Assembly: GCA_021798915.1 (NCBI GenBank)
Contig: JAJZBM010000004.1
Coordinates: 124,001-188,000 of the forward strand
DNA: 64,000 nucleotides
Direction of reading: 5' to 3'
DNA from: Pseudomonadota bacterium
GTDB lineage: Bacteria; Pseudomonadota; Alphaproteobacteria; Acetobacterales; Acetobacteraceae
In this document: piece by piece, positions 1-64,000 of the stretch
Layout of the letters: each line of letters begins with the position of its first letter
Position numbering within the stretch: the stretch's first letter is position 1
Position numbers and translations under genes: made by a program
The notes under the pieces: model-generated
The model's database searches: none
Seen by the model: the letters and a program-made list of their open reading frames with translations, nothing else
What the model was told of the DNA's origin: nothing

Positions 1-292
1 GGCGGTGCGGCTGCTGACCAAGTCGGTCGCGCTTCATTGCGCGCGCGCCGGCTATAAAATCCGCTGCAACTCGGTGCATCCCTCCTTCGCTGAAACGCCG
101 ATGCTGGAACGCATGTTCGCCCGCGCCGCCGACCCCGAAAAGCTCCGCGCCGGGCTGATCCGCGCAACGCCGCTCGGCCGCCTCGGCAGCGCCGGCGACG
201 TTGCCGGGGCGATCCTCTATCTCGCCTCCGACGAAGCCGCCTTCATCACCGGCGCGGAATTGGCGGTGGATGGCGGGCTGACCGCGGCGTGA
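1..292 (+). CDS. SDR-family oxidoreductase, C-terminal part (cut by window start)
   Basis: Only the last 96 codons are in the window; the reading frame is open to the left edge, so the N-terminal NAD(P)-binding half and the catalytic YxxxK are missing. What remains is typical of classical short-chain dehydrogenases: the helix following the active site, 'RCNSVHPSFAETPM' (the usual N-x-x-x-P-G-x-x-x-T-x-M segment after the active site), and the C-terminal 'YLASDEAAFITGAELAVDGG' dinucleotide-fold ending found in FabG/7-alpha-HSDH-type enzymes. The substrate cannot be inferred. Its TGA overlaps the ATG of the next gene by one base, so the two are probably co-translated. Confidence 0.9.
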   Translation, partial: AVRLLTKSVALHCARAGYKIRCNSVHPSFAETPMLERMFARAADPEKLRAGLIRATPLGRLGSAGDVAGAILYLASDEAAFITGAELAVDGGLTAA

Positions 293-666
293 TGATCGAT
301 CACATCTCGCTGGGCGTCGCCGATCTCGCCCGCGCGCGGCGCTTCTATGACACAGCGCTGGCGCCGCTCGGCTATCGCTATCTGCGCGGCAGCGAGACCA
401 CGGCGGGCTATGGCGACGACGACGCGGCGTTCTGGATCGTCGCGGCATCCCGCCCGGTGGCGCCCGATCCGGCTTCGGGCCTCCATGTCTGCTTTCGTGC
501 CCCAAACCGGACGGCGGTCGCGGCGTTTTATGCCGCGGCACTGGGCGCCGGCGGGCGCGACAATGGCGCCCCCGGCGAGCGGGAGTACGAGCCCGGCTAT
601 TACGCCGCTTTCGTCATCGACCCGGACGGCTATCGCATCGAGGCCTATTGCGGAGAGACAGGGTGA
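292..666 (+). CDS. VOC (glyoxalase/dioxygenase-like) superfamily protein
   Basis: A 124-residue single-domain VOC protein. It opens with 'MIDHISLGVADL', which carries the family's first metal-ligand histidine, continues with the usual 'ARRFYD' helix, and ends with 'DPDGYRIEAYC', where the glutamate is normally the last metal ligand. A GTG three bases upstream is also in frame, but the ATG directly overlapping the preceding TGA is preferred. VOC proteins of this size often act as glyoxalases, dioxygenases or antibiotic-binding proteins, and the sequence does not say which. It sits between an SDR and a nucleoside hydrolase in a tightly packed set, with four-base overlap to the latter. Confidence 0.85.
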   Translation: MIDHISLGVADLARARRFYDTALAPLGYRYLRGSETTAGYGDDDAAFWIVAASRPVAPDPASGLHVCFRAPNRTAVAAFYAAALGAGGRDNGAPGEREYEPGYYAAFVIDPDGYRIEAYCGETG

Positions 667-1577
667 CGCCGCTCCCGGTCATCATCGATTGCGATCCCGG
701 CACCGATGACGCGATCGCCCTTCTCCTCGCGCTCGCTTCGCCGGAGATCGCGCTCCAGGCGATCACCGTGGTCGGCGGCAATGTCGGGCTGGAGCATACC
801 CTGGCCAATGCCCTGGCGCTGGTCGAACTCGCCGGGGCCAGGGTTCCGGTCCATGCCGGCGCGGCGCGGCCGATCCGTGGTGAATTCACCTCGGCGCCCC
901 GGGCTCATGGCGAAAACGGTCTTGCCGGTGTGACCTTGCCTCCGGGCGGGGGGGCGGCGCCGGGGCTCGCCGCCGAAATCATCCGTGCCCATCTCCGCGC
1001 CGCGCCCGCCCCGCTTACCCTGGTCGGCATCGGCCCGGCGACCAATCTCGCCCTCGCCTTGCTGGCCGAGCCCGATCTCGCAGGCAATATCGCCCAAATC
1101 GTCCTGATGAGTGGTGCGCGCGCGGGCGGCAATGTCACCGCGGCCGCCGAGTTCAACGCCTGGAGCGACCCCGAGGCGTTGGCGGTGCTGCTCGCCGCCG
1201 GCTGCCCGCTCACGCTCGCGCCGCTCGACCTCACCCATCAGGCGCTGGTGACGCCTTCGCGTCTCGCGCGCCTCCGCGCCGCCGGGACGGGAGCGGCGCT
1301 TGCCACCGCCTGCGCCATTCTCGCAGCCCAACCGCCGCATCCGACCCTCCCAGGCCCTCCGCTGCATGACCCCTGCGCCCTCGCCTGGCTGATCCGCCCC
1401 GCCCTCTTCACCGCGCGCCCGGCCTTCGTCGCCGTCTCCTGCGCCGAAGGGGCGATGCGGGGACAGACGACGATCGCGCCCGCCCCGGAAGAGACCGCCA
1501 ATGCCCTGGTGCTTGAGACGCTTGACGCCGACGGCTTCTTCGCGCTGCTCGGCGAGCGGCTTTCGCGCCTGCCGTGA
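663..1577 (+). CDS. Inosine/uridine-preferring nucleoside hydrolase (IunH family)
   Basis: A 304-residue enzyme predicted to hydrolyse the N-glycosidic bond of ribonucleosides for purine/pyrimidine salvage. The calcium-binding aspartate cluster 'DCDPGTDDA' is at residues 9-17, 'EFNAWSDPEA' follows mid-protein, and a further ligand aspartate lies in 'LHDPCALAWL' near the C-terminus. All are diagnostic for the family and the length is normal. The GTG start at 663 is chosen because it overlaps the upstream stop in a GTGA arrangement and has a GGAGAG ribosome site five bases before it; an upstream TTG has no such support. No transporter is adjacent. Substrate preference (inosine, uridine, other) cannot be read from the sequence. 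Confidence 0.93.
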   Translation: MTPLPVIIDCDPGTDDAIALLLALASPEIALQAITVVGGNVGLEHTLANALALVELAGARVPVHAGAARPIRGEFTSAPRAHGENGLAGVTLPPGGGAAPGLAAEIIRAHLRAAPAPLTLVGIGPATNLALALLAEPDLAGNIAQIVLMSGARAGGNVTAAAEFNAWSDPEALAVLLAAGCPLTLAPLDLTHQALVTPSRLARLRAAGTGAALATACAILAAQPPHPTLPGPPLHDPCALAWLIRPALFTARPAFVAVSCAEGAMRGQTTIAPAPEETANALVLETLDADGFFALLGERLSRLP

Positions 1578-1795
1578 CCTTCCGCCTACAGGGACAAGCC
1601 GCCCTCGCCCGAATTGGCTTGGCGGGTGCGCGTGGTTAGCCTGTCTGCCAGGGATTCGTGGCGCTCGCGGCGCTCAGCCGTATCATTCTCGGCTTTCGCC
1701 ACCCCGCCTGCCGGTATATGACCGCGCTTACGCCGGGGACGCGCTCGCCGATGATTTCGGCTGAACAACCGGTTCGCCTGGAAATTGGGCCGAGA

Positions 1796-3619
1796 TTACG
1801 CGGGCGCGATCGCGGTGGTGATATCATTCCCGCCATCGACCAACCGCTCCCAGAATAGCGCCGCGCCTTCCTCGCCCGCGGCCGTGCGCGGGATGAATCC
1901 GAGGCGCGGATAGAGATCGGCGACGACGCCGTTTTTCGCGGTCGGGCGATATTCGCCGACCAGACGCACAAAGCCGCGCGCCCCGGCCAGCGTCAGCAGA
2001 TGGCGAAGGATGAACGCCTCGGCGGTGCGGGAAAAGACGCGGCAGCTCATCAGCCAGCTCACGATATGGAGCGTCTCCCCATCCGCCTCCGGCCGCGCGA
2101 TCAGCGTCGAGACCAGGCCGTGATCGCCGAATTTGTCGCGCAGGTGAAACGCCAGCACGATGGCGTCGTCATCGGCGAGGAAGGCGCGGATTTCAGCCTC
2201 GGAGAAGCGCCGCGTGGTGAGGTTGAACTGGTTGGTTTTCTGTTCGAGTTGGGCGACACGGGCGATATCGCCCTCCTCCGGACGCCAGATCCGCCCACGC
2301 ATCGCGAGCCCGTCGAGATAGCTCCCGAGATCGGTCGCCCCACGCGCCTCCGCCGCCGCCGCCTCGCGCGCGGCATAGGCATCGGCGCGGGCGAGATCCT
2401 CGGCGGTGTAGCTGTCGAGATAGAGCCAGCGCGTCGCATCCAGACGCTCGATGAAGCGGCCGGGATCGTCGCCGAGCGGCACGACCGCGACCTCGGGCAG
2501 GGCGCCGGCGACGAGATCGCATTCGGCGGGGTTGTCGTCGAGGAAGATCAGGGAATCGAGGCCGAGATTGAGCGCCTGTGCGACCCGCTTGATACCGTCC
2601 GCCTTGTTCTCCCACGAGCATTCGAAGGCGGCGAAATCCTCACGCACGAGGCGGGTCGCGGGATGGGTGAAGCCGGTTGCGGCGATCTCCGGGTCGTTCT
2701 TGCTGCACACCGCGAGCACGATGCCGCGGGCGCGCAAGCCCCGGAGATAGTCCTGCCAGTCGGCGAAGGCCTCACCGGCTGGTGAGCCCGGGCCGAGGAC
2801 AATCCCGCCGACGCCGTCATCACCGATGACGCCGCCCCAGAGCGTGTTGTCGAGATCGAGCATCAGCGCCTTCTTCGCCCGGCCGAACGCCGCCCGGAAG
2901 GCGGCGCGGAAATAGGCGACGTAATCGGGCAAATGGCGCTGATCGAAGCCGGTGCGGGCGGCATAGTAATTGCCCGGGCTCGCAAAGCGCACGAACCCGG
3001 CTTCCGCCGCCAGACGGTCGGTCTCGATCCAGGAAACGCGGCCGCGCCCGCACGCCAGCAGCGCCGCGTTGAGGGCGGCGACCTGACGTTCCGGCGCCGC
3101 GTCGGCGAAACGCTCGGCGGGGCCGCAAAACCGCATCGGCGGCGGCACCATCAGATGCTGGAGGATGCGGCAGCGCCCATCGCCAGCCAGCGCCTGCCAC
3201 AGGTTTTCGAACAACGCTACCTTGGCGGCGCGCGAAGCGGCCACGGTTTCGTGATCAGCGCCGATCGGCAGCGGATCGACGCCGTCGCGCCAATCGGTCG
3301 CGAGCAGAACGCAATCCGGGGCGAAGCGGTGCAGCGCCGAGCCGGGATCGAGCGCTTCCGGGATCAGGGCGCCGAACGGGGCCTGATAGATCACCGGCCA
3401 TACCCCTTCGAGGGCGAGCGCGCAGGCGGTGGCACGGACGATGAAATCGGTGGTCAGGCTGCCGAGGATGGCAAGGCGCAGGACGGCGACCCCGGGCGGC
3501 GGCGCGGCCGCCAAAATCTCGCCGCCGGCCGAGAAAATCAGCGGGAGCGTCAGCGCCTTGGCGCCAAGCCGGGCACGAAGCGCCGGAAAATCGACGCCAG
3601 TCACGGTCTCGTCTCTCAT
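1796..3619 (-). CDS. FkbH-like HAD-IIIC / GNAT-type protein (glyceryl-ACP synthase-like)
   Basis: A 607-residue protein with the full FkbH-like plan: an SGNH-like N-terminal region, a HAD-IIIC phosphatase domain around residue 255 with 'LDLDNTLWGGVIGDDG' (the DxDxT nucleophile motif) and 'FLDDNPAE', then a GNAT-like C-terminal domain with 'EQKTNQFNLTTRR'. Characterised FkbH enzymes take 1,3-bisphosphoglycerate, dephosphorylate it and load a glyceryl group on an acyl carrier protein. The ATG at 3619 is preferred to upstream starts because it is preceded by GGAG and lies just after the carrier-protein gene. No polyketide or peptide synthetase is in the neighbourhood, so the destination of the glyceryl group is unknown. 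Confidence 0.88.
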   Translation of the reverse strand: MRDETVTGVDFPALRARLGAKALTLPLIFSAGGEILAAAPPPGVAVLRLAILGSLTTDFIVRATACALALEGVWPVIYQAPFGALIPEALDPGSALHRFAPDCVLLATDWRDGVDPLPIGADHETVAASRAAKVALFENLWQALAGDGRCRILQHLMVPPPMRFCGPAERFADAAPERQVAALNAALLACGRGRVSWIETDRLAAEAGFVRFASPGNYYAARTGFDQRHLPDYVAYFRAAFRAAFGRAKKALMLDLDNTLWGGVIGDDGVGGIVLGPGSPAGEAFADWQDYLRGLRARGIVLAVCSKNDPEIAATGFTHPATRLVREDFAAFECSWENKADGIKRVAQALNLGLDSLIFLDDNPAECDLVAGALPEVAVVPLGDDPGRFIERLDATRWLYLDSYTAEDLARADAYAAREAAAAEARGATDLGSYLDGLAMRGRIWRPEEGDIARVAQLEQKTNQFNLTTRRFSEAEIRAFLADDDAIVLAFHLRDKFGDHGLVSTLIARPEADGETLHIVSWLMSCRVFSRTAEAFILRHLLTLAGARGFVRLVGEYRPTAKNGVVADLYPRLGFIPRTAAGEEGAALFWERLVDGGNDITTAIAPA

Positions 3620-3647
3620 GTCAGGGCTCCGCCGGTGGGAGAGAAGA

Positions 3648-3887
3648 TCAGAGCGAAACCTCGACCCCGTGGCGCGCCAGCGCGGCGGCGATCTTGGCGA
3701 CGCTATTGGCCTCGCTGATTTCCTGGGCGCTGAATTCGATGCCGAAACCGCTCTCGATTTCACCCATCAGCACCACTTGGCGAAGACTGTCCCAGTTCTT
3801 GGTATTTTCGGCACTCGATTGGGCGTTCAGGCTGGCACGGTCGAGACTCAGCGTCTCGGCGATCAGGCCCAGCAAATCTCCGCTCAT
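3648..3887 (-). CDS. Acyl carrier protein, partner of the FkbH-like protein
   Basis: A 79-residue carrier protein. Ser34 in 'NWDSLRQVVL' is the expected phosphopantetheine attachment site (DSL motif), and it is followed by the usual acidic helix 'EIESGFGIEF'. The ATG at 3887 gives a standard ACP length; a longer open frame upstream has no ribosome site and reads basic, non-ACP-like sequence. It is 28 bases upstream of the FkbH-like gene on the same strand, so the two form a two-gene unit. In known systems this ACP type carries glyceryl or related C3 units. It is not the housekeeping AcpP, whose DSLD context and gene order differ. Confidence 0.88.
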   Translation of the reverse strand: MSGDLLGLIAETLSLDRASLNAQSSAENTKNWDSLRQVVLMGEIESGFGIEFSAQEISEANSVAKIAAALARHGVEVSL

Positions 3888-3957
3888 GAACCGGTTCCTT
3901 CGTGGCGCTCGATGGAGACGAAATCTAGTGTGAAACCCGGCCCCATCGCAATCTCTT

Positions 3958-3973
3958 TTAACGCTTCCGTTAA
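3958..3973 (-). promoter_or_regulatory. TTAACG-N4-CGTTAA inverted repeat upstream of the ACP gene
   Basis: A perfect six-base inverted repeat with a four-base spacer lies about 70 bases upstream of the ACP start. Read on the minus strand the first half (TTAACG) also resembles a -35 box, with a poor -10 (TGCGAT) 17 bases on. It could be an operator for the ACP/FkbH unit. This is a pattern call only; no known regulator site is matched. Confidence 0.3.
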
Positions 3974-4025
3974 TGCGCCCGAGCAATGCCCGGGGCGGCG
4001 GCGCTGGTTCAGGACAATCAGGTGA

Positions 4026-4060
4026 AGGGAAAGAAGACCAGGGCGCTGCCCCTGGCCCCC
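4026..4060 (-). repeat. GC-rich palindromic repeat, family 2, copy 1
   Basis: Read on the minus strand this begins GGGGGCCAGGGGCAGCGCCC and ends in a pyrimidine tract ending TTTCCCTTCA. A hairpin with stem CCAGGG/CCCTGG forms at 4038-4055. A clearly related sequence lies at 40477-40514 on the plus strand. Both are intergenic and look like dispersed palindromic repeats; this one could also act as a terminator-like hairpin between the tRNA and the ACP gene. Confidence 0.5.
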
Positions 4061-4106
4061 GTTAAGAGGCTAATCCGGGATCGACCTCGCAGAAAATCTC
4101 GAGGCA

Positions 4107-4199
4107 TGGCGGAGGGAGGGGGATTCGAACCCCCGGTACGGGTTTACCCCGTACAACGGTTTAGCAAACCGCCGCCTTCAGCCGCTCGGCCACCCCTCC
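4107..4199 (-). tRNA. tRNA-Ser (anticodon GCT)
   Basis: On the minus strand the gene folds as a class II tRNA: acceptor stem GGAGGGG at 4193-4199 pairing with the segment at 4111-4117, anticodon GCT at 4163-4165 in the loop TTTGCTAAA, a long variable arm (GTACGGG/CCCGTAC), the T-loop GGTTCGAATCC, discriminator G and an encoded CCA at 4107-4109. The long variable arm and the GCT anticodon identify serine, reading AGC/AGU codons. It stands alone between the ACP and mlaF genes. tRNA-Ser genes can be integration sites, but no integrase or att repeat is visible nearby. Confidence 0.97.
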
Positions 4200-4282
4200 G
4201 CGGGCGGGAAACGCTCGCGCCGTCATCTCCTAGGTCAGCGCCTCGGCGAGGTCAATCGCCTTGTCGTCGCGGCCTCGTCTCC

Positions 4283-5059
4283 CTACCGCCGCACTTCCAT
4301 CTGGATCGGCCCTTCGCGGCGGCCATGGGTGAATTGATCGACCAGCGGATTGCCGCTCGCCATCAAATCCGCCGCCCTCCCCTGCCAGACGATGCGCCCG
4401 CCATGCAGCATCGCCGCGCGGTCGCCGATCCGCCGCGCGCTCGCCATGTCGTGGGTGATGGCGATCGCGGTGCTGCCGAGGCGTTTCACGCAGTCGACGA
4501 TCAACCCATCGATCACCGCGCCCATGATCGGGTCGAGCCCGGTGGTCGGCTCGTCGAAGAACAGGATCTCGGGCCGGGCCGCGATGGCGCGCGCGAGGCC
4601 GACGCGTTTTTGCATCCCACCCGAGAGTTCGGCCGGAAACAGCGGCGCGACATCGGCGCCGAGCCCGACCTGGGCCAGGATCTCGATCGCCGTCTCGCGC
4701 GCCGCGCGGCGGGTGATCTGGTGGCGCGCCAGGAGACCGAAAGCGACATTCTCCCAGACCGGCAGGCTATCGAACAGCGCCGCGTTCTGAAACAACATGC
4801 CAACCCGCGCCCGCACCGCCGCCAGCGCCTTGCCCGAGAGCCCGCCGAGGGCAACGCCACCGATCTCGATGGTTCCGGCATCGGGGGTGATCAGGCCGAG
4901 AATGCACTTGATCAGCACCGATTTCCCCGAGCCCGACCCGCCGATGACGACCAACGAGGTGCCGGCGGCGATGTCGAGGTCGATCCCGGCCAGAACCTGC
5001 TTGTCGCCGAACGCCTTGGTGAGGCCGCGCAGCCTGATCATCGGAACGGCGGCGCTCAT
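4283..5059 (-). CDS. mlaF: ABC transporter ATPase, MlaF/Ttg2A type
   Basis: A 258-residue ATPase with Walker A 'GGSGSGKS' at residues 40-47, an ABC signature in the MlaF-like form 'LSGGMQKRVGLARAIAARP' and Walker B 'ILFFDEPTTGLDP'. In the Mla system it powers MlaE to move phospholipids between inner and outer membrane, maintaining lipid asymmetry. Its ATG overlaps the stop of mlaE by four bases, so the two are translated together. The substrate-binding MlaD (MCE protein) and MlaC/MlaB are not adjacent here; in many alphaproteobacteria they lie elsewhere. Confidence 0.92.
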   Translation of the reverse strand: MSAAVPMIRLRGLTKAFGDKQVLAGIDLDIAAGTSLVVIGGSGSGKSVLIKCILGLITPDAGTIEIGGVALGGLSGKALAAVRARVGMLFQNAALFDSLPVWENVAFGLLARHQITRRAARETAIEILAQVGLGADVAPLFPAELSGGMQKRVGLARAIAARPEILFFDEPTTGLDPIMGAVIDGLIVDCVKRLGSTAIAITHDMASARRIGDRAAMLHGGRIVWQGRAADLMASGNPLVDQFTHGRREGPIQMEVRR

Positions 5060-5835
5060 CGCGCGAAAAACATCTCGGTCAGCACATAGTCGAAGGCGAG
5101 GATCAGGACCGAGGCGCTGACCACTGCGGCGGTGGTCGCGGTGCCCACGCCCTCGGCGCCGCCGCGGCTGTTATAGCCGAAGAAACAGCCCATCAGCGCG
5201 ATCAGGAAGCCGAACACCGCCGCTTTCACGAGGCCCGACACCACGTCCATCGTCTGCAGGAAAGCCAGCGTGTTGGCGAGATAGGTGTTCGGGTTGAAGC
5301 CGAGCTTGGCGGTCGCGATGATGAAGCCGCCGAGCACACCGATGATGTCAGCAATGGCGACGAGCAGCGGCAGCGCGATGGCGGCGGCGAGCAGGCGTGG
5401 CGTCACCAGATATTTCATCGGGTTGGTGGACAGCGTCGCCAGCGCGTCGATCTGGTCGGTGACGCGCATGGTGCCGATCTCGGCCGCCATCGCGGCGCCG
5501 ACGCGCCCGGCAACCATCAGGCCGGCGAGCACCGGGCCGAGTTCGCGCGTCACCGAAAGCACGACGAGATTGGCGATCGCGCCCTCGGCCGAAAACCGCG
5601 CAAAGCCGGTATAGGATTGCAGCGCCAGCACCATGCCGGTGAACACCGCCGTGAGGGCGACGACCGGGAGGCTGAAATAGCCGATCTCGATCAGGGCGCG
5701 GCCGAACATCCGTCCGTAATAGGGCGGGCGGACGAGATGCGAGATCCCATTCAACGTGAACAGCGCGAGCCGGCCGGCGAAACCGCTTGCATCGAGCACG
5801 AAGCGGCCGAGCGCCGCGAGCACCGTGAGCGGCAT
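5056..5835 (-). CDS. mlaE: ABC transporter permease, MlaE type
   Basis: A 259-residue integral membrane protein with about five to six hydrophobic segments and the MlaE-family core 'VTRELGPVLAGLMVAGRVGA' followed by 'AAEIGTMRVTDQIDAL'. It is the membrane domain of a phospholipid (Mla-type) transporter driven by the adjacent ATPase. The ATG at 5835 is chosen because it starts four bases after the alr stop; a longer frame upstream would run into alr. The order alr-mlaE-mlaF on one strand suggests a single transcript. Confidence 0.92.
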   Translation of the reverse strand: MPLTVLAALGRFVLDASGFAGRLALFTLNGISHLVRPPYYGRMFGRALIEIGYFSLPVVALTAVFTGMVLALQSYTGFARFSAEGAIANLVVLSVTRELGPVLAGLMVAGRVGAAMAAEIGTMRVTDQIDALATLSTNPMKYLVTPRLLAAAIALPLLVAIADIIGVLGGFIIATAKLGFNPNTYLANTLAFLQTMDVVSGLVKAAVFGFLIALMGCFFGYNSRGGAEGVGTATTAAVVSASVLILAFDYVLTEMFFAR

Positions 5836-5839
5836 CGGC

Positions 5840-6958
5840 CTAGAGCGCCGCGGTGGGAAGCGCGATGCGGGCAATACGCGTACCAAGCCCGGTCAGGATT
5901 TCATAGGGCGAGGTGCCGAGCGAAGCGGCGATGCGTTCCGGTGGCGCCTCTGGGCCGATCAGCTCCAGCCAGGCCCCCGGGCCGATGCCGGGATGGGCGG
6001 TGATGTCGCAGGTGATGAGGTCCATGGAGACACGCCCTACCAGCGGAACCGGGGTGCCGTCAAAAAACGCCATCCCCTGGCCAGCGAGACGGAACGGCCA
6101 GCCATCGGCATAGCCGATGCCGAGCGTCGCGATCCGGCTCGGCCGCGCCGCGCGCCAGGTCGCGTTATAGCCGACCGGCGCCCCTTCCGGCACCTCTCGC
6201 ACCTGCAACACGCGCGCCCGGAGGCGGCAGGCGAGCCGCATCGGATTGCCGCCCCCGGCATGCGGGATCGGGTTGATGCCATAAAGCGCCGCCCCGGCGC
6301 GGGCGAGGTCGGAGGCGAAGGCCGGGCCGAGAAAAATGCCGGAGGAATTGGCAAGGCTCCGCTTCGCCGGCGGCAGACGCGCACACGCGCTCGCGAAGCG
6401 CTGGCGTTGCGCCTCATTCAGCGGGTCCGCCGCCGTCTCTCCGGCGACGAGATGGGTCATCACGAAGCGAAGATCGAGCCCCTGGAGCAGCGCCGGCGCT
6501 TGCGCGAGGCGGTCGAGTTCCGCATCCTCGAGCCCGAGCCGCGCCATCCCGGTATCGATATGCAGGATGGCCGGCAAGCGGCGCCCGAGACGGTTCGCGG
6601 CGGCGGCGAAAACGGCGATTTCGGCGAGCGTGCCGAGCACCGGCACGAGATCATGGTGCGCGAAGGCATCGATGACGTCGTCGCCGGGGGCCGGGCCGAG
6701 CCCGTTCAAAACCGCGAGCATCGCCCCCGGAAGGCGCGGCCGCAGGGCCAACGCCTCACCGAGATGGGCGGTGAAGAAATGCCGGCATCCGGCCGCGAAC
6801 AAGGGCGGCGCGACGAGGGCCGCGCCCAACCCATACGCATCCGCCTTGACCACCGCCGCGACCGCGCCGCCATGATGGCGGGCCGAGAGATCACGCCAAT
6901 TGGCGATGATCGCCGCAGGATCGATCTCCAGAACCGCGCTCGCACCGGGCGGAGTCAT
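5840..6958 (-). CDS. alr: Alanine racemase
   Basis: A 372-residue PLP enzyme making D-alanine for peptidoglycan. The lysine in 'AVVKADAYGLG' (Lys38) is the Schiff-base residue. The tyrosine in 'VGYNATW', in the second domain, matches the position of the catalytic base, and 'IGYADGWP' and 'GRVSMD' are standard family motifs. The ATG at 6958 is preferred: a longer frame starting at 7039 would translate the palindromic repeat lying between alr and dnaB and give a spurious N-terminus. It is followed directly by mlaE. Confidence 0.95.
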   Translation of the reverse strand: MTPPGASAVLEIDPAAIIANWRDLSARHHGGAVAAVVKADAYGLGAALVAPPLFAAGCRHFFTAHLGEALALRPRLPGAMLAVLNGLGPAPGDDVIDAFAHHDLVPVLGTLAEIAVFAAAANRLGRRLPAILHIDTGMARLGLEDAELDRLAQAPALLQGLDLRFVMTHLVAGETAADPLNEAQRQRFASACARLPPAKRSLANSSGIFLGPAFASDLARAGAALYGINPIPHAGGGNPMRLACRLRARVLQVREVPEGAPVGYNATWRAARPSRIATLGIGYADGWPFRLAGQGMAFFDGTPVPLVGRVSMDLITCDITAHPGIGPGAWLELIGPEAPPERIAASLGTSPYEILTGLGTRIARIALPTAAL

Positions 6959-6980
6959 ACCGCGCAAGGCCGGTAAAATC

Positions 6981-7038
6981 GTTCTTTTTTGAAAAAAAGA
7001 ACCAAAAAACTTTTGTCCGTTGGGCAGTGCCTGCGGCA
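6981..7038 (-). repeat. AT-rich palindromic repeat, family 1, copy A
   Basis: Read on the minus strand the element runs from a GC-rich arm (GCCGCAGGCACTGCCC) through ACAAAAGTTTTTTG into a hairpin whose ten-base arms are GTTCTTTTTT and AAAAAAGAAC. The hairpin occupies 6981-7002. It lies between the dnaB stop and the alr start. Three related copies are in this window (7055-7098, 24311-24352, 26808-26870). Confidence 0.75.
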
Positions 7039-7054
7039 CCGCCGCCCCAAGAAA

Positions 7055-7098
7055 ACGGAAAAAAAGTCTTTTTGCTTCTTTTTCTTCAGAAAAAGAAG
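7055..7098 (+). repeat. AT-rich palindromic repeat, family 1, copy B
   Basis: A plus-strand copy facing copy A head to head about 17 bases away. It has AAAAAGTCTTTTTG followed by a hairpin with arms CTTCTTTTTC and GAAAAAGAAG and loop TTCA (7075-7098). It abuts the 3' end of dnaB, so on the minus strand the pair could also form the transcription end of dnaB, although no clean U-tract follows. Confidence 0.75.
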
Positions 7099-7111
7099 AT
7101 CTTTTCTTGCC

Positions 7112-8605
7112 TCAATGAATATCATCACCGTGATGATCCGGATCGAGATCGGCAAATCGGGTGAACTCGGCCTCGAAGAAGAGGTCGATCTTGCCGGTCG
7201 GGCCGTGGCGCTGTTTCGCGATGAACAACTCGGCTTTGTTATAGACCTGATCCATGTCGCGTTGCCATTTGGCGAGCGCGTCCTGGTATTTTTCCTCCGA
7301 CTCGAACGCGAGCTGCTTGGGCGCGCGCTGCTGGAGATAGTATTCATCGCGATAGATGAACATCACCGCGTCCGCATCCTGCTCGATGGTGCCGGATTCG
7401 CGCAGATCGGAAAGTTGCGGGCGCTTGTCGTCGCGGCTTTCGACGGCGCGCGAGAGCTGGGAGAGGGCCATCACCGGGACCGCCAATTCCTTGGCGATCG
7501 CCTTCAGCCCCTGGGTGATCTGGCTGATTTCGAGCACCCGGTTTTCCGGCCGCGTGCCGGCGGCGGGGCGCATGAGCTGGAGATAATCGACCACCACCAA
7601 AGCGAGGCCGCTGGTGCGCTTGAGCCGGCGGCAGCGGGTGCGGAGCGCAGAGAGCGTGATCGCCGGTGTGTCGTCGATCTCCAGCGGCAAGCCGGTCAGG
7701 GTGCGGCTGACCTCGACGAAGCGGTCGAAATCACGCTGGGCGATATCGCCGCGGCGGATGCGGTCGCTGCTGATGCGGGCGTTTTCGGCGAGAATGCGGG
7801 CGGCGAGCTGTTCGGCGCTCATCTCGAGCGAGAAAATCGCCACCGCCGCCCGCGGGGCCGCACCGGCGGCGGCCTCGGCGCGGAGTGCGAGAGCCGCGCC
7901 AAAGGCGATCTTGGTCGCCAGCGCGGTTTTCCCCATGCCCGGCCGGCCGGCGAGGATCAGGAGATCGGCGGGATGGAGGCCGCCCAGGCGCTGGTCAAGA
8001 TCGCGGAGCCCGGTCGAAAGGCCGGAGACATGGCCACTCCGCCGGAACGCCCGCTCGGCGCCGGTGATCGCCTCGGTCAGCGCGCGATCGAAGGTGATGA
8101 AGCCGCCCTCGGCCGAGCCGCGCGTCGCGAGGTCGAACAACGCCTGCTCGGCGGCCTCGATCTGCGCCCGGCCGTCGATCGCCTCCTCGTCGCCGAACGC
8201 GCGGTTGACCACCACCTCGCCGAGATCGACGAGCTGGCGGCGGATCCAGGAATCGTGGATGGCGCGGCCATAATCGCCGGCGTTGATGATGCCGACCATG
8301 GCGCCGAGCAACTGGGCGAGATAGGCGGTGCCGCCAACCTCGGCGAGGATGCCGGAATGCTCGAACTCCGCTTTCAGTGTCACCGCGTCGGCGAGCTGCC
8401 CGGCTTCGACGCGGCGCGCGATCGCTTGATAGATCCGGCCATGGATCGGGTCGGCGAAATGCTCGGGCGCCAGGAATTCCGACACCCGCTCATAGGCCTT
8501 GTTATTGGCGAGAAGCGCGCCGAGAAGGGCCTGCTCGGCCTCGAGATTGGCGGGCGGTAGGCGCAGCGTGGCACCACCGGGCGGCGCGGGGTCGAACTTG
8601 TTCAT
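7112..8605 (-). CDS. dnaB: Replicative DNA helicase DnaB
   Basis: A 497-residue hexameric 5'-3' helicase for chromosome replication. The N-terminal DnaB domain opens at about residue 17 with 'PPANLEAEQALLGALL', Walker A is 'GRPGMGKT' at 220-227, Walker B is 'LALVVVDYLQLM', and 'SQLSRAVESRDDKRPQLSDL' is the classic late motif. Length is normal and there is no intein interruption. It is downstream of nusB on the same strand, as is common in alphaproteobacteria. Two palindromic repeats separate it from alr. Confidence 0.97.
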   Translation of the reverse strand: MNKFDPAPPGGATLRLPPANLEAEQALLGALLANNKAYERVSEFLAPEHFADPIHGRIYQAIARRVEAGQLADAVTLKAEFEHSGILAEVGGTAYLAQLLGAMVGIINAGDYGRAIHDSWIRRQLVDLGEVVVNRAFGDEEAIDGRAQIEAAEQALFDLATRGSAEGGFITFDRALTEAITGAERAFRRSGHVSGLSTGLRDLDQRLGGLHPADLLILAGRPGMGKTALATKIAFGAALALRAEAAAGAAPRAAVAIFSLEMSAEQLAARILAENARISSDRIRRGDIAQRDFDRFVEVSRTLTGLPLEIDDTPAITLSALRTRCRRLKRTSGLALVVVDYLQLMRPAAGTRPENRVLEISQITQGLKAIAKELAVPVMALSQLSRAVESRDDKRPQLSDLRESGTIEQDADAVMFIYRDEYYLQQRAPKQLAFESEEKYQDALAKWQRDMDQVYNKAELFIAKQRHGPTGKIDLFFEAEFTRFADLDPDHHGDDIH

Positions 8606-8714
8606 GCCGGCGGCACTCTACCCCACCCGGCGCCCGGCGTCGTGCCTGCATGCCCTGTGGATTGGGTGAATAAAGGGGATGGTTTGCCCAATGGCGCCAT
8701 TCAGCGCGGGCCGC

Positions 8715-9194
8715 TCAGTATGGGCCGGCAAATTCCGCCGCCCGGCGCGCGCGGGCGATGTGGTTGAGAACGCCATTGATCAGGCCCGGCTCGTCGCCGG
8801 AAAAAAATCCGTGCGCGATATCGAGATATTCGTTGATCACCACCCGCGCCGGCGGCCCGTCCGCCATCAGAATCTCGGTAACCGCGGCGCGCAGCAAGGC
8901 GCGCAGCACCGCGTCGAGCCGCGCCAGCGGCCATTCCGGCGGCAGGGCATCGACGATGTCGTGATCCAGCACCTCGTTGCGCGCGGCGGCGCGCAGGATA
9001 CGCGCGAACAGATCGACCTCGGCCTCCGGCACGCGTCCTTCGGCGAAGCCACCCGCGCCCGGCGGATCGCCGAGGCGGTGGCGGATGAATTCCTGCATCA
9101 CCGTCTCCACGCTTTGCTCGCGCTGCTCGGCCTGGAACAAAGCCTGCACCGCGGCGACCCGGGAGGCGGTGCGTGGGCGGGCGCGCGCGGTCAT
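8715..9194 (-). CDS. nusB: Transcription antitermination protein NusB
   Basis: A 159-residue all-helical RNA-binding protein that joins NusE/S10 on boxA RNA during rRNA antitermination. It begins 'TARARPRTASRVAAVQALFQ', the typical 'R..A...LYQ' opening, and ends with the conserved 'PGLINGVLNHIAR'. The ATG at 9194 is chosen; a GTG five codons upstream is possible. It lies 16 bases after ribH on the same strand, the usual ribH-nusB pairing. Confidence 0.93.
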   Translation of the reverse strand: MTARARPRTASRVAAVQALFQAEQREQSVETVMQEFIRHRLGDPPGAGGFAEGRVPEAEVDLFARILRAAARNEVLDHDIVDALPPEWPLARLDAVLRALLRAAVTEILMADGPPARVVINEYLDIAHGFFSGDEPGLINGVLNHIARARRAAEFAGPY

Positions 9195-9210
9195 CGGGGG
9201 TTTCGACACA

Positions 9211-9693
9211 TCACAGCGCCCCGAGGCGACGGCCGGCGTCGATCTGCTTGAGCACCGCGACCGCCGCCTCCGCCCCCTTGTTGTGGCCATCGGTGCCGGC
9301 GCGTGCTTCCGCCTGGGCCAGGGTGTCGACGGTGAGGAGGCCGGTGCCGAGCGCGATGCCGTAGGTCAATGAGAGCTGCATCAGCCCGTTCATCGCGGCG
9401 CTGCAGATGAATTCGTAATGGTCGGTCTCACCACGCACCACGCAGCCGAGCGCGATGAAGCCGTCGAAACGCTTCGCGCCGCGCAGGGCGAGGCGGATCG
9501 CCTGGGCGAGTTCATAGGCGCCGGCGACATCGATGGTCTCGTGCGCCGCCCCGGCAGCGTCGAGAATACCCTCCGCCCCCCGCGAAAGACCATCGACCAC
9601 CGCCTGATAATAAGGCGCGCGGACGATGAGAACGGCGGGCGGCGGGCCGGAAATCTCGGGCGCCCGTGGCAGCGCCGCGTCCTCGGTGCTCAT
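9211..9693 (-). CDS. ribH: 6,7-dimethyl-8-ribityllumazine synthase
   Basis: A 160-residue lumazine synthase that condenses 3,4-dihydroxy-2-butanone 4-phosphate with the ribitylamino-uracil intermediate, the penultimate step of riboflavin synthesis. Recognised by 'IDVAGAYELAQAIRLAL', 'ALGCVVRGETDHYEF' with the catalytic histidine, and 'GLLTVDTLAQAEARAG' (usual form GVLT.....QA..R.G). Its ATG overlaps the ribBA stop by four bases, so translation is coupled within the riboflavin operon. Confidence 0.95.
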   Translation of the reverse strand: MSTEDAALPRAPEISGPPPAVLIVRAPYYQAVVDGLSRGAEGILDAAGAAHETIDVAGAYELAQAIRLALRGAKRFDGFIALGCVVRGETDHYEFICSAAMNGLMQLSLTYGIALGTGLLTVDTLAQAEARAGTDGHNKGAEAAVAVLKQIDAGRRLGAL

Positions 9694-10844
9694 CGGCGCG
9701 CCTCCGCCGCCGGCGCCTCGATCGGCCGCTGCTCGATGATCTCGATGCCGTAACCGTCGAGGCCGACGATGGTGCGCGGCGTGTTGGAGAGCAGGATCAG
9801 ATCGCGCACCCCGAGATCGAGCAGGATTTGCGCGCCGATGCCGTAATTGCGGAGTTCGAGCGGCGGCCGCTCGGCGACGGCGAGCAGGCGCACCCGCTCG
9901 GAAAGCGCGTTCTGGCGGTGCTCGCGCAGCAGCACCACGACGCCGCGCCCCTCGCGTTCGATCATCGCCATCGCGCCATGCAGGCTGGAGCTATGGGCGC
10001 CGCCGAGAATGTCATCGAGGAGATCGACCGCGTGCATGCGCACCAGAACCGGCCCGGGCGCGCCGAGATCGCCCTTGACCAGCGCCAGATGCTCGCTGTG
10101 CTCGACGGTGGTCGCATAGACGCAGAGCGTCCAGCCGCCGCCGATGGCGTGTTCGATATGCCCCTCCTGCACCCTGCGCACCAGCTTCTCGGTGCGGCGG
10201 CGATAGGTGATGAGATCGGCGATGGTGCCGAGCTTGAGGTTGTGGAGCTGGGCGAAGGCGACGAGATCGGGCAGCCGCGCCATGCTGCCGTCATCGTTCA
10301 TGATCTCGCAGATCACGCCGGCGGGGATCAGACCGGCGAGACGGGCGATGTCCACCGCCGCCTCGGTATGGCCGGCGCGGACCAGCGTCCCGCCCTCGCG
10401 CGCGGCGAGCGGAAAAACATGGCCGGGGGTGGTGATGTCCGCCCGCCGCGCCTCCGGGTTGATCGCAACCGCGATGGTATGGGCGCGGTCGGCGGCGGAA
10501 ATGCCGGTGGTGACACCTTCGCGCGCCTCGATCGAGACGGTGAAGGCGGTCTGGTGGCGGGTGCCGTTCGACTGGCTCATCAGCGGCAGGCCGAGTTGTT
10601 CGATCCGCGCCTGGGTGAGGGCGAGACAGATCAGCCCGCGCGCGTGCCGGGCCATGAAATTGACCGCATCCGGGGTCGCGAACTGCGCCGGAATGACGAG
10701 ATCGCCCTCGTTCTCGCGGTCCTCGTCATCGACGAGGATGAACATCCGCCCGGCCTGGGCCTCGGCGATCAATTCCTCGGCGGTCGCGAAATAGGTCGAG
10801 AGATGGGCGGTTTTCAGCGTATCCGGCATGGTTCTGTCCTTCAT
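9690..10844 (-). CDS. ribB: 3,4-dihydroxy-2-butanone 4-phosphate synthase with degenerate GTP cyclohydrolase II domain
   Basis: A 384-residue RibBA-shaped protein. The N-terminal half is a convincing DHBP synthase: '[11 protein letters not shown]' (acidic metal-binding loop), '[13 protein letters not shown]' and '[11 protein letters not shown]'. The C-terminal half aligns in shape with GTP cyclohydrolase II ('EGRGVVVLL', '[16 protein letters not shown]', 'LLSNTP'), but the zinc ligands C-x10-C-x-C are absent: the segment reads '[17 protein letters not shown]' with no cysteine. It probably makes only DHBP, with cyclohydrolase activity supplied elsewhere. Its start overlaps the ribE stop by four bases. 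A second ATG at 10829 is also possible. Confidence 0.93.
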
Positions 10845-11458
10845 GGCCGCGCCTGGAGCCGCGCGACATAGCGCGCCAGCAGGTCGATTTCGATATTCAC
10901 CGCCATCCCCGGGGCGAGGGCGCCGAACCCGGTGACCGCGGCGGTATGGGGGATGATATTGACGCCAAAATCATTTTCCGCCGCCGTCCCCGGCCCCCCG
11001 ACCTCGTTCACGGTCAGCGAGACGCCGTCGATCGCAACGCTGCCCTTCTCGGCAACGAAGCGGGCGAGGGTCGCGGGCAGACGAAAGCGAAAGCGCGTCG
11101 AGCCGTTCTCGGGGATCGCGGCGAGGGTTTCGCCGACGCCATCGACATGGCCGGAGACGAGATGGCCGCCGAGTTCGTCGCCTAGGCGAAGCGCGCGTTC
11201 GAGATTGACCGGGCTTCCGGGACGCCAGGCGCCGAGCGTGGTGCGGGCGAGGGTCTCGGCGGAGACGTCGGCGGCGAACCAGTCCGCCCCACGCGCGATG
11301 ACGGTGAGACAGCAGCCCGAGCAGGCGATCGAGGCGCCGAGCGCGATCGCTCCGGTATCCGGCCAGGGGGCGGCGATGACGAGGCGCATATCGGCGCCGG
11401 CGCCGAGCGGGCGGATTTCGCGCACCGTGCCGAGTGCGGTGATGATGCCGGTGAACAT
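10841..11458 (-). CDS. ribE: Riboflavin synthase, alpha subunit
   Basis: A 205-residue enzyme that dismutates two lumazine molecules into riboflavin and the pyrimidine precursor. It shows the twofold internal repeat of the family: 'MFTGIITALGTV' with 'IACSGCCLTV' in the first half and 'LVSGHVDGVGE' with 'IDGVSLTVNEV' in the second. Length is normal. It begins right after ribD (one base apart) and overlaps ribBA by four bases, placing it in the glyA-nrdR-rib-nusB run. Confidence 0.95.
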   Translation of the reverse strand: MFTGIITALGTVREIRPLGAGADMRLVIAAPWPDTGAIALGASIACSGCCLTVIARGADWFAADVSAETLARTTLGAWRPGSPVNLERALRLGDELGGHLVSGHVDGVGETLAAIPENGSTRFRFRLPATLARFVAEKGSVAIDGVSLTVNEVGGPGTAAENDFGVNIIPHTAAVTGFGALAPGMAVNIEIDLLARYVARLQARP

Positions 11459-12577
11459 CTATGCCGTCCTCTCGAACTCGCTCAATACGTCTTCGCCGAG
11501 CAGGGTCACGGCGCGGCGCGCGAAACGCGGCAGCGCCGCGAGGCTGGTTGCGCCGAACCCCTGTGCCGCCGGCCAGCCATCGCCGCCCATCACGGTCGGC
11601 GCATGAAACCAGGCCAGCCGATCCACCAGATCGTCACGGAGCAGCGCCGCCGCAAGCTGCGCCCCCCCCTCGACCAGCAAGCGGGTGATGCCGGCCTGGC
11701 CGAGGGCACGCAAGCCGGCGGCGAGATCGACCCCGGCCTCGGCGCCGGGCAGTGGAAACAGCCGCGCGCCGAGATCGGTGAAAACCCGCCGGCGCGCGGC
11801 CTCGGCGCGATCATGGATGAGAAACCAGACCGGCCCGAGATCGAGGCTGGCGAGGACGCTCGCGGTGAGCCGGGTGCGGAGATGGCTGTCGGCGATCACC
11901 CGCACCACCGGGCGGGCGCGAAACCCGGAGAGGCGGCAGGTGAGGCGCGGATCATCGGCGAGCAGGGTTCCGACCCCGACCAGCACCGCGTCATGGCGGC
12001 CACGCAAGGCGTGCGCCGCGCGGCGGGCGGGCTCACCGGTGATCCACTGGCTTTCGCCGGCATGGGTCGCGATGCGGCCATCGAGGGTGGTCGCGAGCTT
12101 GAGGGTCACCAGCGGCCGGCCGCGCGTCACCGCGCTCACGAAACCGGCGGCGAGATCGGCCGCCGCATCCGCCATCACCGCCTCGACGACGTCGATCCCG
12201 GCGGCGCGGAGGGCGGCGATGCCGGCGCCGTTGACGCGCGGATCAGGATCGCGGAGCGCAACCACCACCCGGCTGACGCCGGACGCGATCAGCGCCGCGG
12301 TGCAAGGCGGCGTGTGGCCGACATGGCAGCAAGGTTCGAGCGTGACATAGGCGGTGGCGCCTTGAGCCGCCGCCCCGGCCATGGCCAGCGCCTCGGTCTC
12401 GGCATGTGGCCGGCCGCCGGGTGCGGTCGCACCCCGGCCGACGACCCGGCCATCGCGATCGACGATGACGCAGCCGACGGCGGGGTTGGGCCAGGTCTCG
12501 CCGAGCCGGCGCGCCGCCAGGGCGAGGGCGGCGCGCATATGATCCCGATCGGCGGCGGCACTCTCAGCCCTGGTCAT
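11459..12577 (-). CDS. ribD: Bifunctional diaminohydroxyphosphoribosylaminopyrimidine deaminase / uracil reductase
   Basis: A 372-residue fusion of two riboflavin enzymes. The N-terminal deaminase has '[10 protein letters not shown]', the zinc and catalytic '[11 protein letters not shown]', and '[14 protein letters not shown]'. The C-terminal NADPH reductase starts near '[16 protein letters not shown]' and includes '[14 protein letters not shown]'. The ATG at 12577 overlaps the nrdR gene by 14 bases and gives a normal N-terminus; an ATG at 12538 just before '[11 protein letters not shown]' is the alternative. It precedes ribE. Confidence 0.94.
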
Positions 12578-13019
12578 CGAGGGAGCCGAGAAATGCCTCG
12601 AAATCCTTGGCTTCGCGGAAATCGCGATAGACGCTGGCGAAGCGCACATAGGCGACTTCATCGACCTCGCGCAGCGTCTCCATCACCGCTTCGCCGATCT
12701 GCTGGCTCGCGATGTCATTCTCGCCGCTGGCCTCCAACTGGCGGACGATGCCGTTGACGATGCGTTCGATCCGCTCCTCCTGCACCGGGCGCTTCCTGAG
12801 GGCGATGCGCACCGAACGGGCGAGCTTGTCGCGCTCGAACGGCACCCGCCGGCCATCGGCCTTGACCACGGTGAGTTCGCGTAACTGCACCCGTTCGACG
12901 GTGGTGAAACGCTGGCTGCAGGCCGGGCAGAAGCGCCGCCGGCGGATCGCCGCCGCGTCATCGGAGGGGCGGCTGTCCTTGACCTGGGTATCATCATGCC
13001 CGCAGAACGGACAGCGCAT
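12564..13019 (-). CDS. nrdR: Transcriptional repressor NrdR
   Basis: A 151-residue regulator of ribonucleotide reductase genes. The N-terminal zinc ribbon has '[20 protein letters not shown]' and a second pair in 'FCPAC'. The ATP-cone follows ('[16 protein letters not shown]'). It senses ATP/dATP and binds NrdR boxes upstream of nrd operons, none of which lie in this window. A longer upstream frame would overlap glyA and is rejected. The glyA-nrdR-ribD order is conserved in alphaproteobacteria. Confidence 0.96.
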
Positions 13020-13023
13020 CGTC

Positions 13024-14367
13024 TCAGCGTCCGGCGCCGAGGGACGGATAGATCGGAAAACGCCGGCAGAGTTCCGCGACCCGCGCCGCGACCGCGGCCT
13101 CGGCAGCTTCATTGGCGCCGTCATTGCTGTGGGCGAGACCCTCCAGCACGTCCCCGATCATCGCGCCGACGGCGCGGAATTCCGCGATGCCGAAGCCACG
13201 CGTCGTTGCCGCCGGGGTGCCGAGACGGATGCCGGAGGTGATCGCCGGCTTCTCCGGATCGAACGGGATCGCGTTCTTGTTGGCGGTGATGCCGGCGCGC
13301 TCCAGACTCGCTTCGGCGGCCTTGCCGGTGACCCGCTTGGGGCGGAGATCGACCAGCATCAGATGGCTGTCGGTGCCGCCGGTGACGATCGCCAGGCCCT
13401 GTTCGACCAGGCTCTGCGCCAGCGCCTTGGCGTTGTCCACGACCCGCGCCTGATAGGCGCGGAATTCCGGGCGCAAGGCCTCGCCGAAAGCCACCGCCTT
13501 GGCGGCGATGACATGCATCAAGGGCCCGCCCTGGAGCCCCGGAAACAGCGCCGAATTGATCTTCTTGGCAAGCTCGGGATCGTTGGTCAGCACCATGCCA
13601 CCGCGCGGGCCGCGCAGCGTCTTGTGGGTGGTGGTGGTGACGACATGGGCATGCGGCAGCGGGCTCGGATAGAGCCCGGCGGCGACGAGGCCGGCGAAAT
13701 GCGCCATATCGACCATGAACCAGGCGCCGATCGCGTCGGCCACCTTGCGGATGCGGGCGAAATCGATGATCCGCGGATAGGCGGATCCCCCGGCGATGAT
13801 CAGCTTCGGCCGCTCGGCGCGCGCGAGACGCTCCAATTCCTCGTAATCGAGCAAGCCATCCTCGCGGCGGACGCCATATTGCACGGCGCGGAACCATTTG
13901 CCGGAGAGATTGGGCGCGGCGCCATGGGTCAGATGCCCACCGGCGGCGAGGCTCATGCCGAGGATGGTCTCGCCGGGCTGGAGCAGGGCGAGAAACACGG
14001 TCTGATTGGCCTGCGCCCCGGAATGCGGCTGGACATTGGCGAATTCGGCCGAAAACAGCGCCTTTGCCCGCGCGATCGCAAGTTCTTCAGCGACGTCGAC
14101 AGCGGCGCAACCGCCATAATAACGCCGGCCGGGATAGCCTTCGGCGTATTTGTTGGTGAGCACCGAGCCCTGCGCCTCGAGCACCGCGCGCGAGACGATG
14201 TTCTCACTCGCGATCAGCTCGATGCCGTCCTGCTGGCGCGCCAGTTCGCGCGCGATCGCCCGCGCCAGTTCGGGATCGGCCTCGCCGAGCGACGCCTCGA
14301 AAAACCGTGTCCCGGAAAACTGTGCCGCGTCCGGCGCCGCGCGATGCTCAGGCATATCTTTTCCCAT
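13024..14367 (-). CDS. glyA: Serine hydroxymethyltransferase
   Basis: A 447-residue PLP enzyme interconverting serine and glycine with tetrahydrofolate, the main source of one-carbon units. Lys249 in '[14 protein letters not shown]' is the Schiff-base lysine; '[10 protein letters not shown]' and '[15 protein letters not shown]' are the family's cofactor and substrate motifs. Length is normal. A second ATG at 14355, with GGGA spaced well before it, may be the true start. It is four bases upstream of nrdR, and a BamE-like lipoprotein gene lies upstream on the same strand. Confidence 0.97.
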
Positions 14368-14472
14368 GCTCCAAAGACCGATTCATGAGCGCGTCTAGCA
14401 CCGCGCGCGGCGCGGGGGAACCGCGCCCGCCGGGGGGCTGGGCCGCGCCATCCATTTTCACGAGAACACCGG

Positions 14473-15036
14473 CTACGGTATGCCGCCGCCCATCCCCATC
14501 CCGCCGAATCCGCCGCCCATCATGCCGCCGGCGCCGGGCACGGTGCTGCCCATGCCGGCCCCGTTCATGCCCATGCCGGCCATCATGCCGCCGAACGGAT
14601 TGATCATGCCGATACCGCTCACGATCTGATCCCAGGCCGAGACATTGCCGCCCGGCGAGGGCGTGATGCGATCGACCACCCGCACCGGCAGCGCGTCCTT
14701 CTGGCCGAGCGTCTTGATCGCCCGCAAGACGCCTTTGTCGTCGAACGTCAGGAGCACCACCTCCTGCTTGGCGACCTCGAGGGTGCTGGCGACGATCGGC
14801 TTGGTCACCTGGCCGATATAAATCCAGGTATTGTCGTCGAATGTCGCCTTCGAGGTCGGGGTGCCGAGCAGGGATCGCGCGTCGGCGCGCGTCGAGACCC
14901 CGGGCACCAGCTCCGCGAGCTGATCGGGGTCGACCGGATTGCCACGCACCTGGGTCGGCGGCGCGAGCGGGCCGCACGCGCCGAGGGCACCGAGCAGGAC
15001 GAACAACGCGAACAGGCGAACGGAAGCGGCAAGCAT
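14473..15036 (-). CDS. BamE/SmpA-like outer membrane lipoprotein with Gly/Met-rich tail
   Basis: A 187-residue lipoprotein. The signal peptide ends in the lipobox 'LLGALGACGPL', and the BamE/OmlA fold follows ('PDQLAELVPGVSTRADARSL', 'WIYIGQ', 'LLTFDDKGVLRAI'). BamE helps the Bam complex insert outer membrane proteins. Unusually, roughly the last 45 residues are low-complexity glycine and methionine ('GMMAGMGMNGAGMG' and similar). The ATG at 15036 is fixed by the signal peptide and a GAGG ribosome site; the much longer open frame upstream is an artefact of high GC. The bc1 chaperone gene is divergent. Confidence 0.88.
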   Translation of the reverse strand: MLAASVRLFALFVLLGALGACGPLAPPTQVRGNPVDPDQLAELVPGVSTRADARSLLGTPTSKATFDDNTWIYIGQVTKPIVASTLEVAKQEVVLLTFDDKGVLRAIKTLGQKDALPVRVVDRITPSPGGNVSAWDQIVSGIGMINPFGGMMAGMGMNGAGMGSTVPGAGGMMGGGFGGMGMGGGIP

Positions 15037-15270
15037 CAGCAAACCTCGGCGATATGACCGAACTCCCGGCCGGGTATCGAGTCCCCGCGCATCTGACCAC
15101 CGGCATTTGACCCGCGAAACCCAGGCGCTATGTCTCGCACGCGGCCTCGACAATGGCGACAGGAACGGCCGCGCCGCCGCCCGGCATCGGGTTCGCGCCC
15201 TTTTTCGGCGATCGCGGGGCGGCATGCAAGACGTATTCAGCGCCGGGGTGCGCCCCGGCGGCGCGAGAGG

Positions 15271-15831
15271 ATGGGTGGAGTGGCGGATTTGGCGTTCTGG
15301 CGGCGCGGGCAGCGGGAGCGAGCCGGGTTTTCCCTTTATGGCCACGCCGTGGGCGCGGCGCGGCGGCCGTTTTTCTATGACGTCCTCGCCGTTCCCGATA
15401 CGCTCGATGGCCGCTTCGACCTTATCGGGCTCCATGTCTCGCTTCTCATCCGCCGCCTCCGCCATGACCGCCGGCCCGGCCCGGCGCTGGCGCAGGCGGT
15501 GTTCGATGCGATGTTTTCGGACATGGATATCAATCTGCGCGAACTCGGCGTCGGCGATCTTTCGGTCGGCAAAAGAGTGCGGGCGATGTGGGAGGCGCTG
15601 CATGGCCGCGCCCGCGCCTATGAGGCGGCGCTCGATGCCGGCGACGCCGCCGCCCTCGCCGCGGCGCTGGCGCGCAATGTCTGGCGTGGCGGCGCAGCAC
15701 CCCGGGCGGAGGCGCTGGCGGCGATCATGATGGCGAGCGACGCCGCCCTCGCCCGCCAGGCGCTCGCCACCCTCGCCGCCGGCGAGGTCACCTTCCCTGC
15801 CCCCGAAACCCTGCCCGGCGGCCGCCCGTGA
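15271..15831 (+). CDS. Ubiquinol-cytochrome c chaperone (Cbp3/UQCC1 family)
   Basis: A 186-residue homologue of mitochondrial Cbp3, which assists cytochrome b/bc1 complex assembly. The family core is clear: 'FYDVLAVPDTLDGRFDLIGL', 'MFSDMDINLRELGVGD' and 'VGKRVRAMWEALHGRARAYE'. Start choice is between ATG 15271 and GTG 15280; a GAGAGG sits right before the ATG and nine bases before the GTG, so the GTG is a real alternative. It is first in a plus-strand run with yceD, rpmF, plsX, fabH, ihfA and merR, a conserved alphaproteobacterial order. Confidence 0.9.
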   Translation: MGGVADLAFWRRGQRERAGFSLYGHAVGAARRPFFYDVLAVPDTLDGRFDLIGLHVSLLIRRLRHDRRPGPALAQAVFDAMFSDMDINLRELGVGDLSVGKRVRAMWEALHGRARAYEAALDAGDAAALAAALARNVWRGGAAPRAEALAAIMMASDAALARQALATLAAGEVTFPAPETLPGGRP

Positions 15832-16376
15832 CGCCGGAATTCCACCGCCCGCGCGCACAGGCGAGCCTCGCCACGGCCGGCGAGACGGTGGCGATCGCGG
15901 CCCGGCATGGCGAACGCGCCGCGCTCGCGCGGCGCTTCGCCCTGCCCGCCATCGCCCATTTCGCGGCGCGGTTTCATCTTCTCCCGGCGATCGACGGCAG
16001 CGTGCTCGCAGAGGCCCGCCTCGTCGCCCGCTTCACCCAGATCTGCGTCGTCAGCCTGACCCCGTTCAGCGCGACGATCGCCGCCCCGTTCACCGTCCGC
16101 TTCGTCCCCGCCGGGCGCGAGTCGGAGGGGGACGATCCGGAGGCGGTCGATACCATCGGCGTCACCGCCGGGATGCTCGATCTCGGCGAGGCGGCGGCGG
16201 AGCAATTCGCGCTCCTCCTCGACCCCTACCCGCGCCTGCCCGGGGCGACCCTGCCCGCTGCCTTTGCCGCCCCGCTCGACGCTGGCCCACCGGATGCTGG
16301 CCCACCGGATGCTGGCCCACCGGACGCTGGCCCGGCCCATCCCTTCTCGGCGCTGGCGGCGCGTCTTCGCCGTTGA
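15828..16376 (+). CDS. yceD: YceD/DUF177 family protein
   Basis: A 182-residue member of the YceD (DUF177) family, almost always encoded just before rpmF; family members have been linked to 23S rRNA accumulation and large-subunit biogenesis. The conserved region includes 'CVVSLTPFSATIAAPFTVRF' and 'AAEQFALLLDPYPRLPG'. The GTG start overlaps the preceding TGA by four bases (GTGA). A 15-base tandem repeat near the 3' end encodes DAGPP about four times, in a segment where relatives are variable. Confidence 0.85.
   Translation: MTPEFHRPRAQASLATAGETVAIAARHGERAALARRFALPAIAHFAARFHLLPAIDGSVLAEARLVARFTQICVVSLTPFSATIAAPFTVRFVPAGRESEGDDPEAVDTIGVTAGMLDLGEAAAEQFALLLDPYPRLPGATLPAAFAAPLDAGPPDAGPPDAGPPDAGPAHPFSALAARLRR
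16278..16335 (+). repeat. 15-bp tandem repeat inside yceD (DAGPP x ~4)
   Basis: Units start at 16278, 16293, 16308 and 16323, with consensus GATGCTGGCCCACCG; copies differ only at the third base and at the truncated end. It adds an Asp-Ala-Gly-Pro-Pro array near the C-terminus. Because the unit is a multiple of three, length changes keep the frame. Confidence 0.9.
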
Positions 16377-16378
16377 GC

Positions 16379-16416
16379 GCATCCCCTTGTCGTCAGGGGA
16401 TGCGTCTGCTAGACGC
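16379..16416 (+). promoter_or_regulatory. Two overlapping hairpins between yceD and rpmF
   Basis: A perfect nine-base stem GCATCCCCT/AGGGGATGC with loop TGTCGTC (16379-16403) shares its last two bases with a second stem GCGTCT/AGACGC with loop GCT (16402-16416). There is no U-tract, so it is not a classic terminator. It could be a processing or attenuation structure in the rpmF leader. Confidence 0.45.
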
Positions 16417-16494
16417 GCCCCCTTCGATCTTTTACGAGAGAGTGCGGCACCCGCCCCGGGTGAGGCTGGCATTCGAGCAGGAGAGGCGTGAGCC

Positions 16495-16698
16495 ATGGCG
16501 GTCCCCAAAAGAAAAACCTCGCCCTCGCGGCGCGGCATGCGGCGCAGTCACGAGGCGTTGGGGCATGAAGCCCATGCCGAATGCCCGAATTGCGGCGAAT
16601 TGAAGCGCCCGCATCATGTTTGCAGCCATTGCGGCCATTATGACGGCCGCGAAGTGGCGCCGGCCGGCAAGGAGCTGAAGGGCGCCGTGCGCGCCTGA
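16495..16698 (+). CDS. rpmF: 50S ribosomal protein L32
   Basis: A 67-residue ribosomal protein bL32. It begins '[20 protein letters not shown]', the family signature, and keeps the zinc-type cysteine pairs 'CPNC' and 'CSHC' (the C+ form). Its zinc ligands suggest no zinc-independent replacement in this copy. A possible structured leader lies upstream. It is followed by plsX, the standard order. Confidence 0.98.
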
Positions 16699-16770
16699 CG
16701 CCGGCATGGTGATGCCGCCCGCCCCCGGCTCGGCCCGAGTCCTGGCTCCGTTGCGGCCGGTGAGCCGCGC

Positions 16771-17865
16771 GTGAGCACCGCGCCGACCCTCGCGATCGAT
16801 GGCATGGGCGGCGACCATGCGCCGGAGGTCATCGTCGCCGGGCTTTCCATCGCCCTCGAACGCCATCCGGAGGCGCTTTTCCTGCTGTTCGGTGACGAGG
16901 CCCGGCTCACCCCGTTGCTCGCCCGCCATCCCCGGCTCGCCCGCGCGACCACGCTCCGCCACGCCGCCGAGGTGATCCCCGGCGACCTCAAGCCGACGGC
17001 GGCGCTTCGCCTCCGCCAGGCCTCGATGCGACTCGCGATCGACGCGGTCGCCGCCGGCGAGGCGCAGGGGGTGGTCTCGGCGGGGAATACCGGGGCGCTG
17101 CTGACGCTCGCCAAAATCGTCCTCAAGACCCTCCCCGGCATCGACCGCCCGGCGATGGCCGGCATCGCGCCCTCGGCGCGCGGCGACGTGGTGATGCTCG
17201 ATCTCGGCGCCAATGTGCAGTGCGATGCCCGCAACCTGGTCGAATTCGCGGTGATGGGCGATGTCTTCGCGCGGGTGACCCTCGGCCTGCCGGCGCCGCG
17301 CATCGGCCTCCTCAATGTCGGCGCCGAGGAGATGAAGGGCGATGAGCGGCTGCGCCAAGCGGCCGAAATCCTCAAGGAAAGTCCGATCGCGGCGCGGTTC
17401 CATGGCTTCGTCGAGGGCCACGACATCGCCGCCGGCACCACCGACGTGGTGGTGACCGACGGGTTCACCGGCAATGTCGCACTCAAGACCGGGGAAGGCG
17501 CGCTGAAGCTGATCGGGCAGTTGCTGCGCCAGGTGTTCACCGCCAGCGTCTCGGCGCGGATCGGCTATCTGCTGGCGAAATCGAGTCTCGAGCGGCTGCG
17601 CGAATGGCTCGACCCCAGGCGCTATAACGGCGCGGTGATGCTCGGGCTCAACGGCGTCGTGGTGAAATCGCATGGCGGCACCGACGCGGAAGGTTTCGCT
17701 CATGCGATGGATGTCGCGATGGACATGGTCTTGCACAATTTCAACGAGCGCATCCGCGAGGGGCTGAGCGGCGTGCTCGCCGCCCAAACCGCGAAAGACG
17801 AAGCCGCGAAAGACGAGGCGGCGAAGAAGCCCGCCGCCGCCGGTCTTGCCGATGCCGGGGGCTGA
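16771..17865 (+). CDS. plsX: Phosphate acyltransferase PlsX
   Basis: A 364-residue enzyme converting acyl-ACP to acyl-phosphate for PlsY in phospholipid synthesis. Recognised from 'LAIDGMGGDHAPEVIVAG', 'GVVSAGNTGALLTLA', 'DLGANVQCDARNL' and 'VVVTDGFTGNVALKTGEG'. The start is GTG at 16771. The C-terminal tail carries a 15-base in-frame repeat (AKDEA units) absent from the conserved core. It is followed by fabH five bases after the stop, so the two initiate fatty acid and phospholipid synthesis together. Confidence 0.96.
   Translation: MSTAPTLAIDGMGGDHAPEVIVAGLSIALERHPEALFLLFGDEARLTPLLARHPRLARATTLRHAAEVIPGDLKPTAALRLRQASMRLAIDAVAAGEAQGVVSAGNTGALLTLAKIVLKTLPGIDRPAMAGIAPSARGDVVMLDLGANVQCDARNLVEFAVMGDVFARVTLGLPAPRIGLLNVGAEEMKGDERLRQAAEILKESPIAARFHGFVEGHDIAAGTTDVVVTDGFTGNVALKTGEGALKLIGQLLRQVFTASVSARIGYLLAKSSLERLREWLDPRRYNGAVMLGLNGVVVKSHGGTDAEGFAHAMDVAMDMVLHNFNERIREGLSGVLAAQTAKDEAAKDEAAKKPAAAGLADAGG
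17791..17829 (+). repeat. 15-bp tandem repeat in the plsX 3' end
   Basis: Units GCGAAAGACGAAGCC (17791), GCGAAAGACGAGGCG (17806) and a degenerate third (17821) encode AKDEA-AKDEA-AKK. It lies outside the conserved PlsX fold. Confidence 0.8.
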
Positions 17866-17869
17866 TCGG

Positions 17870-18844
17870 ATGGCGCGGCATGCCGTTCTCGCCGGCGTCG
17901 GTGGCTATCTGCCGAAGCTGATCGTCACCAACGACGATCTCGCCCGCTCGCTCGACACTTCGGATGAGTGGATCCGCGAGCGCACCGGTATCCGCCAGCG
18001 CCACATCGCCGGCGCCGACGAAACCGCGGCGATGATGGCAACCGAGGCGGCGCGGGCGGCGCTGCGCCGGGCTGGCGCCGGGCCGGACGAGGTCGATGCC
18101 ATCATCCTGGCCACCAGCACCCCGGATCAGGCGTTTCCGGCGACCGCGACGCGCGTCCAGGCGGCGCTCGGCGTTGCACGCGGCTTCGCCTTCGACCTCT
18201 CCGCCGCCTGCTCGGGTTTCATCTATGCCCTCGCCGTCGCCGACGGGATGATCCGCGCTGGCCAAGCCTCGGGCGTCCTGGTGATCGGCGCCGAGGTCTA
18301 TTCGCGCATTCTCGACTGGCAGGACCGCACCACCTGCGTCCTGTTCGGCGACGGCGCCGGGGCGGTGTTCCTGCACGCCGCCGAAGGCCCCGCGACGCCC
18401 GATGCCCCCGGCGTGGTCTCGACCCATCTCCACGCCGATGGCCGCCACGGTGACATCCTCTATATCGATGGCGCGGTCGGCCAGCGCGAGCGGCCGGGGA
18501 CGCTCGCGATGAACGGCGCGGCGGTGTTCCGCCATGCCGTCGTCAACCTCGCTGCCGCGGTCGAGGAGGCGCTGGCCGCTAACCGGCTCGATCGCTCGGC
18601 CGTCGATTGGCTGGTGCCGCATCAAGCCAACCGGCGGATCATCGACGCCATGGGCAAGAAGCTCGGCCTCGCCCCGGAGCGGGTGGTGGTGACGATCGAC
18701 CGCCACGCCAATACCTCCGCCGCTTCGATCCCGCTCGCGCTCGCCGAGGCGGTGGGCGATGGCCGTATCCGCCCCGGCCATCTCGTGCTCATGGAGGCGC
18801 TCGGCGGCGGCCTCACCTGGGGCTCGGCGCTGGTCAGGATGTAG
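17870..18844 (+). CDS. fabH: 3-oxoacyl-ACP synthase III
   Basis: A 324-residue ketoacyl-ACP synthase that starts fatty acid chains from acetyl-CoA and malonyl-ACP. The catalytic triad is complete: Cys115 in 'LSAACSGF', His251 in 'LVPHQANRRI' and Asn281 in 'RHANTSAASIP'. The C-terminus 'GGGLTWGSALVRM' is typical. The ATG at 17870 follows the plsX stop by four bases; an upstream TTG within plsX is rejected. Confidence 0.96.
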   Translation: MARHAVLAGVGGYLPKLIVTNDDLARSLDTSDEWIRERTGIRQRHIAGADETAAMMATEAARAALRRAGAGPDEVDAIILATSTPDQAFPATATRVQAALGVARGFAFDLSAACSGFIYALAVADGMIRAGQASGVLVIGAEVYSRILDWQDRTTCVLFGDGAGAVFLHAAEGPATPDAPGVVSTHLHADGRHGDILYIDGAVGQRERPGTLAMNGAAVFRHAVVNLAAAVEEALAANRLDRSAVDWLVPHQANRRIIDAMGKKLGLAPERVVVTIDRHANTSAASIPLALAEAVGDGRIRPGHLVLMEALGGGLTWGSALVRM

Positions 18845-18944
18845 TCCGGCCCCGCTTGCGCAGCGAGGCGCAACGATGGCGCGGCAATCCCCTGATCCTA
18901 AGGCATTTCTTGACGAGGCCGCGGCTTTTGCCTAGCTTCGCGCG

Positions 18945-19250
18945 ATGGACACCGTGACGCGCGCGCATCTCGCCGAGACCATCTATACCGAGATCGGTCT
19001 CTCCCGCAACGATTCCGCCGATCTTCTAGAGACCCTGCTGGCGCGGATCGCGGCGGCGCTGGCCGAGGGCGAGACGGTGAAAATCAGCCGCTTCGGCACG
19101 TTTTCGGTCCGCCAGAAGGGCCGCCGGATCGGGCGCAACCCGAAAACCGGCGTCGAGGTGCCGATCCTGCCGCGCCGCGTCCTGGTGTTCCGCCCGAGCC
19201 AGGTGCTCAAGGCGCAGGTCAACGGCCACGATCTGCCGGATGAAGACTGA
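18945..19250 (+). CDS. ihfA: Integration host factor alpha subunit
   Basis: A 101-residue DNA-bending protein of the HU/IHF family. '[20 protein letters not shown]', '[20 protein letters not shown]' and '[12 protein letters not shown]' identify it. The proline-containing tip that wedges into DNA is in 'RNPKTG'. As IhfA it pairs with IhfB (not in the window) to bend DNA in transcription and recombination. The position after fabH and one base before merR is the standard arrangement and supports IHF-alpha over HU. Confidence 0.95.
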
Positions 19251-19819
19251 TGAGCGGCAATCCGCCGGCAGGCGGCCGGCGCGACAGGGCCGCCGATCCG
19301 GCGTCGGTTGACGGCGCCGAGGAAGGGCGCACCAAACCACGCAAGGCGCCGAACGCCTTTCGCACCATCAGCGAGGTCGCCGACGATCTTCACATCCCGC
19401 AACACGTCCTGCGCTTCTGGGAGACCAAATTCCCGCAGGTCAAACCGCTGAAGCGCGGCGGCGGGCGGCGCTATTACCGGCCGGAGGATATCGCGCTTCT
19501 GCGCCGGATTTCCGGCCTGCTCTACGTCCAGGGCTACACCATCAAGGGGGTGCAGCGTCTGCTGCGCGAAGGCGGGGGAAAACTCGCCGATGACATCCCG
19601 CCGCCCTCGCCCGAGGATGCCGAGCCCGAATCGCCACCCGCGCCAGCCCCGGTCGCGCAGACCGAACTCCCCATCCCCGGCCTCGCCCCACCATCGTCGC
19701 GCGCCGCCCCCCGCCCCGTTGCGCGAAGCGGGGACGCGCCCTCCGAGGCCGAGCGCCTGCGCCTCGTGCTGGTCGAAACCCTTCGCTCGCTCGAGGATTT
19801 GCGCGCCCTGCTCGATTGA
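19250..19819 (+). CDS. MerR-family transcriptional regulator
   Basis: A 189-residue protein with a MerR-type winged-helix domain at about residues 38-106: '[20 protein letters not shown]', '[17 protein letters not shown]' and '[13 protein letters not shown]'. The rest is a Pro/Ala-rich linker and a short C-terminal helix, with no metal-binding cysteines. It is found next to ihfA in most alphaproteobacteria and may act on that operon, but the effector is unknown. It begins at the ATG overlapping the ihfA TGA by one base. Its stop codon lies inside a perfect 13-base tandem duplication. Confidence 0.9.
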
Positions 19820-19836
19820 TCCCCTCGATTGATCCC
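19811..19836 (+). repeat. 13-bp perfect tandem duplication across the merR stop
   Basis: CTCGATTGATCCC occurs twice head to tail; the first copy contains the last codons and TGA of merR. The 13-base period is not a multiple of three, so such a duplication is tolerated only at or after the stop. Confidence 0.9.
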
Positions 19837-19859
19837 CAAGACGCCAGCGGCGATCGCGA

Positions 19860-20858
19860 TTACGGCTCTGCCGCCGGTGTATCGTCATAACACCCGGCGC
19901 GGCGGGCGCGTTCGCGGACCAGGGTGAGAATCGTGGCACAGGTCGGCATCGTCTGGCCGGTGAGCGCGCCGAGTTCGACCACCGCGCCGAGCAGCGCATC
20001 GATTTCCATTTTCCGGCCGCGTTCGAGATCCTGCAACATCGAGGTCTTGTGCGCGCCAACCGCGGCGGCGCCTTCGATACGCTTGTCGACGTCGATCGCA
20101 AACCGCACGCCGAGCGCCTCGGCGACACTCTGCGCCTCGACCATCATCGCCCGCGCGATGACGCGCAAATCCGCCACCCCGGCGAGACGGTCGAGGGTCG
20201 CGGTGGTGAGCGCCGAGAGCGGATTGAAGGCGAGATTACCCCACAGCTTGACCCAGATCTCATCGCGGATCCGCGGCCTGACCGGCGCCTTCAACCCAGC
20301 GCCGATCAAACAGCGCGACAGCGCCTCGATCCGCGCGCTGCTTCGGCCATCGGGCTCGCCGAGGCTGAAACGGTCGCCATAGCTATGCTCGATCACGCCA
20401 GGGGCGATCACCTCGGCGGCGGGATAGACGACGCAGCCGATGACCCGCGCGGGCGGCAGGAGATCCCATAAATCCCCCGCCGGATCGACGCTGCGCACCC
20501 GCCGGTCGCGCCACGGGCCATCGAGGCCGTAAAAATACCAGTAAGGGACGCCGTTGATGCCGGTCACCAGCATGGTCTCCGGCCCGAAGAGGCGCGCGAT
20601 CTCGGGCGCCGCCGCCGGCAGGGCATGGGCTTTCAACGTCACGATCACCGCGTCCTGCTTGCCGGCCGCGGAAGCCTCGGCCAGCGCCCGCACGCGCACC
20701 GTCTCGGTCCGGCCGCCGCTGATCAGGCGCACGCCGTCCGACTGCATTGCCGCGAGATGCGGGCCACGGGCGATGAAAGTGACCTCGCCCCCGGCCTGCG
20801 CGAGGCGGGCACCGAGAAAGCCGCCGATCGCGCCGGCGCCGAAAATCGCGATTTTCAT
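19860..20858 (-). CDS. Ketopantoate reductase family protein (PanE/ApbA)
   Basis: A 332-residue NADPH-dependent reductase with an N-terminal Rossmann motif 'MKIAIFGAGAIGGFLGARLA' and the C-terminal helical domain ('EIWVKLWGNLAFNPLSALT' with the catalytic lysine and asparagine, and 'HKTSMLQDLERGRKMEIDAL'). PanE itself makes pantoate for coenzyme A, but many paralogues act on other 2-keto acids. Its start overlaps the end of an oxalate-CoA-ligase-like gene by four bases, so a role on a related 2-oxo/dicarboxylic acid is as likely as pantothenate synthesis. Confidence 0.88.
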   Translation of the reverse strand: MKIAIFGAGAIGGFLGARLAQAGGEVTFIARGPHLAAMQSDGVRLISGGRTETVRVRALAEASAAGKQDAVIVTLKAHALPAAAPEIARLFGPETMLVTGINGVPYWYFYGLDGPWRDRRVRSVDPAGDLWDLLPPARVIGCVVYPAAEVIAPGVIEHSYGDRFSLGEPDGRSSARIEALSRCLIGAGLKAPVRPRIRDEIWVKLWGNLAFNPLSALTTATLDRLAGVADLRVIARAMMVEAQSVAEALGVRFAIDVDKRIEGAAAVGAHKTSMLQDLERGRKMEIDALLGAVVELGALTGQTMPTCATILTLVRERARRAGCYDDTPAAEP

Positions 20859-22390
20859 GCAACGAGGCCGAGTTTTTCGGCGAGCCCGATGCGTTGCAGC
20901 TTGCCCGTCGCCCCTTTCGGGATCTCGGCGAGAAAGACGATCTTCCGCGGCACCTTGAAGGGGGCCAGCCGTTTCGCGGCGAATTCGCGGATCTCCGCCT
21001 CGCTCGCCGCCGCGCCGTCACGCAGCACGATCGCCGCCGCCACTTCCTCGCCGAGCTTCGGGTGCGGCAGCGCGAAAGTGAGGCATTGCGCAACCGCCTG
21101 ATGGTCCATGATCACCGTATCGACCTCGATCGGGCTCACCTTCTCGCCGCCGCGGTTGATCAGCTCCTTCAGCCGGCCGGTGAGGCGGAGATAGCCGGCC
21201 GCGTCCATCACCCCCTGGTCGCCGGTGCGAAACCAGCCGCCGCTGAACGCCTCCGCATTGGCTTTCGGGTTGTTTTCATAGCCGGCGGTGACGTTGCGGC
21301 CGCGAATGACCACTTCCCCGATCTCGCCGCGCGGCAGGAGATGCCCGGCCCCATCCATGATCGCGATCTCCGGCCCGGCGGCGATGCCGACCGAGCCGGC
21401 GAAGTGCTGCGCCGGCGGCAGCGGGTTGGAAGCCATCTGATGCGCGGCCTCGGTCATGCCATAGGCCTCGATCACCGGCACGCCGAAACTCTCCTCCAAC
21501 GCCGCCATCACCTGCGGCGGCAGCGGCGAGGAGGAGGAGCGGATCAGGCGCAGCCGCCCGGCTTCGATCACCGCCCGGTTGCGCTCGGCGAGACCCAGAA
21601 TCGCCTGATGCATGGTGGGAACGGCGGTGTACCAGCTCGGCCGCGCCTCATCGAGCCAGGCGAAGACGCGGAATGCATTGAAGCCCGGCGTGCAACAGAC
21701 GCTGGCTCCGGCGCCGAGCGAGGAAAGCGTCGCCGCGATCAGGCCGTGGATGTGGAAAAGCGGCATGATGTTGAGGCAGACATCGTCGGGCACGAGATGC
21801 AGGGTCTCGCCGATGTGATAGGCCGAGGCGGTGACGTTGATCTGGCTGAGCGGGACGATTTTCGGCCGCGAGGTGGTGCCCGAGGTGTGCAGAACCAGCG
21901 CGATATCGCCGCCCGTGGCCGGGCCGGGCGCCGCCGGTGTGCCGGCGAGCGGGGTTTCCGGGGCGAGGGTGAAGCCGCCGGCCGGCCCGTCTTTCCCGGC
22001 CACCAGTTCGATCACCGGGATCGCGCGCGCTTTGGCGACCGCCCGCGCCGGGCTTTCCATCCCTTGTCCGATCACCAGAGCTTTCGCGTTGAGATCGCTT
22101 AGATAAAAATCGAATTCTTCGGCGCGATAGGCGGGGTTGAGCGGCGCGGTCGTCGCACCGGCGGCGATGGCGACGAAAGCCGCCGCCATCTCCGGCCCGT
22201 TCGGCAAAACGATCGCGACCCGGTCATTACGGCCGATCCCCATCCGGTTGAGCGCGGCAATGGTGGCGCGCGCCAACGCCCGAAGACCGCCATAGGAGAG
22301 CGCCCCGCGCCCCGGCGCCGCGATCGCCGGCGCGCCCTCGGCGCCACGCGCGAGAAGATCAAGGATGGTATCGGCGGGATAGGCGGTCAT
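20855..22390 (-). CDS. Acyl-CoA synthetase, oxalate-CoA ligase (AAE3/Pcs60)-like
   Basis: A 511-residue ANL-superfamily ligase. The AMP-binding motif is 'LHTSGTTSRPKIVPLSQ', the A5 core is 'EAYGMTEAAHQM', the hinge region is 'GWFRTGDQGVMDAAGYL', and the A10 lysine is in 'GATGKLQR'. The Ser in 'SGTTSRPK' and the run 'MPLFHIHGLIAATLSSLGAG' through 'TWYTAVPT'-like 'SWYTAVPTMHQAIL' match the AAE3/Pcs60 subgroup, which includes oxalyl-CoA synthetases. Oxalate as substrate is inference from this subgroup; no formyl-CoA transferase or oxalyl-CoA decarboxylase is in the window. A carrier gene is divergent to it. Confidence 0.85.
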   Translation of the reverse strand: MTAYPADTILDLLARGAEGAPAIAAPGRGALSYGGLRALARATIAALNRMGIGRNDRVAIVLPNGPEMAAAFVAIAAGATTAPLNPAYRAEEFDFYLSDLNAKALVIGQGMESPARAVAKARAIPVIELVAGKDGPAGGFTLAPETPLAGTPAAPGPATGGDIALVLHTSGTTSRPKIVPLSQINVTASAYHIGETLHLVPDDVCLNIMPLFHIHGLIAATLSSLGAGASVCCTPGFNAFRVFAWLDEARPSWYTAVPTMHQAILGLAERNRAVIEAGRLRLIRSSSSPLPPQVMAALEESFGVPVIEAYGMTEAAHQMASNPLPPAQHFAGSVGIAAGPEIAIMDGAGHLLPRGEIGEVVIRGRNVTAGYENNPKANAEAFSGGWFRTGDQGVMDAAGYLRLTGRLKELINRGGEKVSPIEVDTVIMDHQAVAQCLTFALPHPKLGEEVAAAIVLRDGAAASEAEIREFAAKRLAPFKVPRKIVFLAEIPKGATGKLQRIGLAEKLGLVA

Positions 22391-22550
22391 GGGCGAGCTC
22401 CAACATGTCTGTCACGGGGCAAGACTAGCAGATCGACCCCGAGAGTCAGCCACCGCCGGGCGCACGCTTTCGCGGATATGGGTCTCGGCCACGGCTTGCG
22501 CGGGCTCGGGGAGATGGCTATCAGCGCCCCCGGGAAGTGGAGATGGCATC

Positions 22551-23750
22551 ATGAACGAGAAACTTCGGCAACAGCGTCATGTCGTCGCGGCGTGCTATCT
22601 CGGCTGGACCCTCGATGCCTTCGATTTTTTCATCATGGTCTTCGTGCTGCGCGATATCGCCCGCACCTTCACCACCTCGATCACCGCCGTCACCTGGGCG
22701 ATCACGCTGACACTCGCGATGCGTCCGGTCGGCGCGTTCATCTTCGGGCGCATCGCCGATCGTTTCGGCCGCCGGCCGACCCTGATGGCCAATGTGCTCG
22801 CCTATTCGGTGCTCGAATTCGCCTCCGGCTTCGCCCCCGACCTCACGGTGTTCATCCTGCTCCGCGCGCTTTACGGCATCGCCATGGGCGGCGAATGGGG
22901 GGTCGGTGCCTCACTGACCATGGAAAGCGTGCCGACCCGCTGGCGCGGCACCGTCTCCGGCATTCTGCAAGCCGGCTATCCTTCCGGCTATCTGCTCGCC
23001 TCGGTGCTCTATCTCGCGATGCCGGTGCTCGGCTGGCGGGGGATGTTCATGGTCGGCGCGGTGCCGGCGCTATTGGTGTTCTATATCCGCCGCAACGTCC
23101 CCGAGAGCCCGGACTGGGCGGCGCGGCAGACCCGGCCGCGGGTCGGCTTCGCAACCGCGATCGGCCGCCATCTGCCGCTCGCGGTCTATGCCATCATCAC
23201 CATGACGGCGTTCAATTTTTTCAGCCACGGGACACAGGATCTCTATCCCAGCGCCTTCCTCGGCGGCCAGCACAAGCTCTCCGTCGCGACCATCTCGACC
23301 ATCGCCATCATCTATAACCTCGGCGCCATGGCCGGCGGCTTGCTGTTCGGCACGCTCTCGCAGCGGATCGGCCGTCGCGCCGCCATCGTCATCGCCGCCC
23401 TGCTGTCGCTGCCGGTGTTACCGCTCTGGGCGTTCGGCTCGACCCCGGTTGCGCTCGCCATCGGCGCTTTTCTGATGCAGGTCTGCGTCCAGGGCGCCTG
23501 GGGCGTCATCCCCGCCCATCTCAATGAGATTTCGCCGCCGGAAATCCGCGGCACTTTCCCCGGCGTCGTCTATCAGCTCGGCAATCTCCTCGCCTCCGCC
23601 AACGCCACCATCCAATCGACGATCGCCGATCACATGGGCCACACTTACAGCTACGCCCTGGCTGGCGTTGCCGCGATCGTCGCGGTCCTGATCGCCCTCC
23701 TGATCGGCTTCGGCGGCGAGGCGCGGCATCAGGAGATGGGCGGCGACTGA
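22551..23750 (+). CDS. MFS transporter, SHS-type (sialate/lactate carrier-like)
   Basis: A 399-residue carrier with about twelve membrane segments. The opening 'GWTLDAFDFFIMVFVL' with an acidic pair in helix 1, 'GRIADRFGRRPTLMANV' in the 2-3 loop and 'GGEWGVGASLTMES' are typical of the SHS family, which holds proton-coupled lactate, sialate and other carboxylate carriers. ATG 22551 has GGAG nine bases upstream; a longer frame upstream is rejected. It is divergent from the acyl-CoA ligase, suggesting it imports that ligase's carboxylate, which remains inference. Confidence 0.88.
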   Translation: MNEKLRQQRHVVAACYLGWTLDAFDFFIMVFVLRDIARTFTTSITAVTWAITLTLAMRPVGAFIFGRIADRFGRRPTLMANVLAYSVLEFASGFAPDLTVFILLRALYGIAMGGEWGVGASLTMESVPTRWRGTVSGILQAGYPSGYLLASVLYLAMPVLGWRGMFMVGAVPALLVFYIRRNVPESPDWAARQTRPRVGFATAIGRHLPLAVYAIITMTAFNFFSHGTQDLYPSAFLGGQHKLSVATISTIAIIYNLGAMAGGLLFGTLSQRIGRRAAIVIAALLSLPVLPLWAFGSTPVALAIGAFLMQVCVQGAWGVIPAHLNEISPPEIRGTFPGVVYQLGNLLASANATIQSTIADHMGHTYSYALAGVAAIVAVLIALLIGFGGEARHQEMGGD

Positions 23751-23763
23751 ACCGCCCTTCCCG

Positions 23764-24294
23764 TCACGCCAGCCGATCGGCGAATTGCTTGCGGAATTTT
23801 GCGACCTTGGGCGCGACCACCGCCGCGCAATAACCGGCGCTGGGGTTTTTCGCGAAATAATCCTGATGATACGCCTCGGCGGGATAGAACACCGCGAGCG
23901 GCGCGATTTCGGTGACCAGCGGCGCATCCCAGATGCCGGACGCGGCAATCTCCGCCATCACCCGCCGCGCCGCAGCGTCCTGCTCCGGCCCATCGGTCAG
24001 AATGATCGAGCGGTATTGGGTGCCGACATCGTGCCCCTGGCGGTTCGGCGTCGTCGGGTCGTGGATCGCGAAAAACAGCCGTAACATATCCTCATAGCCG
24101 ATCTCGGCGGGATCGAAAGCGATCCGCACCACCTCGGCATGGCCGGTGCGGCCGGTGCAGACCTGCTCATAGCTCGGCTGGGCGACGGTTCCGCCGGCAT
24201 AGCCGGAGACGACGCTGGCAACGCCGCGCACCCGGCGAAACACCGCATCAAGACACCAGAAACACCCGCCGCCCAGGGTTGCATACTCGGCCAC
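23764..24294 (-). CDS. msrA: Peptide methionine sulfoxide reductase MsrA
   Basis: A 176-residue reductase repairing methionine-S-sulfoxide. The catalytic 'GGGCFWC' is at residues 8-14, and the family run 'GYAGGTVAQPSYEQVCTGRT' and 'HDPTTPNRQGHDVGTQYRS' is intact. The resolving region keeps a C-terminal cysteine in 'AGYCAAVV'. The start is GTG at 24294. An AT-rich palindromic repeat lies immediately upstream, between it and ndk. Confidence 0.96.
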   Translation of the reverse strand: MAEYATLGGGCFWCLDAVFRRVRGVASVVSGYAGGTVAQPSYEQVCTGRTGHAEVVRIAFDPAEIGYEDMLRLFFAIHDPTTPNRQGHDVGTQYRSIILTDGPEQDAAARRVMAEIAASGIWDAPLVTEIAPLAVFYPAEAYHQDYFAKNPSAGYCAAVVAPKVAKFRKQFADRLA

Positions 24295-24310
24295 GGCCCG
24301 CCCCTCTCTT

Positions 24311-24352
24311 CAGAGAAAAAGTTTTTTGGTTCTTTTTTTCAAAAAAGAACCA
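24311..24352 (+). repeat. AT-rich palindromic repeat, family 1, copy D
   Basis: CAGAGAAAAAGTTTTTTG runs into the hairpin with arms GGTTCTTTTTT and AAAAAAGAACC (24328-24351). It lies between the ndk stop and the msrA start. It shares the G-C second stem pair and the A-T innermost pair with copy A, whereas copies B and C carry C-G at both positions. Confidence 0.75.
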
Positions 24353-24366
24353 CTTCCCTCCCCTTT

Positions 24367-24789
24367 TTACCCGGTAATTTCACTTCCGGCGAAGAAAAAC
24401 GCGATCTCGTTCGCAGCATTCTCCGCGCTATCGGAGCCGTGCACCGAATTGGCCTCGATATCTTCCGCGAATTCGGCGCGGATGGTGCCGGGGGCGGCTT
24501 TTTTCGGGTCGGTCGCGCCCATGATCTCGCGGTTGCGGGCGACCGCATTTTCCCCCTCCAGCACCTGCACGACCACCGGCCCGGAGGTCATGAAGGCGAC
24601 GAGGCCAGCGAAGAACGGGCGCTCGCGGTGGACGGCATAGAACGCCTCGGCCTGTTCGCGGCTGAGGCGGAGTCGCTTTTGGGCGACGATGCGCAGTCCG
24701 TTCGCCTCGAACACGGCGTTGATCCGCCCGGTGAGGTTGCGTCGGGTCGCGTCCGGCTTGATGATCGAGAGCGTGCGCTCGACGGGCAT
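24367..24789 (-). CDS. ndk: Nucleoside diphosphate kinase
   Basis: A 140-residue NDP kinase balancing NTP pools. The phosphorylated histidine is His117 in 'NSVHGSD'; '[17 protein letters not shown]' at the N-terminus and '[17 protein letters not shown]' are family motifs. ATG 24789 has AAGGA at the right distance; an upstream extension is rejected. It is divergent from the ABC-F gene. Confidence 0.97.
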
Positions 24790-24910
24790 GGCTTGATCCT
24801 TCGTTGTGACGGCGGGAGATGGGGCGGGCTTTATCCGCTCAGCCTCGATACCGCAAGCCCGGCGCATACCGGCTCTTGCTCATCGGCGTCAGCCGGGCGA
24901 TCCAGGGCGC

Positions 24911-26788
24911 ATGAGTGTGCTCGAAATCACCGCTATCAGCTACGCGATCCAAGGGCGGACACTGCTGGATCGCGCCGACCTCGCCATCGCCGCTGGCCAG
25001 CGGGTCGGGCTGATCGGCGCGAACGGCGCCGGGAAATCGACCCTGCTCCGCCTTATCGCCGGCGAACTCGCCGCCGATGGCGGGGAAATCCGCCTCGCCA
25101 GCCGCGCCCGCCTCGCCTGGGTGCGGCAGGAAGCGCCGGATGGCGAGGGCAGCGTCCTCGATACCGTGCTCGCCGCCGATGGCGAACGGCTGGCGCTGCT
25201 CGCCGAGAGGGACGTGGCAGCGCCGACGCGTCTCGCCGAAATCCATGAGCGCCTCCGCGCCATCGGGGCGGAGGCAGCGCCGGCCAGGGCAGCGCGGATT
25301 CTCGCCGGGCTCGGCTTCGATGACGCGGCGCAAGCCCGCCCGATCGCCGATTTCTCGGGTGGCTGGCGGATGCGGGTGGCGCTCGCCGCGGCGCTGTTCG
25401 CGGCACCCGATCTTCTGCTGCTCGACGAGCCGACCAATCATCTCGACCTCGAAGCGGCGCTGTGGCTCGAATCCTGGCTCACCCGCTTTCCTGGCGCCGC
25501 ACTCGTCGTCTCGCATGATCGCGGCCTCCTCGATCGCGCCGTCCACGCCATCGCCCATCTCGATGGCGGCAAGCTCTCCCTCACCCCCGGCGGGTTCGAG
25601 GCCTTCGCCCGCATCACCGCCGAGCGCCGCGCCCAGGAGCGCCGCGCCGCCGAGCGCGTCGCCGGCGAGCGGGCGCGGATCGAAGCGTTCGTCGCCCGCT
25701 TCCGTGCCAAGGCAACCAAGGCACGCCAGGCACAGTCCCGGCTCAAGGCACTGGAGCGGCTGCCGCAGACCATCGCGGTGGTGGAAGCGGCGCCGGCGCG
25801 GTTCGATTTTCCCGCCCCCCGCCCGATCGCGCCGCCGATGCTGCGGCTCGATGCGGTCAGCGTCGGCTATGACGGACGGGCGGTGCTGCGCGGCATCTCG
25901 CTTCGCCTCGACAGCGAGGACCGGATCGCGCTTCTGGGCGCCAACGGCAACGGCAAATCGACGCTGGCGAAGCTGCTGGCCGGGCGGCTCGCGCCGCTCG
26001 CGGGGGAGGTGGAACGGGCGCGCGGGCTCTCTGTCGGCTATTTCGCGCAGCACCAGATCGAGGATCTGCGGGTCGGGGACAGCCCGCTCGATCACCTCGC
26101 CCGGGCCTTGCCACGCGCCAACGCAACCGCTCTCCGCGCCCATCTGGCACGATTCGGCCTCGATGCGGAGCGGGTGGAACGGCGGGTCGGCGAGCTTTCC
26201 GGCGGCGAGCGGGCGCGCCTTGCGCTGGCGCTGGCAACGCGCGAGGCGCCGCATCTCCTGGTACTGGATGAGCCGACCAACCATCTCGACCTCGACGCCC
26301 GCCAGGCCCTGGTCGCCGCACTCGCCGAATTTCCCGGCGCGGTGGTGCTGATCAGCCATGACGCGCATCTCATCGATCTCATCGCCGACCGGCTATGGCT
26401 GGTCGCCGATGGCCGGGTGCAGGTATTCGCCGGCGACCTCGCCGCCTATCGCGCCGGCCTCGCGGCCTCCGCACCGGCGACCGCGGCCGATGAGCGGCGC
26501 GAGAGTGGCGCCCGTGTCGCGCGCCGCGCGCGGGCGGATGAAAGGGCGGCCACGGCCCCGCTCCGGCGGGCGGTGAGCGCGGCAGAGGCGCGGCTCGCGG
26601 CGCTCGCCGCCGAACGCGAAGCAATCGAGGCACGGCTCGCCGATCCGGCGCTTTATGACGCAACGCCAGCGGCGGAGATCGTCCGCGCCAATAAGCGCCT
26701 CGCCGCCATCGCCGACGCCATCGCCGCCGCCGAGGAAGCCTGGCTCGCCGCCGCCGAAGCGCTGGAGGACGGGGTGGAACAGGGGTGA
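24911..26788 (+). CDS. ABC-F family ATPase (Uup/YheS-like)
   Basis: A 625-residue soluble protein with two ABC domains and no membrane segment. Walker A motifs are 'GANGAGKST' and 'GANGNGKST', signatures 'FSGGWRMRVALAAAL' and 'LSGGERARLALAL', and both Walker B sites read 'LDEPTNHLDL', as in ABC-F proteins that act on the ribosome. A charged linker (ERRAQERRAAERVAGERAR) separates the domains, and the C-terminal region is a long Ala/Glu-rich coiled coil. This resembles Uup or YheS rather than EttA. ATG 24911 is chosen since the upstream sequence lacks homology. Confidence 0.92.
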   Translation: MSVLEITAISYAIQGRTLLDRADLAIAAGQRVGLIGANGAGKSTLLRLIAGELAADGGEIRLASRARLAWVRQEAPDGEGSVLDTVLAADGERLALLAERDVAAPTRLAEIHERLRAIGAEAAPARAARILAGLGFDDAAQARPIADFSGGWRMRVALAAALFAAPDLLLLDEPTNHLDLEAALWLESWLTRFPGAALVVSHDRGLLDRAVHAIAHLDGGKLSLTPGGFEAFARITAERRAQERRAAERVAGERARIEAFVARFRAKATKARQAQSRLKALERLPQTIAVVEAAPARFDFPAPRPIAPPMLRLDAVSVGYDGRAVLRGISLRLDSEDRIALLGANGNGKSTLAKLLAGRLAPLAGEVERARGLSVGYFAQHQIEDLRVGDSPLDHLARALPRANATALRAHLARFGLDAERVERRVGELSGGERARLALALATREAPHLLVLDEPTNHLDLDARQALVAALAEFPGAVVLISHDAHLIDLIADRLWLVADGRVQVFAGDLAAYRAGLAASAPATAADERRESGARVARRARADERAATAPLRRAVSAAEARLAALAAEREAIEARLADPALYDATPAAEIVRANKRLAAIADAIAAAEEAWLAAAEALEDGVEQG

Positions 26789-26807
26789 AGGCGAGATTCG
26801 TGGGAAG

Positions 26808-26870
26808 GCTTCTTTTTCTGAAGAAAAAGAAGCAAAAAGACTTTTAGCCGTCGGGCAGCGCCTGCGGCGC
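26808..26870 (-). repeat. AT-rich palindromic repeat, family 1, copy C
   Basis: Read on the minus strand a GC-rich arm (GCGCCGCAGGCGCTGCCC) leads to CTAAAAGTCTTTTTG and a perfect 11-base stem GCTTCTTTTTC/GAAAAAGAAGC with loop TTCA (26808-26833). It lies at the meeting point of two convergent genes. Its GC-rich arm encodes the last codons and the TAA stop of the acyltransferase. Confidence 0.8.
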
Positions 26871-28025
26871 TACCCGGACGGGGCGCGTGCTCCAGCGCCG
26901 TGAGAGCGCGATGGCGTTCTGATCAACGGCGCGCTCGAACAGGACGGCGAGGGGTAATGTCGCTGCAAGGCCAACGATGAGCGCGAAACCCGCCGCCGCC
27001 CCGACACCGATCCGCCCCACGGCCACGACGAAGACGGCGCTGCCGAGTGTCGTCAGGATGGGAAAATGCAATAGATAAATCGCGAAAGACAATTTCCCGA
27101 GCCACTGCGCGAGCCGGCTTCGGAGAAGGAAATGCGCCTCCGGGAGAAGCAGAACCGCGACAAAAATCGCAACCGCGGCGCCTTCCTGGCTGAGGGAAAA
27201 CCAGGCGAAGGGGCGAACCAGTGCGCGGGCCACATCAGCGCGCTGGAGCCAGCGCGCCGCCGGCATGAACCAATCATATTCCGTCAGAATACCGAGAAGA
27301 AAAACGGCAATGCCCAACGCCGGCCGCCAGCGGCGAGCCATCAGGGTGGAAAACCATTGGCTGCGGGCAGCCAGCGAGAGCACGCTGCCGAGGGCAAAGA
27401 GATCGAGCGCGTTCACCCCGATCATCCCGGCGCAGAACGCCAGCGCAACGGCATGCAGCCAAGGATTACAGGCGCGAAGCCAGACCAGCAGAAGAACCAG
27501 GAAAGAGCCCCAGAGTTCCAGATGCAGGCTCCAGACGGGCGCATCGACCGATGCCGTCCAAGGAGGCAGAATCCCGACCAGCGGTCCGAACAACGTCGTT
27601 TCCGCGTATCCGGTGATCAGGGACAGGCCCGACAGGTCGGCAAACGCCTGCCCCAAGGCCACCGGTCGCAGCCCGGCGAGCCAGGACGATCCAGACAGCG
27701 CCGCCGCGACCGGCGCAGCATGGGGCCATGCGGCCTGGAGCAAAGCGGCGAAAACGCAGGCGGCCGCGGCGGGAAGACCGAGGCGGATGACACGGCGGCC
27801 GAGACCCGACACCAGCGCATGCGGGCGGCGCTCGAAGCTCGGTGTCAGCACGAACCCCGACATCACGAAAAAGACGAATACCGCGAAATTGCCGTCCGCC
27901 AGAATTCCGAAATGTCCCGACGAGACGGGTAGAAAAGCCAAGGCATAGTGCTGAAAGACGACCTGCATCGCCGCCAGCCCTCTCAGCCCATCAAGGTATG
28001 TCTCTCTGGCTTTTGACGTCTTCAT
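26844..28025 (-). CDS. Acyltransferase 3 family membrane protein (OafA-like)
   Basis: A 393-residue protein with about ten membrane segments. It starts 'YLDGLRGLAAMQVVFQHYAL', where the arginine and histidine are the family's catalytic-type residues, and contains 'FVFFVMSGFVLTPSF'. Family members acetylate or otherwise acylate sugars of O-antigen, capsule or exopolysaccharide in the inner membrane. ATG 28025 is chosen over an upstream basic, Arg-rich extension. The last residues and stop come from repeat copy C. It lies downstream of the RTX-like gene but is separated from it by a strong hairpin. Confidence 0.9.
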   Translation of the reverse strand: MKTSKARETYLDGLRGLAAMQVVFQHYALAFLPVSSGHFGILADGNFAVFVFFVMSGFVLTPSFERRPHALVSGLGRRVIRLGLPAAAACVFAALLQAAWPHAAPVAAALSGSSWLAGLRPVALGQAFADLSGLSLITGYAETTLFGPLVGILPPWTASVDAPVWSLHLELWGSFLVLLLVWLRACNPWLHAVALAFCAGMIGVNALDLFALGSVLSLAARSQWFSTLMARRWRPALGIAVFLLGILTEYDWFMPAARWLQRADVARALVRPFAWFSLSQEGAAVAIFVAVLLLPEAHFLLRSRLAQWLGKLSFAIYLLHFPILTTLGSAVFVVAVGRIGVGAAAGFALIVGLAATLPLAVLFERAVDQNAIALSRRWSTRPVRVAPQALPDG

Positions 28026-28075
28026 CGTTATCCGCGGCGGGCGGAGCGGGTGATGCCGCGCCGGCGCTTGCGTCC

Positions 28076-28097
28076 GTTTGCCCCGGAAACGGCAAAC
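28076..28097 (-). repeat. Hairpin downstream of the RTX-like gene
   Basis: GTTTGCC (28076-28082) pairs with GGCAAAC (28091-28097) across an eight-base loop. It abuts the stronger terminator hairpin at 28096-28121 and could be an alternative fold. Confidence 0.35.
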
Positions 28098-28121
28098 CCG
28101 CCGCGTTGTCACGCGGCGGGT
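28096..28121 (-). terminator. Probable intrinsic terminator of the RTX-like gene
   Basis: On the minus strand a perfect ten-base stem ACCCGCCGCG/CGCGGCGGGT with loop TGACAA is followed by a short TTTGCC run, 25 bases after the RTX-like gene's stop. The U-tract is weak, so termination may be partial. Confidence 0.6.
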
Positions 28122-28145
28122 CCGCAAGACAGTGGATAATGGAAA

Positions 28146-29570
28146 TCAGCCGTAGTGGATATGACCGGACAAGGTGGAACTGCTGACGCCGGACACTGTG
28201 ATCTTGGTGCCATCAGAAAGAGTGATCACGGTCGAACTGCCGGACGCGGTTTCGGTCGGCTGCGAACCGCCGGAAGCCGTGCTGTATCCATAATTGTAAA
28301 GATCGATCTGATCATTGGCATTCCAGCCGGTGATCAGATCGTTGCCACCGCTCGCGCCATTGATGAATTGGAAGAAATTGGTGCCGGCGCCGCCGGCCAT
28401 GGTCGCGTTGCCAGCGCCGCCGATAAGGTAATTCCAATAGGAGCCGCCCATCAGCGTCGCCGCATTGCCGGCGCCGGCGCTGTTGAACAGGACATCGGCG
28501 CCGCTGCTGCCGCTTGCGTTCAGCGTGGTATTGCCGGCGGTGGCAACGAGGATATTGCCGATTCCACCACCAGTGAGCATGACATCGCCATTGGTACCGC
28601 CGAAGGCGATGACGGTGTTCATCCCGGATCCGACATTCACCGTGTCATTGCCGTTTTCCGACAGCATGGTGAAGGCGCCCTGGCCGGAATTGTACATGCC
28701 ATCGCCATTCATGGCGAACGCGGTGCTGTTACCAAGTCCGGCGGTGAAGGTGCTGGCACCGCCGCCGCTCACGGTGACGTTGTTGACGAAGACCATTGCG
28801 CCCGATTCTGTGGCGCTGCCCATATAGGTGCCGCCACCGGCATTGGCGAAAATGGTCTCCGGCCCGGCGCCGCCCATCACGGTTCCGGCGCCACTATTGT
28901 CGACCACCTCCAAAGTGCCAGAGCCACCATTAACGAGGGCGTTATTGCCGCTCGACCCGTTGAGGAACACGGTATCCTGGCCGCCGCCGGCATTGATGGT
29001 ATCGGCGCCATAGGCAGCGAGGGTATCGGCCCCGGTGCCAAGATACATGATGTTGCTCTGGCCGCTTCCATCCTGAATCATGTCATTGCCGGAGCCGGCG
29101 ATGATCGTATTGTTACCGGAGCCGTCGAAGAGCAGAGTCCAGTTGCCGCCGCCGGACGAGGGGCCGAAGAAAGTGTTATTGCCGCCGGCCGCCGCGAGCG
29201 AGCCGGATTCCCCCTTGCCGGCATAGAACGTCATATTGCCGGAGCCAGAGACGATGCTCTGATTGGTCCCGGTATTACCCGCGATGGTGCTGTTGCCGGT
29301 CGCGAGATTGGAAACGCCGTTGAAGCCGGGGGCCAGGGTGATGGTCGCGCCGGTGATGGTCGCGTTGTCGAGGGGATTGATGACGAAGATACTCGGCACC
29401 GTCGGGTTGGTGGACGGCGTCGACGGATCGAGGCTGGTGTAGAGATTGGTGCTGGCGAAGGTTGTGGCGAAGCTGCTCAGCAGCGTGTTCTGGAACGTCG
29501 TGTTATCGGTCGTGTTGAAATTCAGATTCTGAAACGTGCCGTTGCCAGCCGGAACTGATACCGTGGTCAT
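28146..29570 (-). CDS. RTX-like beta-roll protein, probable type I secretion substrate
   Basis: A 474-residue, cysteine-free, Gly/Asn/Thr-rich protein with many loosely repeated turns ('GSGNDMIQDGSG', 'GGGQDTVFLNG', 'GTGADTLAAYGADTINAGGG') resembling calcium-binding RTX nonapeptides in degenerate form. The C-terminus ('GGNDLITGWNANDQIDLYNY' and 'STVITLSDGTKITVSGV') matches the type I secretion end of such proteins. No N-terminal signal peptide is seen. Codon use is visibly less GC-rich than in neighbouring genes. No HlyB/HlyD/TolC genes are in the window. It could be an adhesin or surface protein; no enzymatic domain is recognisable. Confidence 0.75.
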   Translation of the reverse strand: MTTVSVPAGNGTFQNLNFNTTDNTTFQNTLLSSFATTFASTNLYTSLDPSTPSTNPTVPSIFVINPLDNATITGATITLAPGFNGVSNLATGNSTIAGNTGTNQSIVSGSGNMTFYAGKGESGSLAAAGGNNTFFGPSSGGGNWTLLFDGSGNNTIIAGSGNDMIQDGSGQSNIMYLGTGADTLAAYGADTINAGGGQDTVFLNGSSGNNALVNGGSGTLEVVDNSGAGTVMGGAGPETIFANAGGGTYMGSATESGAMVFVNNVTVSGGGASTFTAGLGNSTAFAMNGDGMYNSGQGAFTMLSENGNDTVNVGSGMNTVIAFGGTNGDVMLTGGGIGNILVATAGNTTLNASGSSGADVLFNSAGAGNAATLMGGSYWNYLIGGAGNATMAGGAGTNFFQFINGASGGNDLITGWNANDQIDLYNYGYSTASGGSQPTETASGSSTVITLSDGTKITVSGVSSSTLSGHIHYG

Positions 29571-29732
29571 CGCCTTGTCCCCTTCTCCACGCTCAACCCC
29601 TATCAGGCGGGCGGACGGAAATCAAGAATTTTTTGTGTGAAACCCGTAACCAAACCAGAATTTTTCTAAATTTTAAATAAATTGACACATTTCGTTCCAA
29701 AATCCGGCAGGTCCGCCGCGCGCTGCATGGCG

Positions 29733-29761
29733 TTGACACGGTCTCGCTCCACTGCTAATGC
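29733..29761 (+). promoter_or_regulatory. Sigma70 promoter of the propeller/DyP operon
   Basis: TTGACA (29733-29738), a 17-base spacer, and TAATGC (29756-29761) make a near-consensus housekeeping promoter about 50 bases before the start of the beta-propeller gene. The intergenic region here is unusually AT-rich. Confidence 0.75.
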
Positions 29762-29778
29762 GAATTATTCTTATTATC
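29760..29778 (+). promoter_or_regulatory. Fur-box-like operator overlapping the -10
   Basis: Read on the minus strand, GATAATAAGAATAATTCGC agrees with the 19-base Fur consensus GATAATGATAATCATTATC at 14 of 19 positions by my count. It overlaps the -10 of the adjacent promoter, a position that would allow iron-dependent repression. Confidence 0.55.
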
Positions 29779-29812
29779 AGCCAGCCTATGACGCCCGCCG
29801 AGGAGATCCCCC

Positions 29813-30946
29813 ATGCCCAAAGCCGCCCCCCACGGCCGTTTGATCCTGCCCGCCCTCGTCGCTGCCGCCCTCGTCGCCGCCACCAGGCTGCCGGCGGCGG
29901 AGCCGGAGGCGTTTCTTACCCGCCTCCATCACCATACCACTCTCGCCTCCACCGTCCCCGATAACGGCGACCAAAACCCCTACGCCATCGCCATCGCACC
30001 GGTCTCGGCTGGAAAAATCCAAAAAAACGACGTTCTGGTCGATAATTTCAACGACAAGAACAATCTCCAAGGCCTCGGCACCACCATCGTCGCCTATCGC
30101 CCCGCCGCGAAAAGCCTGTTTCTGTTCGCAACACTGCCGCGCGACCTCGCCGGCTGCCCGGGCGGCGTCGGGTTGACCACCGCGATGACCATGCTGCACT
30201 CGGGCCACGTCATCGTCGGCAGTCTCCCGAGCCATGACGGCACCACCGCGACCAAGGGCCAGGGCTGCCTGATTGTGCTCAGCCCCGCGGGCGCGGTCGA
30301 GACCGTCATCACCAGCCCGCGCATCAACGGTCCCTGGGGCAACATGGCGGTGATCGATCGCGGCGCCACCGCGACGTTGTTTTTGAGCAATACCGGCTTC
30401 GGCGTCGGCGCCCCGGGCGATGATACGCCGGTGATCCGCAAGGCCAGCGTGCTCCGCCTCGACCTCGCCATCGCGCCCGGCAAGCCGCCGGCGGTGAGCC
30501 ACGAGACGGTGATCGGCGAGGGATTCGGCGAACAGGCCGACAAGGGCGTCTTCGTCATCGGCCCGACCGGCCTCGCCCTCGGCGCCGACGGCACGCTCTA
30601 TGTCTCGGATGCGATCGGCAACCGCATCACCGCCATTGTCGACGCCGCGACCCGCGCGGACAGCGCCGGCACCGGCCGCGAGGTCACCAAGGACGGCCTG
30701 CTCAAGCGCCCGCTGGCGCTGGCGATGACGCCGGGCGGCCATCTCCTGGTCACCAACGGGCTCAACGGCCAGGTGGTCGAGATCGACCCCAAGAGCGGCC
30801 GCCAGCTCGGCGCGCAATGGATCGACGCCGACAAGGCCCAGACCCCGCCCGGCAACGGCGATCTCTTCGGTCTCGCTCTGACCCCGGAAGGCGATGGGCT
30901 CTATTATGTCGAGGATGACATGAACACGCTGGTCCTGGCGCGATGA
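29813..30946 (+). CDS. Exported NHL/SMP-30-like beta-propeller protein
   Basis: A 377-residue protein with a signal peptide at about residues 1-28 (hydrophobic 'LILPALVAAALVAATRLPAA'). Repeated strands such as 'GPTGLALGADGTLYVSDA', 'RPLALAMTPGGHLLVTNGLN' and 'GLALTPEGDGLYYVEDD' mark a beta-propeller of NHL or gluconolactonase-like type. No catalytic residues can be assigned. It is the first gene after a sigma70/Fur-like control region, with AGGAG seven bases before the ATG, and overlaps the DyP peroxidase gene by four bases, so the two probably act together in the periplasm. Confidence 0.72.
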   Translation: MPKAAPHGRLILPALVAAALVAATRLPAAEPEAFLTRLHHHTTLASTVPDNGDQNPYAIAIAPVSAGKIQKNDVLVDNFNDKNNLQGLGTTIVAYRPAAKSLFLFATLPRDLAGCPGGVGLTTAMTMLHSGHVIVGSLPSHDGTTATKGQGCLIVLSPAGAVETVITSPRINGPWGNMAVIDRGATATLFLSNTGFGVGAPGDDTPVIRKASVLRLDLAIAPGKPPAVSHETVIGEGFGEQADKGVFVIGPTGLALGADGTLYVSDAIGNRITAIVDAATRADSAGTGREVTKDGLLKRPLALAMTPGGHLLVTNGLNGQVVEIDPKSGRQLGAQWIDADKAQTPPGNGDLFGLALTPEGDGLYYVEDDMNTLVLAR

Positions 30947-32199
30947 CCACGGTTGGACGCGCCTGCCCCTTCGCCTCCCGCCGCGGCCTGCTCGCCGCGA
31001 CCGCCGGGCTCGCCGGGGCCATCGTGAGCCGCAGCACCCGTGCGGACATCGCACCCGCGCCTGAGCAGATACCGTTCCACGGCGCCCACCAGGCCGGAAT
31101 CCTGACCCCGCAGCAGAGCCACGTCTATTTCGCCGCTTTCGACGTCACGACCCCGCATCGCGACGCGCTGATCGCTCTTCTCCGAGGCTGGACGGAAGCC
31201 GCCGAGCGCCTCACCACGGGCAAGACAGCGGCGCCCTTGGGGGCCGATTTGAGCCAGCCAGGGGCCGATTCGGGTGAGGTGCTCGGCCTCGGTGCGGCGC
31301 GGCTCACGCTCACCTTCGGCTTCGGGCCGGGGATGTTCGAACGGAACGGCGCCGACCGCTTCGGCCTCGCCGCATTTCGGCCGGCCGCCCTGGTCGATCT
31401 GCCGCGCTTCAACGGCGATCAGCTCGTCCCCGAGCGCTCGGGTGGCGATCTCGCAGTGCAAGCCTGCGCCGACGACCCGCAAGTGGCCTTTCATGCCGTC
31501 CGCCAACTCGCCCGGCTCGCCTATGGCACGGCGCAGCTCCGCTGGGTACAGGCCGGTTTCCTGCCCCGCACCCCGGCCGGGGAGACGCCACGCAACCTGA
31601 TGGGGTTCAAGGACGGCACCAACAACCCCGCCGGCGATGACGCGGCGGCAACGGTCTGGGCCGGGGCCGAGGCGCCGTCCTGGCTGCAAGGCGGCAGCTA
31701 CCTCGTCGCCCGGCGCATCCGCATCGCGCTCGAACATTGGGACCGCACCGAGGTCGATTTCCAGGAGCAGACCATGGGCCGGCGCAAATATTCCGGCGCG
31801 CCACTCGGGGCGAACCATGAATTCGATCCGCTGCCCCTCTCTGGCACCGACGCCGATGGCAACCCGGTGATCGCCGAGAACGCTCATGTCCGCCTCGGCG
31901 CCGCCGCGAGCACCGATGGCGCGCGCATCCTCCGCCGCGGCTATGCCTATGATGACGGGGTCAGCATCACCGCCGAGCGCTGGCCGCCCTGGCGCCAGGG
32001 TCTGGAATACGATGCCGGCCTGTTCTTCCTCGCCTATCAGCGCGACCCGCGCACCGGCTTCATCCGGATTTTCGAGACCATGGCGAAGCTCGACGCGCTC
32101 AACCAGTTCACGACCCATACCGGGAGCGCCCTTTTCGCCTGCCCGCGCGGCGTCAAGGCCGGGGAATTCATCGGCGAGGCGCTGTTCGCCACCGGCTAA
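30943..32199 (+). CDS. efeB: Dyp-type haem peroxidase, EfeB-like, Tat-exported
   Basis: A 418-residue peroxidase. The N-terminal 'SRRGLLAATAGLAGA' is a twin-arginine signal, the family motif 'GFKDGTNNP' carries the distal aspartate, and 'ENAHVRLG' supplies a likely proximal haem histidine. EfeB is the periplasmic part of the EfeUOB ferrous-iron system. EfeU and EfeO are not adjacent; the partner is the propeller gene, translationally coupled by ATGA. The Fur-like box upstream supports an iron-linked role. Its TAA stop overlaps the stop of the convergent glycosyltransferase gene. Confidence 0.9.
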   Translation: MTTVGRACPFASRRGLLAATAGLAGAIVSRSTRADIAPAPEQIPFHGAHQAGILTPQQSHVYFAAFDVTTPHRDALIALLRGWTEAAERLTTGKTAAPLGADLSQPGADSGEVLGLGAARLTLTFGFGPGMFERNGADRFGLAAFRPAALVDLPRFNGDQLVPERSGGDLAVQACADDPQVAFHAVRQLARLAYGTAQLRWVQAGFLPRTPAGETPRNLMGFKDGTNNPAGDDAAATVWAGAEAPSWLQGGSYLVARRIRIALEHWDRTEVDFQEQTMGRRKYSGAPLGANHEFDPLPLSGTDADGNPVIAENAHVRLGAAASTDGARILRRGYAYDDGVSITAERWPPWRQGLEYDAGLFFLAYQRDPRTGFIRIFETMAKLDALNQFTTHTGSALFACPRGVKAGEFIGEALFATG

Positions 32200-33335
32200 C
32201 GGCGTCTCCCCGCGCCGATGATCTCGTGGCGCAGGCGGTCGAGCCGCGCGAGCGTCGCGCCGCAATCGAAATCCCGCACCCGCGCGAGACCCGCGCGCCC
32301 GAGTGCCGCGCGGCGTTCGGGATCGCCGGCAAGCGCGACGATCGCCTCGGCCATGCCCGCCGGATCGTCGGGGTCGATATAGACCGCCGCCGCGCCGGCG
32401 AGATCGGGCAGCGCGCCACGCCGCGTCGTCAGCAGCGCCGCCCCGCTCGCCATCGCCTCGATCGCGGTCAGGCCGAACGGCTCGGCCCAGCGGCTCGGCA
32501 CCACGACGATCGCCGCCCGCGCCATCGCCGCCAGCACCTGGTCATGCGTGCGATAGCCCTGCATCTCGATCCCGGAAGCGGCCGCCCGGTCACGAATGGC
32601 GCGGAGAAACGGCGTCTCCGGGCTTGCGGCCCCGAAGCGGTCGGCGCCGATCAGGCTCGCCCGCCAGCCCGGAAGCCGCGGCAAAGCGCTGGCGCAGGCG
32701 GCGACGAACCCATCCACCCCCTTATCGGCGACCACCCGGCCGACATAGAGGATTTCCGGCGCGCGTGACGCGTCCGGCAGTGGCGGCGGAAGCGCCGCGA
32801 GATCGAGGCAGTTCGGCACCACGAACACCCGCGCCGCCGCGTCCGGCGCCAGCCCGTCCAGAAACCGCCGGCGCAGGAAGTCGGAGGCGACGATCACCCC
32901 GCCGAGCGCCGCGAGCAGCCCCTCGCGCGCCGCCGCCGTGCGGCTCGCGCGCATGTCCTGGGGATCGTTCTGCAGGCAGAGAACCACCGGCGCGACGCCG
33001 TGACCGGCAAGAAAACGGGCGATATCGGGGCGGTTATGGACCCCGATCAGCACCGGCGCGAGCCGCCGCGCCGCTCGCTGCACCCCGATCGCATAGCGCG
33101 TCGCGCGCCGCAGCGGGCGAAAGGCCGGGCGCACCGGCTGAAACGCGACCCCGGGAAACGGCGGCGCGGCCGGCGCCGGGCCGAGCACCAAGGGGGCGAA
33201 ACCGTCGCTCCGTGCAAACAGCCGCGCCACCATCAGCGCGATGGCACCGGCGGCTTGGGGCGAAAAAATCTCGCTCGGCGGCAGAACCTCGATGATTCGC
33301 GGCGGCGGCGCGGGCGATGCTGGGGACGATGTCAT
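32196..33335 (-). CDS. Glycosyltransferase, GT4-like (GT-B fold)
   Basis: A 379-residue glycosyltransferase with GT-B layout. The C-terminal donor domain has 'ILYVGRVVADKGVDGFVAAC' and 'VVPSRWAEPFGLTAIEAMAS', containing the E-x7-E nucleotide-sugar motif. The N-terminal part has 'PSEIFSPQAAGAIALMV' and 'VHNRPDIARFL'. It probably extends a surface polysaccharide, but donor and acceptor are unknown. No other polysaccharide gene flanks it. ATG 33335 is preferred to an upstream extension. It overlaps the efeB stop by four bases on the opposite strand. Confidence 0.85.
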   Translation of the reverse strand: MTSSPASPAPPPRIIEVLPPSEIFSPQAAGAIALMVARLFARSDGFAPLVLGPAPAAPPFPGVAFQPVRPAFRPLRRATRYAIGVQRAARRLAPVLIGVHNRPDIARFLAGHGVAPVVLCLQNDPQDMRASRTAAAREGLLAALGGVIVASDFLRRRFLDGLAPDAAARVFVVPNCLDLAALPPPLPDASRAPEILYVGRVVADKGVDGFVAACASALPRLPGWRASLIGADRFGAASPETPFLRAIRDRAAASGIEMQGYRTHDQVLAAMARAAIVVVPSRWAEPFGLTAIEAMASGAALLTTRRGALPDLAGAAAVYIDPDDPAGMAEAIVALAGDPERRAALGRAGLARVRDFDCGATLARLDRLRHEIIGAGRRR

Positions 33336-33390
33336 GATCGCCGAGACTAAAGCGGCGCCGGCTGGCGCGCCAGCGCTCGCCCCGTCGCAT

Positions 33391-33412
33391 CCCCCGGCCA
33401 CGCGGCCGGGGG
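33391..33412 (-). terminator. GC hairpin after wrbA
   Basis: Stem CCCCCGGCC (33391-33399)/GGCCGGGGG (33404-33412) with loop ACGC lies 12 bases beyond the wrbA stop. There is no U-tract, so it may be Rho-assisted or a transcript-end stabiliser. A further perfect 14-base palindrome GCTGGCGCGCCAGC lies at 33361-33374. Confidence 0.4.
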
Positions 33413-33424
33413 GCGGAGGCAGGT

Positions 33425-34027
33425 TCAGCCGAACAGCTTGGCCGCGATCGAAGCGACATGGGCACCCTGGAAGCGGGCGATCTTCAGCTCGTTCTCGGAA
33501 GGCTGGCGTGAGCCGTCCCCGGCGGCGATGGTGGTCGCGCCATAGGGCGTGCCGCCGCTCATCTCGCTCAGGATGGTGAGCCCCGGCTCGGCATAGGGCA
33601 CGCCGACGATGATCATGCCGTGGTGTAAAAGCGTGGTGTGGAAAGAGGTGATGGTGGTCTCCTGGCCGCCATGCTGGGAGGCGGTGGAGGCGAAGACGCT
33701 GCCGATCTTGCCGATCAGCTTGCCCTGCGCCCAGAGGCCGCCGGTCTGGTCGAGGAAATTGCGCATCTGCGCCGCCATGTTGCCGAAGCGCGTCGGGGTG
33801 CCGAAAATCACCACGTCGTATTCGGCGAGTTCGTCGGGCGTCGCGACCGGCGCCGCCTGGTCGAGCTTGACATGCGCCTTCTCGGCGACCTCACGCGGCA
33901 TCAGTTCCGGCACCCGTTTGATGGTGACGGCGCTGCCGGCAACCGAGCGCGCGCCCTCGGCGACCGCGCCGGCCATCTTTTCGATATGGCCATAGGTCGA
34001 GTAATAGAGAACCAGGATTTTCGCCAT
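33425..34027 (-). CDS. wrbA: NAD(P)H:quinone oxidoreductase WrbA
   Basis: A 200-residue flavodoxin-like quinone reductase. The FMN phosphate loop is '[18 protein letters not shown]', '[20 protein letters not shown]' binds the isoalloxazine, and '[13 protein letters not shown]' is the family marker. It performs two-electron reduction of quinones, limiting redox cycling. AAGGAG lies seven bases before the ATG. It is divergent from a small lipoprotein gene. Confidence 0.95.
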
Positions 34028-34170
34028 GTGACAGCTCCTTCAGGGAGTGGGTGAGCGGTTGCGGAAGTCTCGCGGGATAAACTTCGCTCCCGTAAGATAA
34101 CGCAGGTTTTTATATCCAAATCGCGCGCTCGTCGAGAGGCGAAATCCGCTGCCGGAGAAGGAGGACCGCC

Positions 34171-34518
34171 ATGCCGAAGAGACCGCCGCGGAGAGAGAGA
34201 CTGCCGCGGAGAGCCTGGCGCGCCAGCGCCATCGCCGGCCTGCTGCTCACCGGGCTCGCCGGCTGCGCGACGCCGCCGCCGCTCGCGACCCCGCCCTTCC
34301 CGCCGGTGCCGCCACCGCGCCAGGAGGCGATGCCAAAGCCGCCGGTCTCGGAACAGGCCCTGCTCTGGCAGCCCGGCCATTGGGACTGGAACGGCCATGG
34401 CTATGACTGGATCGCCGGGGAATGGGTGCCGCGTGACGGCCACAGCAATATGTGGATGGAGGGCTACTGGAAACGCGAACAGGGCGCCTGGATCTGGGTT
34501 CCCGGGCATTGGACGTGA
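34171..34518 (+). CDS. Small lipoprotein with WxxGHW (YXWQ-type) repeats
   Basis: A 115-residue protein with a basic N-terminus, a short hydrophobic segment and lipobox 'LTGLAGC', then a proline-rich spacer and repeated aromatic motifs: 'WQPGHWDW', 'WIAGEWVP', 'WMEGYWKR' and 'WVPGHWT'. Proteins with this repeat are common in proteobacterial outer membranes and have no firm function. The start follows 'GGAGAAGGAGG', a strong ribosome site. Its last bases are close to the next lipoprotein gene on the same strand. Confidence 0.75.
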   Translation: MPKRPPRRERLPRRAWRASAIAGLLLTGLAGCATPPPLATPPFPPVPPPRQEAMPKPPVSEQALLWQPGHWDWNGHGYDWIAGEWVPRDGHSNMWMEGYWKREQGAWIWVPGHWT

Positions 34519-34601
34519 TGGCGGATGAAGGCGGCGGGTTGGCGGGCGGTCCCGCCTCCGTCTATGGTCGCGGCCTGGTTCGTTCCTGGCGGAGGCCGTC
34601 G

Positions 34602-35030
34602 ATGTTCAAGGCTCATATTCTGATGGCGCCGCGGTGGCGCTGCTTTGCTGCCCTCGCCGCGGTGCTCGGGCTTGGCGCCTGCTCGATGCCCTTCGGCGGC
34701 CCCAACCTGCCGCCGGCGCCGCACCAGCCGACCGCGGTGAGCCTTTTTGACGGCAGCTATGAGGGGAAAATCCGGGCGATCGGCGCCAACGCCGCCGATT
34801 GTCCGCAAAGCGGCTATGGCGTCGCCGAAATCGGCGATGCGACGCTCACCCTCCCCTACCGCCCGGGGGTGATCTTCAGCGTCCCCGTCGCCGCCGACGG
34901 GGCCCTCCATCAGACCGTCGAGGGCACCAGGATCGAGGGGCGGGTGGCGCAGAACCGGCTCACCCTGCTGGTCTCCTCCGGCGCCTGCCAGACGCGCTAT
35001 CGTCTGAACTATGTCTGGAATCATTCATGA
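34602..35030 (+). CDS. Small lipoprotein of unknown function
   Basis: A 142-residue protein with signal peptide and lipobox 'VLGLGACSM', so probably anchored to a membrane on the periplasmic side. The mature part contains 'LFDGSYEGKIRAIG' and ends in 'ACQTRYRLNYVWNHS', with a second cysteine that might pair with 'ADCPQSG'. I recognise no domain. The ATG at 34602 has GGAG at a good distance. Its stop overlaps the start of the polyphosphate-glucokinase-like gene by four bases (ATGA). Confidence 0.7.
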   Translation: MFKAHILMAPRWRCFAALAAVLGLGACSMPFGGPNLPPAPHQPTAVSLFDGSYEGKIRAIGANAADCPQSGYGVAEIGDATLTLPYRPGVIFSVPVAADGALHQTVEGTRIEGRVAQNRLTLLVSSGACQTRYRLNYVWNHS

Positions 35031-35770
35031 GCGCGGCAGCGCACGCCACAGCCGCGCCGAAGCCGGCGGACGGGCCGTTCACCCTCGCCATCGATATCGG
35101 CGGCACCGGGCTCAAGGCGTCGGTCCTCGACCATCGCGGCGAGATGGCGGCGCCGCGCATCCATGTCCCGACACCGCAACCCTGCCCCCCCCCGGTCCTG
35201 CTCGCCGCCCTTGCCGAAATGGTCCAAAAACTCCCCGCTTTTCACCGTATCTCGGCCGGGTTTCCGGGCGCGGTGCGCGGCGGCATCGTGCTGACGGCGC
35301 CCAATCTCGGCACCGCGGCCTGGGCCGGGTTTCCGCTCGAAAGCCAGCTCGCTGAGCGCTTTGGCCGCCCGGCGCGGGTGCTGAACGACGCCGAGGTGCA
35401 GGGGCTCGGGGTGATCAGCGGCGCCGGGATGGAGATGATCCTGACGCTCGGCACCGGCGCTGGGATCGGCATCTTTTTCAACGGCCGGGTCTCCCCGCAT
35501 ATCGAACTCTCGCAGCATCCGGTGCATAAAAAACTCACCTACGACATGTTCCTCGGCAAGGAGGCGTTCGAGACCCTCGGCGTCAAACGCTGGAACAAGC
35601 GGGTGCGCACGGCGATCGCGATTCTCGCCCGCGTGGTGCTGTTCGACCGGCTCTATATCGGCGGCGGCAACGCGGTCCATATCAAGGGCGAACTGCCCGC
35701 CAACGTCACCATCGTCGCCAACGAGGCCGGCATCACCGGCGGCATCGCCCTCTGGCACGACCCCGCCTGA
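35027..35770 (+). CDS. ppgK: ROK-family kinase, polyphosphate glucokinase-like
   Basis: A 247-residue ROK protein. 'AIDIGGTGLKASVLDHRG' is the phosphate-binding segment, 'GFPGAVRGGIVLTAPNLGT' and 'LNDAEVQGLG' hold sugar-binding and catalytic-acid residues, and 'LTLGTGAGIGIFFNG' follows. The short length and the late 'KRWNKRVRTAIAIL' region match polyphosphate glucokinases better than ATP glucokinases. It may phosphorylate glucose using polyphosphate and/or ATP. It is translationally coupled to the upstream lipoprotein. No sugar transporter is adjacent. Confidence 0.78.
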   Translation: MSAAAHATAAPKPADGPFTLAIDIGGTGLKASVLDHRGEMAAPRIHVPTPQPCPPPVLLAALAEMVQKLPAFHRISAGFPGAVRGGIVLTAPNLGTAAWAGFPLESQLAERFGRPARVLNDAEVQGLGVISGAGMEMILTLGTGAGIGIFFNGRVSPHIELSQHPVHKKLTYDMFLGKEAFETLGVKRWNKRVRTAIAILARVVLFDRLYIGGGNAVHIKGELPANVTIVANEAGITGGIALWHDPA

Positions 35771-35800
35771 CCATTCGCCCCCCGCAAAGGACCGCGCCCC

Positions 35801-36436
35801 ATGTTGTTCGATTTCGCGACCATCGACGCCACCAACCGCTACAAACTCCTGGTTTCCACCGTGGTGCCGCGCCCGATCGCCTGGGTGGTGAGCCTGGATG
35901 CGGAGGGTCGGCGCAATGCCGCCCCGTTCTCCTTCTTCAATGCCTTCTCACAGGATCCGCCGGTGGTCTGCATCGGCATCGGCGGCCGCCGGCCGGGCGA
36001 TGTCAAAGACACCGGCAACAATATCCGGGTCACCGGCGAGTTCGTCGTCAACCTCGTCGCCGCCGAGAATGCCGAGCAGATGAACATCACCGCGATCGAG
36101 TTCGGCCACGACGTCGACGAACTGACCGAGGCCGGGCTGACCACGCTGCCCTCGGTCAAGGTCAAGCCGCCGCGCATCAAGGAAAGTCCCGTGGCCATGG
36201 AATGCGAGCGTCTCGCGACCATCGAGCTCGGCAATGAACGGGCGCTCGTCCTCGGCCGGGTGCTCGCCATGCATATCCGCGACGACGCCGTCCTCGATGC
36301 GCAGAAATGCTACATCGACACTCCCAAGCTCGACCTCATCGGGCGCATGCATGGCCGCGGCTGGTATGCCCGCACCAGCGACCGCTTCGAGATGCCGCGC
36401 ATCAACGAGAAGGATTGGACGCGGCGCGGGGAATGA
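35801..36436 (+). CDS. Flavin reductase-like FMN-binding protein
   Basis: A 211-residue protein of the flavin reductase/flavoredoxin (split-barrel) family. 'TVVPRPIAWVVSLDAEG', 'NAAPFSFFNAFSQDPPVVCI' and 'EFVVNLVAAENAEQMN' are the flavin-binding signatures. Such proteins bind FMN and reduce flavin for monooxygenases or act as redox proteins; no monooxygenase is adjacent. It follows ppgK by 30 bases. Its 3' end overlaps the convergent EamA gene by 35 bases. Confidence 0.87.
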   Translation: MLFDFATIDATNRYKLLVSTVVPRPIAWVVSLDAEGRRNAAPFSFFNAFSQDPPVVCIGIGGRRPGDVKDTGNNIRVTGEFVVNLVAAENAEQMNITAIEFGHDVDELTEAGLTTLPSVKVKPPRIKESPVAMECERLATIELGNERALVLGRVLAMHIRDDAVLDAQKCYIDTPKLDLIGRMHGRGWYARTSDRFEMPRINEKDWTRRGE

Positions 36437-37280
36437 GCCGCGGCACGCCGACCGAAACCACCGCGCCGCCGACGATCAGCGCCGCCGCCAGCCCGAGGCC
36501 GGCCCCGGCGCGGGCCGCGCCGCACAGCACCAAAAGCCCGGTCGAGAGCAGCGGCGTCGCGTAGGAGAGCGTCCCGATCGTCGCGAGATCGCCATGCTTG
36601 GTCGCGTGGTCCCAGAAGAAGAACGCGAGCCCGACCGGGCCGAGACCAAGCCCGACGAGCGCCATCCATTCCGCCCGGTTCGGCGCGATATCGGGCTCGG
36701 CGAGGCCGTGGACGAGTAGCGCCGCCAGCGCGACCAGGCCGCCGACCCCGGCGATGAGATCGCTCGGCACGGCGCGGAGCGCGCGGTTGGCGACCGAATA
36801 CCCGGCCCAGGCGAAGGCGGCGGCGAAGGCGCAGGCATAGCCGAGGACGCTTCCGCCGCCGGCCGCGCGTGGCCCGGCGAGCACGATCAGCGCCGTCCCG
36901 GCGAGCCCGATCGCCGCCCCCAGGACATGCCGCGGCCGCAGCCGCTCGCCGGGCAGGAGGGCGGAAAACAGCACGATGAGCAGCGGCCAGAGATAGTTGA
37001 TCAGGCTCGCCTCCGCCGCCGGCGCCTGATCGAGGGCGATGAAATAGAGCGCATGATAGGAAAAAATTCCGGAAAACCCGAGCCCCCAGGCCCGCCAGTT
37101 CTGGCGCAACCGCCCGAGCCGCCGGCGCGCCGCCAACACCGCCATGCCGGCCGCAAAGGCGATCCCGAAACTGAGCGCCAGGGTCTCGAACGGCGGCAAC
37201 CGCCGCGTCACCACCGCGAGTGCGGCAAGGCTCGACCACAAAAGAATGGCGAGGCCGCCGATCGCCGTCGCCCGGTTCAC
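36402..37280 (-). CDS. EamA/DMT-family exporter (YddG-like)
   Basis: A 292-residue membrane protein with about ten helices in two EamA repeats ('GGLAILLWSSLAALAVVTRR' and 'YACAFAAAFAWAGYSVANRA'). The opening resembles aromatic amino acid exporters such as YddG, but substrate cannot be fixed. Its start is divergent from the DUF1192 gene. The tail overlaps the flavin-reductase gene on the other strand. Confidence 0.86.
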   Translation of the reverse strand: MNRATAIGGLAILLWSSLAALAVVTRRLPPFETLALSFGIAFAAGMAVLAARRRLGRLRQNWRAWGLGFSGIFSYHALYFIALDQAPAAEASLINYLWPLLIVLFSALLPGERLRPRHVLGAAIGLAGTALIVLAGPRAAGGGSVLGYACAFAAAFAWAGYSVANRALRAVPSDLIAGVGGLVALAALLVHGLAEPDIAPNRAEWMALVGLGLGPVGLAFFFWDHATKHGDLATIGTLSYATPLLSTGLLVLCGAARAGAGLGLAAALIVGGAVVSVGVPRLIPRAASNPSR

Positions 37281-37377
37281 GCGCGCGCCGCGCGAACGCT
37301 GTTGATCGCCATGCCGGACGCTCCTAACAAAGCCGCAAAGAAGGACAGGCTATTACCGCGATCGGAGGAAACCGGCC

Positions 37378-37566
37378 ATGCTGGATGATGAAGACCTGCC
37401 CAAGCGGCCGCGCCGGCGGCTCGACCCCCTCCCCCTCGATGCGCTCGGCTTGGCCGAACTCCGCGCCTATATCGCCGAACTCCAGGCCGAAATCGCCCGC
37501 GCGGAGGCAGAAATCGGTCGCAAGGAACGCCACCGCGCCGCCGCCCAAGGGGTGTTCAAGACCTAA
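37378..37566 (+). CDS. DUF1192 small protein
   Basis: A 62-residue protein of the alphaproteobacterial DUF1192 family: 'LDPLPLDALGLAELRAYIAE' followed by a charged helix 'LQAEIARAEAEIGRKERHR' with heptad character. Function is unknown. A strong GGAGGA ribosome site precedes the ATG. Its end overlaps the convergent APH/AAA gene by 11 bases. Confidence 0.85.
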   Translation: MLDDEDLPKRPRRRLDPLPLDALGLAELRAYIAELQAEIARAEAEIGRKERHRAAAQGVFKT

Positions 37567-39118
37567 TGCCAGTATCCTGAGCGCCGCTCGCGGCGTTCGC
37601 CAGCCGCGCGCGGATCGCCGCGGCGGCAGCGGCAGTGTCCGCCCCATCGATGCAGTGCCACTTGGGCGAAATTGCCGGCACCGGCGGCGTGGTCGCGAGG
37701 ATTCGCCGCAACACCGTAAGCGTCGCGTCCGAGGCGTCGTCGCGCCGGGCGGCGATCCGTGCCTCCAGCACCGCGCGGGGCACATCGAGCCAGGCGCCGA
37801 AAAACGGCACCCCGAGCCGGAGCGCCAGCGCCGCCGCCGCCGCGCGCAACCCCGGGTCGAGAAAACTCGCATCCAAAATCACGACATGGCGTGAGGCGGC
37901 AGCGGTCGCCGCGGCGGCGAGGAGGGCCTCCCCGACCGCTTCATTGGCCGCCTGGCCATAGGCTTCCGGCGGCAGCCGGGTTTCGGGGGTGACGTGATGG
38001 AGACGCTTGCGGATTTCATCGCTCCTCAGCACCAGCGCCCCTGGCGCCGGGCCGAGACCACAGGCGAGCGCTTGCGCCAGCGTCGATTTGCCGCTGCCCG
38101 GCAAGCCACCGATCGCGAGCACGAGCCCGGCCCCCGGCGGCGCGAGATAGCTGCGTGCAGCCGCGAGATAGGAGAGCCCGGCCGCCACCCCGCCATCTTC
38201 CCCCCGATCATCCGCCTCCTTGGCGCGTGCGACCTCGACATGCGCGCGCACCAAAGCGCGAAGCGAAAGGAAAAGCGGCAATTCCGCCACCATCCCGACA
38301 TCCCCGGTGCGCCCGACATAGCGGTTGAAGACCAGATTGGCGGTATCGCGGCGCCCCCGATGGTCAAGATCCATGAGCAGAAAGGCGATGTCATAGCCGA
38401 GATCGATGGTCGCCAGGGCCTCATCGAATTCGAGCGCATCGAACAGCGTCGGCTGCCCCTCCCAGAGACAGACATTGCCGAGATGGAGATCGCCATGGGC
38501 ATGGCGGACGAACCCGGCATCGGCGCGCGCCGCGAGGGCTGCGCTGCGTGCGGCAAGCGCCGTCCGCGCGGCGCGCGCCCATGCGGCGAGTTCGTCGGCC
38601 GGCAACCCCGCGGCACGCGCGGCGATTTCATTCTCGGCGATCAGGCGGCCGAACGCGCCCGGGCTGTCCCAGCCGGAAACCGGCGGCAGAATGCTGTGAA
38701 ACGCGGCGATACGGTCGGCCAGCGCCCGCGCCAGCGCCGGGGTCAGGGCGTCACTCGCGGCCAATCGGTCGAAAAAATCCGCCGCCGGCACCGCCGCCAT
38801 GCGCAACACCCATTCGACGATCTCCCCCTCCGCGCCGAAACCGAGCGCCCCGTTCGCCGCGCGCCGGATCGGCACGATGTCGTGATAGATTTCCGGCGCG
38901 GTACGGCGGTTGAGCGCCAGTTCGCGGCCGAGAAAATGCCGCCGCGCGGCGAGGGTGGTGAAATCGAGATAGGGGAGACGCACCGCCTTCTTCATCTTCC
39001 AAGCGGTGCCGCGCCCGACGAAGACGGCCGAGATATGCGTCTCGCGCGGCGGCGCTCCGGCGAGGGCGGCGAGAAACGCGGCGGCTGCTCGCTGTTCCCG
39101 CGGGATCGCCGCCGCCAT
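37556..39118 (-). CDS. Fused aminoglycoside-phosphotransferase-like / P-loop kinase protein
   Basis: A 520-residue two-domain protein. The N-terminal half resembles APH-type kinases ('HISAVFVGRGTAWKMKKAV', 'HAHGDLHLGNVCLWEG' with the catalytic Asp, and 'LFDALEFDEALATIDLGYD'). The C-terminal half is a zeta-toxin/AAA_33-like P-loop kinase with Walker A 'GGLPGSGKST' and 'LRSDEIRKRL'. This fusion is common in proteobacteria and its substrate is unknown. It lies nine bases upstream of the Crp/Fnr gene's 3' end on the same strand. Confidence 0.85.
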   Translation of the reverse strand: MAAAIPREQRAAAAFLAALAGAPPRETHISAVFVGRGTAWKMKKAVRLPYLDFTTLAARRHFLGRELALNRRTAPEIYHDIVPIRRAANGALGFGAEGEIVEWVLRMAAVPAADFFDRLAASDALTPALARALADRIAAFHSILPPVSGWDSPGAFGRLIAENEIAARAAGLPADELAAWARAARTALAARSAALAARADAGFVRHAHGDLHLGNVCLWEGQPTLFDALEFDEALATIDLGYDIAFLLMDLDHRGRRDTANLVFNRYVGRTGDVGMVAELPLFLSLRALVRAHVEVARAKEADDRGEDGGVAAGLSYLAAARSYLAPPGAGLVLAIGGLPGSGKSTLAQALACGLGPAPGALVLRSDEIRKRLHHVTPETRLPPEAYGQAANEAVGEALLAAAATAAASRHVVILDASFLDPGLRAAAAALALRLGVPFFGAWLDVPRAVLEARIAARRDDASDATLTVLRRILATTPPVPAISPKWHCIDGADTAAAAAAIRARLANAASGAQDTGIRS

Positions 39119-39127
39119 CGAAGCGGC

Positions 39128-39829
39128 TCAGGCGGAGTAGCGGCGCATCTCGTCACCCCCGAGCGCCGCGAGCAAGGTCGGATCAATGATCCGCACCTGA
39201 TGCGCGTCCTCGATCTGAATGACGCGCCGGCGGCGGAGGTCGCCGAGGGTGCGGCTCACCGTCTCGACGGTGAGGCCGAGATAATCGGCGATATCGCCGC
39301 GTGACATCGGCAGCATGAAGCCGCCTTTGCCGCTCTCGGGAAGACGGCCCTCGACATCGGCGAGAAAACTCGCGACGCGCTCGGTCGCGGTCTTGCGGCC
39401 GAGCGAGACGATCTGCTCATGAGCCGCAGCGAGGGTGCCGCACAGCACCTCCTGGATGGTTCGGGCCACCTCGTGATCCTCGCATATCAGCCGTTCGAGG
39501 TCACGGCGCGAGAAGCTTGCCAAGCGGGATTCGGTCACCGCCTCGGCGGCATAGAAATGCCGCGGCCCGCCATCGAACCCGACCCACTCACCGGCGAACA
39601 CGAAGGCGCCGATCTGGCGCCGGCCATCGGCGAGCAGCTTCGCGGTGCGCAAGGTGCCGGACAGCACTTTATAGACATGGGTCGCGGGACTCGCCTCGGG
39701 AAAGATTTCGGCATCACGCGCCACGGTGAGCAGATGATGAGCGATCTGAGGGAACGGCAACCCCATCGCGTCTTGCGGCGCGACACGGAGCATGGGAGGG
39801 AGGATCCGGGCGGAAGCTGACACGGACAT
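39128..39829 (-). CDS. Crp/Fnr-family transcription regulator (FixK-like)
   Basis: A 233-residue regulator with an N-terminal cyclic-nucleotide-binding fold ('VLSGTLRTAKLLADGRRQIG') and a C-terminal HTH_Crp ('MSRGDIADYLGLTVETVSRT', with recognition helix E-T-V-S-R as in FNR/FixK). The N-terminal cysteines that hold FNR's 4Fe-4S cluster are missing, so direct oxygen sensing is unlikely. Such FixK-like proteins regulate microaerobic respiration and denitrification under two-component control. The gene directly upstream encodes a receiver-domain protein. Confidence 0.9.
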   Translation of the reverse strand: MSVSASARILPPMLRVAPQDAMGLPFPQIAHHLLTVARDAEIFPEASPATHVYKVLSGTLRTAKLLADGRRQIGAFVFAGEWVGFDGGPRHFYAAEAVTESRLASFSRRDLERLICEDHEVARTIQEVLCGTLAAAHEQIVSLGRKTATERVASFLADVEGRLPESGKGGFMLPMSRGDIADYLGLTVETVSRTLGDLRRRRVIQIEDAHQVRIIDPTLLAALGGDEMRRYSA

Positions 39830-39933
39830 GGCGCGGCGGCCTTTCTCTGTTGCGTTCTGGCATCAGGATAAAAAGCCCGGCCAGATCCTGAAATCAGGAA
39901 TGATCCGATCAGTAGAATTACGGAGTGGCGCGA

Positions 39934-40338
39934 TTACCGAACCACCCGGTGGTGGCCAGGGCGGAACCGCCGCACCGCATCGAGCAGGCGCTCGGGGGCG
40001 AGCGGCTTGTCGAGCACGCTCTCCACCCGCGCCGCCGGCGACAGCGGCCGCTCCAGGCCGTGGCTGATCGCGATCATCGGCAAATCCGGAAAGGCATCCC
40101 GGGTTTCCGCGATCACCTCCGCTTCGCCGCATCCGTCGCGATGCGGGTCGAGCACGACGCAGAACACGCCGTTCATCGGCAGGCTCGACGGGCGGTCATG
40201 GCGGGCCTCGGCAATCACGCCGTAGCCATGCGCCTGCAACAGCGCCGCGAGCGAATCACGCACCGCGGCGTCTTCGCCGATCAGGCAAATAACGCCCTGG
40301 TGGGGAATAATCGCGCCGCCACAGCCCGCTGACATCAT
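39934..40338 (-). CDS. Single-domain response-regulator receiver (divergent)
   Basis: About 134 residues, essentially a CheY/FixJ-like receiver: 'VICLIGEDAAVRDSLAALLQ' (acidic pair near the start), the presumed phospho-acceptor in 'VVLDPHRDG', and 'VLDKPLAPERLLDAVRRF' with the conserved Lys-Pro. There is no output domain. The start is uncertain: ATG 40338 gives a domain-sized protein, with other ATGs at 40377 and 40407. It precedes the Crp/Fnr gene on the same strand by about 100 bases. No histidine kinase is nearby. Confidence 0.7.
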   Translation of the reverse strand: MMSAGCGGAIIPHQGVICLIGEDAAVRDSLAALLQAHGYGVIAEARHDRPSSLPMNGVFCVVLDPHRDGCGEAEVIAETRDAFPDLPMIAISHGLERPLSPAARVESVLDKPLAPERLLDAVRRFRPGHHRVVR

Positions 40339-40630
40339 GGCGTTCAGCAATCCCTTCGTTGGTGCCGCCGAAAACATCGCCGCCACATCCGTTCGTGACC
40401 ATTCCATTGACAAGTTTTTGGATTTTACGAATTGCCGACGGTATTTCCATACGGAGATATCCTTAGCTCGACTTTGGTGGGGGCCAGAGGGCAGAGCCCC
40501 CTCCCCTTTCCCTTCCCCCGAGCGCCCCGCGCCACCTGCCCTTGCCTCGGTGGCCCTCCGGCGGCATCCTGATGCGGCGCAACATCCCCCTTGATCCCCC
40601 TTGGCACCCTCGCCGCGGAGAGAACTCACG
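40339..40630. other. Intergenic region between the receiver and molybdenum-hydroxylase genes
   Basis: A 292-base divergent region. The left part is AT-rich (TTGACA at 40408-40413, without a convincing -10) and may hold the receiver gene's promoter or its longer N-terminus. The middle holds the GC-rich repeat copy at 40477-40514. The right part ends with GCGGAGAG before the hydroxylase ATG. I see no RNA gene or conserved ORF in it. Confidence 0.5.
40477..40514 (+). repeat. GC-rich palindromic repeat, family 2, copy 2
   Basis: GTGGGGGCCAGAGGGCAGAG followed by CCCCCTCCCC and a TTTCCCTTCC tract. It matches the reverse complement of 4026-4060 along most of its length (GGGGGCCAG, GGCAG, GCCC, TTTCCCTTC shared). 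Both copies are intergenic. Confidence 0.5.
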
Positions 40631-43006
40631 ATGAACCCGCCTTTCGACGCGCCTGACCTCGGCCTGGAGAAATTCGCCCTTGGACAGCCGGTGCCGCGTC
40701 TTGAAGACCCGAGCCTGTTGCGTGGCGAAGGCCGCTATAGCGATGATCTCTCCCGCCCCGGTCAGCTCCATGCGGTGATGCTGCGCGCCCGCCACGCGCA
40801 TGGCCGCATCGTCGCGATCGATTGCGAGGCCGCACGTGCCATGCCGGGCGTGCATCTGATCGTGACCGGCGAGATGATGCGAGAGGCCGGGATCGGGCGC
40901 CTGCCGCAGGGGTTCCAGCAGCCGGGGAGCGAGGCGGCGCCGCTGATCTCGCCGCCCTATCGGCCGCTTGCGATCGATCGCGTCCGCTATGTCGGCGAGC
41001 CGATCGCCTGTGTCGTTGCCGAAACCGTGGCGCAGGCGAAAGACGCGCTGGAGGCGATCTTGGTCGAGATCGACCCACTGCCCGCCGTCACCACGGCGGG
41101 GGAGGCCGCCGCCGCCGGCGCGCCGCAACTCCATGAGGGCGCGCCGGGCAATATCGCGCTCCGTTTCCATTATGGCGATCGTGCCAAGGTCGCGGCGGCG
41201 TTTGCGCAAGCGGCGCATGTGACAAAGCTCGATCTTCGCAATAACCGTCTCGTCGTCTGCCCGATGGAGCCCAGGAGCGCGATCGGTGAATACGAACACG
41301 AAACGGATCGCTTGACCCTTCATGTCGGCTGCCAGGGGGTGTTTGGCCTGCGCGCCGCGCTCGCCGAGGTCATGGCCGTCGGGGTCGAGAAAATCCATGT
41401 GCTGACCGGCAATGTCGGCGGCTCGTTCGGGATGAAAGCAGGCTGCTATCCGGAATATCCGGTGCTGCTGCACGCTGCGCGCCGGCTCGGCCGGCCGGTG
41501 AAATGGACCGATGAGCGGAGCGAGAGCTTCCTCTCCGACAGCCACGGCCGCGATCATGAGATGCACGCCGAACTGGCGCTCGACGCAGAGGGCGGAATTC
41601 TCGCCGTTCGGGTCTCGGGCTTCGGCAATGTCGGCGCCTGGCTCACCAACGCCGCGACCGTGCCGCCGACCGGCAATGCGGCAAAAAACATCGTCGGCGT
41701 CTATGCCACACCGCTGATCGAGATCGACACCGCCTGCGTCTTCACCAATACGACGCCGGTCGGCCCCTATCGCGGCGCCGGGCGGCCGGAGGGGAATTAC
41801 TATATCGAGCGGCTGATCGAAACCGCGGCGGCGGAAATGGGCCTCGATCCCCTCGCACTCCGCCGCCGCAACCTGATCCGCCCGGAGGCGATGCCCTATG
41901 CGGCGCCGAGCGGCATGACCTATGACAGTGGCGAGTTTCCGGCGATTCTGGAGCAGGCTTTGGCCCGCGCCGATTGGGAGGGGTTTGCCGCCCGCCGGGC
42001 CGAGAGTGCGGCGCGCGGGTTCTTGCGCGGGCGCGGGATCGGGCACTATCTCGAAGTCACCGCGCCGCCGTCACGCGAAATGGGCGGGATCCGCTTCGAT
42101 GCCGATGGCGGCGTCACCATCATCACCGGCACCCTCGATTACGGCCAGGGTCATTTGACGCCGTTCGCGCAGGTGCTGGCCGCCAGACTCGGCGTGCCGA
42201 TCGCCCGTGTGCGGCTTTTGCAGGGCGATAGCGACGCATTGATCGCCGGCGGCGGCACCGGCGGTTCGAAATCGCTGATGGCGAGTGGTGCTGCGATCAT
42301 CGAGGCGAGCGAACAGGTGATCGCGCGCGGCAAGAAAGCGGCCGCGCATTTCCTGGAAGCGGCCGAGGCGGATATCGAATTCACCATCGCGCCCGAGGGC
42401 GGCCGCTTCGCCATCGCCGGGACCGACCGCGCGATCTCCCTCCTCGCCCTCGCCGCCCGGCTGCGCGAGGCGACGAATTTGCCCGAGGACGTGCCAGCGA
42501 GCCTCGATGTCCGCCATATCCATCAGGGCGCGCCATCGGCTTTCCCCAATGGCTGCCACATCGCCGAAGTGGAGATCGACCCCGAGACCGGCACCACGCG
42601 GGTGGCGCGCTATACCGCGATCAATGATTTCGGCACCGTGGTCAATCCGCTCCTGGTCGCCGGGCAGGTGCAGGGCGGGATCGCGCAGGGGATCGGCCAA
42701 GCGCTTCTGGAGGCGACGCATTACGACGAGGAGGGCCAGCCGCTCACCGGGAGCTACATGGATTACGCCCTGCCGCGCGCCGGCGATCTCGTCACCATCG
42801 ACAATGATTTTCACCCGGTGCCGGCGCGGACCAACCTCCTCGGCGCCAAAGGCTGCGGCGAGGCGGGCTGCGCCGGGGCGTTGCCGGCGGTGATGAACGC
42901 GGTGGTCGATGCGCTTCGTCCGCGCGGCATCCATCATCTCGACATGCCGGCGACCCCGGCGCGCGTTTTCGCCGCCCTGCACGAAGGCGCGTCGGCGGCG
43001 GGGTGA
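40631..43006 (+). CDS. Molybdenum hydroxylase large subunit (CoxL/XdhB-like, form II type)
   Basis: A 791-residue xanthine-oxidase-family large subunit that would bind the molybdopterin cytosine dinucleotide cofactor. It opens with 'RLEDPSLLRGEGRYSDDL', has 'GNVGGSFGMK', the active-loop 'GPYRGAGRPEGNYYIERLIE' near residue 380 (form II-like, lacking the Cys-Ser of true CO dehydrogenase), and 'GCGEAGCAGALPAVMNAV' with the catalytic glutamate near 743. The FAD and 2Fe-2S subunits normally encoded alongside are absent on both sides. Substrate (aldehyde, purine, aromatic) is unknown. Confidence 0.9.
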   Translation: MNPPFDAPDLGLEKFALGQPVPRLEDPSLLRGEGRYSDDLSRPGQLHAVMLRARHAHGRIVAIDCEAARAMPGVHLIVTGEMMREAGIGRLPQGFQQPGSEAAPLISPPYRPLAIDRVRYVGEPIACVVAETVAQAKDALEAILVEIDPLPAVTTAGEAAAAGAPQLHEGAPGNIALRFHYGDRAKVAAAFAQAAHVTKLDLRNNRLVVCPMEPRSAIGEYEHETDRLTLHVGCQGVFGLRAALAEVMAVGVEKIHVLTGNVGGSFGMKAGCYPEYPVLLHAARRLGRPVKWTDERSESFLSDSHGRDHEMHAELALDAEGGILAVRVSGFGNVGAWLTNAATVPPTGNAAKNIVGVYATPLIEIDTACVFTNTTPVGPYRGAGRPEGNYYIERLIETAAAEMGLDPLALRRRNLIRPEAMPYAAPSGMTYDSGEFPAILEQALARADWEGFAARRAESAARGFLRGRGIGHYLEVTAPPSREMGGIRFDADGGVTIITGTLDYGQGHLTPFAQVLAARLGVPIARVRLLQGDSDALIAGGGTGGSKSLMASGAAIIEASEQVIARGKKAAAHFLEAAEADIEFTIAPEGGRFAIAGTDRAISLLALAARLREATNLPEDVPASLDVRHIHQGAPSAFPNGCHIAEVEIDPETGTTRVARYTAINDFGTVVNPLLVAGQVQGGIAQGIGQALLEATHYDEEGQPLTGSYMDYALPRAGDLVTIDNDFHPVPARTNLLGAKGCGEAGCAGALPAVMNAVVDALRPRGIHHLDMPATPARVFAALHEGASAAG

Positions 43007-43079
43007 TCGGGGCGGTCGGCTTGCGCGCTCCTCCGCGTTCGCCGATCATCGCGCCGTGCCTCGCCATCAGGGAAACAGC

Positions 43080-44084
43080 ATGCATCGCCGCGCCGCACTC
43101 GGGTTGATCGGTCTTGCCGGGCTCGGTGCCGCGCTTCGCCCGGCGGGGGCGCAGATGCACCAGAAAACCCTGGTGATGATCGCCGATCTGGCCGGAACCC
43201 CGTGGTCCGATCTGATGGCAACGGGGTTGCGCCAGGGCGGCCAGGGATTTTTCCTCAATACCAGCCTGATCGGCCCCGACCGCCCCGATCCGGCGCGCCA
43301 GGCCGTGCTGATGCAGGGGCTCATCGATGGCAAGGGCGGCACTGTCGATGCCATCGCCCTGATGCCGCTCGAGACCACGCGGCTCGCCCCGCTCGTCCAG
43401 GCGGCGCGTGATGCCGGGATCCTCGTCCTCACCCTGCAGGGCCATGCGGTCGCCGAACGAAGCTGGGATATCGAACCGGTCGATCCCGCCGCTTTCGGCG
43501 CGCTGCAGATGCAGGCGCTGGCGCATGAAATGGGCGGGCAGGGGAAATATGCCGTCTATGTCGGCACCCTTGGGATGCCGTCGCACAAGATCTGGGCGGA
43601 CGCCGCCATCGCCCATCAGAAAGCCCATTTCCCGGCGATGGCGCTGGCCGCGCCACGTTTTCCCGACGGTCTCGACATCGCCGCCGCCAGCCGCATCACC
43701 GAGGAGGTGATCGAGGCTTTCCCCGATCTCGGCGGCATTCTCACGTTCGGCGAAAACGGCGCGGTCGGCGCCGGGAAAATCGTCGCCGCGCGCGGCCTCG
43801 CGACGCGGCTCGCCGTCGTCGGCATGGCGCTGCCCCGGCAGGCCCGCGATTTGATCATGGCGGGTGCGATCCGGCGCGCCTTCTGCTGGAACCCGATCGA
43901 GGCCGGCAGCGCCATCGCTGCGGTGTGCGGCATGATCTTCACCGGGCACGGCCTTCATACCGGGGTCGAGATTCCGGGCCTTGGCCTCGCCGATATCGAC
44001 CTCGCCCATCACCTGATCCGCGCCGACCGGGTGATCGAGATCGATCGCGCGAGCCTGCCCGGGCTGATCGCCCAAGGGCTTTAG
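43080..44084 (+). CDS. Periplasmic sugar-binding-like protein (Peripla_BP_4), orphan
   Basis: A 334-residue solute-binding protein of the RbsB/LsrB-like class. The signal peptide 'MHRRAALGLIGLAGLGAA' has a twin-Arg-like start. The mature part has 'GTPWSDLMATGLRQGGQGFF', 'DAIALMPLETTRLAPLVQAA', 'GILTFGENGAVGAGKIVAAR' and a late 'GSAIAAVCGMIFTG'. No ABC permease or ATPase is adjacent, so either the transporter is elsewhere or the protein is a sensor. It follows the molybdenum hydroxylase by 73 bases. A 15-base repeat spans its stop codon. Confidence 0.82.
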   Translation: MHRRAALGLIGLAGLGAALRPAGAQMHQKTLVMIADLAGTPWSDLMATGLRQGGQGFFLNTSLIGPDRPDPARQAVLMQGLIDGKGGTVDAIALMPLETTRLAPLVQAARDAGILVLTLQGHAVAERSWDIEPVDPAAFGALQMQALAHEMGGQGKYAVYVGTLGMPSHKIWADAAIAHQKAHFPAMALAAPRFPDGLDIAAASRITEEVIEAFPDLGGILTFGENGAVGAGKIVAARGLATRLAVVGMALPRQARDLIMAGAIRRAFCWNPIEAGSAIAAVCGMIFTGHGLHTGVEIPGLGLADIDLAHHLIRADRVIEIDRASLPGLIAQGL

Positions 44085-44110
44085 GCGAAGTCCGGGGGCT
44101 TTAGGCGAAG
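44076..44110 (+). repeat. 15-bp direct repeat across the binding-protein stop
   Basis: GGGCTTTAGGCGAAG occurs at 44076-44090 and 44096-44110 (20-base period). The first copy contains the TAG stop; the second is just downstream and out of frame with it. Confidence 0.9.
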
Positions 44111-44143
44111 CGCCGAAAACCGCCCAAAGACGCGTTTCCCACC

Positions 44144-45166
44144 TTACTCCGGAATGAGTTCGGCGCCGAGACGGGCGAAGGCCAGGGAGAGATCGCCGAC
44201 GCTCGCCGCGTTCGCGCTCGCCGCGGTGCCGCGTCGGGCGCGGGCGGCGATGCCCTCGAAAATCACCGCGAAGCGAAACAGCGCGAAAGCGGTGTGGAAC
44301 GGGCGCAATGGCGGTGCCGGCCCGCGCCGGGCGCGGTAATAATGCGCGAGATATTCGGCTTCCGTCGGAATCCCGAGAGCGGCGAGATCGAGGCCCTTGA
44401 GGCCGCCATACTCCTCCGGCCGGCTGCGCCAGGCGAGCGCGCTGAAGGCGAGATCGGCGAGCGGATGGCCGATCGTCGCCAATTCCCAGTCGAGGACCGC
44501 GACCACGCGCGGCGCGCTCGGGTGGAACATGAGGTTGCCGATGCGAAAATCGCCATGGCAGAGCGTCGCCGTGTCGTCGTCGGGGATGTTGTCGGCAAGC
44601 CAGGCGGCGAGGCGCGAGAGATCGGGGAGATCGCGAAACCGCTCCCCCTCCCATTGCCGGGTCCAGCGGCTGATCTGGCGCTGAAAATAATTGCCCGGCC
44701 GGCCGAACCCCTCCAACCCGACCGCCCGCCAATCGACGTCGTGCAGCTTCGCCAGCGTCTCGGCGACCGAGCGGAACATCGCCCCGCGTTCGGCGGCGCT
44801 GGCGCCGGTCATCGCGCTGTCGGCGAAAACCCGGCCCTCGATGCGTTCCATGATGTAAAAAGGCGTGCCGACGATGTCGCGCTCGCCGTGATAGAGCAGC
44901 ACCGGCGGCACCGGCACGTCACTCTCGGCCAAGGCCGCCAGCACCCGGTATTCGCGATCGACGGCGTGGGCGGAGGGCAGAACCGGCCCGTCCGGCTGTT
45001 TGCGGAGCACCAGGCGGTGATCGGCGAAGGTGACGAAATAGGTCGGGTTGGATTGCCCGCCGGCGATGGGTTCGAGCCGCATGTCGCCGCGCGCGCCGAG
45101 GCGCTGGGCGAGAAAAGCGGCGAGGCGCTCGGCATCGAAGGGCAGCGTGGCCGGGGAGTGGGTCAT
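44144..45166 (-). CDS. Phosphotransferase family protein (APH/ACAD10-like)
   Basis: A 340-residue APH-fold protein of the ACAD10/11-like group. 'GGQSNPTYFV' is the nucleotide-binding part, 'TLCHGDFRIGNLMFHPSAPR' holds the catalytic aspartate, and 'AVLDWELATIGHPLADLAF' the metal-binding aspartate. In bacteria these are often near acyl-CoA dehydrogenases, which are not present here. A small-molecule kinase role is inferred. ATG 45166 is chosen; upstream residues lack homology. It is divergent from the nuclease gene. Confidence 0.88.
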   Translation of the reverse strand: MTHSPATLPFDAERLAAFLAQRLGARGDMRLEPIAGGQSNPTYFVTFADHRLVLRKQPDGPVLPSAHAVDREYRVLAALAESDVPVPPVLLYHGERDIVGTPFYIMERIEGRVFADSAMTGASAAERGAMFRSVAETLAKLHDVDWRAVGLEGFGRPGNYFQRQISRWTRQWEGERFRDLPDLSRLAAWLADNIPDDDTATLCHGDFRIGNLMFHPSAPRVVAVLDWELATIGHPLADLAFSALAWRSRPEEYGGLKGLDLAALGIPTEAEYLAHYYRARRGPAPPLRPFHTAFALFRFAVIFEGIAARARRGTAASANAASVGDLSLAFARLGAELIPE

Positions 45167-45261
45167 CGTCTTTCGTTTCCTTCCGGATTTGGGCAGTGTT
45201 GCGGATCGCGCCTCGCGCGCCAAGAGTTCTTGCGCGGGCGCCCGGAAAGGAAACACCGCCG

Positions 45262-46134
45262 ATGCGGGGCGTGATCTGGCTGCTCATGGTGCTGCTCGCC
45301 GGGTTTTCCCCGGCGCGCGGCGATGAGATCAAGCTCGCGACCTGGAATCTGGACTGGCTCACCACCCGCCCGCCGGGCGACCCCGCTTTGCCCGCCGATG
45401 TCGCGCCCAAGCGGGCCGAGGATATCGCCGCACTCCGCGCCTATGCCGCGCGGCTCGATGCCGATGTCGTCGCGATCGAGGAGGTCGATGGCGGGCAAGC
45501 GGCGGCGGCGGTTTTCCCGCCCGAACGCTATGCCGTTTTCATGACCAGCGATCAGGTGGTGCAGCGCGTCGGCTTCGCGGTGCGGCGCGGCTTGCGCGTC
45601 ACGCCGCATCCCGATCTCGCCGCCCTCGATGTCTATCCGCCGGCGGCGCGGGCGCATTTGCGGAGCGGCGCCGACATCACCCTCGCGCTTCCCGGCGGTG
45701 AGATTCGCCTGCTCGCCCTGCATCTGAAAGCCGGCTGCCGCAGCGACCCGCTCGCCGCAAGCCGCCGCCCCGCCTGCCGCGTGCTCGCCGAACAGGCGCG
45801 GGTTCTGGAAACCTGGATCGCCGCCCGCGCCGGCGCCGGCGAGGCGTTCGTGGTGATCGGCGATTTCAACCGGAGAGCCGAACCCGACGATGATTTCACC
45901 GCGACCCTCGCCGGCGCCGTGCCGCTCACCGAGGCGACCGCCGGGCGCGCCTCGCCGTGCTGGGGTGGCGAGCCGTTCATCGATCGCATTCTGCTCGGCG
46001 GCGCGGCGCGGCGCTGGCTGGAGCCGGACAGCCTGCGCGTCCTCGTCTATCACGACGCCGATCGCAATACCCGGCGGCGGCTTTCCGATCATTGCCCGGT
46101 CTCGGTCCGTCTCGATGTCGAGGCGGCGCCGTGA
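45262..46134 (+). CDS. Exported endonuclease/exonuclease/phosphatase-family protein
   Basis: A 290-residue EEP-fold protein with a signal peptide ('VIWLLMVLLAGFSPARG'). The metal-dependent motifs are present: 'LATWNLDWLT' at the mature start, 'VVAIEEVDGG' with the catalytic glutamate, 'FVVIGDFNRRAEPDDD' and the final 'LSDHCPVSVRLDV'. It probably acts on nucleic acid or a phosphodiester outside the cytoplasm. Its stop overlaps the GTG start of the dehydrogenase small subunit by four bases, so an extracytoplasmic hydrolase is translated together with an oxidoreductase. GGAAAGGAA precedes the ATG. Confidence 0.87.
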   Translation: MRGVIWLLMVLLAGFSPARGDEIKLATWNLDWLTTRPPGDPALPADVAPKRAEDIAALRAYAARLDADVVAIEEVDGGQAAAAVFPPERYAVFMTSDQVVQRVGFAVRRGLRVTPHPDLAALDVYPPAARAHLRSGADITLALPGGEIRLLALHLKAGCRSDPLAASRRPACRVLAEQARVLETWIAARAGAGEAFVVIGDFNRRAEPDDDFTATLAGAVPLTEATAGRASPCWGGEPFIDRILLGGAARRWLEPDSLRVLVYHDADRNTRRRLSDHCPVSVRLDVEAAP

Positions 46135-46763
46135 CGCGGCGCGATCTTCTCGCCTCCGTCGCCGCCATCGCCCTCACTGGCTGCGCCGTGCAAACGCCGG
46201 AGAGCGGGCTGCGCTTCCTCACGCCCGAGGAGACGGCGAGCCTTACCGCCATCGCCGACCGGCTGATCCCCGCCGACGCGCTCGGCCCCGGCGCGGGAAC
46301 GGCGGGGGCGGCGCGCTTCATCGACCGTCAGCTCGCCGGCGCCTATGGCACCAGCCGCGATCTTTATATGCGCCCGCCGTTCCTGCCCGGCGTGCCGAGC
46401 CAGGGCGTGCAATCGCCGCTGACCCCGGCGGCGCGCTATCGCGCCGGGCTCGCCGGCCTCGATGCCCATTGCCGCGCCGCCTTCGCAGGAAGCGGTTTCG
46501 CCGATCTCGATGGGGCGCGGCAGGATCGCGTGCTCGCCGATCTCGAAGCCGGGCGGATCATGCTCGCCGATGGTGGGCGGGCGTTTTTCGAACTCGTGCT
46601 GCGTGACACGATCGACGGATTCTTCGCCGATCCGCATTATGGCGGCAATCAAGGGATGGTTGGCTGGCGGCTGATCGGCTTTCCGGGGGCGCGCTATGAT
46701 TATCGCGAGGTCGTTGCGCGTCACGGCGAACCCTATCGCGAACCGCCCGTGGCGCTCGCATGA
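46131..46763 (+). CDS. Gluconate 2-dehydrogenase subunit 3-like protein (dehydrogenase small subunit)
   Basis: A 210-residue protein starting at GTG 46131 ('TRRDLLASVAAIALTGC'), which is both twin-Arg-like and a lipobox. 'FLTPEETASLTAIADRLIPA' and 'LVLRDTIDGFFADPHYGGNQ' are the subunit-3 signatures. In related complexes this small subunit chaperones and anchors the FAD subunit and helps Tat export. It overlaps the upstream nuclease (GTGA) and the downstream GMC gene (ATGA), both by four bases. Confidence 0.87.
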   Translation: MTRRDLLASVAAIALTGCAVQTPESGLRFLTPEETASLTAIADRLIPADALGPGAGTAGAARFIDRQLAGAYGTSRDLYMRPPFLPGVPSQGVQSPLTPAARYRAGLAGLDAHCRAAFAGSGFADLDGARQDRVLADLEAGRIMLADGGRAFFELVLRDTIDGFFADPHYGGNQGMVGWRLIGFPGARYDYREVVARHGEPYREPPVALA

Positions 46764-48520
46764 CCATCCGCCTGAAACCGGTCGATGCGGTGATCATCGG
46801 CTTCGGCTGGAGCGGCGCCCTGCTCGCCGAGGCGCTGAGTGGCGCCGGGCTTTCGGTTCTGGCGCTCGAGCGCGGGCAGTTTCGCGATACCGCCGAGGAT
46901 TTCCCGCCGAGCCGCGCGCCGGATGAATTGCGCTATGCGGTGCGCCACGACCTGGTCGTGAAACCGGCAGAAAACACCATAACTTTTCGCAATCGCGCCG
47001 ATCAGACGGCGTTGCCGGTGCGCGCCTGGGGCTCGTTCCTGCCGGCGAGCGGCGCGGGCGGCGGCGGCGTCCATTGGAACGGCCAGACCTGGCGGTTTCG
47101 TCCGAGCGATTTCCTCCTCAAATCGACGATCATCGAACGCTATGGCAAGAATTTTCTCGCGCCCGACCTGACGATACAAGATTGGGGCGTCACCTACGCC
47201 GAACTCGAACCCTATTATGACCGTTTCGAGTATCTGTGCGGCATTTCTGGAAAAGCCGGCAATCTCGGAGGAAAAATCCAGCCCGGCGGCAATCCTTTCG
47301 AGGGGGCGCGGGCGCGCGACTATCCGACCCCGCCGCTGACCATGCCCTATGCGCCGACGCTGTTCGCGGCGGCGGCGCGGGCATGCGGCTATCATCCGTT
47401 TCCGCAACCCGCGGCCAATCTCTCGCGGGCCTATACCAATCCGCTCGGCGTCACGCTCGGCGCTTGCAGCTATTGCGGATTTTGCGAACGCTTCGGCTGC
47501 GGCAACTACGCCAAGGCGAGCCCGCAGACGACGGTGATGCCGGTGTTGCGCCGGCGGCCGAATTTTTCCCTCCGCACCGGCTGCACGGTGCTCACCATCG
47601 CGCATGACGGCAAGGGCGGCAAAGCGCGCGGCGTCACCTATGCGGACGAAAGCGGTCAGGTGTTTTTTCAGCCCGCCGAGATCGTCGTCCTTTCCGCCTA
47701 CACGTTTGAAAACATCCGCCTGCTCCTACTGTCCGGCATCGGCACGCCCTATGACCCGGCGAGCGGCAAGGGGGTGGTCGGGCGCAATTACAGCTATCAG
47801 ACGACATCCTCGGTGCAACTGGGATTTGCCGATACCTTGCTCAATCCGTTCATCGGCGCCGGCGCGCTCGGCATGGTCGTCGATGACTGGAACGGCGAAC
47901 ATTACGATCATGGCCCGCTCGGTTTCATCGGCGGCGCCTATCTCGCAGCACTCGCGACCAATGGGCGGCCGATTTTGAACCATCCGGTGCCGCCGGGGAC
48001 GCCGCGCTGGGGGGCCGCGTGGAAGCGGGCGGTCGCGAAATCCTATCTTCGCACCACGCGACTTCTCGCCTCCGGCAGCTCGCTCAGCCATCGCGGTGCG
48101 TATTGCGATCTCGATCCCGGCTATCGTGACCGTTTCGGCCGGCCGCTCCTGCGCCTGACCTTCGATTTCCACCCCAATGATCTCAAAATGTCGGAATTCG
48201 TCACCGCGCGGCTGGCCGAAATCGCCCGCATGATGCGCCCGGATTGGCTGGTGGTCGCGAAACGCCAAGCCCCCTACAGCATCGTTCCCTATCAGAGCAC
48301 GCATAACGTGGGCGGGGCGGTGATCGGCGGCGATCCCGCGACCAGCGTCGTCAATCCCTATCTGCAAAGCTGGGAGCACGATAATCTTTTCATCGTCGGC
48401 GCCTCGGCGTTTCCGCAGAATCCGAGCTACAACCCGACCGGCACCGTCGCCGCCCTCGCGCTCCGTGCCGCCGAGGCGATCACGCGCCGTTATCTCCGCG
48501 CCCCCGGACCACTCACGTGA
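46760..48520 (+). CDS. GMC-family FAD dehydrogenase catalytic subunit
   Basis: A 586-residue flavoprotein. The N-terminal FAD site is 'DAVIIGFGWSGALLAEAL'; the C-terminal catalytic region has 'YQSTHNVGGAVIGGD' and 'NPSYNPTGTVAALAL'. A cysteine group at 236, 239, 242 and 247 ('CSYCGFCERFGC') lies where FAD-glucose-dehydrogenase alpha subunits hold an Fe-S cluster. It would oxidise an alcohol, polyol or sugar acid in the periplasm and pass electrons to the adjacent cytochrome. The exact substrate cannot be read. It has no own signal and is probably carried out by the Tat signal of the small subunit. Confidence 0.92.
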   Translation: MTIRLKPVDAVIIGFGWSGALLAEALSGAGLSVLALERGQFRDTAEDFPPSRAPDELRYAVRHDLVVKPAENTITFRNRADQTALPVRAWGSFLPASGAGGGGVHWNGQTWRFRPSDFLLKSTIIERYGKNFLAPDLTIQDWGVTYAELEPYYDRFEYLCGISGKAGNLGGKIQPGGNPFEGARARDYPTPPLTMPYAPTLFAAAARACGYHPFPQPAANLSRAYTNPLGVTLGACSYCGFCERFGCGNYAKASPQTTVMPVLRRRPNFSLRTGCTVLTIAHDGKGGKARGVTYADESGQVFFQPAEIVVLSAYTFENIRLLLLSGIGTPYDPASGKGVVGRNYSYQTTSSVQLGFADTLLNPFIGAGALGMVVDDWNGEHYDHGPLGFIGGAYLAALATNGRPILNHPVPPGTPRWGAAWKRAVAKSYLRTTRLLASGSSLSHRGAYCDLDPGYRDRFGRPLLRLTFDFHPNDLKMSEFVTARLAEIARMMRPDWLVVAKRQAPYSIVPYQSTHNVGGAVIGGDPATSVVNPYLQSWEHDNLFIVGASAFPQNPSYNPTGTVAALALRAAEAITRRYLRAPGPLT

Positions 48521-49713
48521 GAGTCTCTCGCATGCAAACCGCGTGGTGGGCAGTGGTGTTTCTGTTATGCGCAGCGCTGCCCGCCAGCGCCGAGGATCGG
48601 GTCCGCGAGGGCGCCTATCTCACCGTGCTCGGCGATTGCGCCGCCTGTCACACGCCGCCGGGCGGCGCGCCGTTCTCGGGCGGGCGGCGGATTCCGACGC
48701 CATTCGGCACGGTGATCGCGCCCAATCTCACGCCCGATCGCGAAACCGGGCTCGGCGCCTGGTCGGAGGACGAATTCGCCCGCGCGCTTCGTTTCGGGCG
48801 CCGCCGCGATGGCGGCTTCCTCTATCCCGCCCATCCCTATCCCTATTTCGCTCGTTTTACGCGCGCCGAGGCGGGTGCGATCCACGCCTATCTCGCAACC
48901 CTCGCGCCGGTTCATCAAGCAGCGCGCGGCGCCGATCTTTCGTTTCCCTTCGATCTTCGCTTTCTGCTCCGCTTCTGGGATGCGCTCTATGCGACGCCCG
49001 CGCCGCCCTTGCCCGATCCCGGCCATGACGCGCTCTGGAATCGCGGCGCCTTCATCGTCACCGGGCCGGGGCATTGCGGCGCGTGCCATACCGCGAAAAC
49101 CTGGCTCGGCGGCGATGTCGCGGCGCGCGCCTGGCAGGGGGGGGTGGTCGCGGGCTGGGTCGCCCCGGCTCTCGACGGCGACCCGCGCACCGGGCTCGGC
49201 GCGTGGAGCGCGGCCGAGATCGCGGCGTTTCTCGCCACCGGCGCGGCGCATGGCCAGTTGGCGAGCGGCCCGATGGCCGAAATGGTGACCCTCTCCGGCG
49301 CCCGCATGACGGCGGCCGATCGGGAGGCGATCGCGCGGTATTTGAAGAGCCTGCCGCCCCCGCCGCCCTCGCCGCCCCCGCCGCAACCGCCGCCGGCGGT
49401 GATGGCAGCGGGGGCGGGGCTCTACCGCCTCCGCTGCGCCCCGTGTCATGGCCGGGACGGCGAGGGAACCCCGGGGCTGTTCCCGCGCCTTGCCGGTAGC
49501 GCCGTGGTGATTGCGGCGCGGCCGGATACCGTCCTGCGGGTGATCCGCGACGGCGCCCGCGCCGCGGCAACCGATGCCGCCCCGACCGGCGCCGCCATGC
49601 CGGGTTTCGCCGCCACACTCGATCGCGCCGCCATCGCCGCGATCGCGACCTATATCCGCAATAGTTGGGGCAACGCCGCACCAGCGGTCGCAGCGAGCGC
49701 GGTTACGCCGTAA
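48517..49713 (+). CDS. Tri-haem cytochrome c, membrane dehydrogenase electron-transfer subunit
   Basis: A 398-residue cytochrome with signal peptide ('VVFLLCAALPASAEDR') and three CxxCH haem sites: 'CAACH' at 41-45, 'CGACH' near 187 and 'CAPCH' near 307. A proline run links the second and third domains. This matches cytochrome subunits of acetic-acid-bacteria-type alcohol, gluconate and sorbitol dehydrogenases, which pass electrons from the GMC subunit to ubiquinone. It starts at GTG 48517 (GTGA overlap) or ATG 48532. Confidence 0.93.
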   Translation: MRVSRMQTAWWAVVFLLCAALPASAEDRVREGAYLTVLGDCAACHTPPGGAPFSGGRRIPTPFGTVIAPNLTPDRETGLGAWSEDEFARALRFGRRRDGGFLYPAHPYPYFARFTRAEAGAIHAYLATLAPVHQAARGADLSFPFDLRFLLRFWDALYATPAPPLPDPGHDALWNRGAFIVTGPGHCGACHTAKTWLGGDVAARAWQGGVVAGWVAPALDGDPRTGLGAWSAAEIAAFLATGAAHGQLASGPMAEMVTLSGARMTAADREAIARYLKSLPPPPPSPPPPQPPPAVMAAGAGLYRLRCAPCHGRDGEGTPGLFPRLAGSAVVIAARPDTVLRVIRDGARAAATDAAPTGAAMPGFAATLDRAAIAAIATYIRNSWGNAAPAVAASAVTP

Positions 49714-50836
49714 GCGGCATCACATGCACCGCGTCGGCGGCGAAGGTGATCGCCGCCGCTTCACCCGGCCGGGGCAGCGGCGGGCCGGCGCCGGGCGGCG
49801 GGCGCGGAAAGACGAAAGCCGCGCCGTCGCCGGCGAGAAAGACGACCCGCGCGATGCCCGGCAACACCGCGACCTCGCCGATCCGCCCGGCGATGATATT
49901 GGCCGTACCCTTGGGGAGGGCGTCCTTTGGGCCGGCATCGGCATGAAGCGTGATCGCCGCCGGTGGCACCGTCCAGGCGATCGCGGTGCCGGGTGGGAAA
50001 TTGGTGCGGCCTGCGGCGCGGATGATTTCCCCATGCCAGGCGATCAGGGTCTCGGGCGGTGTTTCGCCGCCCCCGAGCGTCTCGCCCGCGAACAGATTCT
50101 GCAGATCGACGACGCGCGCGACGGCGGCCGAGGCCGGCCGCGTCATGATCGCCGCCGGCGTCCCGGTCTGCAGGGTTCGCCCGTGCTCGAGCACCGTCAT
50201 CCGGTCGGCCAGCGCCGCCGCTTCTTCGAGATCATGGGTGACGAGGATGATCGGGATCGAAAGCCTGCGGCGCAGAGCGGCGAGTTCCTGGCGGAGATGG
50301 CGGCGGGTTCGGGCATCGAGGGCGGCGAAGGGCTCATCGAGCAGCAACAGCGCCGGATCCCGCGCGAGCGCGCGCGCCACCGCGACCCGCTGGCGCTCGC
50401 CGCCGGAAAGCGTCGCCGGCAGGCGTTCGGCGAGAGCGGCGAGGCCGAATTGGGCGAGCAGGGCGCGCGCCGCCGCGCTGCGCGCCGGGCGCGGCACATG
50501 GCCGAGAGCGGCGGCGACATTGTCCGCCGCCGAAAGATGCGGAAACAGCGCGTAATGCTGAAACACTAGGCCGACGCGCCGGCGCTGCGGCGACAGATCA
50601 TGCCCGCGTGCCGCATCGAACCAGGTTTCACCGGCGCAGGCGATGGTGCCGGCGCGCGGCCGGTAGAGCCCGGCGAGGGCGCGAAGGAGGGTCGTCTTGC
50701 CGCTTCCCGAGGGGCCGATCAGGGCGTGGAGTTCCCCCGCCGGCACCGCGAGCCGGGCATCGAGCGGGATCGGCCCGCTCTCTGCGAGCCGTGCGACGAG
50801 CCCGCGCGTCTCTTGCCACGCCGCCGCTTCAGCCAT
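49703..50836 (-). CDS. modC: Molybdate ABC transporter ATPase
   Basis: A 377-residue ATPase: Walker A 'GPSGSGKTT', signature 'LSGGERQRVAVARALARDP', Walker B 'LLLLDEPFAALD', plus the C-terminal TOBE/molybdate-binding domain typical of ModC ('ADAGPKDALPKGTANIIAGR'). It powers molybdate uptake with ModB. ATG 50836 overlaps the modB end by eight bases. It converges on the cytochrome gene, with 11 bases overlapping at their ends. Confidence 0.92.
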   Translation of the reverse strand: MAEAAAWQETRGLVARLAESGPIPLDARLAVPAGELHALIGPSGSGKTTLLRALAGLYRPRAGTIACAGETWFDAARGHDLSPQRRRVGLVFQHYALFPHLSAADNVAAALGHVPRPARSAAARALLAQFGLAALAERLPATLSGGERQRVAVARALARDPALLLLDEPFAALDARTRRHLRQELAALRRRLSIPIILVTHDLEEAAALADRMTVLEHGRTLQTGTPAAIMTRPASAAVARVVDLQNLFAGETLGGGETPPETLIAWHGEIIRAAGRTNFPPGTAIAWTVPPAAITLHADAGPKDALPKGTANIIAGRIGEVAVLPGIARVVFLAGDGAAFVFPRPPPGAGPPLPRPGEAAAITFAADAVHVMPLTA

Positions 50837-51497
50837 CGTGCCGGCCGACCCGCCCGCCGAGCATTTGCACCAGCCCGAGCGCGGCCAGGGCGAAGACGAG
50901 CAGCAGCAGCGACATCCGCCCGGCGCCGCTGCCATCGAGTGTCTGGGCATGGTCGTAGATCGCGATCGCGACGGTCCTGGTCTCGCCGGGGATGCCGCCG
51001 CCGACCATCAGCACGACGCCGAATTCCCCCATGGTATGGGCGAAGGTGATGGCGACGCCGGCAAGGATGCCGGGCCAGGCGAGCGGCAACTCGATGCGCA
51101 GAAACGCGGCCCAATGGCTGAGCCCCGAAACCCAAGCGGCTTCACGGATTTCCGGCGCGATGGCGGCGAAGCTCCGCTCGATCGGCTGCACCGCGAATGG
51201 CAGATTGACGATCAGCGAGGCAAGAACGAGGCCGCTGAAGCTGAACGCCAGCGTGTGTCCGAACATTTTTTGCCAAAGCACCCCGAGCGGCGAGGCGGCA
51301 CCGAAGGCGACCAGAAGATAATAGCCGACGACACTCGGCGGCAGCACCAGCGGCAAGGCGAGCAGGGCTTGCACCATCCCCTTGCCGGCAAAATCCCGCG
51401 CCGCCAGCGCCCGCCCGGCGATCACGCCAAACGGCAGCAGGATCACCGCCGTCGTGCCGGCGAGTTCGAGCGACAGGGCGAAAGCGGTCCACTCCAC
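50829..51497 (-). CDS. modB: Molybdate ABC transporter permease
   Basis: A 222-residue permease with about five membrane helices and the ModB signature 'AHTMGEFGVVLMVGGGIPGE' followed by 'TRTVAIAIYDHAQ'. The GTG at 51497 lies seven bases after the modA stop; an ATG at 51539 inside modA is the alternative. It works with ModA and ModC to import molybdate. Confidence 0.92.
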   Translation of the reverse strand: MEWTAFALSLELAGTTAVILLPFGVIAGRALAARDFAGKGMVQALLALPLVLPPSVVGYYLLVAFGAASPLGVLWQKMFGHTLAFSFSGLVLASLIVNLPFAVQPIERSFAAIAPEIREAAWVSGLSHWAAFLRIELPLAWPGILAGVAITFAHTMGEFGVVLMVGGGIPGETRTVAIAIYDHAQTLDGSGAGRMSLLLLVFALAALGLVQMLGGRVGRHDG

Positions 51498-51504
51498 CGG
51501 CGTC

Positions 51505-52338
51505 TCAGCCCGGCCGTTCGCCGGGGAGCAGAAACCCATAGCGGCGGAAAATGGCACGCGCTGGCTCTTGCTGCACGAAGGCGTAGAAATCCCGCGCCGT
51601 CGCCCCGGCACCGCGGAGCAGCACCATGCGCTGGCGGAGCGGCTGGTGCCAATCGGCGGGGATCAGGGCGAAATGGCCGACTGTCGCGAATACCGGCGCG
51701 CTGGCGAGCGAGAGCGGGATGACGCCGCCCGCGGCGGCGCCGGCGCGGATGAATTGCGCCGTCTGGGCGGCGTTCTCGCCGAGCACGAGATGCGGCGTGA
51801 GGGCTTCCCACAGCCCGGCATGGGTGAGCGCCTCGCGTGCGGCGCGGCCATAGGGGGCATGGGCGGGATTGGCGATGGCGAATTTCCACGCCCCGCCACC
51901 CGCGAGTGCGGCGCGAAGGCCATCGAGCGCCGGATCGGCGGTGAACGCGGCGCCGGGGGCGGCGAGGATGCCGATCCTGCCTTCGGCGTAGAGCACGCCA
52001 GCGTCGCGCGTATGGCCTGCGCGCGCCAGCGTTGCGACATAAGACTCGTTGGCGCTAAGAAATATCTCGAACGGCGCGCCATTGGCGATCTCGGCCGCGA
52101 AATTGCCCGAGGAGCCGAACACCAGCTTGACCTCGCGCCCACCCGCGCGCGTGAACGCGGCGGCGGTTTCGGTCAGCGCATAGGTGAGATCGGCGGCGGC
52201 GGCGACCACCGGTGCGCCCGCTGGTGCGCCCGCCGGTGCGCCCGCTGGGGGCTCGGCGGCCAGCGCCCGCCCGGCGCGCATGAAGCCGAAGGCAGCGGCC
52301 GAAAGCAGAGTTCGGCGGGATGGGCGAAGACGGGGCAT
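51505..52338 (-). CDS. modA: Molybdate-binding protein ModA
   Basis: A 277-residue periplasmic binding protein. The signal peptide 'SRRTLLSAAAFGFMRAG' is twin-Arg-like. The mature part has 'AAAADLTYALTETAAAF', 'LVFGSSGNFAAEIANGAPFE' and 'LFLSAN'-type 'IFLSANESYVATL', all ModA hallmarks for oxyanion binding. A 12-base repeat adds GAPA units after the signal peptide. No ModE gene is adjacent and no clear ModE site is seen in the 200-base region shared with argD. Confidence 0.9.
   Translation of the reverse strand: MPRLRPSRRTLLSAAAFGFMRAGRALAAEPPAGAPAGAPAGAPVVAAAADLTYALTETAAAFTRAGGREVKLVFGSSGNFAAEIANGAPFEIFLSANESYVATLARAGHTRDAGVLYAEGRIGILAAPGAAFTADPALDGLRAALAGGGAWKFAIANPAHAPYGRAAREALTHAGLWEALTPHLVLGENAAQTAQFIRAGAAAGGVIPLSLASAPVFATVGHFALIPADWHQPLRQRMVLLRGAGATARDFYAFVQQEPARAIFRRYGFLLPGERPG
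52211..52246 (-). repeat. 12-bp tandem repeat inside modA (GAPA x 3)
   Basis: GGTGCGCCCGCT occurs three times (52211, 52223, 52235) with one base change. It encodes a Gly-Ala-Pro-Ala stretch at the mature N-terminus, before the binding fold. Confidence 0.85.
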
Positions 52339-52538
52339 GAGCTGGTTCCGGCATGATAGCGTGGGGCGCGATATAGCGGAACGAGCATAACTCGCGCCGC
52401 CACCGCCCGCCAGTGCGGGTTTGACGGGACGCGGCCGGGGCGGCAAAATCCTGCGGCAAAGTCATGGTGTTTCGCGGTGTGTTCCGCGCCATGGCCGTCC
52501 GCCATGCCCGCATCAAGCAAGAATGAAACGGAGTTCCC

Positions 52539-53729
52539 ATGATTCCCGCCCTGATGCCGACCTACAACCGTGCCGACCTCGCTTTCGTGCGGGGCGAAGG
52601 CATTTGGCTGTACACGGCGGATGGACGACGATTCCTTGATTTCGGGGCCGGGATCGCGACCTCCTCGCTCGGCCATAACCACCCGCATCTCGTCGCCGCG
52701 ATCACCGCGCAGGCGAGCCGGGTGATGCATGTCTCCAATCTCTATCGCGTGCCCGAGGCCGAGCGCCTGGCCGAACGCCTGGTCGCCGCGAGCTTCGCCG
52801 ATAGCGCCTTTTTCTGCAATTCCGGCGCCGAGGCCAATGAGGGCATGGTCAAGATGATCAGGAAGACCATGGCCGCGACCGGGCAGCCGGAACGGTTTCG
52901 CGTCATCTGCTTCGAGGGCGCCTTCCATGGCCGCACCCTCGCCATGCTGGCCGCGACCGGCAATGCCAAATATCTCGCCGGCTTCGGCCCTTGTGTCGAG
53001 GGCTTCGATCACGTGCCGTTCAACGATATCGCGGCGGTGCGCGCCGCGATCGGCCCCGAGACCGCCGGCATCATCGTCGAGCCGATCCAGGGCGAGGGGG
53101 GCATTCGCCCGGCGCGGCTCGAATTCCTGCGCGCCCTTCGCGAGATTTGTGATGAACACGGTCTCGTCCTCGGGATGGATGAGATTCAAAGCGGCATGGG
53201 CCGCACCGGCCGGCTATTCGCCCATGAATGGGCCGGGATTTCGCCGGATGTCATGTCGCTCGCCAAGGGTATCGCTGGTGGTTTTCCGATGGGTGCCGTG
53301 CTCGCCCGCGAATTCGTCGCCAAACACCTGACCGCCGGCACCCATGGCACCACCTTCGGCGGCAATCCACTCGCCTGCGCCGCCGCCAACGCGGTGCTCG
53401 ATGTCGTGCTCGCCCCCGGCTTCCTCGCCGGGGTGGAACGCATCGGCGACCGGCTGTGGACGGCGCTGTCCGCGGTGGTCGGCGAATTTCCGACGATTTT
53501 CGAGGATCTGCGCGGCGCCGGGCTGATGCTTGGCCTCAAATGCCGCATCCCCCAGGCCGAGATGCAGCAGGCGCTGCTCGAAGAAGGGCTGCTCGCCGTC
53601 AATGCCGGGGAGAACGTCGTGCGCTTCGTCCCGCCATTGATCGTCTCGGCCGCGGAATGCGATCAGGCGGTGGCGATGATCCGCGCCGCCGCCCGCCGCC
53701 TTGCCCCCTCCAGCGCGGCGGCGGCGTGA
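52539..53729 (+). CDS. argD: Acetylornithine aminotransferase
   Basis: A 396-residue class III aminotransferase for arginine synthesis (it may also serve lysine synthesis). The PLP lysine is Lys243 in '[14 protein letters not shown]'; '[15 protein letters not shown]', '[16 protein letters not shown]' and '[16 protein letters not shown]' are diagnostic for ArgD. It overlaps argF by one base (TGATG), so the two arginine genes are co-translated. Confidence 0.95.
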
Positions 53730-54682
53730 TGACCACCGCCCTGTCGCGGCCCAGCGCCGAGGGCGCCAAGCGCCCGGCGCCACGCCATTTCCTCGATCTC
53801 CGTGATTTCGACGGGGCGACGCTGCGCCACATGCTCGATGTCGCGGTCGGCTTCAAGCGCGCCGGGGTGTCGTCGCGGCCGCTGGCGGGCAAGACGCTCG
53901 CGTTGATTTTCGAAAAGCCGAGCACCCGCACGCGGGTCAGCTTCGAGGTCGCCATGCGTCAGCTCGGTGGCGATGTGGTGGTGTTGTCGGGGAGTGAGAT
54001 GCAGCTTGGCCGCGGCGAGACTCTGGCCGATACCGCCCGCGTGCTGTCGCGCTATGTCGATGCCATCATGCTGCGCACCGATCGCGCGGCGAAGCTGCAC
54101 GACCTCGCCGCCCATGCCAGCGTGCCGGTGATCAACGGTCTCACCGAGCTTTCCCATCCCTGCCAGATCATGGCCGATATCATGACCTTCGAGGCGCATC
54201 GCGGCGCCATTGCCGGGCAAACCCTCGCCTGGTGCGGCGACGGCAATAATGTCGCGCGAAGCCTGATCGAGGCGGCGGTGCGGTTCGGTTTCACGCTCCG
54301 CCTCGCAACCCCGGCCGCCCTCGCGCCGCCCGCGGCGCTGCTCGACTGGGCGCGGGCCGAGGGCGGGCGGATCCAGGTCACAGAAGATCCGCGCGCCGCG
54401 GTTGCCGGCGCGCGGGCGGTGTTCACCGATACCTGGGTGAGCATGGCCGATGAGCGCGCCGATGAGCGCCGGGCCCTGCTCGCGCCCTACCAGGTGGACA
54501 GCGCCCTGATGGCCGAGGCGGCGCCGGATGCGCTGTTCCTCCATTGCCTTCCCGCCCATCGCGGCGAGGAAGTGACCGACGAGGTGATCGACGGGCCGCG
54601 CTCGGTGGTGTTCGACGAGGCGGAAAACCGTCTGCACGCGCAAAAGGGCATTCTCGCCTGGGCGCTCGGTGCGGCGCGATAG
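53729..54682 (+). CDS. argF: Ornithine carbamoyltransferase
   Basis: A 317-residue enzyme making citrulline from ornithine and carbamoyl phosphate. '[16 protein letters not shown]' (carbamoyl phosphate site), '[16 protein letters not shown]' and the ornithine-binding '[14 protein letters not shown]' with its catalytic cysteine identify the anabolic enzyme. The argD-argF pairing supports arginine biosynthesis rather than degradation. Confidence 0.96.
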
Positions 54683-54697
54683 GCTCGGCAGTCAGCC

Positions 54698-54726
54698 CGC
54701 CTCAGAGATGGCTTCGCCTCAGAGAT
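54698..54726 (-). repeat. 12-bp direct repeat across the livGF stop
   Basis: CGCCTCAGAGAT occurs at 54698-54709 and 54715-54726 (17-base period). The second copy contains the TGA of the ATPase gene (minus strand); the first is just beyond it. Confidence 0.9.
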
Positions 54727-56185
54727 AGCCGGCGCCGGCCTCGGCGGCGAAGCGGTCGGGCGGGCCTTGCCAGATGATGCGCGCGTGTTCGAGCACGTAG
54801 ACCCGATCGGCGTGGGGGAGCGCGAAGGTGACGTTCTGCTCGCCGAGCAGAACGGTGATCGACGTCGTCTCGCGGAGACGCTCCAGCGCCTTGGAAAGCT
54901 GTTCCAGGATCACCGGGGCGAGGCCGAGCGTCGGCTCGTCGAGGATCAGCAGGCTCGGGTTCATCATCAAGGCGCGGGCGATCGCGAGCATCTGCTGCTC
55001 GCCGCCGGAGAGCGTGCGCGCCAGTTGCTTGCTGCGGGATTTGAGGATCGGGAACAGATCATAGAGCCAGATGAGGCGCGCGGCGCGCTCGGCTGGGGGT
55101 TGGTGCTGGCCGCCGAGATCGAGATTTTCCTGAACGCTCATATCGCCGAATAATTCCCGCGTCTCCGGGCATTGCGCGATGCCGCCACGGGCGATCGCGG
55201 CCGGTGTCTTGCCGGCGAGCGCGCCGCCCCGCCATTCGATCGCCCCGGCATAGGGAACGAGGCCGGAGATGGCATTGAACAGCGTGGTCTTGCCGGCGCC
55301 ATTGAGCCCGACGACGGACACGAACTCCCGTTCATGCACTTCGAGCGCCACCCGCTCCAGCGCCTGCGCCTTGCCATAGAACACGCTGAGATCCGTGACC
55401 TTGAGCAGGGGGACGCCACTTTTCTCCGGCGCGATGGCGCGGGCATGGGTCTCGATCGCGCCACCGAGATAGACCCGGCGCACGGTCTCGTCGCGCATCA
55501 CCGCGTCCGCCTGGCCTTCCGCGATACGCTCGCCGAGATACATCGCGAGCACCCGATCGACCAGCGCCGCGACGCCCTTGACATTGTGATCGACCAGCAG
55601 AACCGCTTTGCCCTCCTCGCGAAAACTTCTGATCAGGGCAGAGAAACTTTCCACCTCGGCCAGGGTGAGGCCGGCGAAAGGTTCATCGACCAGCACCACT
55701 TCCGGGTCACGCGCGATCGCTTTCGCGAGTTCCATGCGACGAAGATCGGCAAACGGCAGCGTCGTCGGATGGCGATCGAGCACCGCGCCGAGCCCGACCC
55801 GCTCGCCGATCGCGCGCGCTTTGGCATCCACCGAGCGCTCCGCCGCGAGCTGGAACAGGCTATCGGGCAGCAGCGCGAGCTTGATGTTTTCGAGCACGGT
55901 CTGACGATGGAGCGGGCGCGAATGCTGAAACACCAGGCCGATGCCGGCGCGCGCGATACGATGCGTCGGCCAGGAGACGATCTCGCGCCCGGCGAGACGC
56001 ACCGAGCCGATATTGGCGCGCTCGATCCCCATGATCAGCTTCATCGCCGTCGATTTGCCCGAGCCGTTGGGGCCGATCAGGCCGAGGATTTCGCCCGCCG
56101 CGATCGAAAAGCCGAGATTCTTGACCGCGACCAGGCCGCCGAAACGCTTGGTGAGGCCGGAGACTTCGAGCAGCGGCGGGGTCAT
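54719..56185 (-). CDS. Fused LivG-LivF ABC ATPase of a branched-chain-type importer
   Basis: A 488-residue protein carrying two ABC domains in one chain. The N-terminal LivG-like half has Walker A 'GPNGSGKST' near 40 and Walker B 'VVLVDEPFAGL', with the LivG-type signature loosened to 'LPFADLRRMELAKA'. The C-terminal LivF-like half has 'GLNGAGKTT' near 296, a normal 'LSGGEQQMLAIARALMM' and 'LLILDEPTLGLAP'. LivG and LivF are usually separate genes, and the join is a short linker near residue 245. It overlaps livM by four bases. Confidence 0.92.
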   Translation of the reverse strand: MTPPLLEVSGLTKRFGGLVAVKNLGFSIAAGEILGLIGPNGSGKSTAMKLIMGIERANIGSVRLAGREIVSWPTHRIARAGIGLVFQHSRPLHRQTVLENIKLALLPDSLFQLAAERSVDAKARAIGERVGLGAVLDRHPTTLPFADLRRMELAKAIARDPEVVLVDEPFAGLTLAEVESFSALIRSFREEGKAVLLVDHNVKGVAALVDRVLAMYLGERIAEGQADAVMRDETVRRVYLGGAIETHARAIAPEKSGVPLLKVTDLSVFYGKAQALERVALEVHEREFVSVVGLNGAGKTTLFNAISGLVPYAGAIEWRGGALAGKTPAAIARGGIAQCPETRELFGDMSVQENLDLGGQHQPPAERAARLIWLYDLFPILKSRSKQLARTLSGGEQQMLAIARALMMNPSLLILDEPTLGLAPVILEQLSKALERLRETTSITVLLGEQNVTFALPHADRVYVLEHARIIWQGPPDRFAAEAGAGYL

Positions 56186-57084
56186 GCGCGCTCTCCGCGG
56201 CGCAGCAGATAGCCGACCAGGCCATCGGGGAAGAACAGGATGACGACCAGCGCGATCGCCGAGACGACGAAGGTGTTGAGCTGGCCGAGCGGGCGCAGGA
56301 TTTCGCCGGCGACGATCAGGAACACCGCGCCGATGGCAGCGCCGACGATGGTGCGCCGCCCGCCGAGCACGGCGGCGATGATGATCTGCACCCCGACCGA
56401 GATATCGACGACGGTATCGACCGACGCGGTGCCGAGATAAAACACCAACATCGCCCCGGCGAGGCCGGAAAAGAGGGCGCTGACCGCGAACGCGGCGAGC
56501 TTGTGCTTGGCGACATTGAAGCCGAGCGCTTGCGCCTCGATCGCGTCCTGACCGCAGGCCTGCAAAATCAATCCCGCCGCCGAGCGCGAAAAACTATAGA
56601 GGATGAGCCCGCTGATCACGAGAAACGCCAGCGCCAGCCAGTAATTATGCCCGGAATCGACGGAGAGGACATCGTTGATGGTAAGCCCGATCTCGCCGCC
56701 GGTGACGCCGGCGAAGATCACGATCACCTGCTGCAACACCAGCACCGCGACCAGGGTGATGAGGCCGAAATAGGGGCCGCGCAGGCGCAGGGCGGGGAGC
56801 GCCAGGACGAACCCGCCGATCACCGCGGCGAGCGCCCCGGCGATCACGCAGAGCCAGACCGGAACGCCATGATTGTCGAGCAGGCCGGCGCTATAGGCGC
56901 CGAGGCCGATGAGAAAGGTGGGGCCGAAATTGACCTCGCCGGCGAAGCCGAACAGCAGATCCCAGGCCATCGCGAAAACACCGAAATAATAGGCGACGGT
57001 GAGCACCGCGAGAATATAGGCCGAGACCCAGAACGGCAGGCTCGCTAGGGCGAGAAGAATGATGAGGGCAGTGACGATGCGCAT
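56182..57084 (-). CDS. livM: LivM-type permease
   Basis: A 300-residue permease with about eight to ten helices and the LivM motifs 'YYFGVFAMAWDLLFGFAGEV', 'LRGPYFGLITLVAVLVL' and 'LGGRRTIVGAAIGAVFLI'. It forms the membrane channel with LivH for an amino acid or small amide substrate. ATG 57084 has GAGG upstream and lies 14 bases after the livH stop; upstream in-frame sequence is not homologous. Confidence 0.9.
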   Translation of the reverse strand: MRIVTALIILLALASLPFWVSAYILAVLTVAYYFGVFAMAWDLLFGFAGEVNFGPTFLIGLGAYSAGLLDNHGVPVWLCVIAGALAAVIGGFVLALPALRLRGPYFGLITLVAVLVLQQVIVIFAGVTGGEIGLTINDVLSVDSGHNYWLALAFLVISGLILYSFSRSAAGLILQACGQDAIEAQALGFNVAKHKLAAFAVSALFSGLAGAMLVFYLGTASVDTVVDISVGVQIIIAAVLGGRRTIVGAAIGAVFLIVAGEILRPLGQLNTFVVSAIALVVILFFPDGLVGYLLRRGERA

Positions 57085-57098
57085 GATCGGAAAAAACC

Positions 57099-57974
57099 TC
57101 AGCGTCGCCCGAAGAGCCCTTGCGGGCGGAGATAGACCACCAGGACGAGCAGCAGGAGCGAGGGGATGGTGCGCAAGGTGGGGCTGATCAGGTAAGCGGT
57201 GACGGTTTCGAGATAGCCGATGATATAGGCCGCGATCAACGAGCCGGAGACGCTGCCGAGGCCGCCCAAGACGACGATCGAGAACGCGCTCGCGGTGAGC
57301 ACGCCGATATTGTTCGAGCTGGTGCCGAGAAACATCGCGAGCAGCACACCGGCGATGGCGGCGAGCACGCCATAGATCGCCCAGACCAGAAGATATACCG
57401 AGGAGAGTTCGAAGCCGAGCAGCGTGAGCCCGCGCGGATTGATGGAGGCGGCGAGCAGGGTTTTCCCGGCCCGGGTGCGATTGACCAGAAGCCATAGGAG
57501 ACCGATCGAAACCCAGCAGATCGCCGCGGTCAGAATTTCATTCGCCGGGGTACGGACGCCGAAAATATCGACCACGCCATTGATCAGCGGGCGGACGGTG
57601 ATCGGGCTGTCGGTGAAGAAATAGGCGATCGCCTCCTGGATCATGATCCCCCAGAGCAGGGTCGCGGTGAGGACGAAAATCTCGGTCTCGTCGCGCGGGA
57701 TGGCGCGTGAGCGCTGGATCGGGCGGACGACGAGGCCGTAGGTCGCGAAAGCGGCGATGATCCCGCAGCCGACCCCGGCGAGAGCGCCGACATATTGCCC
57801 GGCACCGAGCGGGCCGGCGATGTACCAGGCGGCGACGGCGGCGGCCACCATGATGCCGCCATGGGCGAGATTGAGCACGCCGGAGACGCCGAAAATCAGC
57901 GAGAATCCGATCGCGCCGAGCGCGTAAAGCGTACTGATGGCAAAGCCGTCCACCAGGATCTGCAAGCCGCGCAT
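57099..57974 (-). CDS. livH: LivH-type permease
   Basis: A 291-residue permease: 'DGFAISTLYALGAIGFSLIF' then 'GVLNLAHGGIMVAAA', the LivH opening, and 'SAFSIVVLGGLGSVSGSLIA' near the end. It pairs with LivM. The ATG at 57974 is used; a GTG one codon earlier is possible. A hairpin separates it from the binding-protein gene. Confidence 0.91.
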   Translation of the reverse strand: MRGLQILVDGFAISTLYALGAIGFSLIFGVSGVLNLAHGGIMVAAAVAAWYIAGPLGAGQYVGALAGVGCGIIAAFATYGLVVRPIQRSRAIPRDETEIFVLTATLLWGIMIQEAIAYFFTDSPITVRPLINGVVDIFGVRTPANEILTAAICWVSIGLLWLLVNRTRAGKTLLAASINPRGLTLLGFELSSVYLLVWAIYGVLAAIAGVLLAMFLGTSSNNIGVLTASAFSIVVLGGLGSVSGSLIAAYIIGYLETVTAYLISPTLRTIPSLLLLVLVVYLRPQGLFGRR

Positions 57975-58002
57975 CACGCGTCTTCAGTCATTGGGCGAAA
58001 CT

Positions 58003-58044
58003 CCGGTCGGGAAATTCCGGCGAAAAGATCGGACCGCCGACCGG
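58003..58044 (-). repeat. Hairpin between livJ and livH
   Basis: CCGGTCGG (58003-58010) pairs with CCGACCGG (58037-58044) across 26 bases. Hairpins at this place in binding-protein operons often stabilise the upstream mRNA so that the binding protein is made in excess; that role is inference here. Confidence 0.4.
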
Positions 58045-58068
58045 AACCCCGGCCGGCGGGAAGGGCGG

Positions 58069-59331
58069 TTACTGCGCGCTCGCGTGCTGGGTCGGGAGCT
58101 TGATGAAGCTCGGGAATTTCAGCGTGCCATTGGCAATCCGCGCCGGCCAGACGGTGATCTGCTTGCCGTCCTGCCACTGGATCATCAGGCCGGAGACGAA
58201 ATCGGCGCCGTATTTCAGGCCGTGTGGAAATTCGCTGTCCTGGCCATAAAAAGCGATGCGGCCGATGGTGCCGACGTAATCGGTTTTTTCCATCTCGGCG
58301 ACGATCTTGTCCGCGTCATTGGAACCGGCGCGCCCGACCGCCTCGGCGATGATGTGGACATCGTCATCGGTGGTGTAGCCGGTATAGGCCGGCGTCACGC
58401 CGAAGCGCTTGAAATAGGCCGTGGCGTAGGGGATGGTCTTGGGCGTGATCGCGACATCGGGGGTGGCCACCACCTGGGCGATGACGCCCTCGGTCGCGCC
58501 GTTGGTGTCGCGCCAGAACGAGGTCGTGGTCGCCTGCGAACTGATCCCCGACATCGGCACCGGCACCTGCTCGCTATGCCATTGCACCGTCGGCTGCACG
58601 CCGACATGGCTGATCCCGGTGGTGATGACGTCCGGGCGTTGACCCTCGATCTTGTTGAAAATCGGCGTGAAATCGGTGGTGTCGGGCGAGACGCGGACCG
58701 AATCGAGGATCGCGAGCCCGGCTTTTGGCAGGCAGCGCTTCGATTCCTCATCGAGCGGCTTGGTCCAGGCGGCGTCCTCGCTCAGCATCACGGTGGTTTT
58801 CATCCCCAGCTTCTCGACCAGGAAATCATGGGAAAAATCGCAATTGGCATCGGCGATCGCGGTCGAGGTCAGATAGCCATGAAACGTATATTTGTTGTGC
58901 GCGTAGTCGTCCTTGACGTGGCGGGTGATCTCGTTGCTCGCCGCGCCCGGGGTGATGTAGGGCGTATGGAGCCGCGCCGCCCAGGGCTCGAGCGCCAGCG
59001 CGACTTCGCTCATGTAACTCCCGATCACTGCGACCACGTGATCCTGGTTCACCGCGCGCTGGAAGGCGCGCACCGCGTCGGTTGCGGAATTGTGATCGTC
59101 GTAATCGACGATCTCGACTTTGCGGCCATTGATGCCGCCGGCGGCGTTGATCTCATCGGCGGCGAGCATCGCACCATTGGTGATGGCGATGCCGGAAATT
59201 GCGGAGTTTTCGGCGATCACCCCGATGCGAATCGGATCGGCGGCCTGCGCGGCGCCAAACGCTGGCAGAGCCAGGGCGCAGGCGCCGACCGCGCCGAGCG
59301 CCATCTGCCGCGCCGATGCTGTTTTCTTCAT
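58069..59331 (-). CDS. Periplasmic branched-chain amino acid/amide-binding protein (LivJ-type)
   Basis: A 420-residue binding protein with Sec signal ('ALGAVGACALALPAFGAAQA'), then 'PIRIGVIAENSAISGIAITN', 'GAMLAADEINAAGGINGRKV' and 'VIGSYMSEVALALEPWAARL'. The ligand may be an amino acid, urea or short amide; it is not determined. ATG 59331 has GGAGGAAACC directly before it. It heads the livJHM-GF importer downstream of a DUF192 gene on the same strand. Confidence 0.88.
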   Translation of the reverse strand: MKKTASARQMALGAVGACALALPAFGAAQAADPIRIGVIAENSAISGIAITNGAMLAADEINAAGGINGRKVEIVDYDDHNSATDAVRAFQRAVNQDHVVAVIGSYMSEVALALEPWAARLHTPYITPGAASNEITRHVKDDYAHNKYTFHGYLTSTAIADANCDFSHDFLVEKLGMKTTVMLSEDAAWTKPLDEESKRCLPKAGLAILDSVRVSPDTTDFTPIFNKIEGQRPDVITTGISHVGVQPTVQWHSEQVPVPMSGISSQATTTSFWRDTNGATEGVIAQVVATPDVAITPKTIPYATAYFKRFGVTPAYTGYTTDDDVHIIAEAVGRAGSNDADKIVAEMEKTDYVGTIGRIAFYGQDSEFPHGLKYGADFVSGLMIQWQDGKQITVWPARIANGTLKFPSFIKLPTQHASAQ

Positions 59332-59397
59332 GGTTTCCTCCTGTCGCAAAATCTGTCCCGGCATGATCATGAATTTGCCCTCCAACGCAAGAGGGGA

Positions 59398-59925
59398 TCA
59401 GGGTTTCGCCGGAAAGATCGCCCCGACCACCCGGTCCCCGACCCGGATATCGTCTTTTTCGGTCACCCCGGCGGCGAGTTCGAGCGTCGCCCGCACCGGG
59501 CCGTGGCTCGCGACCACGGCGAGGCTGCGCGGCACGGTGTTCTCGGCGATCGTGCGGATCGAACCGTCGGCGTTGATGAACACCATGTCGAGCGACACCA
59601 GCGTGTTCTTCATCCACATCTGGCTCTCGCGCGGGGTGCCCCAGTCGAACAGCATCCCGCCATCATCCGCGACATGGGTTCGGAACATCAGGCCGATGGT
59701 TTGCTGGTCGGGGGTCTTGGCCATCTCGACATTGAACTCATGCCGTTTGCCGTCATGGGTGATGATGGTCAGCGTCTCGCGCGGCAATTCCGCCTGGGCG
59801 TGGGTGATGTTCGGCTCCTGCGCCCTGGCGGCGGGGGAAATGGCGGCGAGGGAAATGGCCGCGAGGGAGATGAGGGCGAGAACCGTGAACAGTGGCGCGG
59901 GAAGGCGGCGCGCGGGGTGGGGCAT
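59398..59925 (-). CDS. DUF192 exported protein
   Basis: A 175-residue DUF192 protein with a signal peptide enlarged by LAAIS repeats. Core motifs are 'FNVEMAKTPDQQTIGLMFRT', 'GMLFDWGTPRESQMWMKNTL', 'LDMVFINADGSIRTIAENTV' and 'ATLELAAGV'. The family has no firm function. It lies 66 bases upstream of livJ on the same strand. Confidence 0.88.
   Translation of the reverse strand: MPHPARRLPAPLFTVLALISLAAISLAAISPAARAQEPNITHAQAELPRETLTIITHDGKRHEFNVEMAKTPDQQTIGLMFRTHVADDGGMLFDWGTPRESQMWMKNTLVSLDMVFINADGSIRTIAENTVPRSLAVVASHGPVRATLELAAGVTEKDDIRVGDRVVGAIFPAKP
59831..59875 (-). repeat. 15-bp tandem repeat in the DUF192 signal peptide
   Basis: Three 15-base units (59831, 59846, 59861; consensus GCGAGGGAAATGGCG) encode repeated Leu-Ala-Ala-Ile-Ser in the hydrophobic core of the signal peptide. 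Confidence 0.8.
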
Positions 59926-60030
59926 TTCAGTCTCCTCGAAAGCGGCCGGGCTTGCTCGGGCGCCGGGATGGGGGCGTCGTGGGGCGACAATGACCAGAAC
60001 GAAATGACGGGAACGGGGAACGGCGCATGC

Positions 60031-61146
60031 CTAACATGCCGGCGCCGGGGGTTCCAGGGTGAGGGCGGCGAGCGCCCGGATTTCCGGCCGGATCGGGCCT
60101 TCACGCGGCGCATCGCGCAAGGTCGTGAGCCAATGCGCCGGCGGGTTGCGCCCGGCGGCGCGACGATAGGAAAGCCCGCGCAGGATCGCCTCGGCCGCCG
60201 CCGGCAGCCGCGCCGGGATCGGGAAACGGTTCAGCGTCGCCCAGACCCCGGCCCAGAGCCGCCCGACGCTGTAGGGATTATAGCCGCCGCCGCCGAGCAC
60301 GATGAGGCGCGGGGCGAGGTCGCGGAGCTGTTCGATCAGCCACCAATGGGCGTTGTTCGAGAGCGCGAGCCGCGCCAGCGGGTCTTCCTCCAGCCCGTCC
60401 GCACCGCATTGCAGCATGATCGCGCGGGGGCGGATGGCGGTGATCAGCGGCAGGATCGCGGTTTGGCATAAAAACCGGAACTCGCTGTCGTTGAAGCCAG
60501 CCGGCACCGGAAGATTGCGTGCCGCCCCGCCGGCCCGGTCCGTCGCCGCCCCGGTATGCGGCCAGCGCCCGGCTTCATGGAGGCTGATCGTGAACACCCG
60601 GTCGTCGTCGAAGAACGCTTCCTCGACGCCATCGCCGTGATGGGCGTCGATATCGAGATAGACGATCGGCGCGATCCCGCCATCGCGCCAGGCGAGCAGG
60701 CCGAGCACCGGGTCGTTGAGATAGCAGAACCCCGCCGCCCGCGCCGGCCGCGCATGATGGTTGCCGCCGCCCGGGCAATGGACGATCCCGCCATCGGCGG
60801 TGAGGCGGGCGGCGAGCAGAACCCCGCCAGCCGAGGTCGCGGGGCGGCGAAAGACCTCACGATAGATCGGATTACCGTCGGTGCCGATGCGAAATCGCTC
60901 GCGGTCCTCGGCGCTGACCGCCTGCGTCGCCTCGGCGCGTTTGAGGGCGGCGAGATAGTCCGGGCGGTGAAACCGCGTGAGTTCGGCGTCGGTCGCCATC
61001 GGCGCGTCGCGATGGACGGTATCGGGAAGCCAGCCGAGCGCGCGGCAGAGATCGGTGCAGGTCGAGACGCGGGCAATCGCCAGCGGATGGCCCGGCCCAT
61101 AGGTCGAGCCGCGATAGATCTCGCTCCCGATATAAACCGGCGTCAC
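60031..61146 (-). CDS. Histone deacetylase-family protein (AcuC-like)
   Basis: A 371-residue zinc deacetylase. The active-site residues are present: 'CPGGGNHHARPARAAGFCYL' (His-His pair), 'VYLDIDAHHGDGVEEAFF' (Asp and His ligands) and 'LQCGADGLEEDPLARL' (second Asp), then 'LGGGGYNP'. AcuC-like enzymes deacetylate acetyl-CoA synthetase; other members act on acetylpolyamines, so substrate is uncertain. No acuA or acs is adjacent. The start is GTG at 61146. Confidence 0.87.
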   Translation of the reverse strand: MTPVYIGSEIYRGSTYGPGHPLAIARVSTCTDLCRALGWLPDTVHRDAPMATDAELTRFHRPDYLAALKRAEATQAVSAEDRERFRIGTDGNPIYREVFRRPATSAGGVLLAARLTADGGIVHCPGGGNHHARPARAAGFCYLNDPVLGLLAWRDGGIAPIVYLDIDAHHGDGVEEAFFDDDRVFTISLHEAGRWPHTGAATDRAGGAARNLPVPAGFNDSEFRFLCQTAILPLITAIRPRAIMLQCGADGLEEDPLARLALSNNAHWWLIEQLRDLAPRLIVLGGGGYNPYSVGRLWAGVWATLNRFPIPARLPAAAEAILRGLSYRRAAGRNPPAHWLTTLRDAPREGPIRPEIRALAALTLEPPAPAC

Positions 61147-61170
61147 GCGCCCCCCGCAAGGAACCTCCGT

Positions 61171-62094
61171 TCAGGAGCGTTGCGGCATGCCCTCGGGCAC
61201 GATCGTTGTCACGATCGAGTGATCGAGCGCCTCGTATTCGTGATAGCCGATGGTCGCGTAAAGCTCGGCCCGGGTCTGCATCCGCTCGATCATGCCCTGG
61301 GTTCCGCCCTGATGGCGGATCGCCTGATAAAGCTCGGCCTGCGCCTTGGCCGCGACGCGGAGCGAACTCACCGGCCAGATCACCATGCGATAGCCCATCT
61401 CGGCGAATTCGCGGGCGGTGAAGAACGGCGTGCGGCCGAATTCGGTCATGTTGGCGAGCAGCGGGGCGCCCTTCATGCGGGCGGCGAATTCGCGGAACAT
61501 CTCGGCCGAGGTCAGCGCCTCGGGAAAGATCGCGTCCGCCCCGGCACGGAGATAAAGCTCGGCGCGGGCAACGGCACCGTCGATCCCCTCGCTCGCCGCG
61601 GCGTCGGTGCGGGCGATCAGGAACAGATGCCGCCGCGCCCGCGCCGCCGCCGCGATTTTAGCCGCCATGTCATGCGGGTCGGCGAGTTTCTTGTCATTGA
61701 GATGGCCGCATTTCTTGGGCAGAAGCTGATCCTCGATATGGACCGCGCCGGCTCCCGCCTCCTCGAAAGCGCGGACCATGTGCATGACGTTGAGCGCCTC
61801 GCCATAGCCGGTATCGCCATCGACCAGCACCGGGAGGCCGCTCGCGCGGGCGATCTGGCGGATGAAGAACACCACTTCATCGACGGTGATGATCCCGAGA
61901 TCGGGGAGGCCCATCGAAGCGGTCATCGCCGCGCCGGAGAGATAGAGCGCCTCGAACCCGACCGCCTTGGCCTGCTGGGCGGCGAGGCCGTTATGGGCAC
62001 CCGGCATCTGCAGGATGCCGCCGCGCTCGAGCAAAGCCCGGAAACGCTGCCCGGCCGGCAGTTGCGGCAGATCGCTCGCCACCAGATACGGCAT
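61171..62094 (-). CDS. prpB: 2-methylisocitrate lyase-type PEP mutase/ICL-family enzyme
   Basis: A 307-residue enzyme of the isocitrate lyase/PEP mutase superfamily. 'LPVLVDGDTGYGEALNVMHM' holds the metal-binding acids, 'LPKKCGHLNDKKL' the catalytic lysine-cysteine loop of methylisocitrate lyases, and 'LANMTEFGRTPFF' supports PrpB. It would cleave methylisocitrate to pyruvate and succinate in propionate catabolism, but prpC/prpD are not adjacent. ATG 62094 gives standard length. Confidence 0.9.
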   Translation of the reverse strand: MPYLVASDLPQLPAGQRFRALLERGGILQMPGAHNGLAAQQAKAVGFEALYLSGAAMTASMGLPDLGIITVDEVVFFIRQIARASGLPVLVDGDTGYGEALNVMHMVRAFEEAGAGAVHIEDQLLPKKCGHLNDKKLADPHDMAAKIAAAARARRHLFLIARTDAAASEGIDGAVARAELYLRAGADAIFPEALTSAEMFREFAARMKGAPLLANMTEFGRTPFFTAREFAEMGYRMVIWPVSSLRVAAKAQAELYQAIRHQGGTQGMIERMQTRAELYATIGYHEYEALDHSIVTTIVPEGMPQRS

Positions 62095-62176
62095 CGAAAC
62101 CTCCCTGTTCGCCTCTCGCGGCGGTTCTCTAACAGGAAGCCCGGGCGCGGGGAAGGCTCGGCGCGCCGGCCCGGCA

Positions 62177-63397
62177 TCAGCGCGGTTCCAGCCGCCACAG
62201 CCCCACATCCACGCGGCCGGCACGGAACCCGGCCTCGCAATACGCCAGATAGTAATCCCACAGCCGGCGGAACCGCGGCGGGAAGCCCATCGCCGCGATC
62301 GCCGGCCAGGCGGCGTGGAACCGCGCCCGCCAGGCGGCCAGGGTGCGCGCATAGCTGTCGCCGAAGCTCTCCCGTGCCCGCACCACCAGCCCATGGCGTT
62401 CCGCGAGCGCAGCGATCACGCCCGGCGAGGGCAGCATCCCGCCCGGGAAGATCGCGCGCTGGATGAAATCGGTGCCGCGGCGGTAGGTCTCGAACCAGTC
62501 GTCGGCGATCGTGATCGCCTGCAGCACCGCGACGCCCCCCGGGGCGAGGCGCGCGCGCAGGGTCTCGAAATAGGTGGGCCAGTAGGCTTCGCCCACCGCC
62601 TCGATCATCTCGATCGAGACGATGCGGTCGAAGCAGCCGTCGGTGTCGCGGTAATCCTGCAGCCGCAGTTCAGCGCACCGGTCCAGCCCGGCTTGCGCCA
62701 ACCGAGCGGTGGCATGGTCCAGTTGCGCCGGCGACAGGGTCAGTCCGGTGACATGCGCGTCGGCCGCGGCGATGCGCTCGGCCAGCCCGCCCCAGCCGCA
62801 ACCGATCTCCAGCACATGCTGCCCCGGGCGCAGATCGAGCAACGCCAGCACCCGGTTCTGCTTTTCCGCCTGCGCCGCGTCCAGCCCGGCCACCGGATCG
62901 GCCGCCGGATCGGTGTAGATCCCCGAGGAATAGCTCATCCCCGGATCCAGCCATTGCGCGTAGAAATCGTTGCCCAGGTCGTAATGCGCCATGATGTTGC
63001 GCCGGCTGCCGGCACGGGTGTTGGCACGCGCCAGATGGCGCAGCCGGTGCCACAGGCGGACCGGCAGGGTGCCGCCCTCGGCGCCCGGGATGCGCGCCAT
63101 GTTGCGCGCCGCCAGTTCCAGCAACGCCACCGGATCGGGACTTGACCAGTCCTGATCGAGATAGGCCTCGGCAAACCCGATGTCCCCGCCGGTCGCCAGC
63201 CGGCGCAGCGCGCGCCAGCGATGCAGCACCAGGACCGCCTCCGGCCCGGGCGCCGGGCCAGCGTGACGCGCGCGCTTCCCGCCGGGCAGGATCACGGTCA
63301 GCGCGCCGGCCTCGATCCGGCCCAGCACGCGCGCCAGCAGCGCCCGGCCGGGATGCAACGCCCAGGGCGCCGGCCCGGCGATCGCGCGCCCGCTCAT
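62177..63397 (-). CDS. cfa: Cyclopropane-fatty-acyl-phospholipid synthase
   Basis: A 406-residue SAM-dependent enzyme adding a methylene bridge to unsaturated fatty acids in membrane lipids. 'HYDLGNDFYAQWLDPGMSYS' and the SAM motif 'VLEIGCGWGGLAERIA' are diagnostic, with 'SIEMIEAVGEAYWPTYFETL' following. Length is slightly longer than E. coli Cfa. It overlaps the upstream DUF1365 gene by four bases, a common pairing in proteobacterial fatty-acid cyclopropanation loci. Confidence 0.94.
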   Translation of the reverse strand: MSGRAIAGPAPWALHPGRALLARVLGRIEAGALTVILPGGKRARHAGPAPGPEAVLVLHRWRALRRLATGGDIGFAEAYLDQDWSSPDPVALLELAARNMARIPGAEGGTLPVRLWHRLRHLARANTRAGSRRNIMAHYDLGNDFYAQWLDPGMSYSSGIYTDPAADPVAGLDAAQAEKQNRVLALLDLRPGQHVLEIGCGWGGLAERIAAADAHVTGLTLSPAQLDHATARLAQAGLDRCAELRLQDYRDTDGCFDRIVSIEMIEAVGEAYWPTYFETLRARLAPGGVAVLQAITIADDWFETYRRGTDFIQRAIFPGGMLPSPGVIAALAERHGLVVRARESFGDSYARTLAAWRARFHAAWPAIAAMGFPPRFRRLWDYYLAYCEAGFRAGRVDVGLWRLEPR

Positions 63398-64000
63398 ACC
63401 ACCCTCCCCGGCGGGACGATACTCACCGGCTCCGCCAAGCGGACGACAGTGACCGGCTCCGCCGGTGGGGCCGGGCGCGGCCGCACGCGCATCCCCTTGC
63501 GCCAGAGCTTCGCCGCCTCCCAATGGATCCCGCCCAGCACCTGGGCGGCGAGCAGCGGATGGCGCAGGAAGCCGCGCAGCAGGGCGCCATCCGTCAGCGC
63601 CTCCCGCCGCGCCGCGAGGCCGGCGGTCAGCACCGGGCCGGTTTCGTCGCGAACCTCGATCGCGACGCCCAGCGTCTCGCCCGGAGGGATCAGCCGGAAG
63701 CGGTAGCGCAGCGCCATGTCCATGAACGGGGACACGTAGAAGTCCTTGACGCATTCCTGGCGGATCGGCAGGCCGGGCTGATCCACCGGGATCAGGTAGC
63801 TGTGGCGCTGGCCGAAGGTGTTGTTCACCTCATACAGCACCGCGCGCAGCGCCCCGTCGCGCCCATGGCAGAAGAAGATGCTGAGCGGGTTGAACACGCT
63901 GCCCAGCACCCGCGGCATGGCCAGCAGGCGGATCGGTCCGCCGTCGAGAGCGATCCCCGCGGCGCTCAGTGCCGCCTCCACCTGCACACGCAGGGTCCCG
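63394..64000 (-). CDS. DUF1365 family protein, partial (cut by window end)
   Basis: About 201 residues of a DUF1365 protein; the N-terminus lies beyond the right edge, because the frame stays open to base 64000. It includes 'MPRVLGSVFNPLSIFFCHGR', 'LYEVNNTFGQRHSYLIPVDQ' and 'KDFYVSPFMDMALRYRFRL'. The family is regularly found with Cfa and a FAD-dependent amine oxidase-like protein, which is expected just upstream. A GTG at 63987 is not the true start. Confidence 0.9.
   Translation of the reverse strand, partial: GTLRVQVEAALSAAGIALDGGPIRLLAMPRVLGSVFNPLSIFFCHGRDGALRAVLYEVNNTFGQRHSYLIPVDQPGLPIRQECVKDFYVSPFMDMALRYRFRLIPPGETLGVAIEVRDETGPVLTAGLAARREALTDGALLRGFLRHPLLAAQVLGGIHWEAAKLWRKGMRVRPRPAPPAEPVTVVRLAEPVSIVPPGRVV

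What the first reader, a model, noticed from the sequence alone, without database searches (positions are those of the whole stretch)
1796..3887. Stand-alone FkbH-like protein with dedicated acyl carrier protein
The pair has what is needed to make glyceryl-ACP from a glycolytic intermediate, but no polyketide, peptide synthetase or ketosynthase gene is in the window. Free-standing pairs may feed glyceryl or related C3 groups to a polysaccharide, lipid or unknown small molecule. A perfect TTAACG-N4-CGTTAA palindrome lies in the upstream control region.
Basis: partly seen in the sequence, partly recalled or inferred. Interest (0 to 1): 0.55.

Follow-up and report, generated by a model that had tools for sequence, protein, structure and literature searches.

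The report
Three-carbon acyl loader for glycan decoration
The two genes probably load a three-carbon acid made from a glycolysis intermediate onto a small carrier protein, and in related bacteria such pairs sit beside acyltransferases that modify surface sugars, which suggests a carrier-protein donor for the poorly understood WcbI enzymes.

Summary
The pair is real: FkbH 1796-3619(-), 607 aa; ACP 3648-3887(-), 79 aa. FkbH scores 256.7 bits (cut-off 146.65) and keeps the HAD catalytic residues and Cys526. The palindrome (3958-3973) is the only exact copy in the genome. One claim is wrong: a ketosynthase, probably housekeeping fabH, is in the window (17846-18844). No PKS-sized ketosynthase was found in the genome.

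Survey: FkbH-ACP pairs of Alphaproteobacteria often sit beside acyltransferases, commonly MBOAT (26 of 84 tree rows). The window's own FkbH clade (100% support) differs: 5 of its 7 members outside the genus have WcbI-family genes within 8 kb, some as overlapping FkbH-ACP-WcbI operons; none shows an MBOAT in the stretch fetched. The genus has no MBOAT (0 of 6 genomes). FkbH, ACP and WcbI occur together in 4 of 6; a 99%-complete relative lacks all three. The genome's only WcbI is the N-terminus of a 1353-aa WcbI-TPR-methyltransferase-GT90 protein on another contig.

Best reading: FkbH makes (glyceryl-)ACP, and a WcbI-type domain transfers the acyl group to a surface glycan. Loading is well supported by homology; the acyl identity and the WcbI step are inferred.

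The parts
1796..3619 (-). FkbH-like protein, 607 aa: N-terminal region, HAD-IIIC phosphatase domain, GNAT-like C-terminal domain
   Evidence: TIGR01686 256.7 bits; 3slr over residues 22-400, rmsd 15.2; GNAT folds over about 430-600
2849..2857 (-). HAD motif I: Asp255 and Asp257 (LDLDNTLWGG)
   Evidence: both conserved in 88 of 88 rows (4 rows duplicate others; L005, L048 and L057 were not in the set)
2534..2539 (-). HAD motif IV: Asp361-Asp362
   Evidence: 88 of 88 rows
2042..2044 (-). Cys526 in the SCR motif of the GNAT-like domain, candidate acyl-transfer cysteine (role inferred)
   Evidence: 87 of 88 rows; the exception is L074
3648..3887 (-). dedicated acyl carrier protein, 79 aa
   Evidence: PF00550 27.2 bits; 0 nonsynonymous changes against G185
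3786..3788 (-). Ser34, expected phosphopantetheine attachment site (WDSL)
   Evidence: sequence; PF00550 match
3958..3973 (.). perfect palindrome TTAACG-N4-CGTTAA upstream of the ACP; possible regulator site
4033..4060 (-). terminator-like hairpin (11 pairs) between the upstream tRNA-Ser gene and the pair
   Evidence: 3 sites found in the region, 2.0 expected by chance; tRNA-Ser at 4107-4199

Best explanation
The pair is a carrier-protein acyl-donor module. FkbH takes a three-carbon glycolytic acyl phosphate (1,3-bisphosphoglycerate in known relatives), removes phosphate with its HAD domain, and passes the C3 acyl group, probably by way of Cys526, to the phosphopantetheine arm of the neighbouring ACP. 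The charged ACP then serves as donor for a WcbI-family acyl transfer onto a surface glycan. In this organism the most likely user is the N-terminal WcbI domain of the 1353-aa WcbI-TPR-methyltransferase-GT90 protein on contig C28. Shown here: intact gene pair, conserved catalytic residues, purifying selection, linkage of this FkbH clade to WcbI, and co-occurrence in the genus. Inferred: identity of the acyl group, the role of Cys526, the ACP as direct WcbI donor, and the glycan acceptor.
For: FkbH and ACP assignments; HAD residues in 88 of 88 rows and Cys526 in 87 of 88. FkbH trees (84 rows, 85 rows with G078 added): the window's clade (10 and 11 rows, 100% SH-aLRT) has WcbI within 8 kb in 5 of 7 members outside genus g1 and no MBOAT in the stretches fetched; the two without WcbI (G014, G078) also have no ACP detected there. 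Operons: G001 (L041) FkbH-ACP-WcbI'-WcbI and Caulobacter sp. S45 (L004) ACP-FkbH-WcbI'-WcbI, with overlapping gene ends; outside this clade, Niveispirillum cyanobacteriorum FkbH-ACP-WcbI-SDR. In the 31 family genomes that hold both, 9 of 36 FkbH matches have WcbI within 10.5 kb where 0.36 pairs are expected; co-occurrence 31 of 68 FkbH genomes against 21 of 132 others. Genus of 6: FkbH, ACP and WcbI in the same 4; G137 has none; MBOAT 0 of 6. A WcbI-TPR protein whose WcbI part is 41% identical to the own one lies about 7 kb from an FkbH-ACP pair in G133. The crystallised WcbI binds CoA at Cys14/His201, yet three assays showed no acetyl transfer, and the authors ask for a partner (PMC4104973, sections 13 part 1, 19 and 20 read); a carrier-protein donor would fit this.
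Against: In the window's genus the pair and the WcbI gene are not linked: different contigs in G000, G185 and G201, 1.4 Mb apart on one contig in G062. The own WcbI domain is only about 20-29% identical to the other FkbH-linked WcbIs, G133 apart. In the class sample, 6 genomes other than the own have WcbI and only 1 of these also has FkbH, so WcbI does not in general need an FkbH pair; and 37 of 68 FkbH genomes of the family sample have no PF18588 hit. G200 has WcbI but no FkbH and only a weak ACP match, though it is 86% complete. Polysaccharide genes cluster together, so closeness alone does not prove a shared reaction. PMC4104973 proposes that the missing partner presents the acceptor, not the donor.
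Confidence: 0.42

Rival explanations
1. The charged ACP feeds a membrane acyltransferase (Acyl_transf_3 protein at 26844-28127, or another one elsewhere) that decorates a lipid or polysaccharide, as MBOAT probably does in many relatives; WcbI is a bystander.
For: 16 of 36 class FkbH loci and 10 of 44 family/close loci in the tree have an MBOAT within 8 kb; an Acyl_transf_3 protein lies in the window.
Against: No MBOAT in any of 6 genomes of the genus and none in the fetched stretches of the window's clade. The Acyl_transf_3 gene is 23 kb away and its conservation was not tested. That this family uses acyl-CoA donors is recalled, not tested.
Confidence: 0.2
2. The pair supplies glyceryl-ACP (or an oxidised derivative) to a small-molecule pathway such as a tetronate or methoxymalonyl polyketide.
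For: This is the described job of FkbH-ACP pairs (PMC7489565, passages); a Streptomyces plasmid has FkbH beside KAS III, KS and ACP.
Against: The whole genome has only 4 PF00109 hits, in open frames of 413-473 aa; no tailoring genes lie directly beside the pair; fabH in the window is 14 kb away and follows plsX as in primary metabolism. NRPS domains were not searched for.
Confidence: 0.08
3. The ACP carries a different acyl group (for example lactyl or another hydroxyacyl) although the machinery is the same.
For: Sequence does not fix the substrate; one relative (G103, L039) has an AMP-ligase-ACP fusion beside WcbI, near FkbH and without a separate ACP detected, so other acids may be loaded.
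Against: The HAD residues and Cys526 are the same as in the FkbH of the Streptomyces KAS III cluster (L127).
Confidence: 0.2
4. The pair is a relic left after loss of a linked WcbI pair and no longer has a specific partner.
For: No WcbI in the fetched flanks of three genus members (about 20 kb each; the fourth, G201, has only a 3.9-kb contig). In near relatives without WcbI, G014 has FkbH without a detected ACP, and G078 has an FkbH with an internal in-frame gap of about 30 positions that removes the HAD SKN motif, also without ACP.
Against: ACP unchanged at the protein level between G000 and G185 with 13 synonymous changes; FkbH dN/dS about 0.21.
Confidence: 0.1

Closest known systems
Glyceryl-ACP forming FkbH/ACP pairs of tetronate and methoxymalonyl polyketide clusters (Mad7/Mad8, Mad14/Mad12 of PMC7489565; OzmB is recalled, no call)
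   Same: FkbH domain and a stand-alone ACP; HAD residues and SCR cysteine shared with the Streptomyces reference L127
   Different: no KAS III, dehydrogenase, methyltransferase or PKS partner directly beside it, and no PKS-sized ketosynthase in the genome
FkbH-ACP-MBOAT loci of Alphaproteobacteria (for example CP049034.1; Tistrella mobilis pTM1)
   Same: FkbH plus dedicated ACP; glycan or lipid decoration likely
   Different: no MBOAT in the window's genus; the window's FkbH clade is linked to WcbI instead
FkbH-ACP-WcbI loci (Niveispirillum cyanobacteriorum NZ_CP025615.1; G001 and Caulobacter sp. S45)
   Same: G001 and Caulobacter S45 are in the same FkbH clade; dedicated ACP; WcbI in the genome
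   Different: in the window's species WcbI is unlinked, remote in sequence, and fused to TPR, methyltransferase and GT90 domains
Dlt D-alanylation (DltA-DltC-DltB)
   Same: works alike in outline: loader enzyme, carrier protein, acyltransferase to a surface polymer (PMC9338922 and PMC11035591, abstract starts in the listing)
   Different: loader is a HAD/GNAT-like FkbH, not an AMP ligase; no MBOAT here

Membership tests
FkbH (TIGR01686) | profile score above the curated cut-off | tested here: met
   256.7 bits against 146.65
FkbH (TIGR01686) | HAD catalytic Asp pair, Lys and DD motif | tested here: met
   D255, D257, K339, D361, D362 present, each in 88 of 88 rows
FkbH (TIGR01686) | C-terminal GNAT-like domain with conserved cysteine | tested here: met
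   C526 in 87 of 88 rows; Foldseek and VIA-align GNAT matches over about 430-600
FkbH (TIGR01686) | loads glyceryl from 1,3-bisphosphoglycerate onto an ACP | not testable with these tools
   needs an assay
Tetronate or methoxymalonyl glyceryl-ACP pathway | partner KAS III / dehydrogenases / methyltransferase in the cluster | tested here: not met
   flanks hold nucleoside hydrolase, VOC and SDR genes on one side, tRNA-Ser, an ABC transporter pair, alanine racemase and dnaB on the other (SDR, ABC, alanine racemase and dnaB named by eye); fabH is 14 kb away behind plsX
FkbH-ACP-MBOAT module | MBOAT in the locus or the genome | tested here: not met
   PF03062 0 of 6 genomes of the genus
FkbH-ACP-WcbI module | WcbI gene linked to the pair | tested here: not met
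   WcbI only on contig C28
FkbH-ACP-WcbI module | FkbH belongs to the WcbI-linked clade | tested here: met
   clade of 10 rows, 11 with G078, 100% SH-aLRT; 5 of 7 members outside the genus have WcbI within 8 kb
FkbH-ACP-WcbI module | ACP is the acyl donor of WcbI | not testable with these tools
   needs biochemistry

The most novel reading that the evidence does not exclude
WcbI-family enzymes of this lineage are acyl-ACP-dependent glycan acyltransferases: the unexplained partner of WcbI is a carrier protein charged by FkbH with a C3 acid, giving a HAD-driven counterpart of the Dlt system that decorates surface glycans with glycerate.
Probability: 0.35. Interest if true: 0.75.

Novelty: new variant of a known kind. 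Interest (0 to 1): 0.45.

Why it matters
In the papers found here FkbH-ACP pairs serve polyketides and related natural products. Here a whole FkbH clade is tied to WcbI, a CoA-binding polysaccharide enzyme with a solved structure for which the paper read reports no activity. If WcbI takes its acyl group from a carrier protein, that would explain the failed acetyl-CoA assays, make the enzyme testable, and reveal a glycolysis-fed route for decorating bacterial surface glycans.

Tried and rejected
PKS in trans: rejected at the level of ketosynthases. MBOAT acceptor in this organism: rejected for the genus. A closer, operon-type WcbI elsewhere in the own genome: a profile of six WcbIs from FkbH loci finds only the C28 protein. 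A promoter next to the palindrome: the scan gives 0 promoter-like sites in 1500-4300. Rfam and tRNA scans of the window give only tRNA-Ser. The AlphaFold model of an FkbH-linked WcbI (L004) is too poor (mean pLDDT 48.1) and was not used. phmmer of three WcbI proteins against PDB: 4bqn appears once, at E 0.42; the other two gave nothing or unrelated chains, so the Cys/His correspondence rests on PF18588 and the conserved NCQ and HP motifs. The own genome's other two ACPs: one lies behind a malonyltransferase-like and an SDR gene and before a ketosynthase gene, as in a fab operon; the other lies beside an AMP-ligase-like and a hotdog-like gene (names read from sequence); neither is linked to FkbH.

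Rows dropped: the FkbH tree left out L119, L123ref, L128ref and L037 as duplicates; L005, L048 and L057 were left out because the profile hit FkbH in two pieces. On checking, L005/L048 (G078) is one open frame with an internal gap of about 30 positions that includes the SKN motif, so the 88-of-88 counts do not cover this degenerate copy; it was added to the tree. L057 (G156, second copy) really lies in two frames and stayed out. The WIN row carries the label 'none' only because its own locus L037 was dropped; it does have the ACP. The 88 rows contain four duplicates. Neighbour labels come from profiles that I built from these loci; several fetched contigs are short. Of 79 FkbH match rows I had flanks (up to about 20 kb) for about 45 places; of 42 FkbH loci other than the own, for 36.

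Full report
The observation. The window is bases 124001-188000 of contig C20 of a 3.09 Mb genome; records whose FkbH is 57-60% identical are labelled Acetobacteraceae. On the minus strand an ACP gene (3648-3887, 79 aa) precedes an FkbH gene (1796-3619, 607 aa) by 28 nt. FkbH scores 256.7 bits on TIGR01686 (cut-off 146.65), the ACP 27.2 bits on PF00550 (cut-off 20.8). The AlphaFold model of FkbH (mean pLDDT 72.7, six sequences) matches 3slr over residues 22-400 and GNAT acetyltransferases over about 430-600 (the 3slr alignment has rmsd 15.2, so the domain arrangement is unsure). In 88 aligned FkbH proteins (four are duplicates) D255, D257, K339, D361 and D362 are invariant and C526 is present in 87 (exception L074). 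The pair is under purifying selection. The palindrome at 3958-3973 is the only exact copy in the genome; its arms are kept in G185 but not in G062. The claim that no ketosynthase is in the window is wrong: fabH lies at 17846-18844 behind plsX.

What the genome holds. PF00109 gives four hits, all in open frames of 413-473 aa, one next to an ACP in what looks like a fab operon. No PKS was seen; condensation domains were not searched. PF03062 (MBOAT) gives none in six genomes of the genus. PF18588 (WcbI) gives one hit, at G000:C28:15131-15745, the start of a 1353-aa protein with WcbI, TPR, Methyltransf_24 and GT90 domains, beside two GT61 genes, another GT90 gene and a nucleotide-sugar epimerase/dehydratase gene. 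In the genus, FkbH occurs in 4 of 6 genomes, the ACP in the same 4 (G201 with a further partial copy at a contig end) plus a weak match in G200, WcbI in 5 of 6; G137, 99% complete, lacks all three.

The survey of relatives. In the family sample of 200 genomes, FkbH (E <= 1e-20) occurs in 68 and WcbI in 52; 31 have both, against 21 WcbI genomes among the 132 without FkbH (Fisher p 9e-6; by genus 28 of 102 genera with both, p 3e-6). These tests do not correct for relatedness or genome size. In the 31 genomes, 9 of 36 FkbH matches have a WcbI hit within 10.5 kb, where 0.36 pairs are expected. In a class sample of 385, FkbH occurs in 37 and WcbI in 7; both are in the own genome and in G374 only; the matching record is a Niveispirillum cyanobacteriorum plasmid with FkbH-ACP-WcbI-SDR in a row.

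The FkbH tree (84 rows) shows which partner goes with which FkbH. MBOAT neighbours label 26 rows, WcbI 7 and a domain without a Pfam hit ('ESLG') 7; 25 rows have no label. The window's clade has 100% support: 10 rows, or 11 when G078 is added. Its seven members outside the genus are L040, L004, L041, L039, L006, L003 (G014) and L005 (G078). The first five have WcbI within 8 kb. L003 has neither ACP nor WcbI detected in the fetched stretch, and L005 has neither either, with an FkbH that lacks about 30 positions including the HAD SKN motif. No MBOAT was found in the stretches of this clade. In G001 the order is FkbH-ACP-WcbI'-WcbI and in Caulobacter sp. S45 ACP-FkbH-WcbI'-WcbI, with overlapping gene ends. 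In G103 an AMP-ligase-ACP fusion lies beside WcbI, with one gene between WcbI and FkbH. In G133 a WcbI-TPR protein whose WcbI part is 41% identical to the own one lies about 7 kb from FkbH-ACP.

Interpretation. [quoted passage not shown] PMC4104973 (sections 13 part 1, 19 and 20 read) reports that WcbI binds CoA, with Cys14 and His201 at the thiol end, that three assays show no acetyl transfer, and proposes a partner that presents the acceptor. Its main text does not contain 'acyl carrier'. The linkage found here suggests that, at least in this clade, the donor is an acyl-ACP. In the window's species the only WcbI domain found is in the C28 protein, which carries glycosyltransferase and methyltransferase domains of its own; I propose it as the user of the charged ACP. 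This last step rests on co-occurrence in few genomes and is the weakest.

Against this. WcbI occurs without FkbH in 5 of 6 class genomes other than the own, and 37 of 68 FkbH genomes of the family sample have no WcbI hit. The own WcbI domain is remote from the linked ones other than that of G133 (about 20-29% identity) and unlinked to FkbH in the genus. Closeness in polysaccharide islands is not proof of a shared reaction. An Acyl_transf_3 protein in the window (26844-28127) is a rival user.

Print check (listings only unless said). FkbH + glyceryl-ACP 4 papers; FkbH + O-antigen 0; WcbI 45 papers hold the string, 20 listed, one of them on this enzyme by title; FkbH + polysaccharide + acyl carrier protein 2, neither on this topic by title; HAD-IIIC + acyl carrier protein 1, on amicoumacins; FkbH + O-acyltransferase 1, on aeruginosins; WcbI + acyl carrier protein 1, on yeast; FkbH + glyceric acid 4, natural products by title; HAD-IIIC + polysaccharide 0. 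Most papers of subscription journals and all bioRxiv preprints are missing from this library, so the link may be in print elsewhere.

Noticed in passing
L053:11255-12535; L045:6276-8925; L006:5996-6910: A domain with a conserved 'ESLG..CEFG.VQR...AEPLGLLR' stretch and no Pfam hit recurs next to FkbH-ACP pairs in Acetobacteraceae relatives, sometimes behind TPRs.
   Followed up: partly
L006:3333-4634; L004:4784-6076: A second, diverged WcbI copy (WcbI') with an N-terminal extra domain precedes the WcbI gene.
   Followed up: no
window 26844-28127: Acyl_transf_3 membrane acyltransferase, 23 kb from the pair.
   Followed up: no
window 7112-8605 and L041:3701-5218: A dnaB-like gene lies about 3-4 kb from FkbH-ACP in both the window and G001; no member of this gene group was seen in the G062 or G185 loci.
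   Followed up: no
L129:6201-8257 (G000:C51): A third ACP of the genome, beside an AMP-ligase-like gene and a hotdog-like protein.
   Followed up: no
L077:9618-11076: Two neighbouring GT61 pieces (133 and 326 aa) near the WcbI-TPR-MT-GT90 gene.
   Followed up: no
L078:15330-20000: Start of a very long repetitive adhesin-like ORF on contig C28, about 20 kb from the WcbI protein gene.
   Followed up: no
L005/L048 (G078): FkbH of a near relative is one open frame that lacks about 30 positions including the HAD SKN motif, with no ACP or WcbI detected in the fetched stretch.
   Followed up: partly
L057:9421-11330 (G156:C164): A second FkbH of G156 lies in two overlapping frames, between an ACP and two WcbI-like genes.
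   Followed up: no
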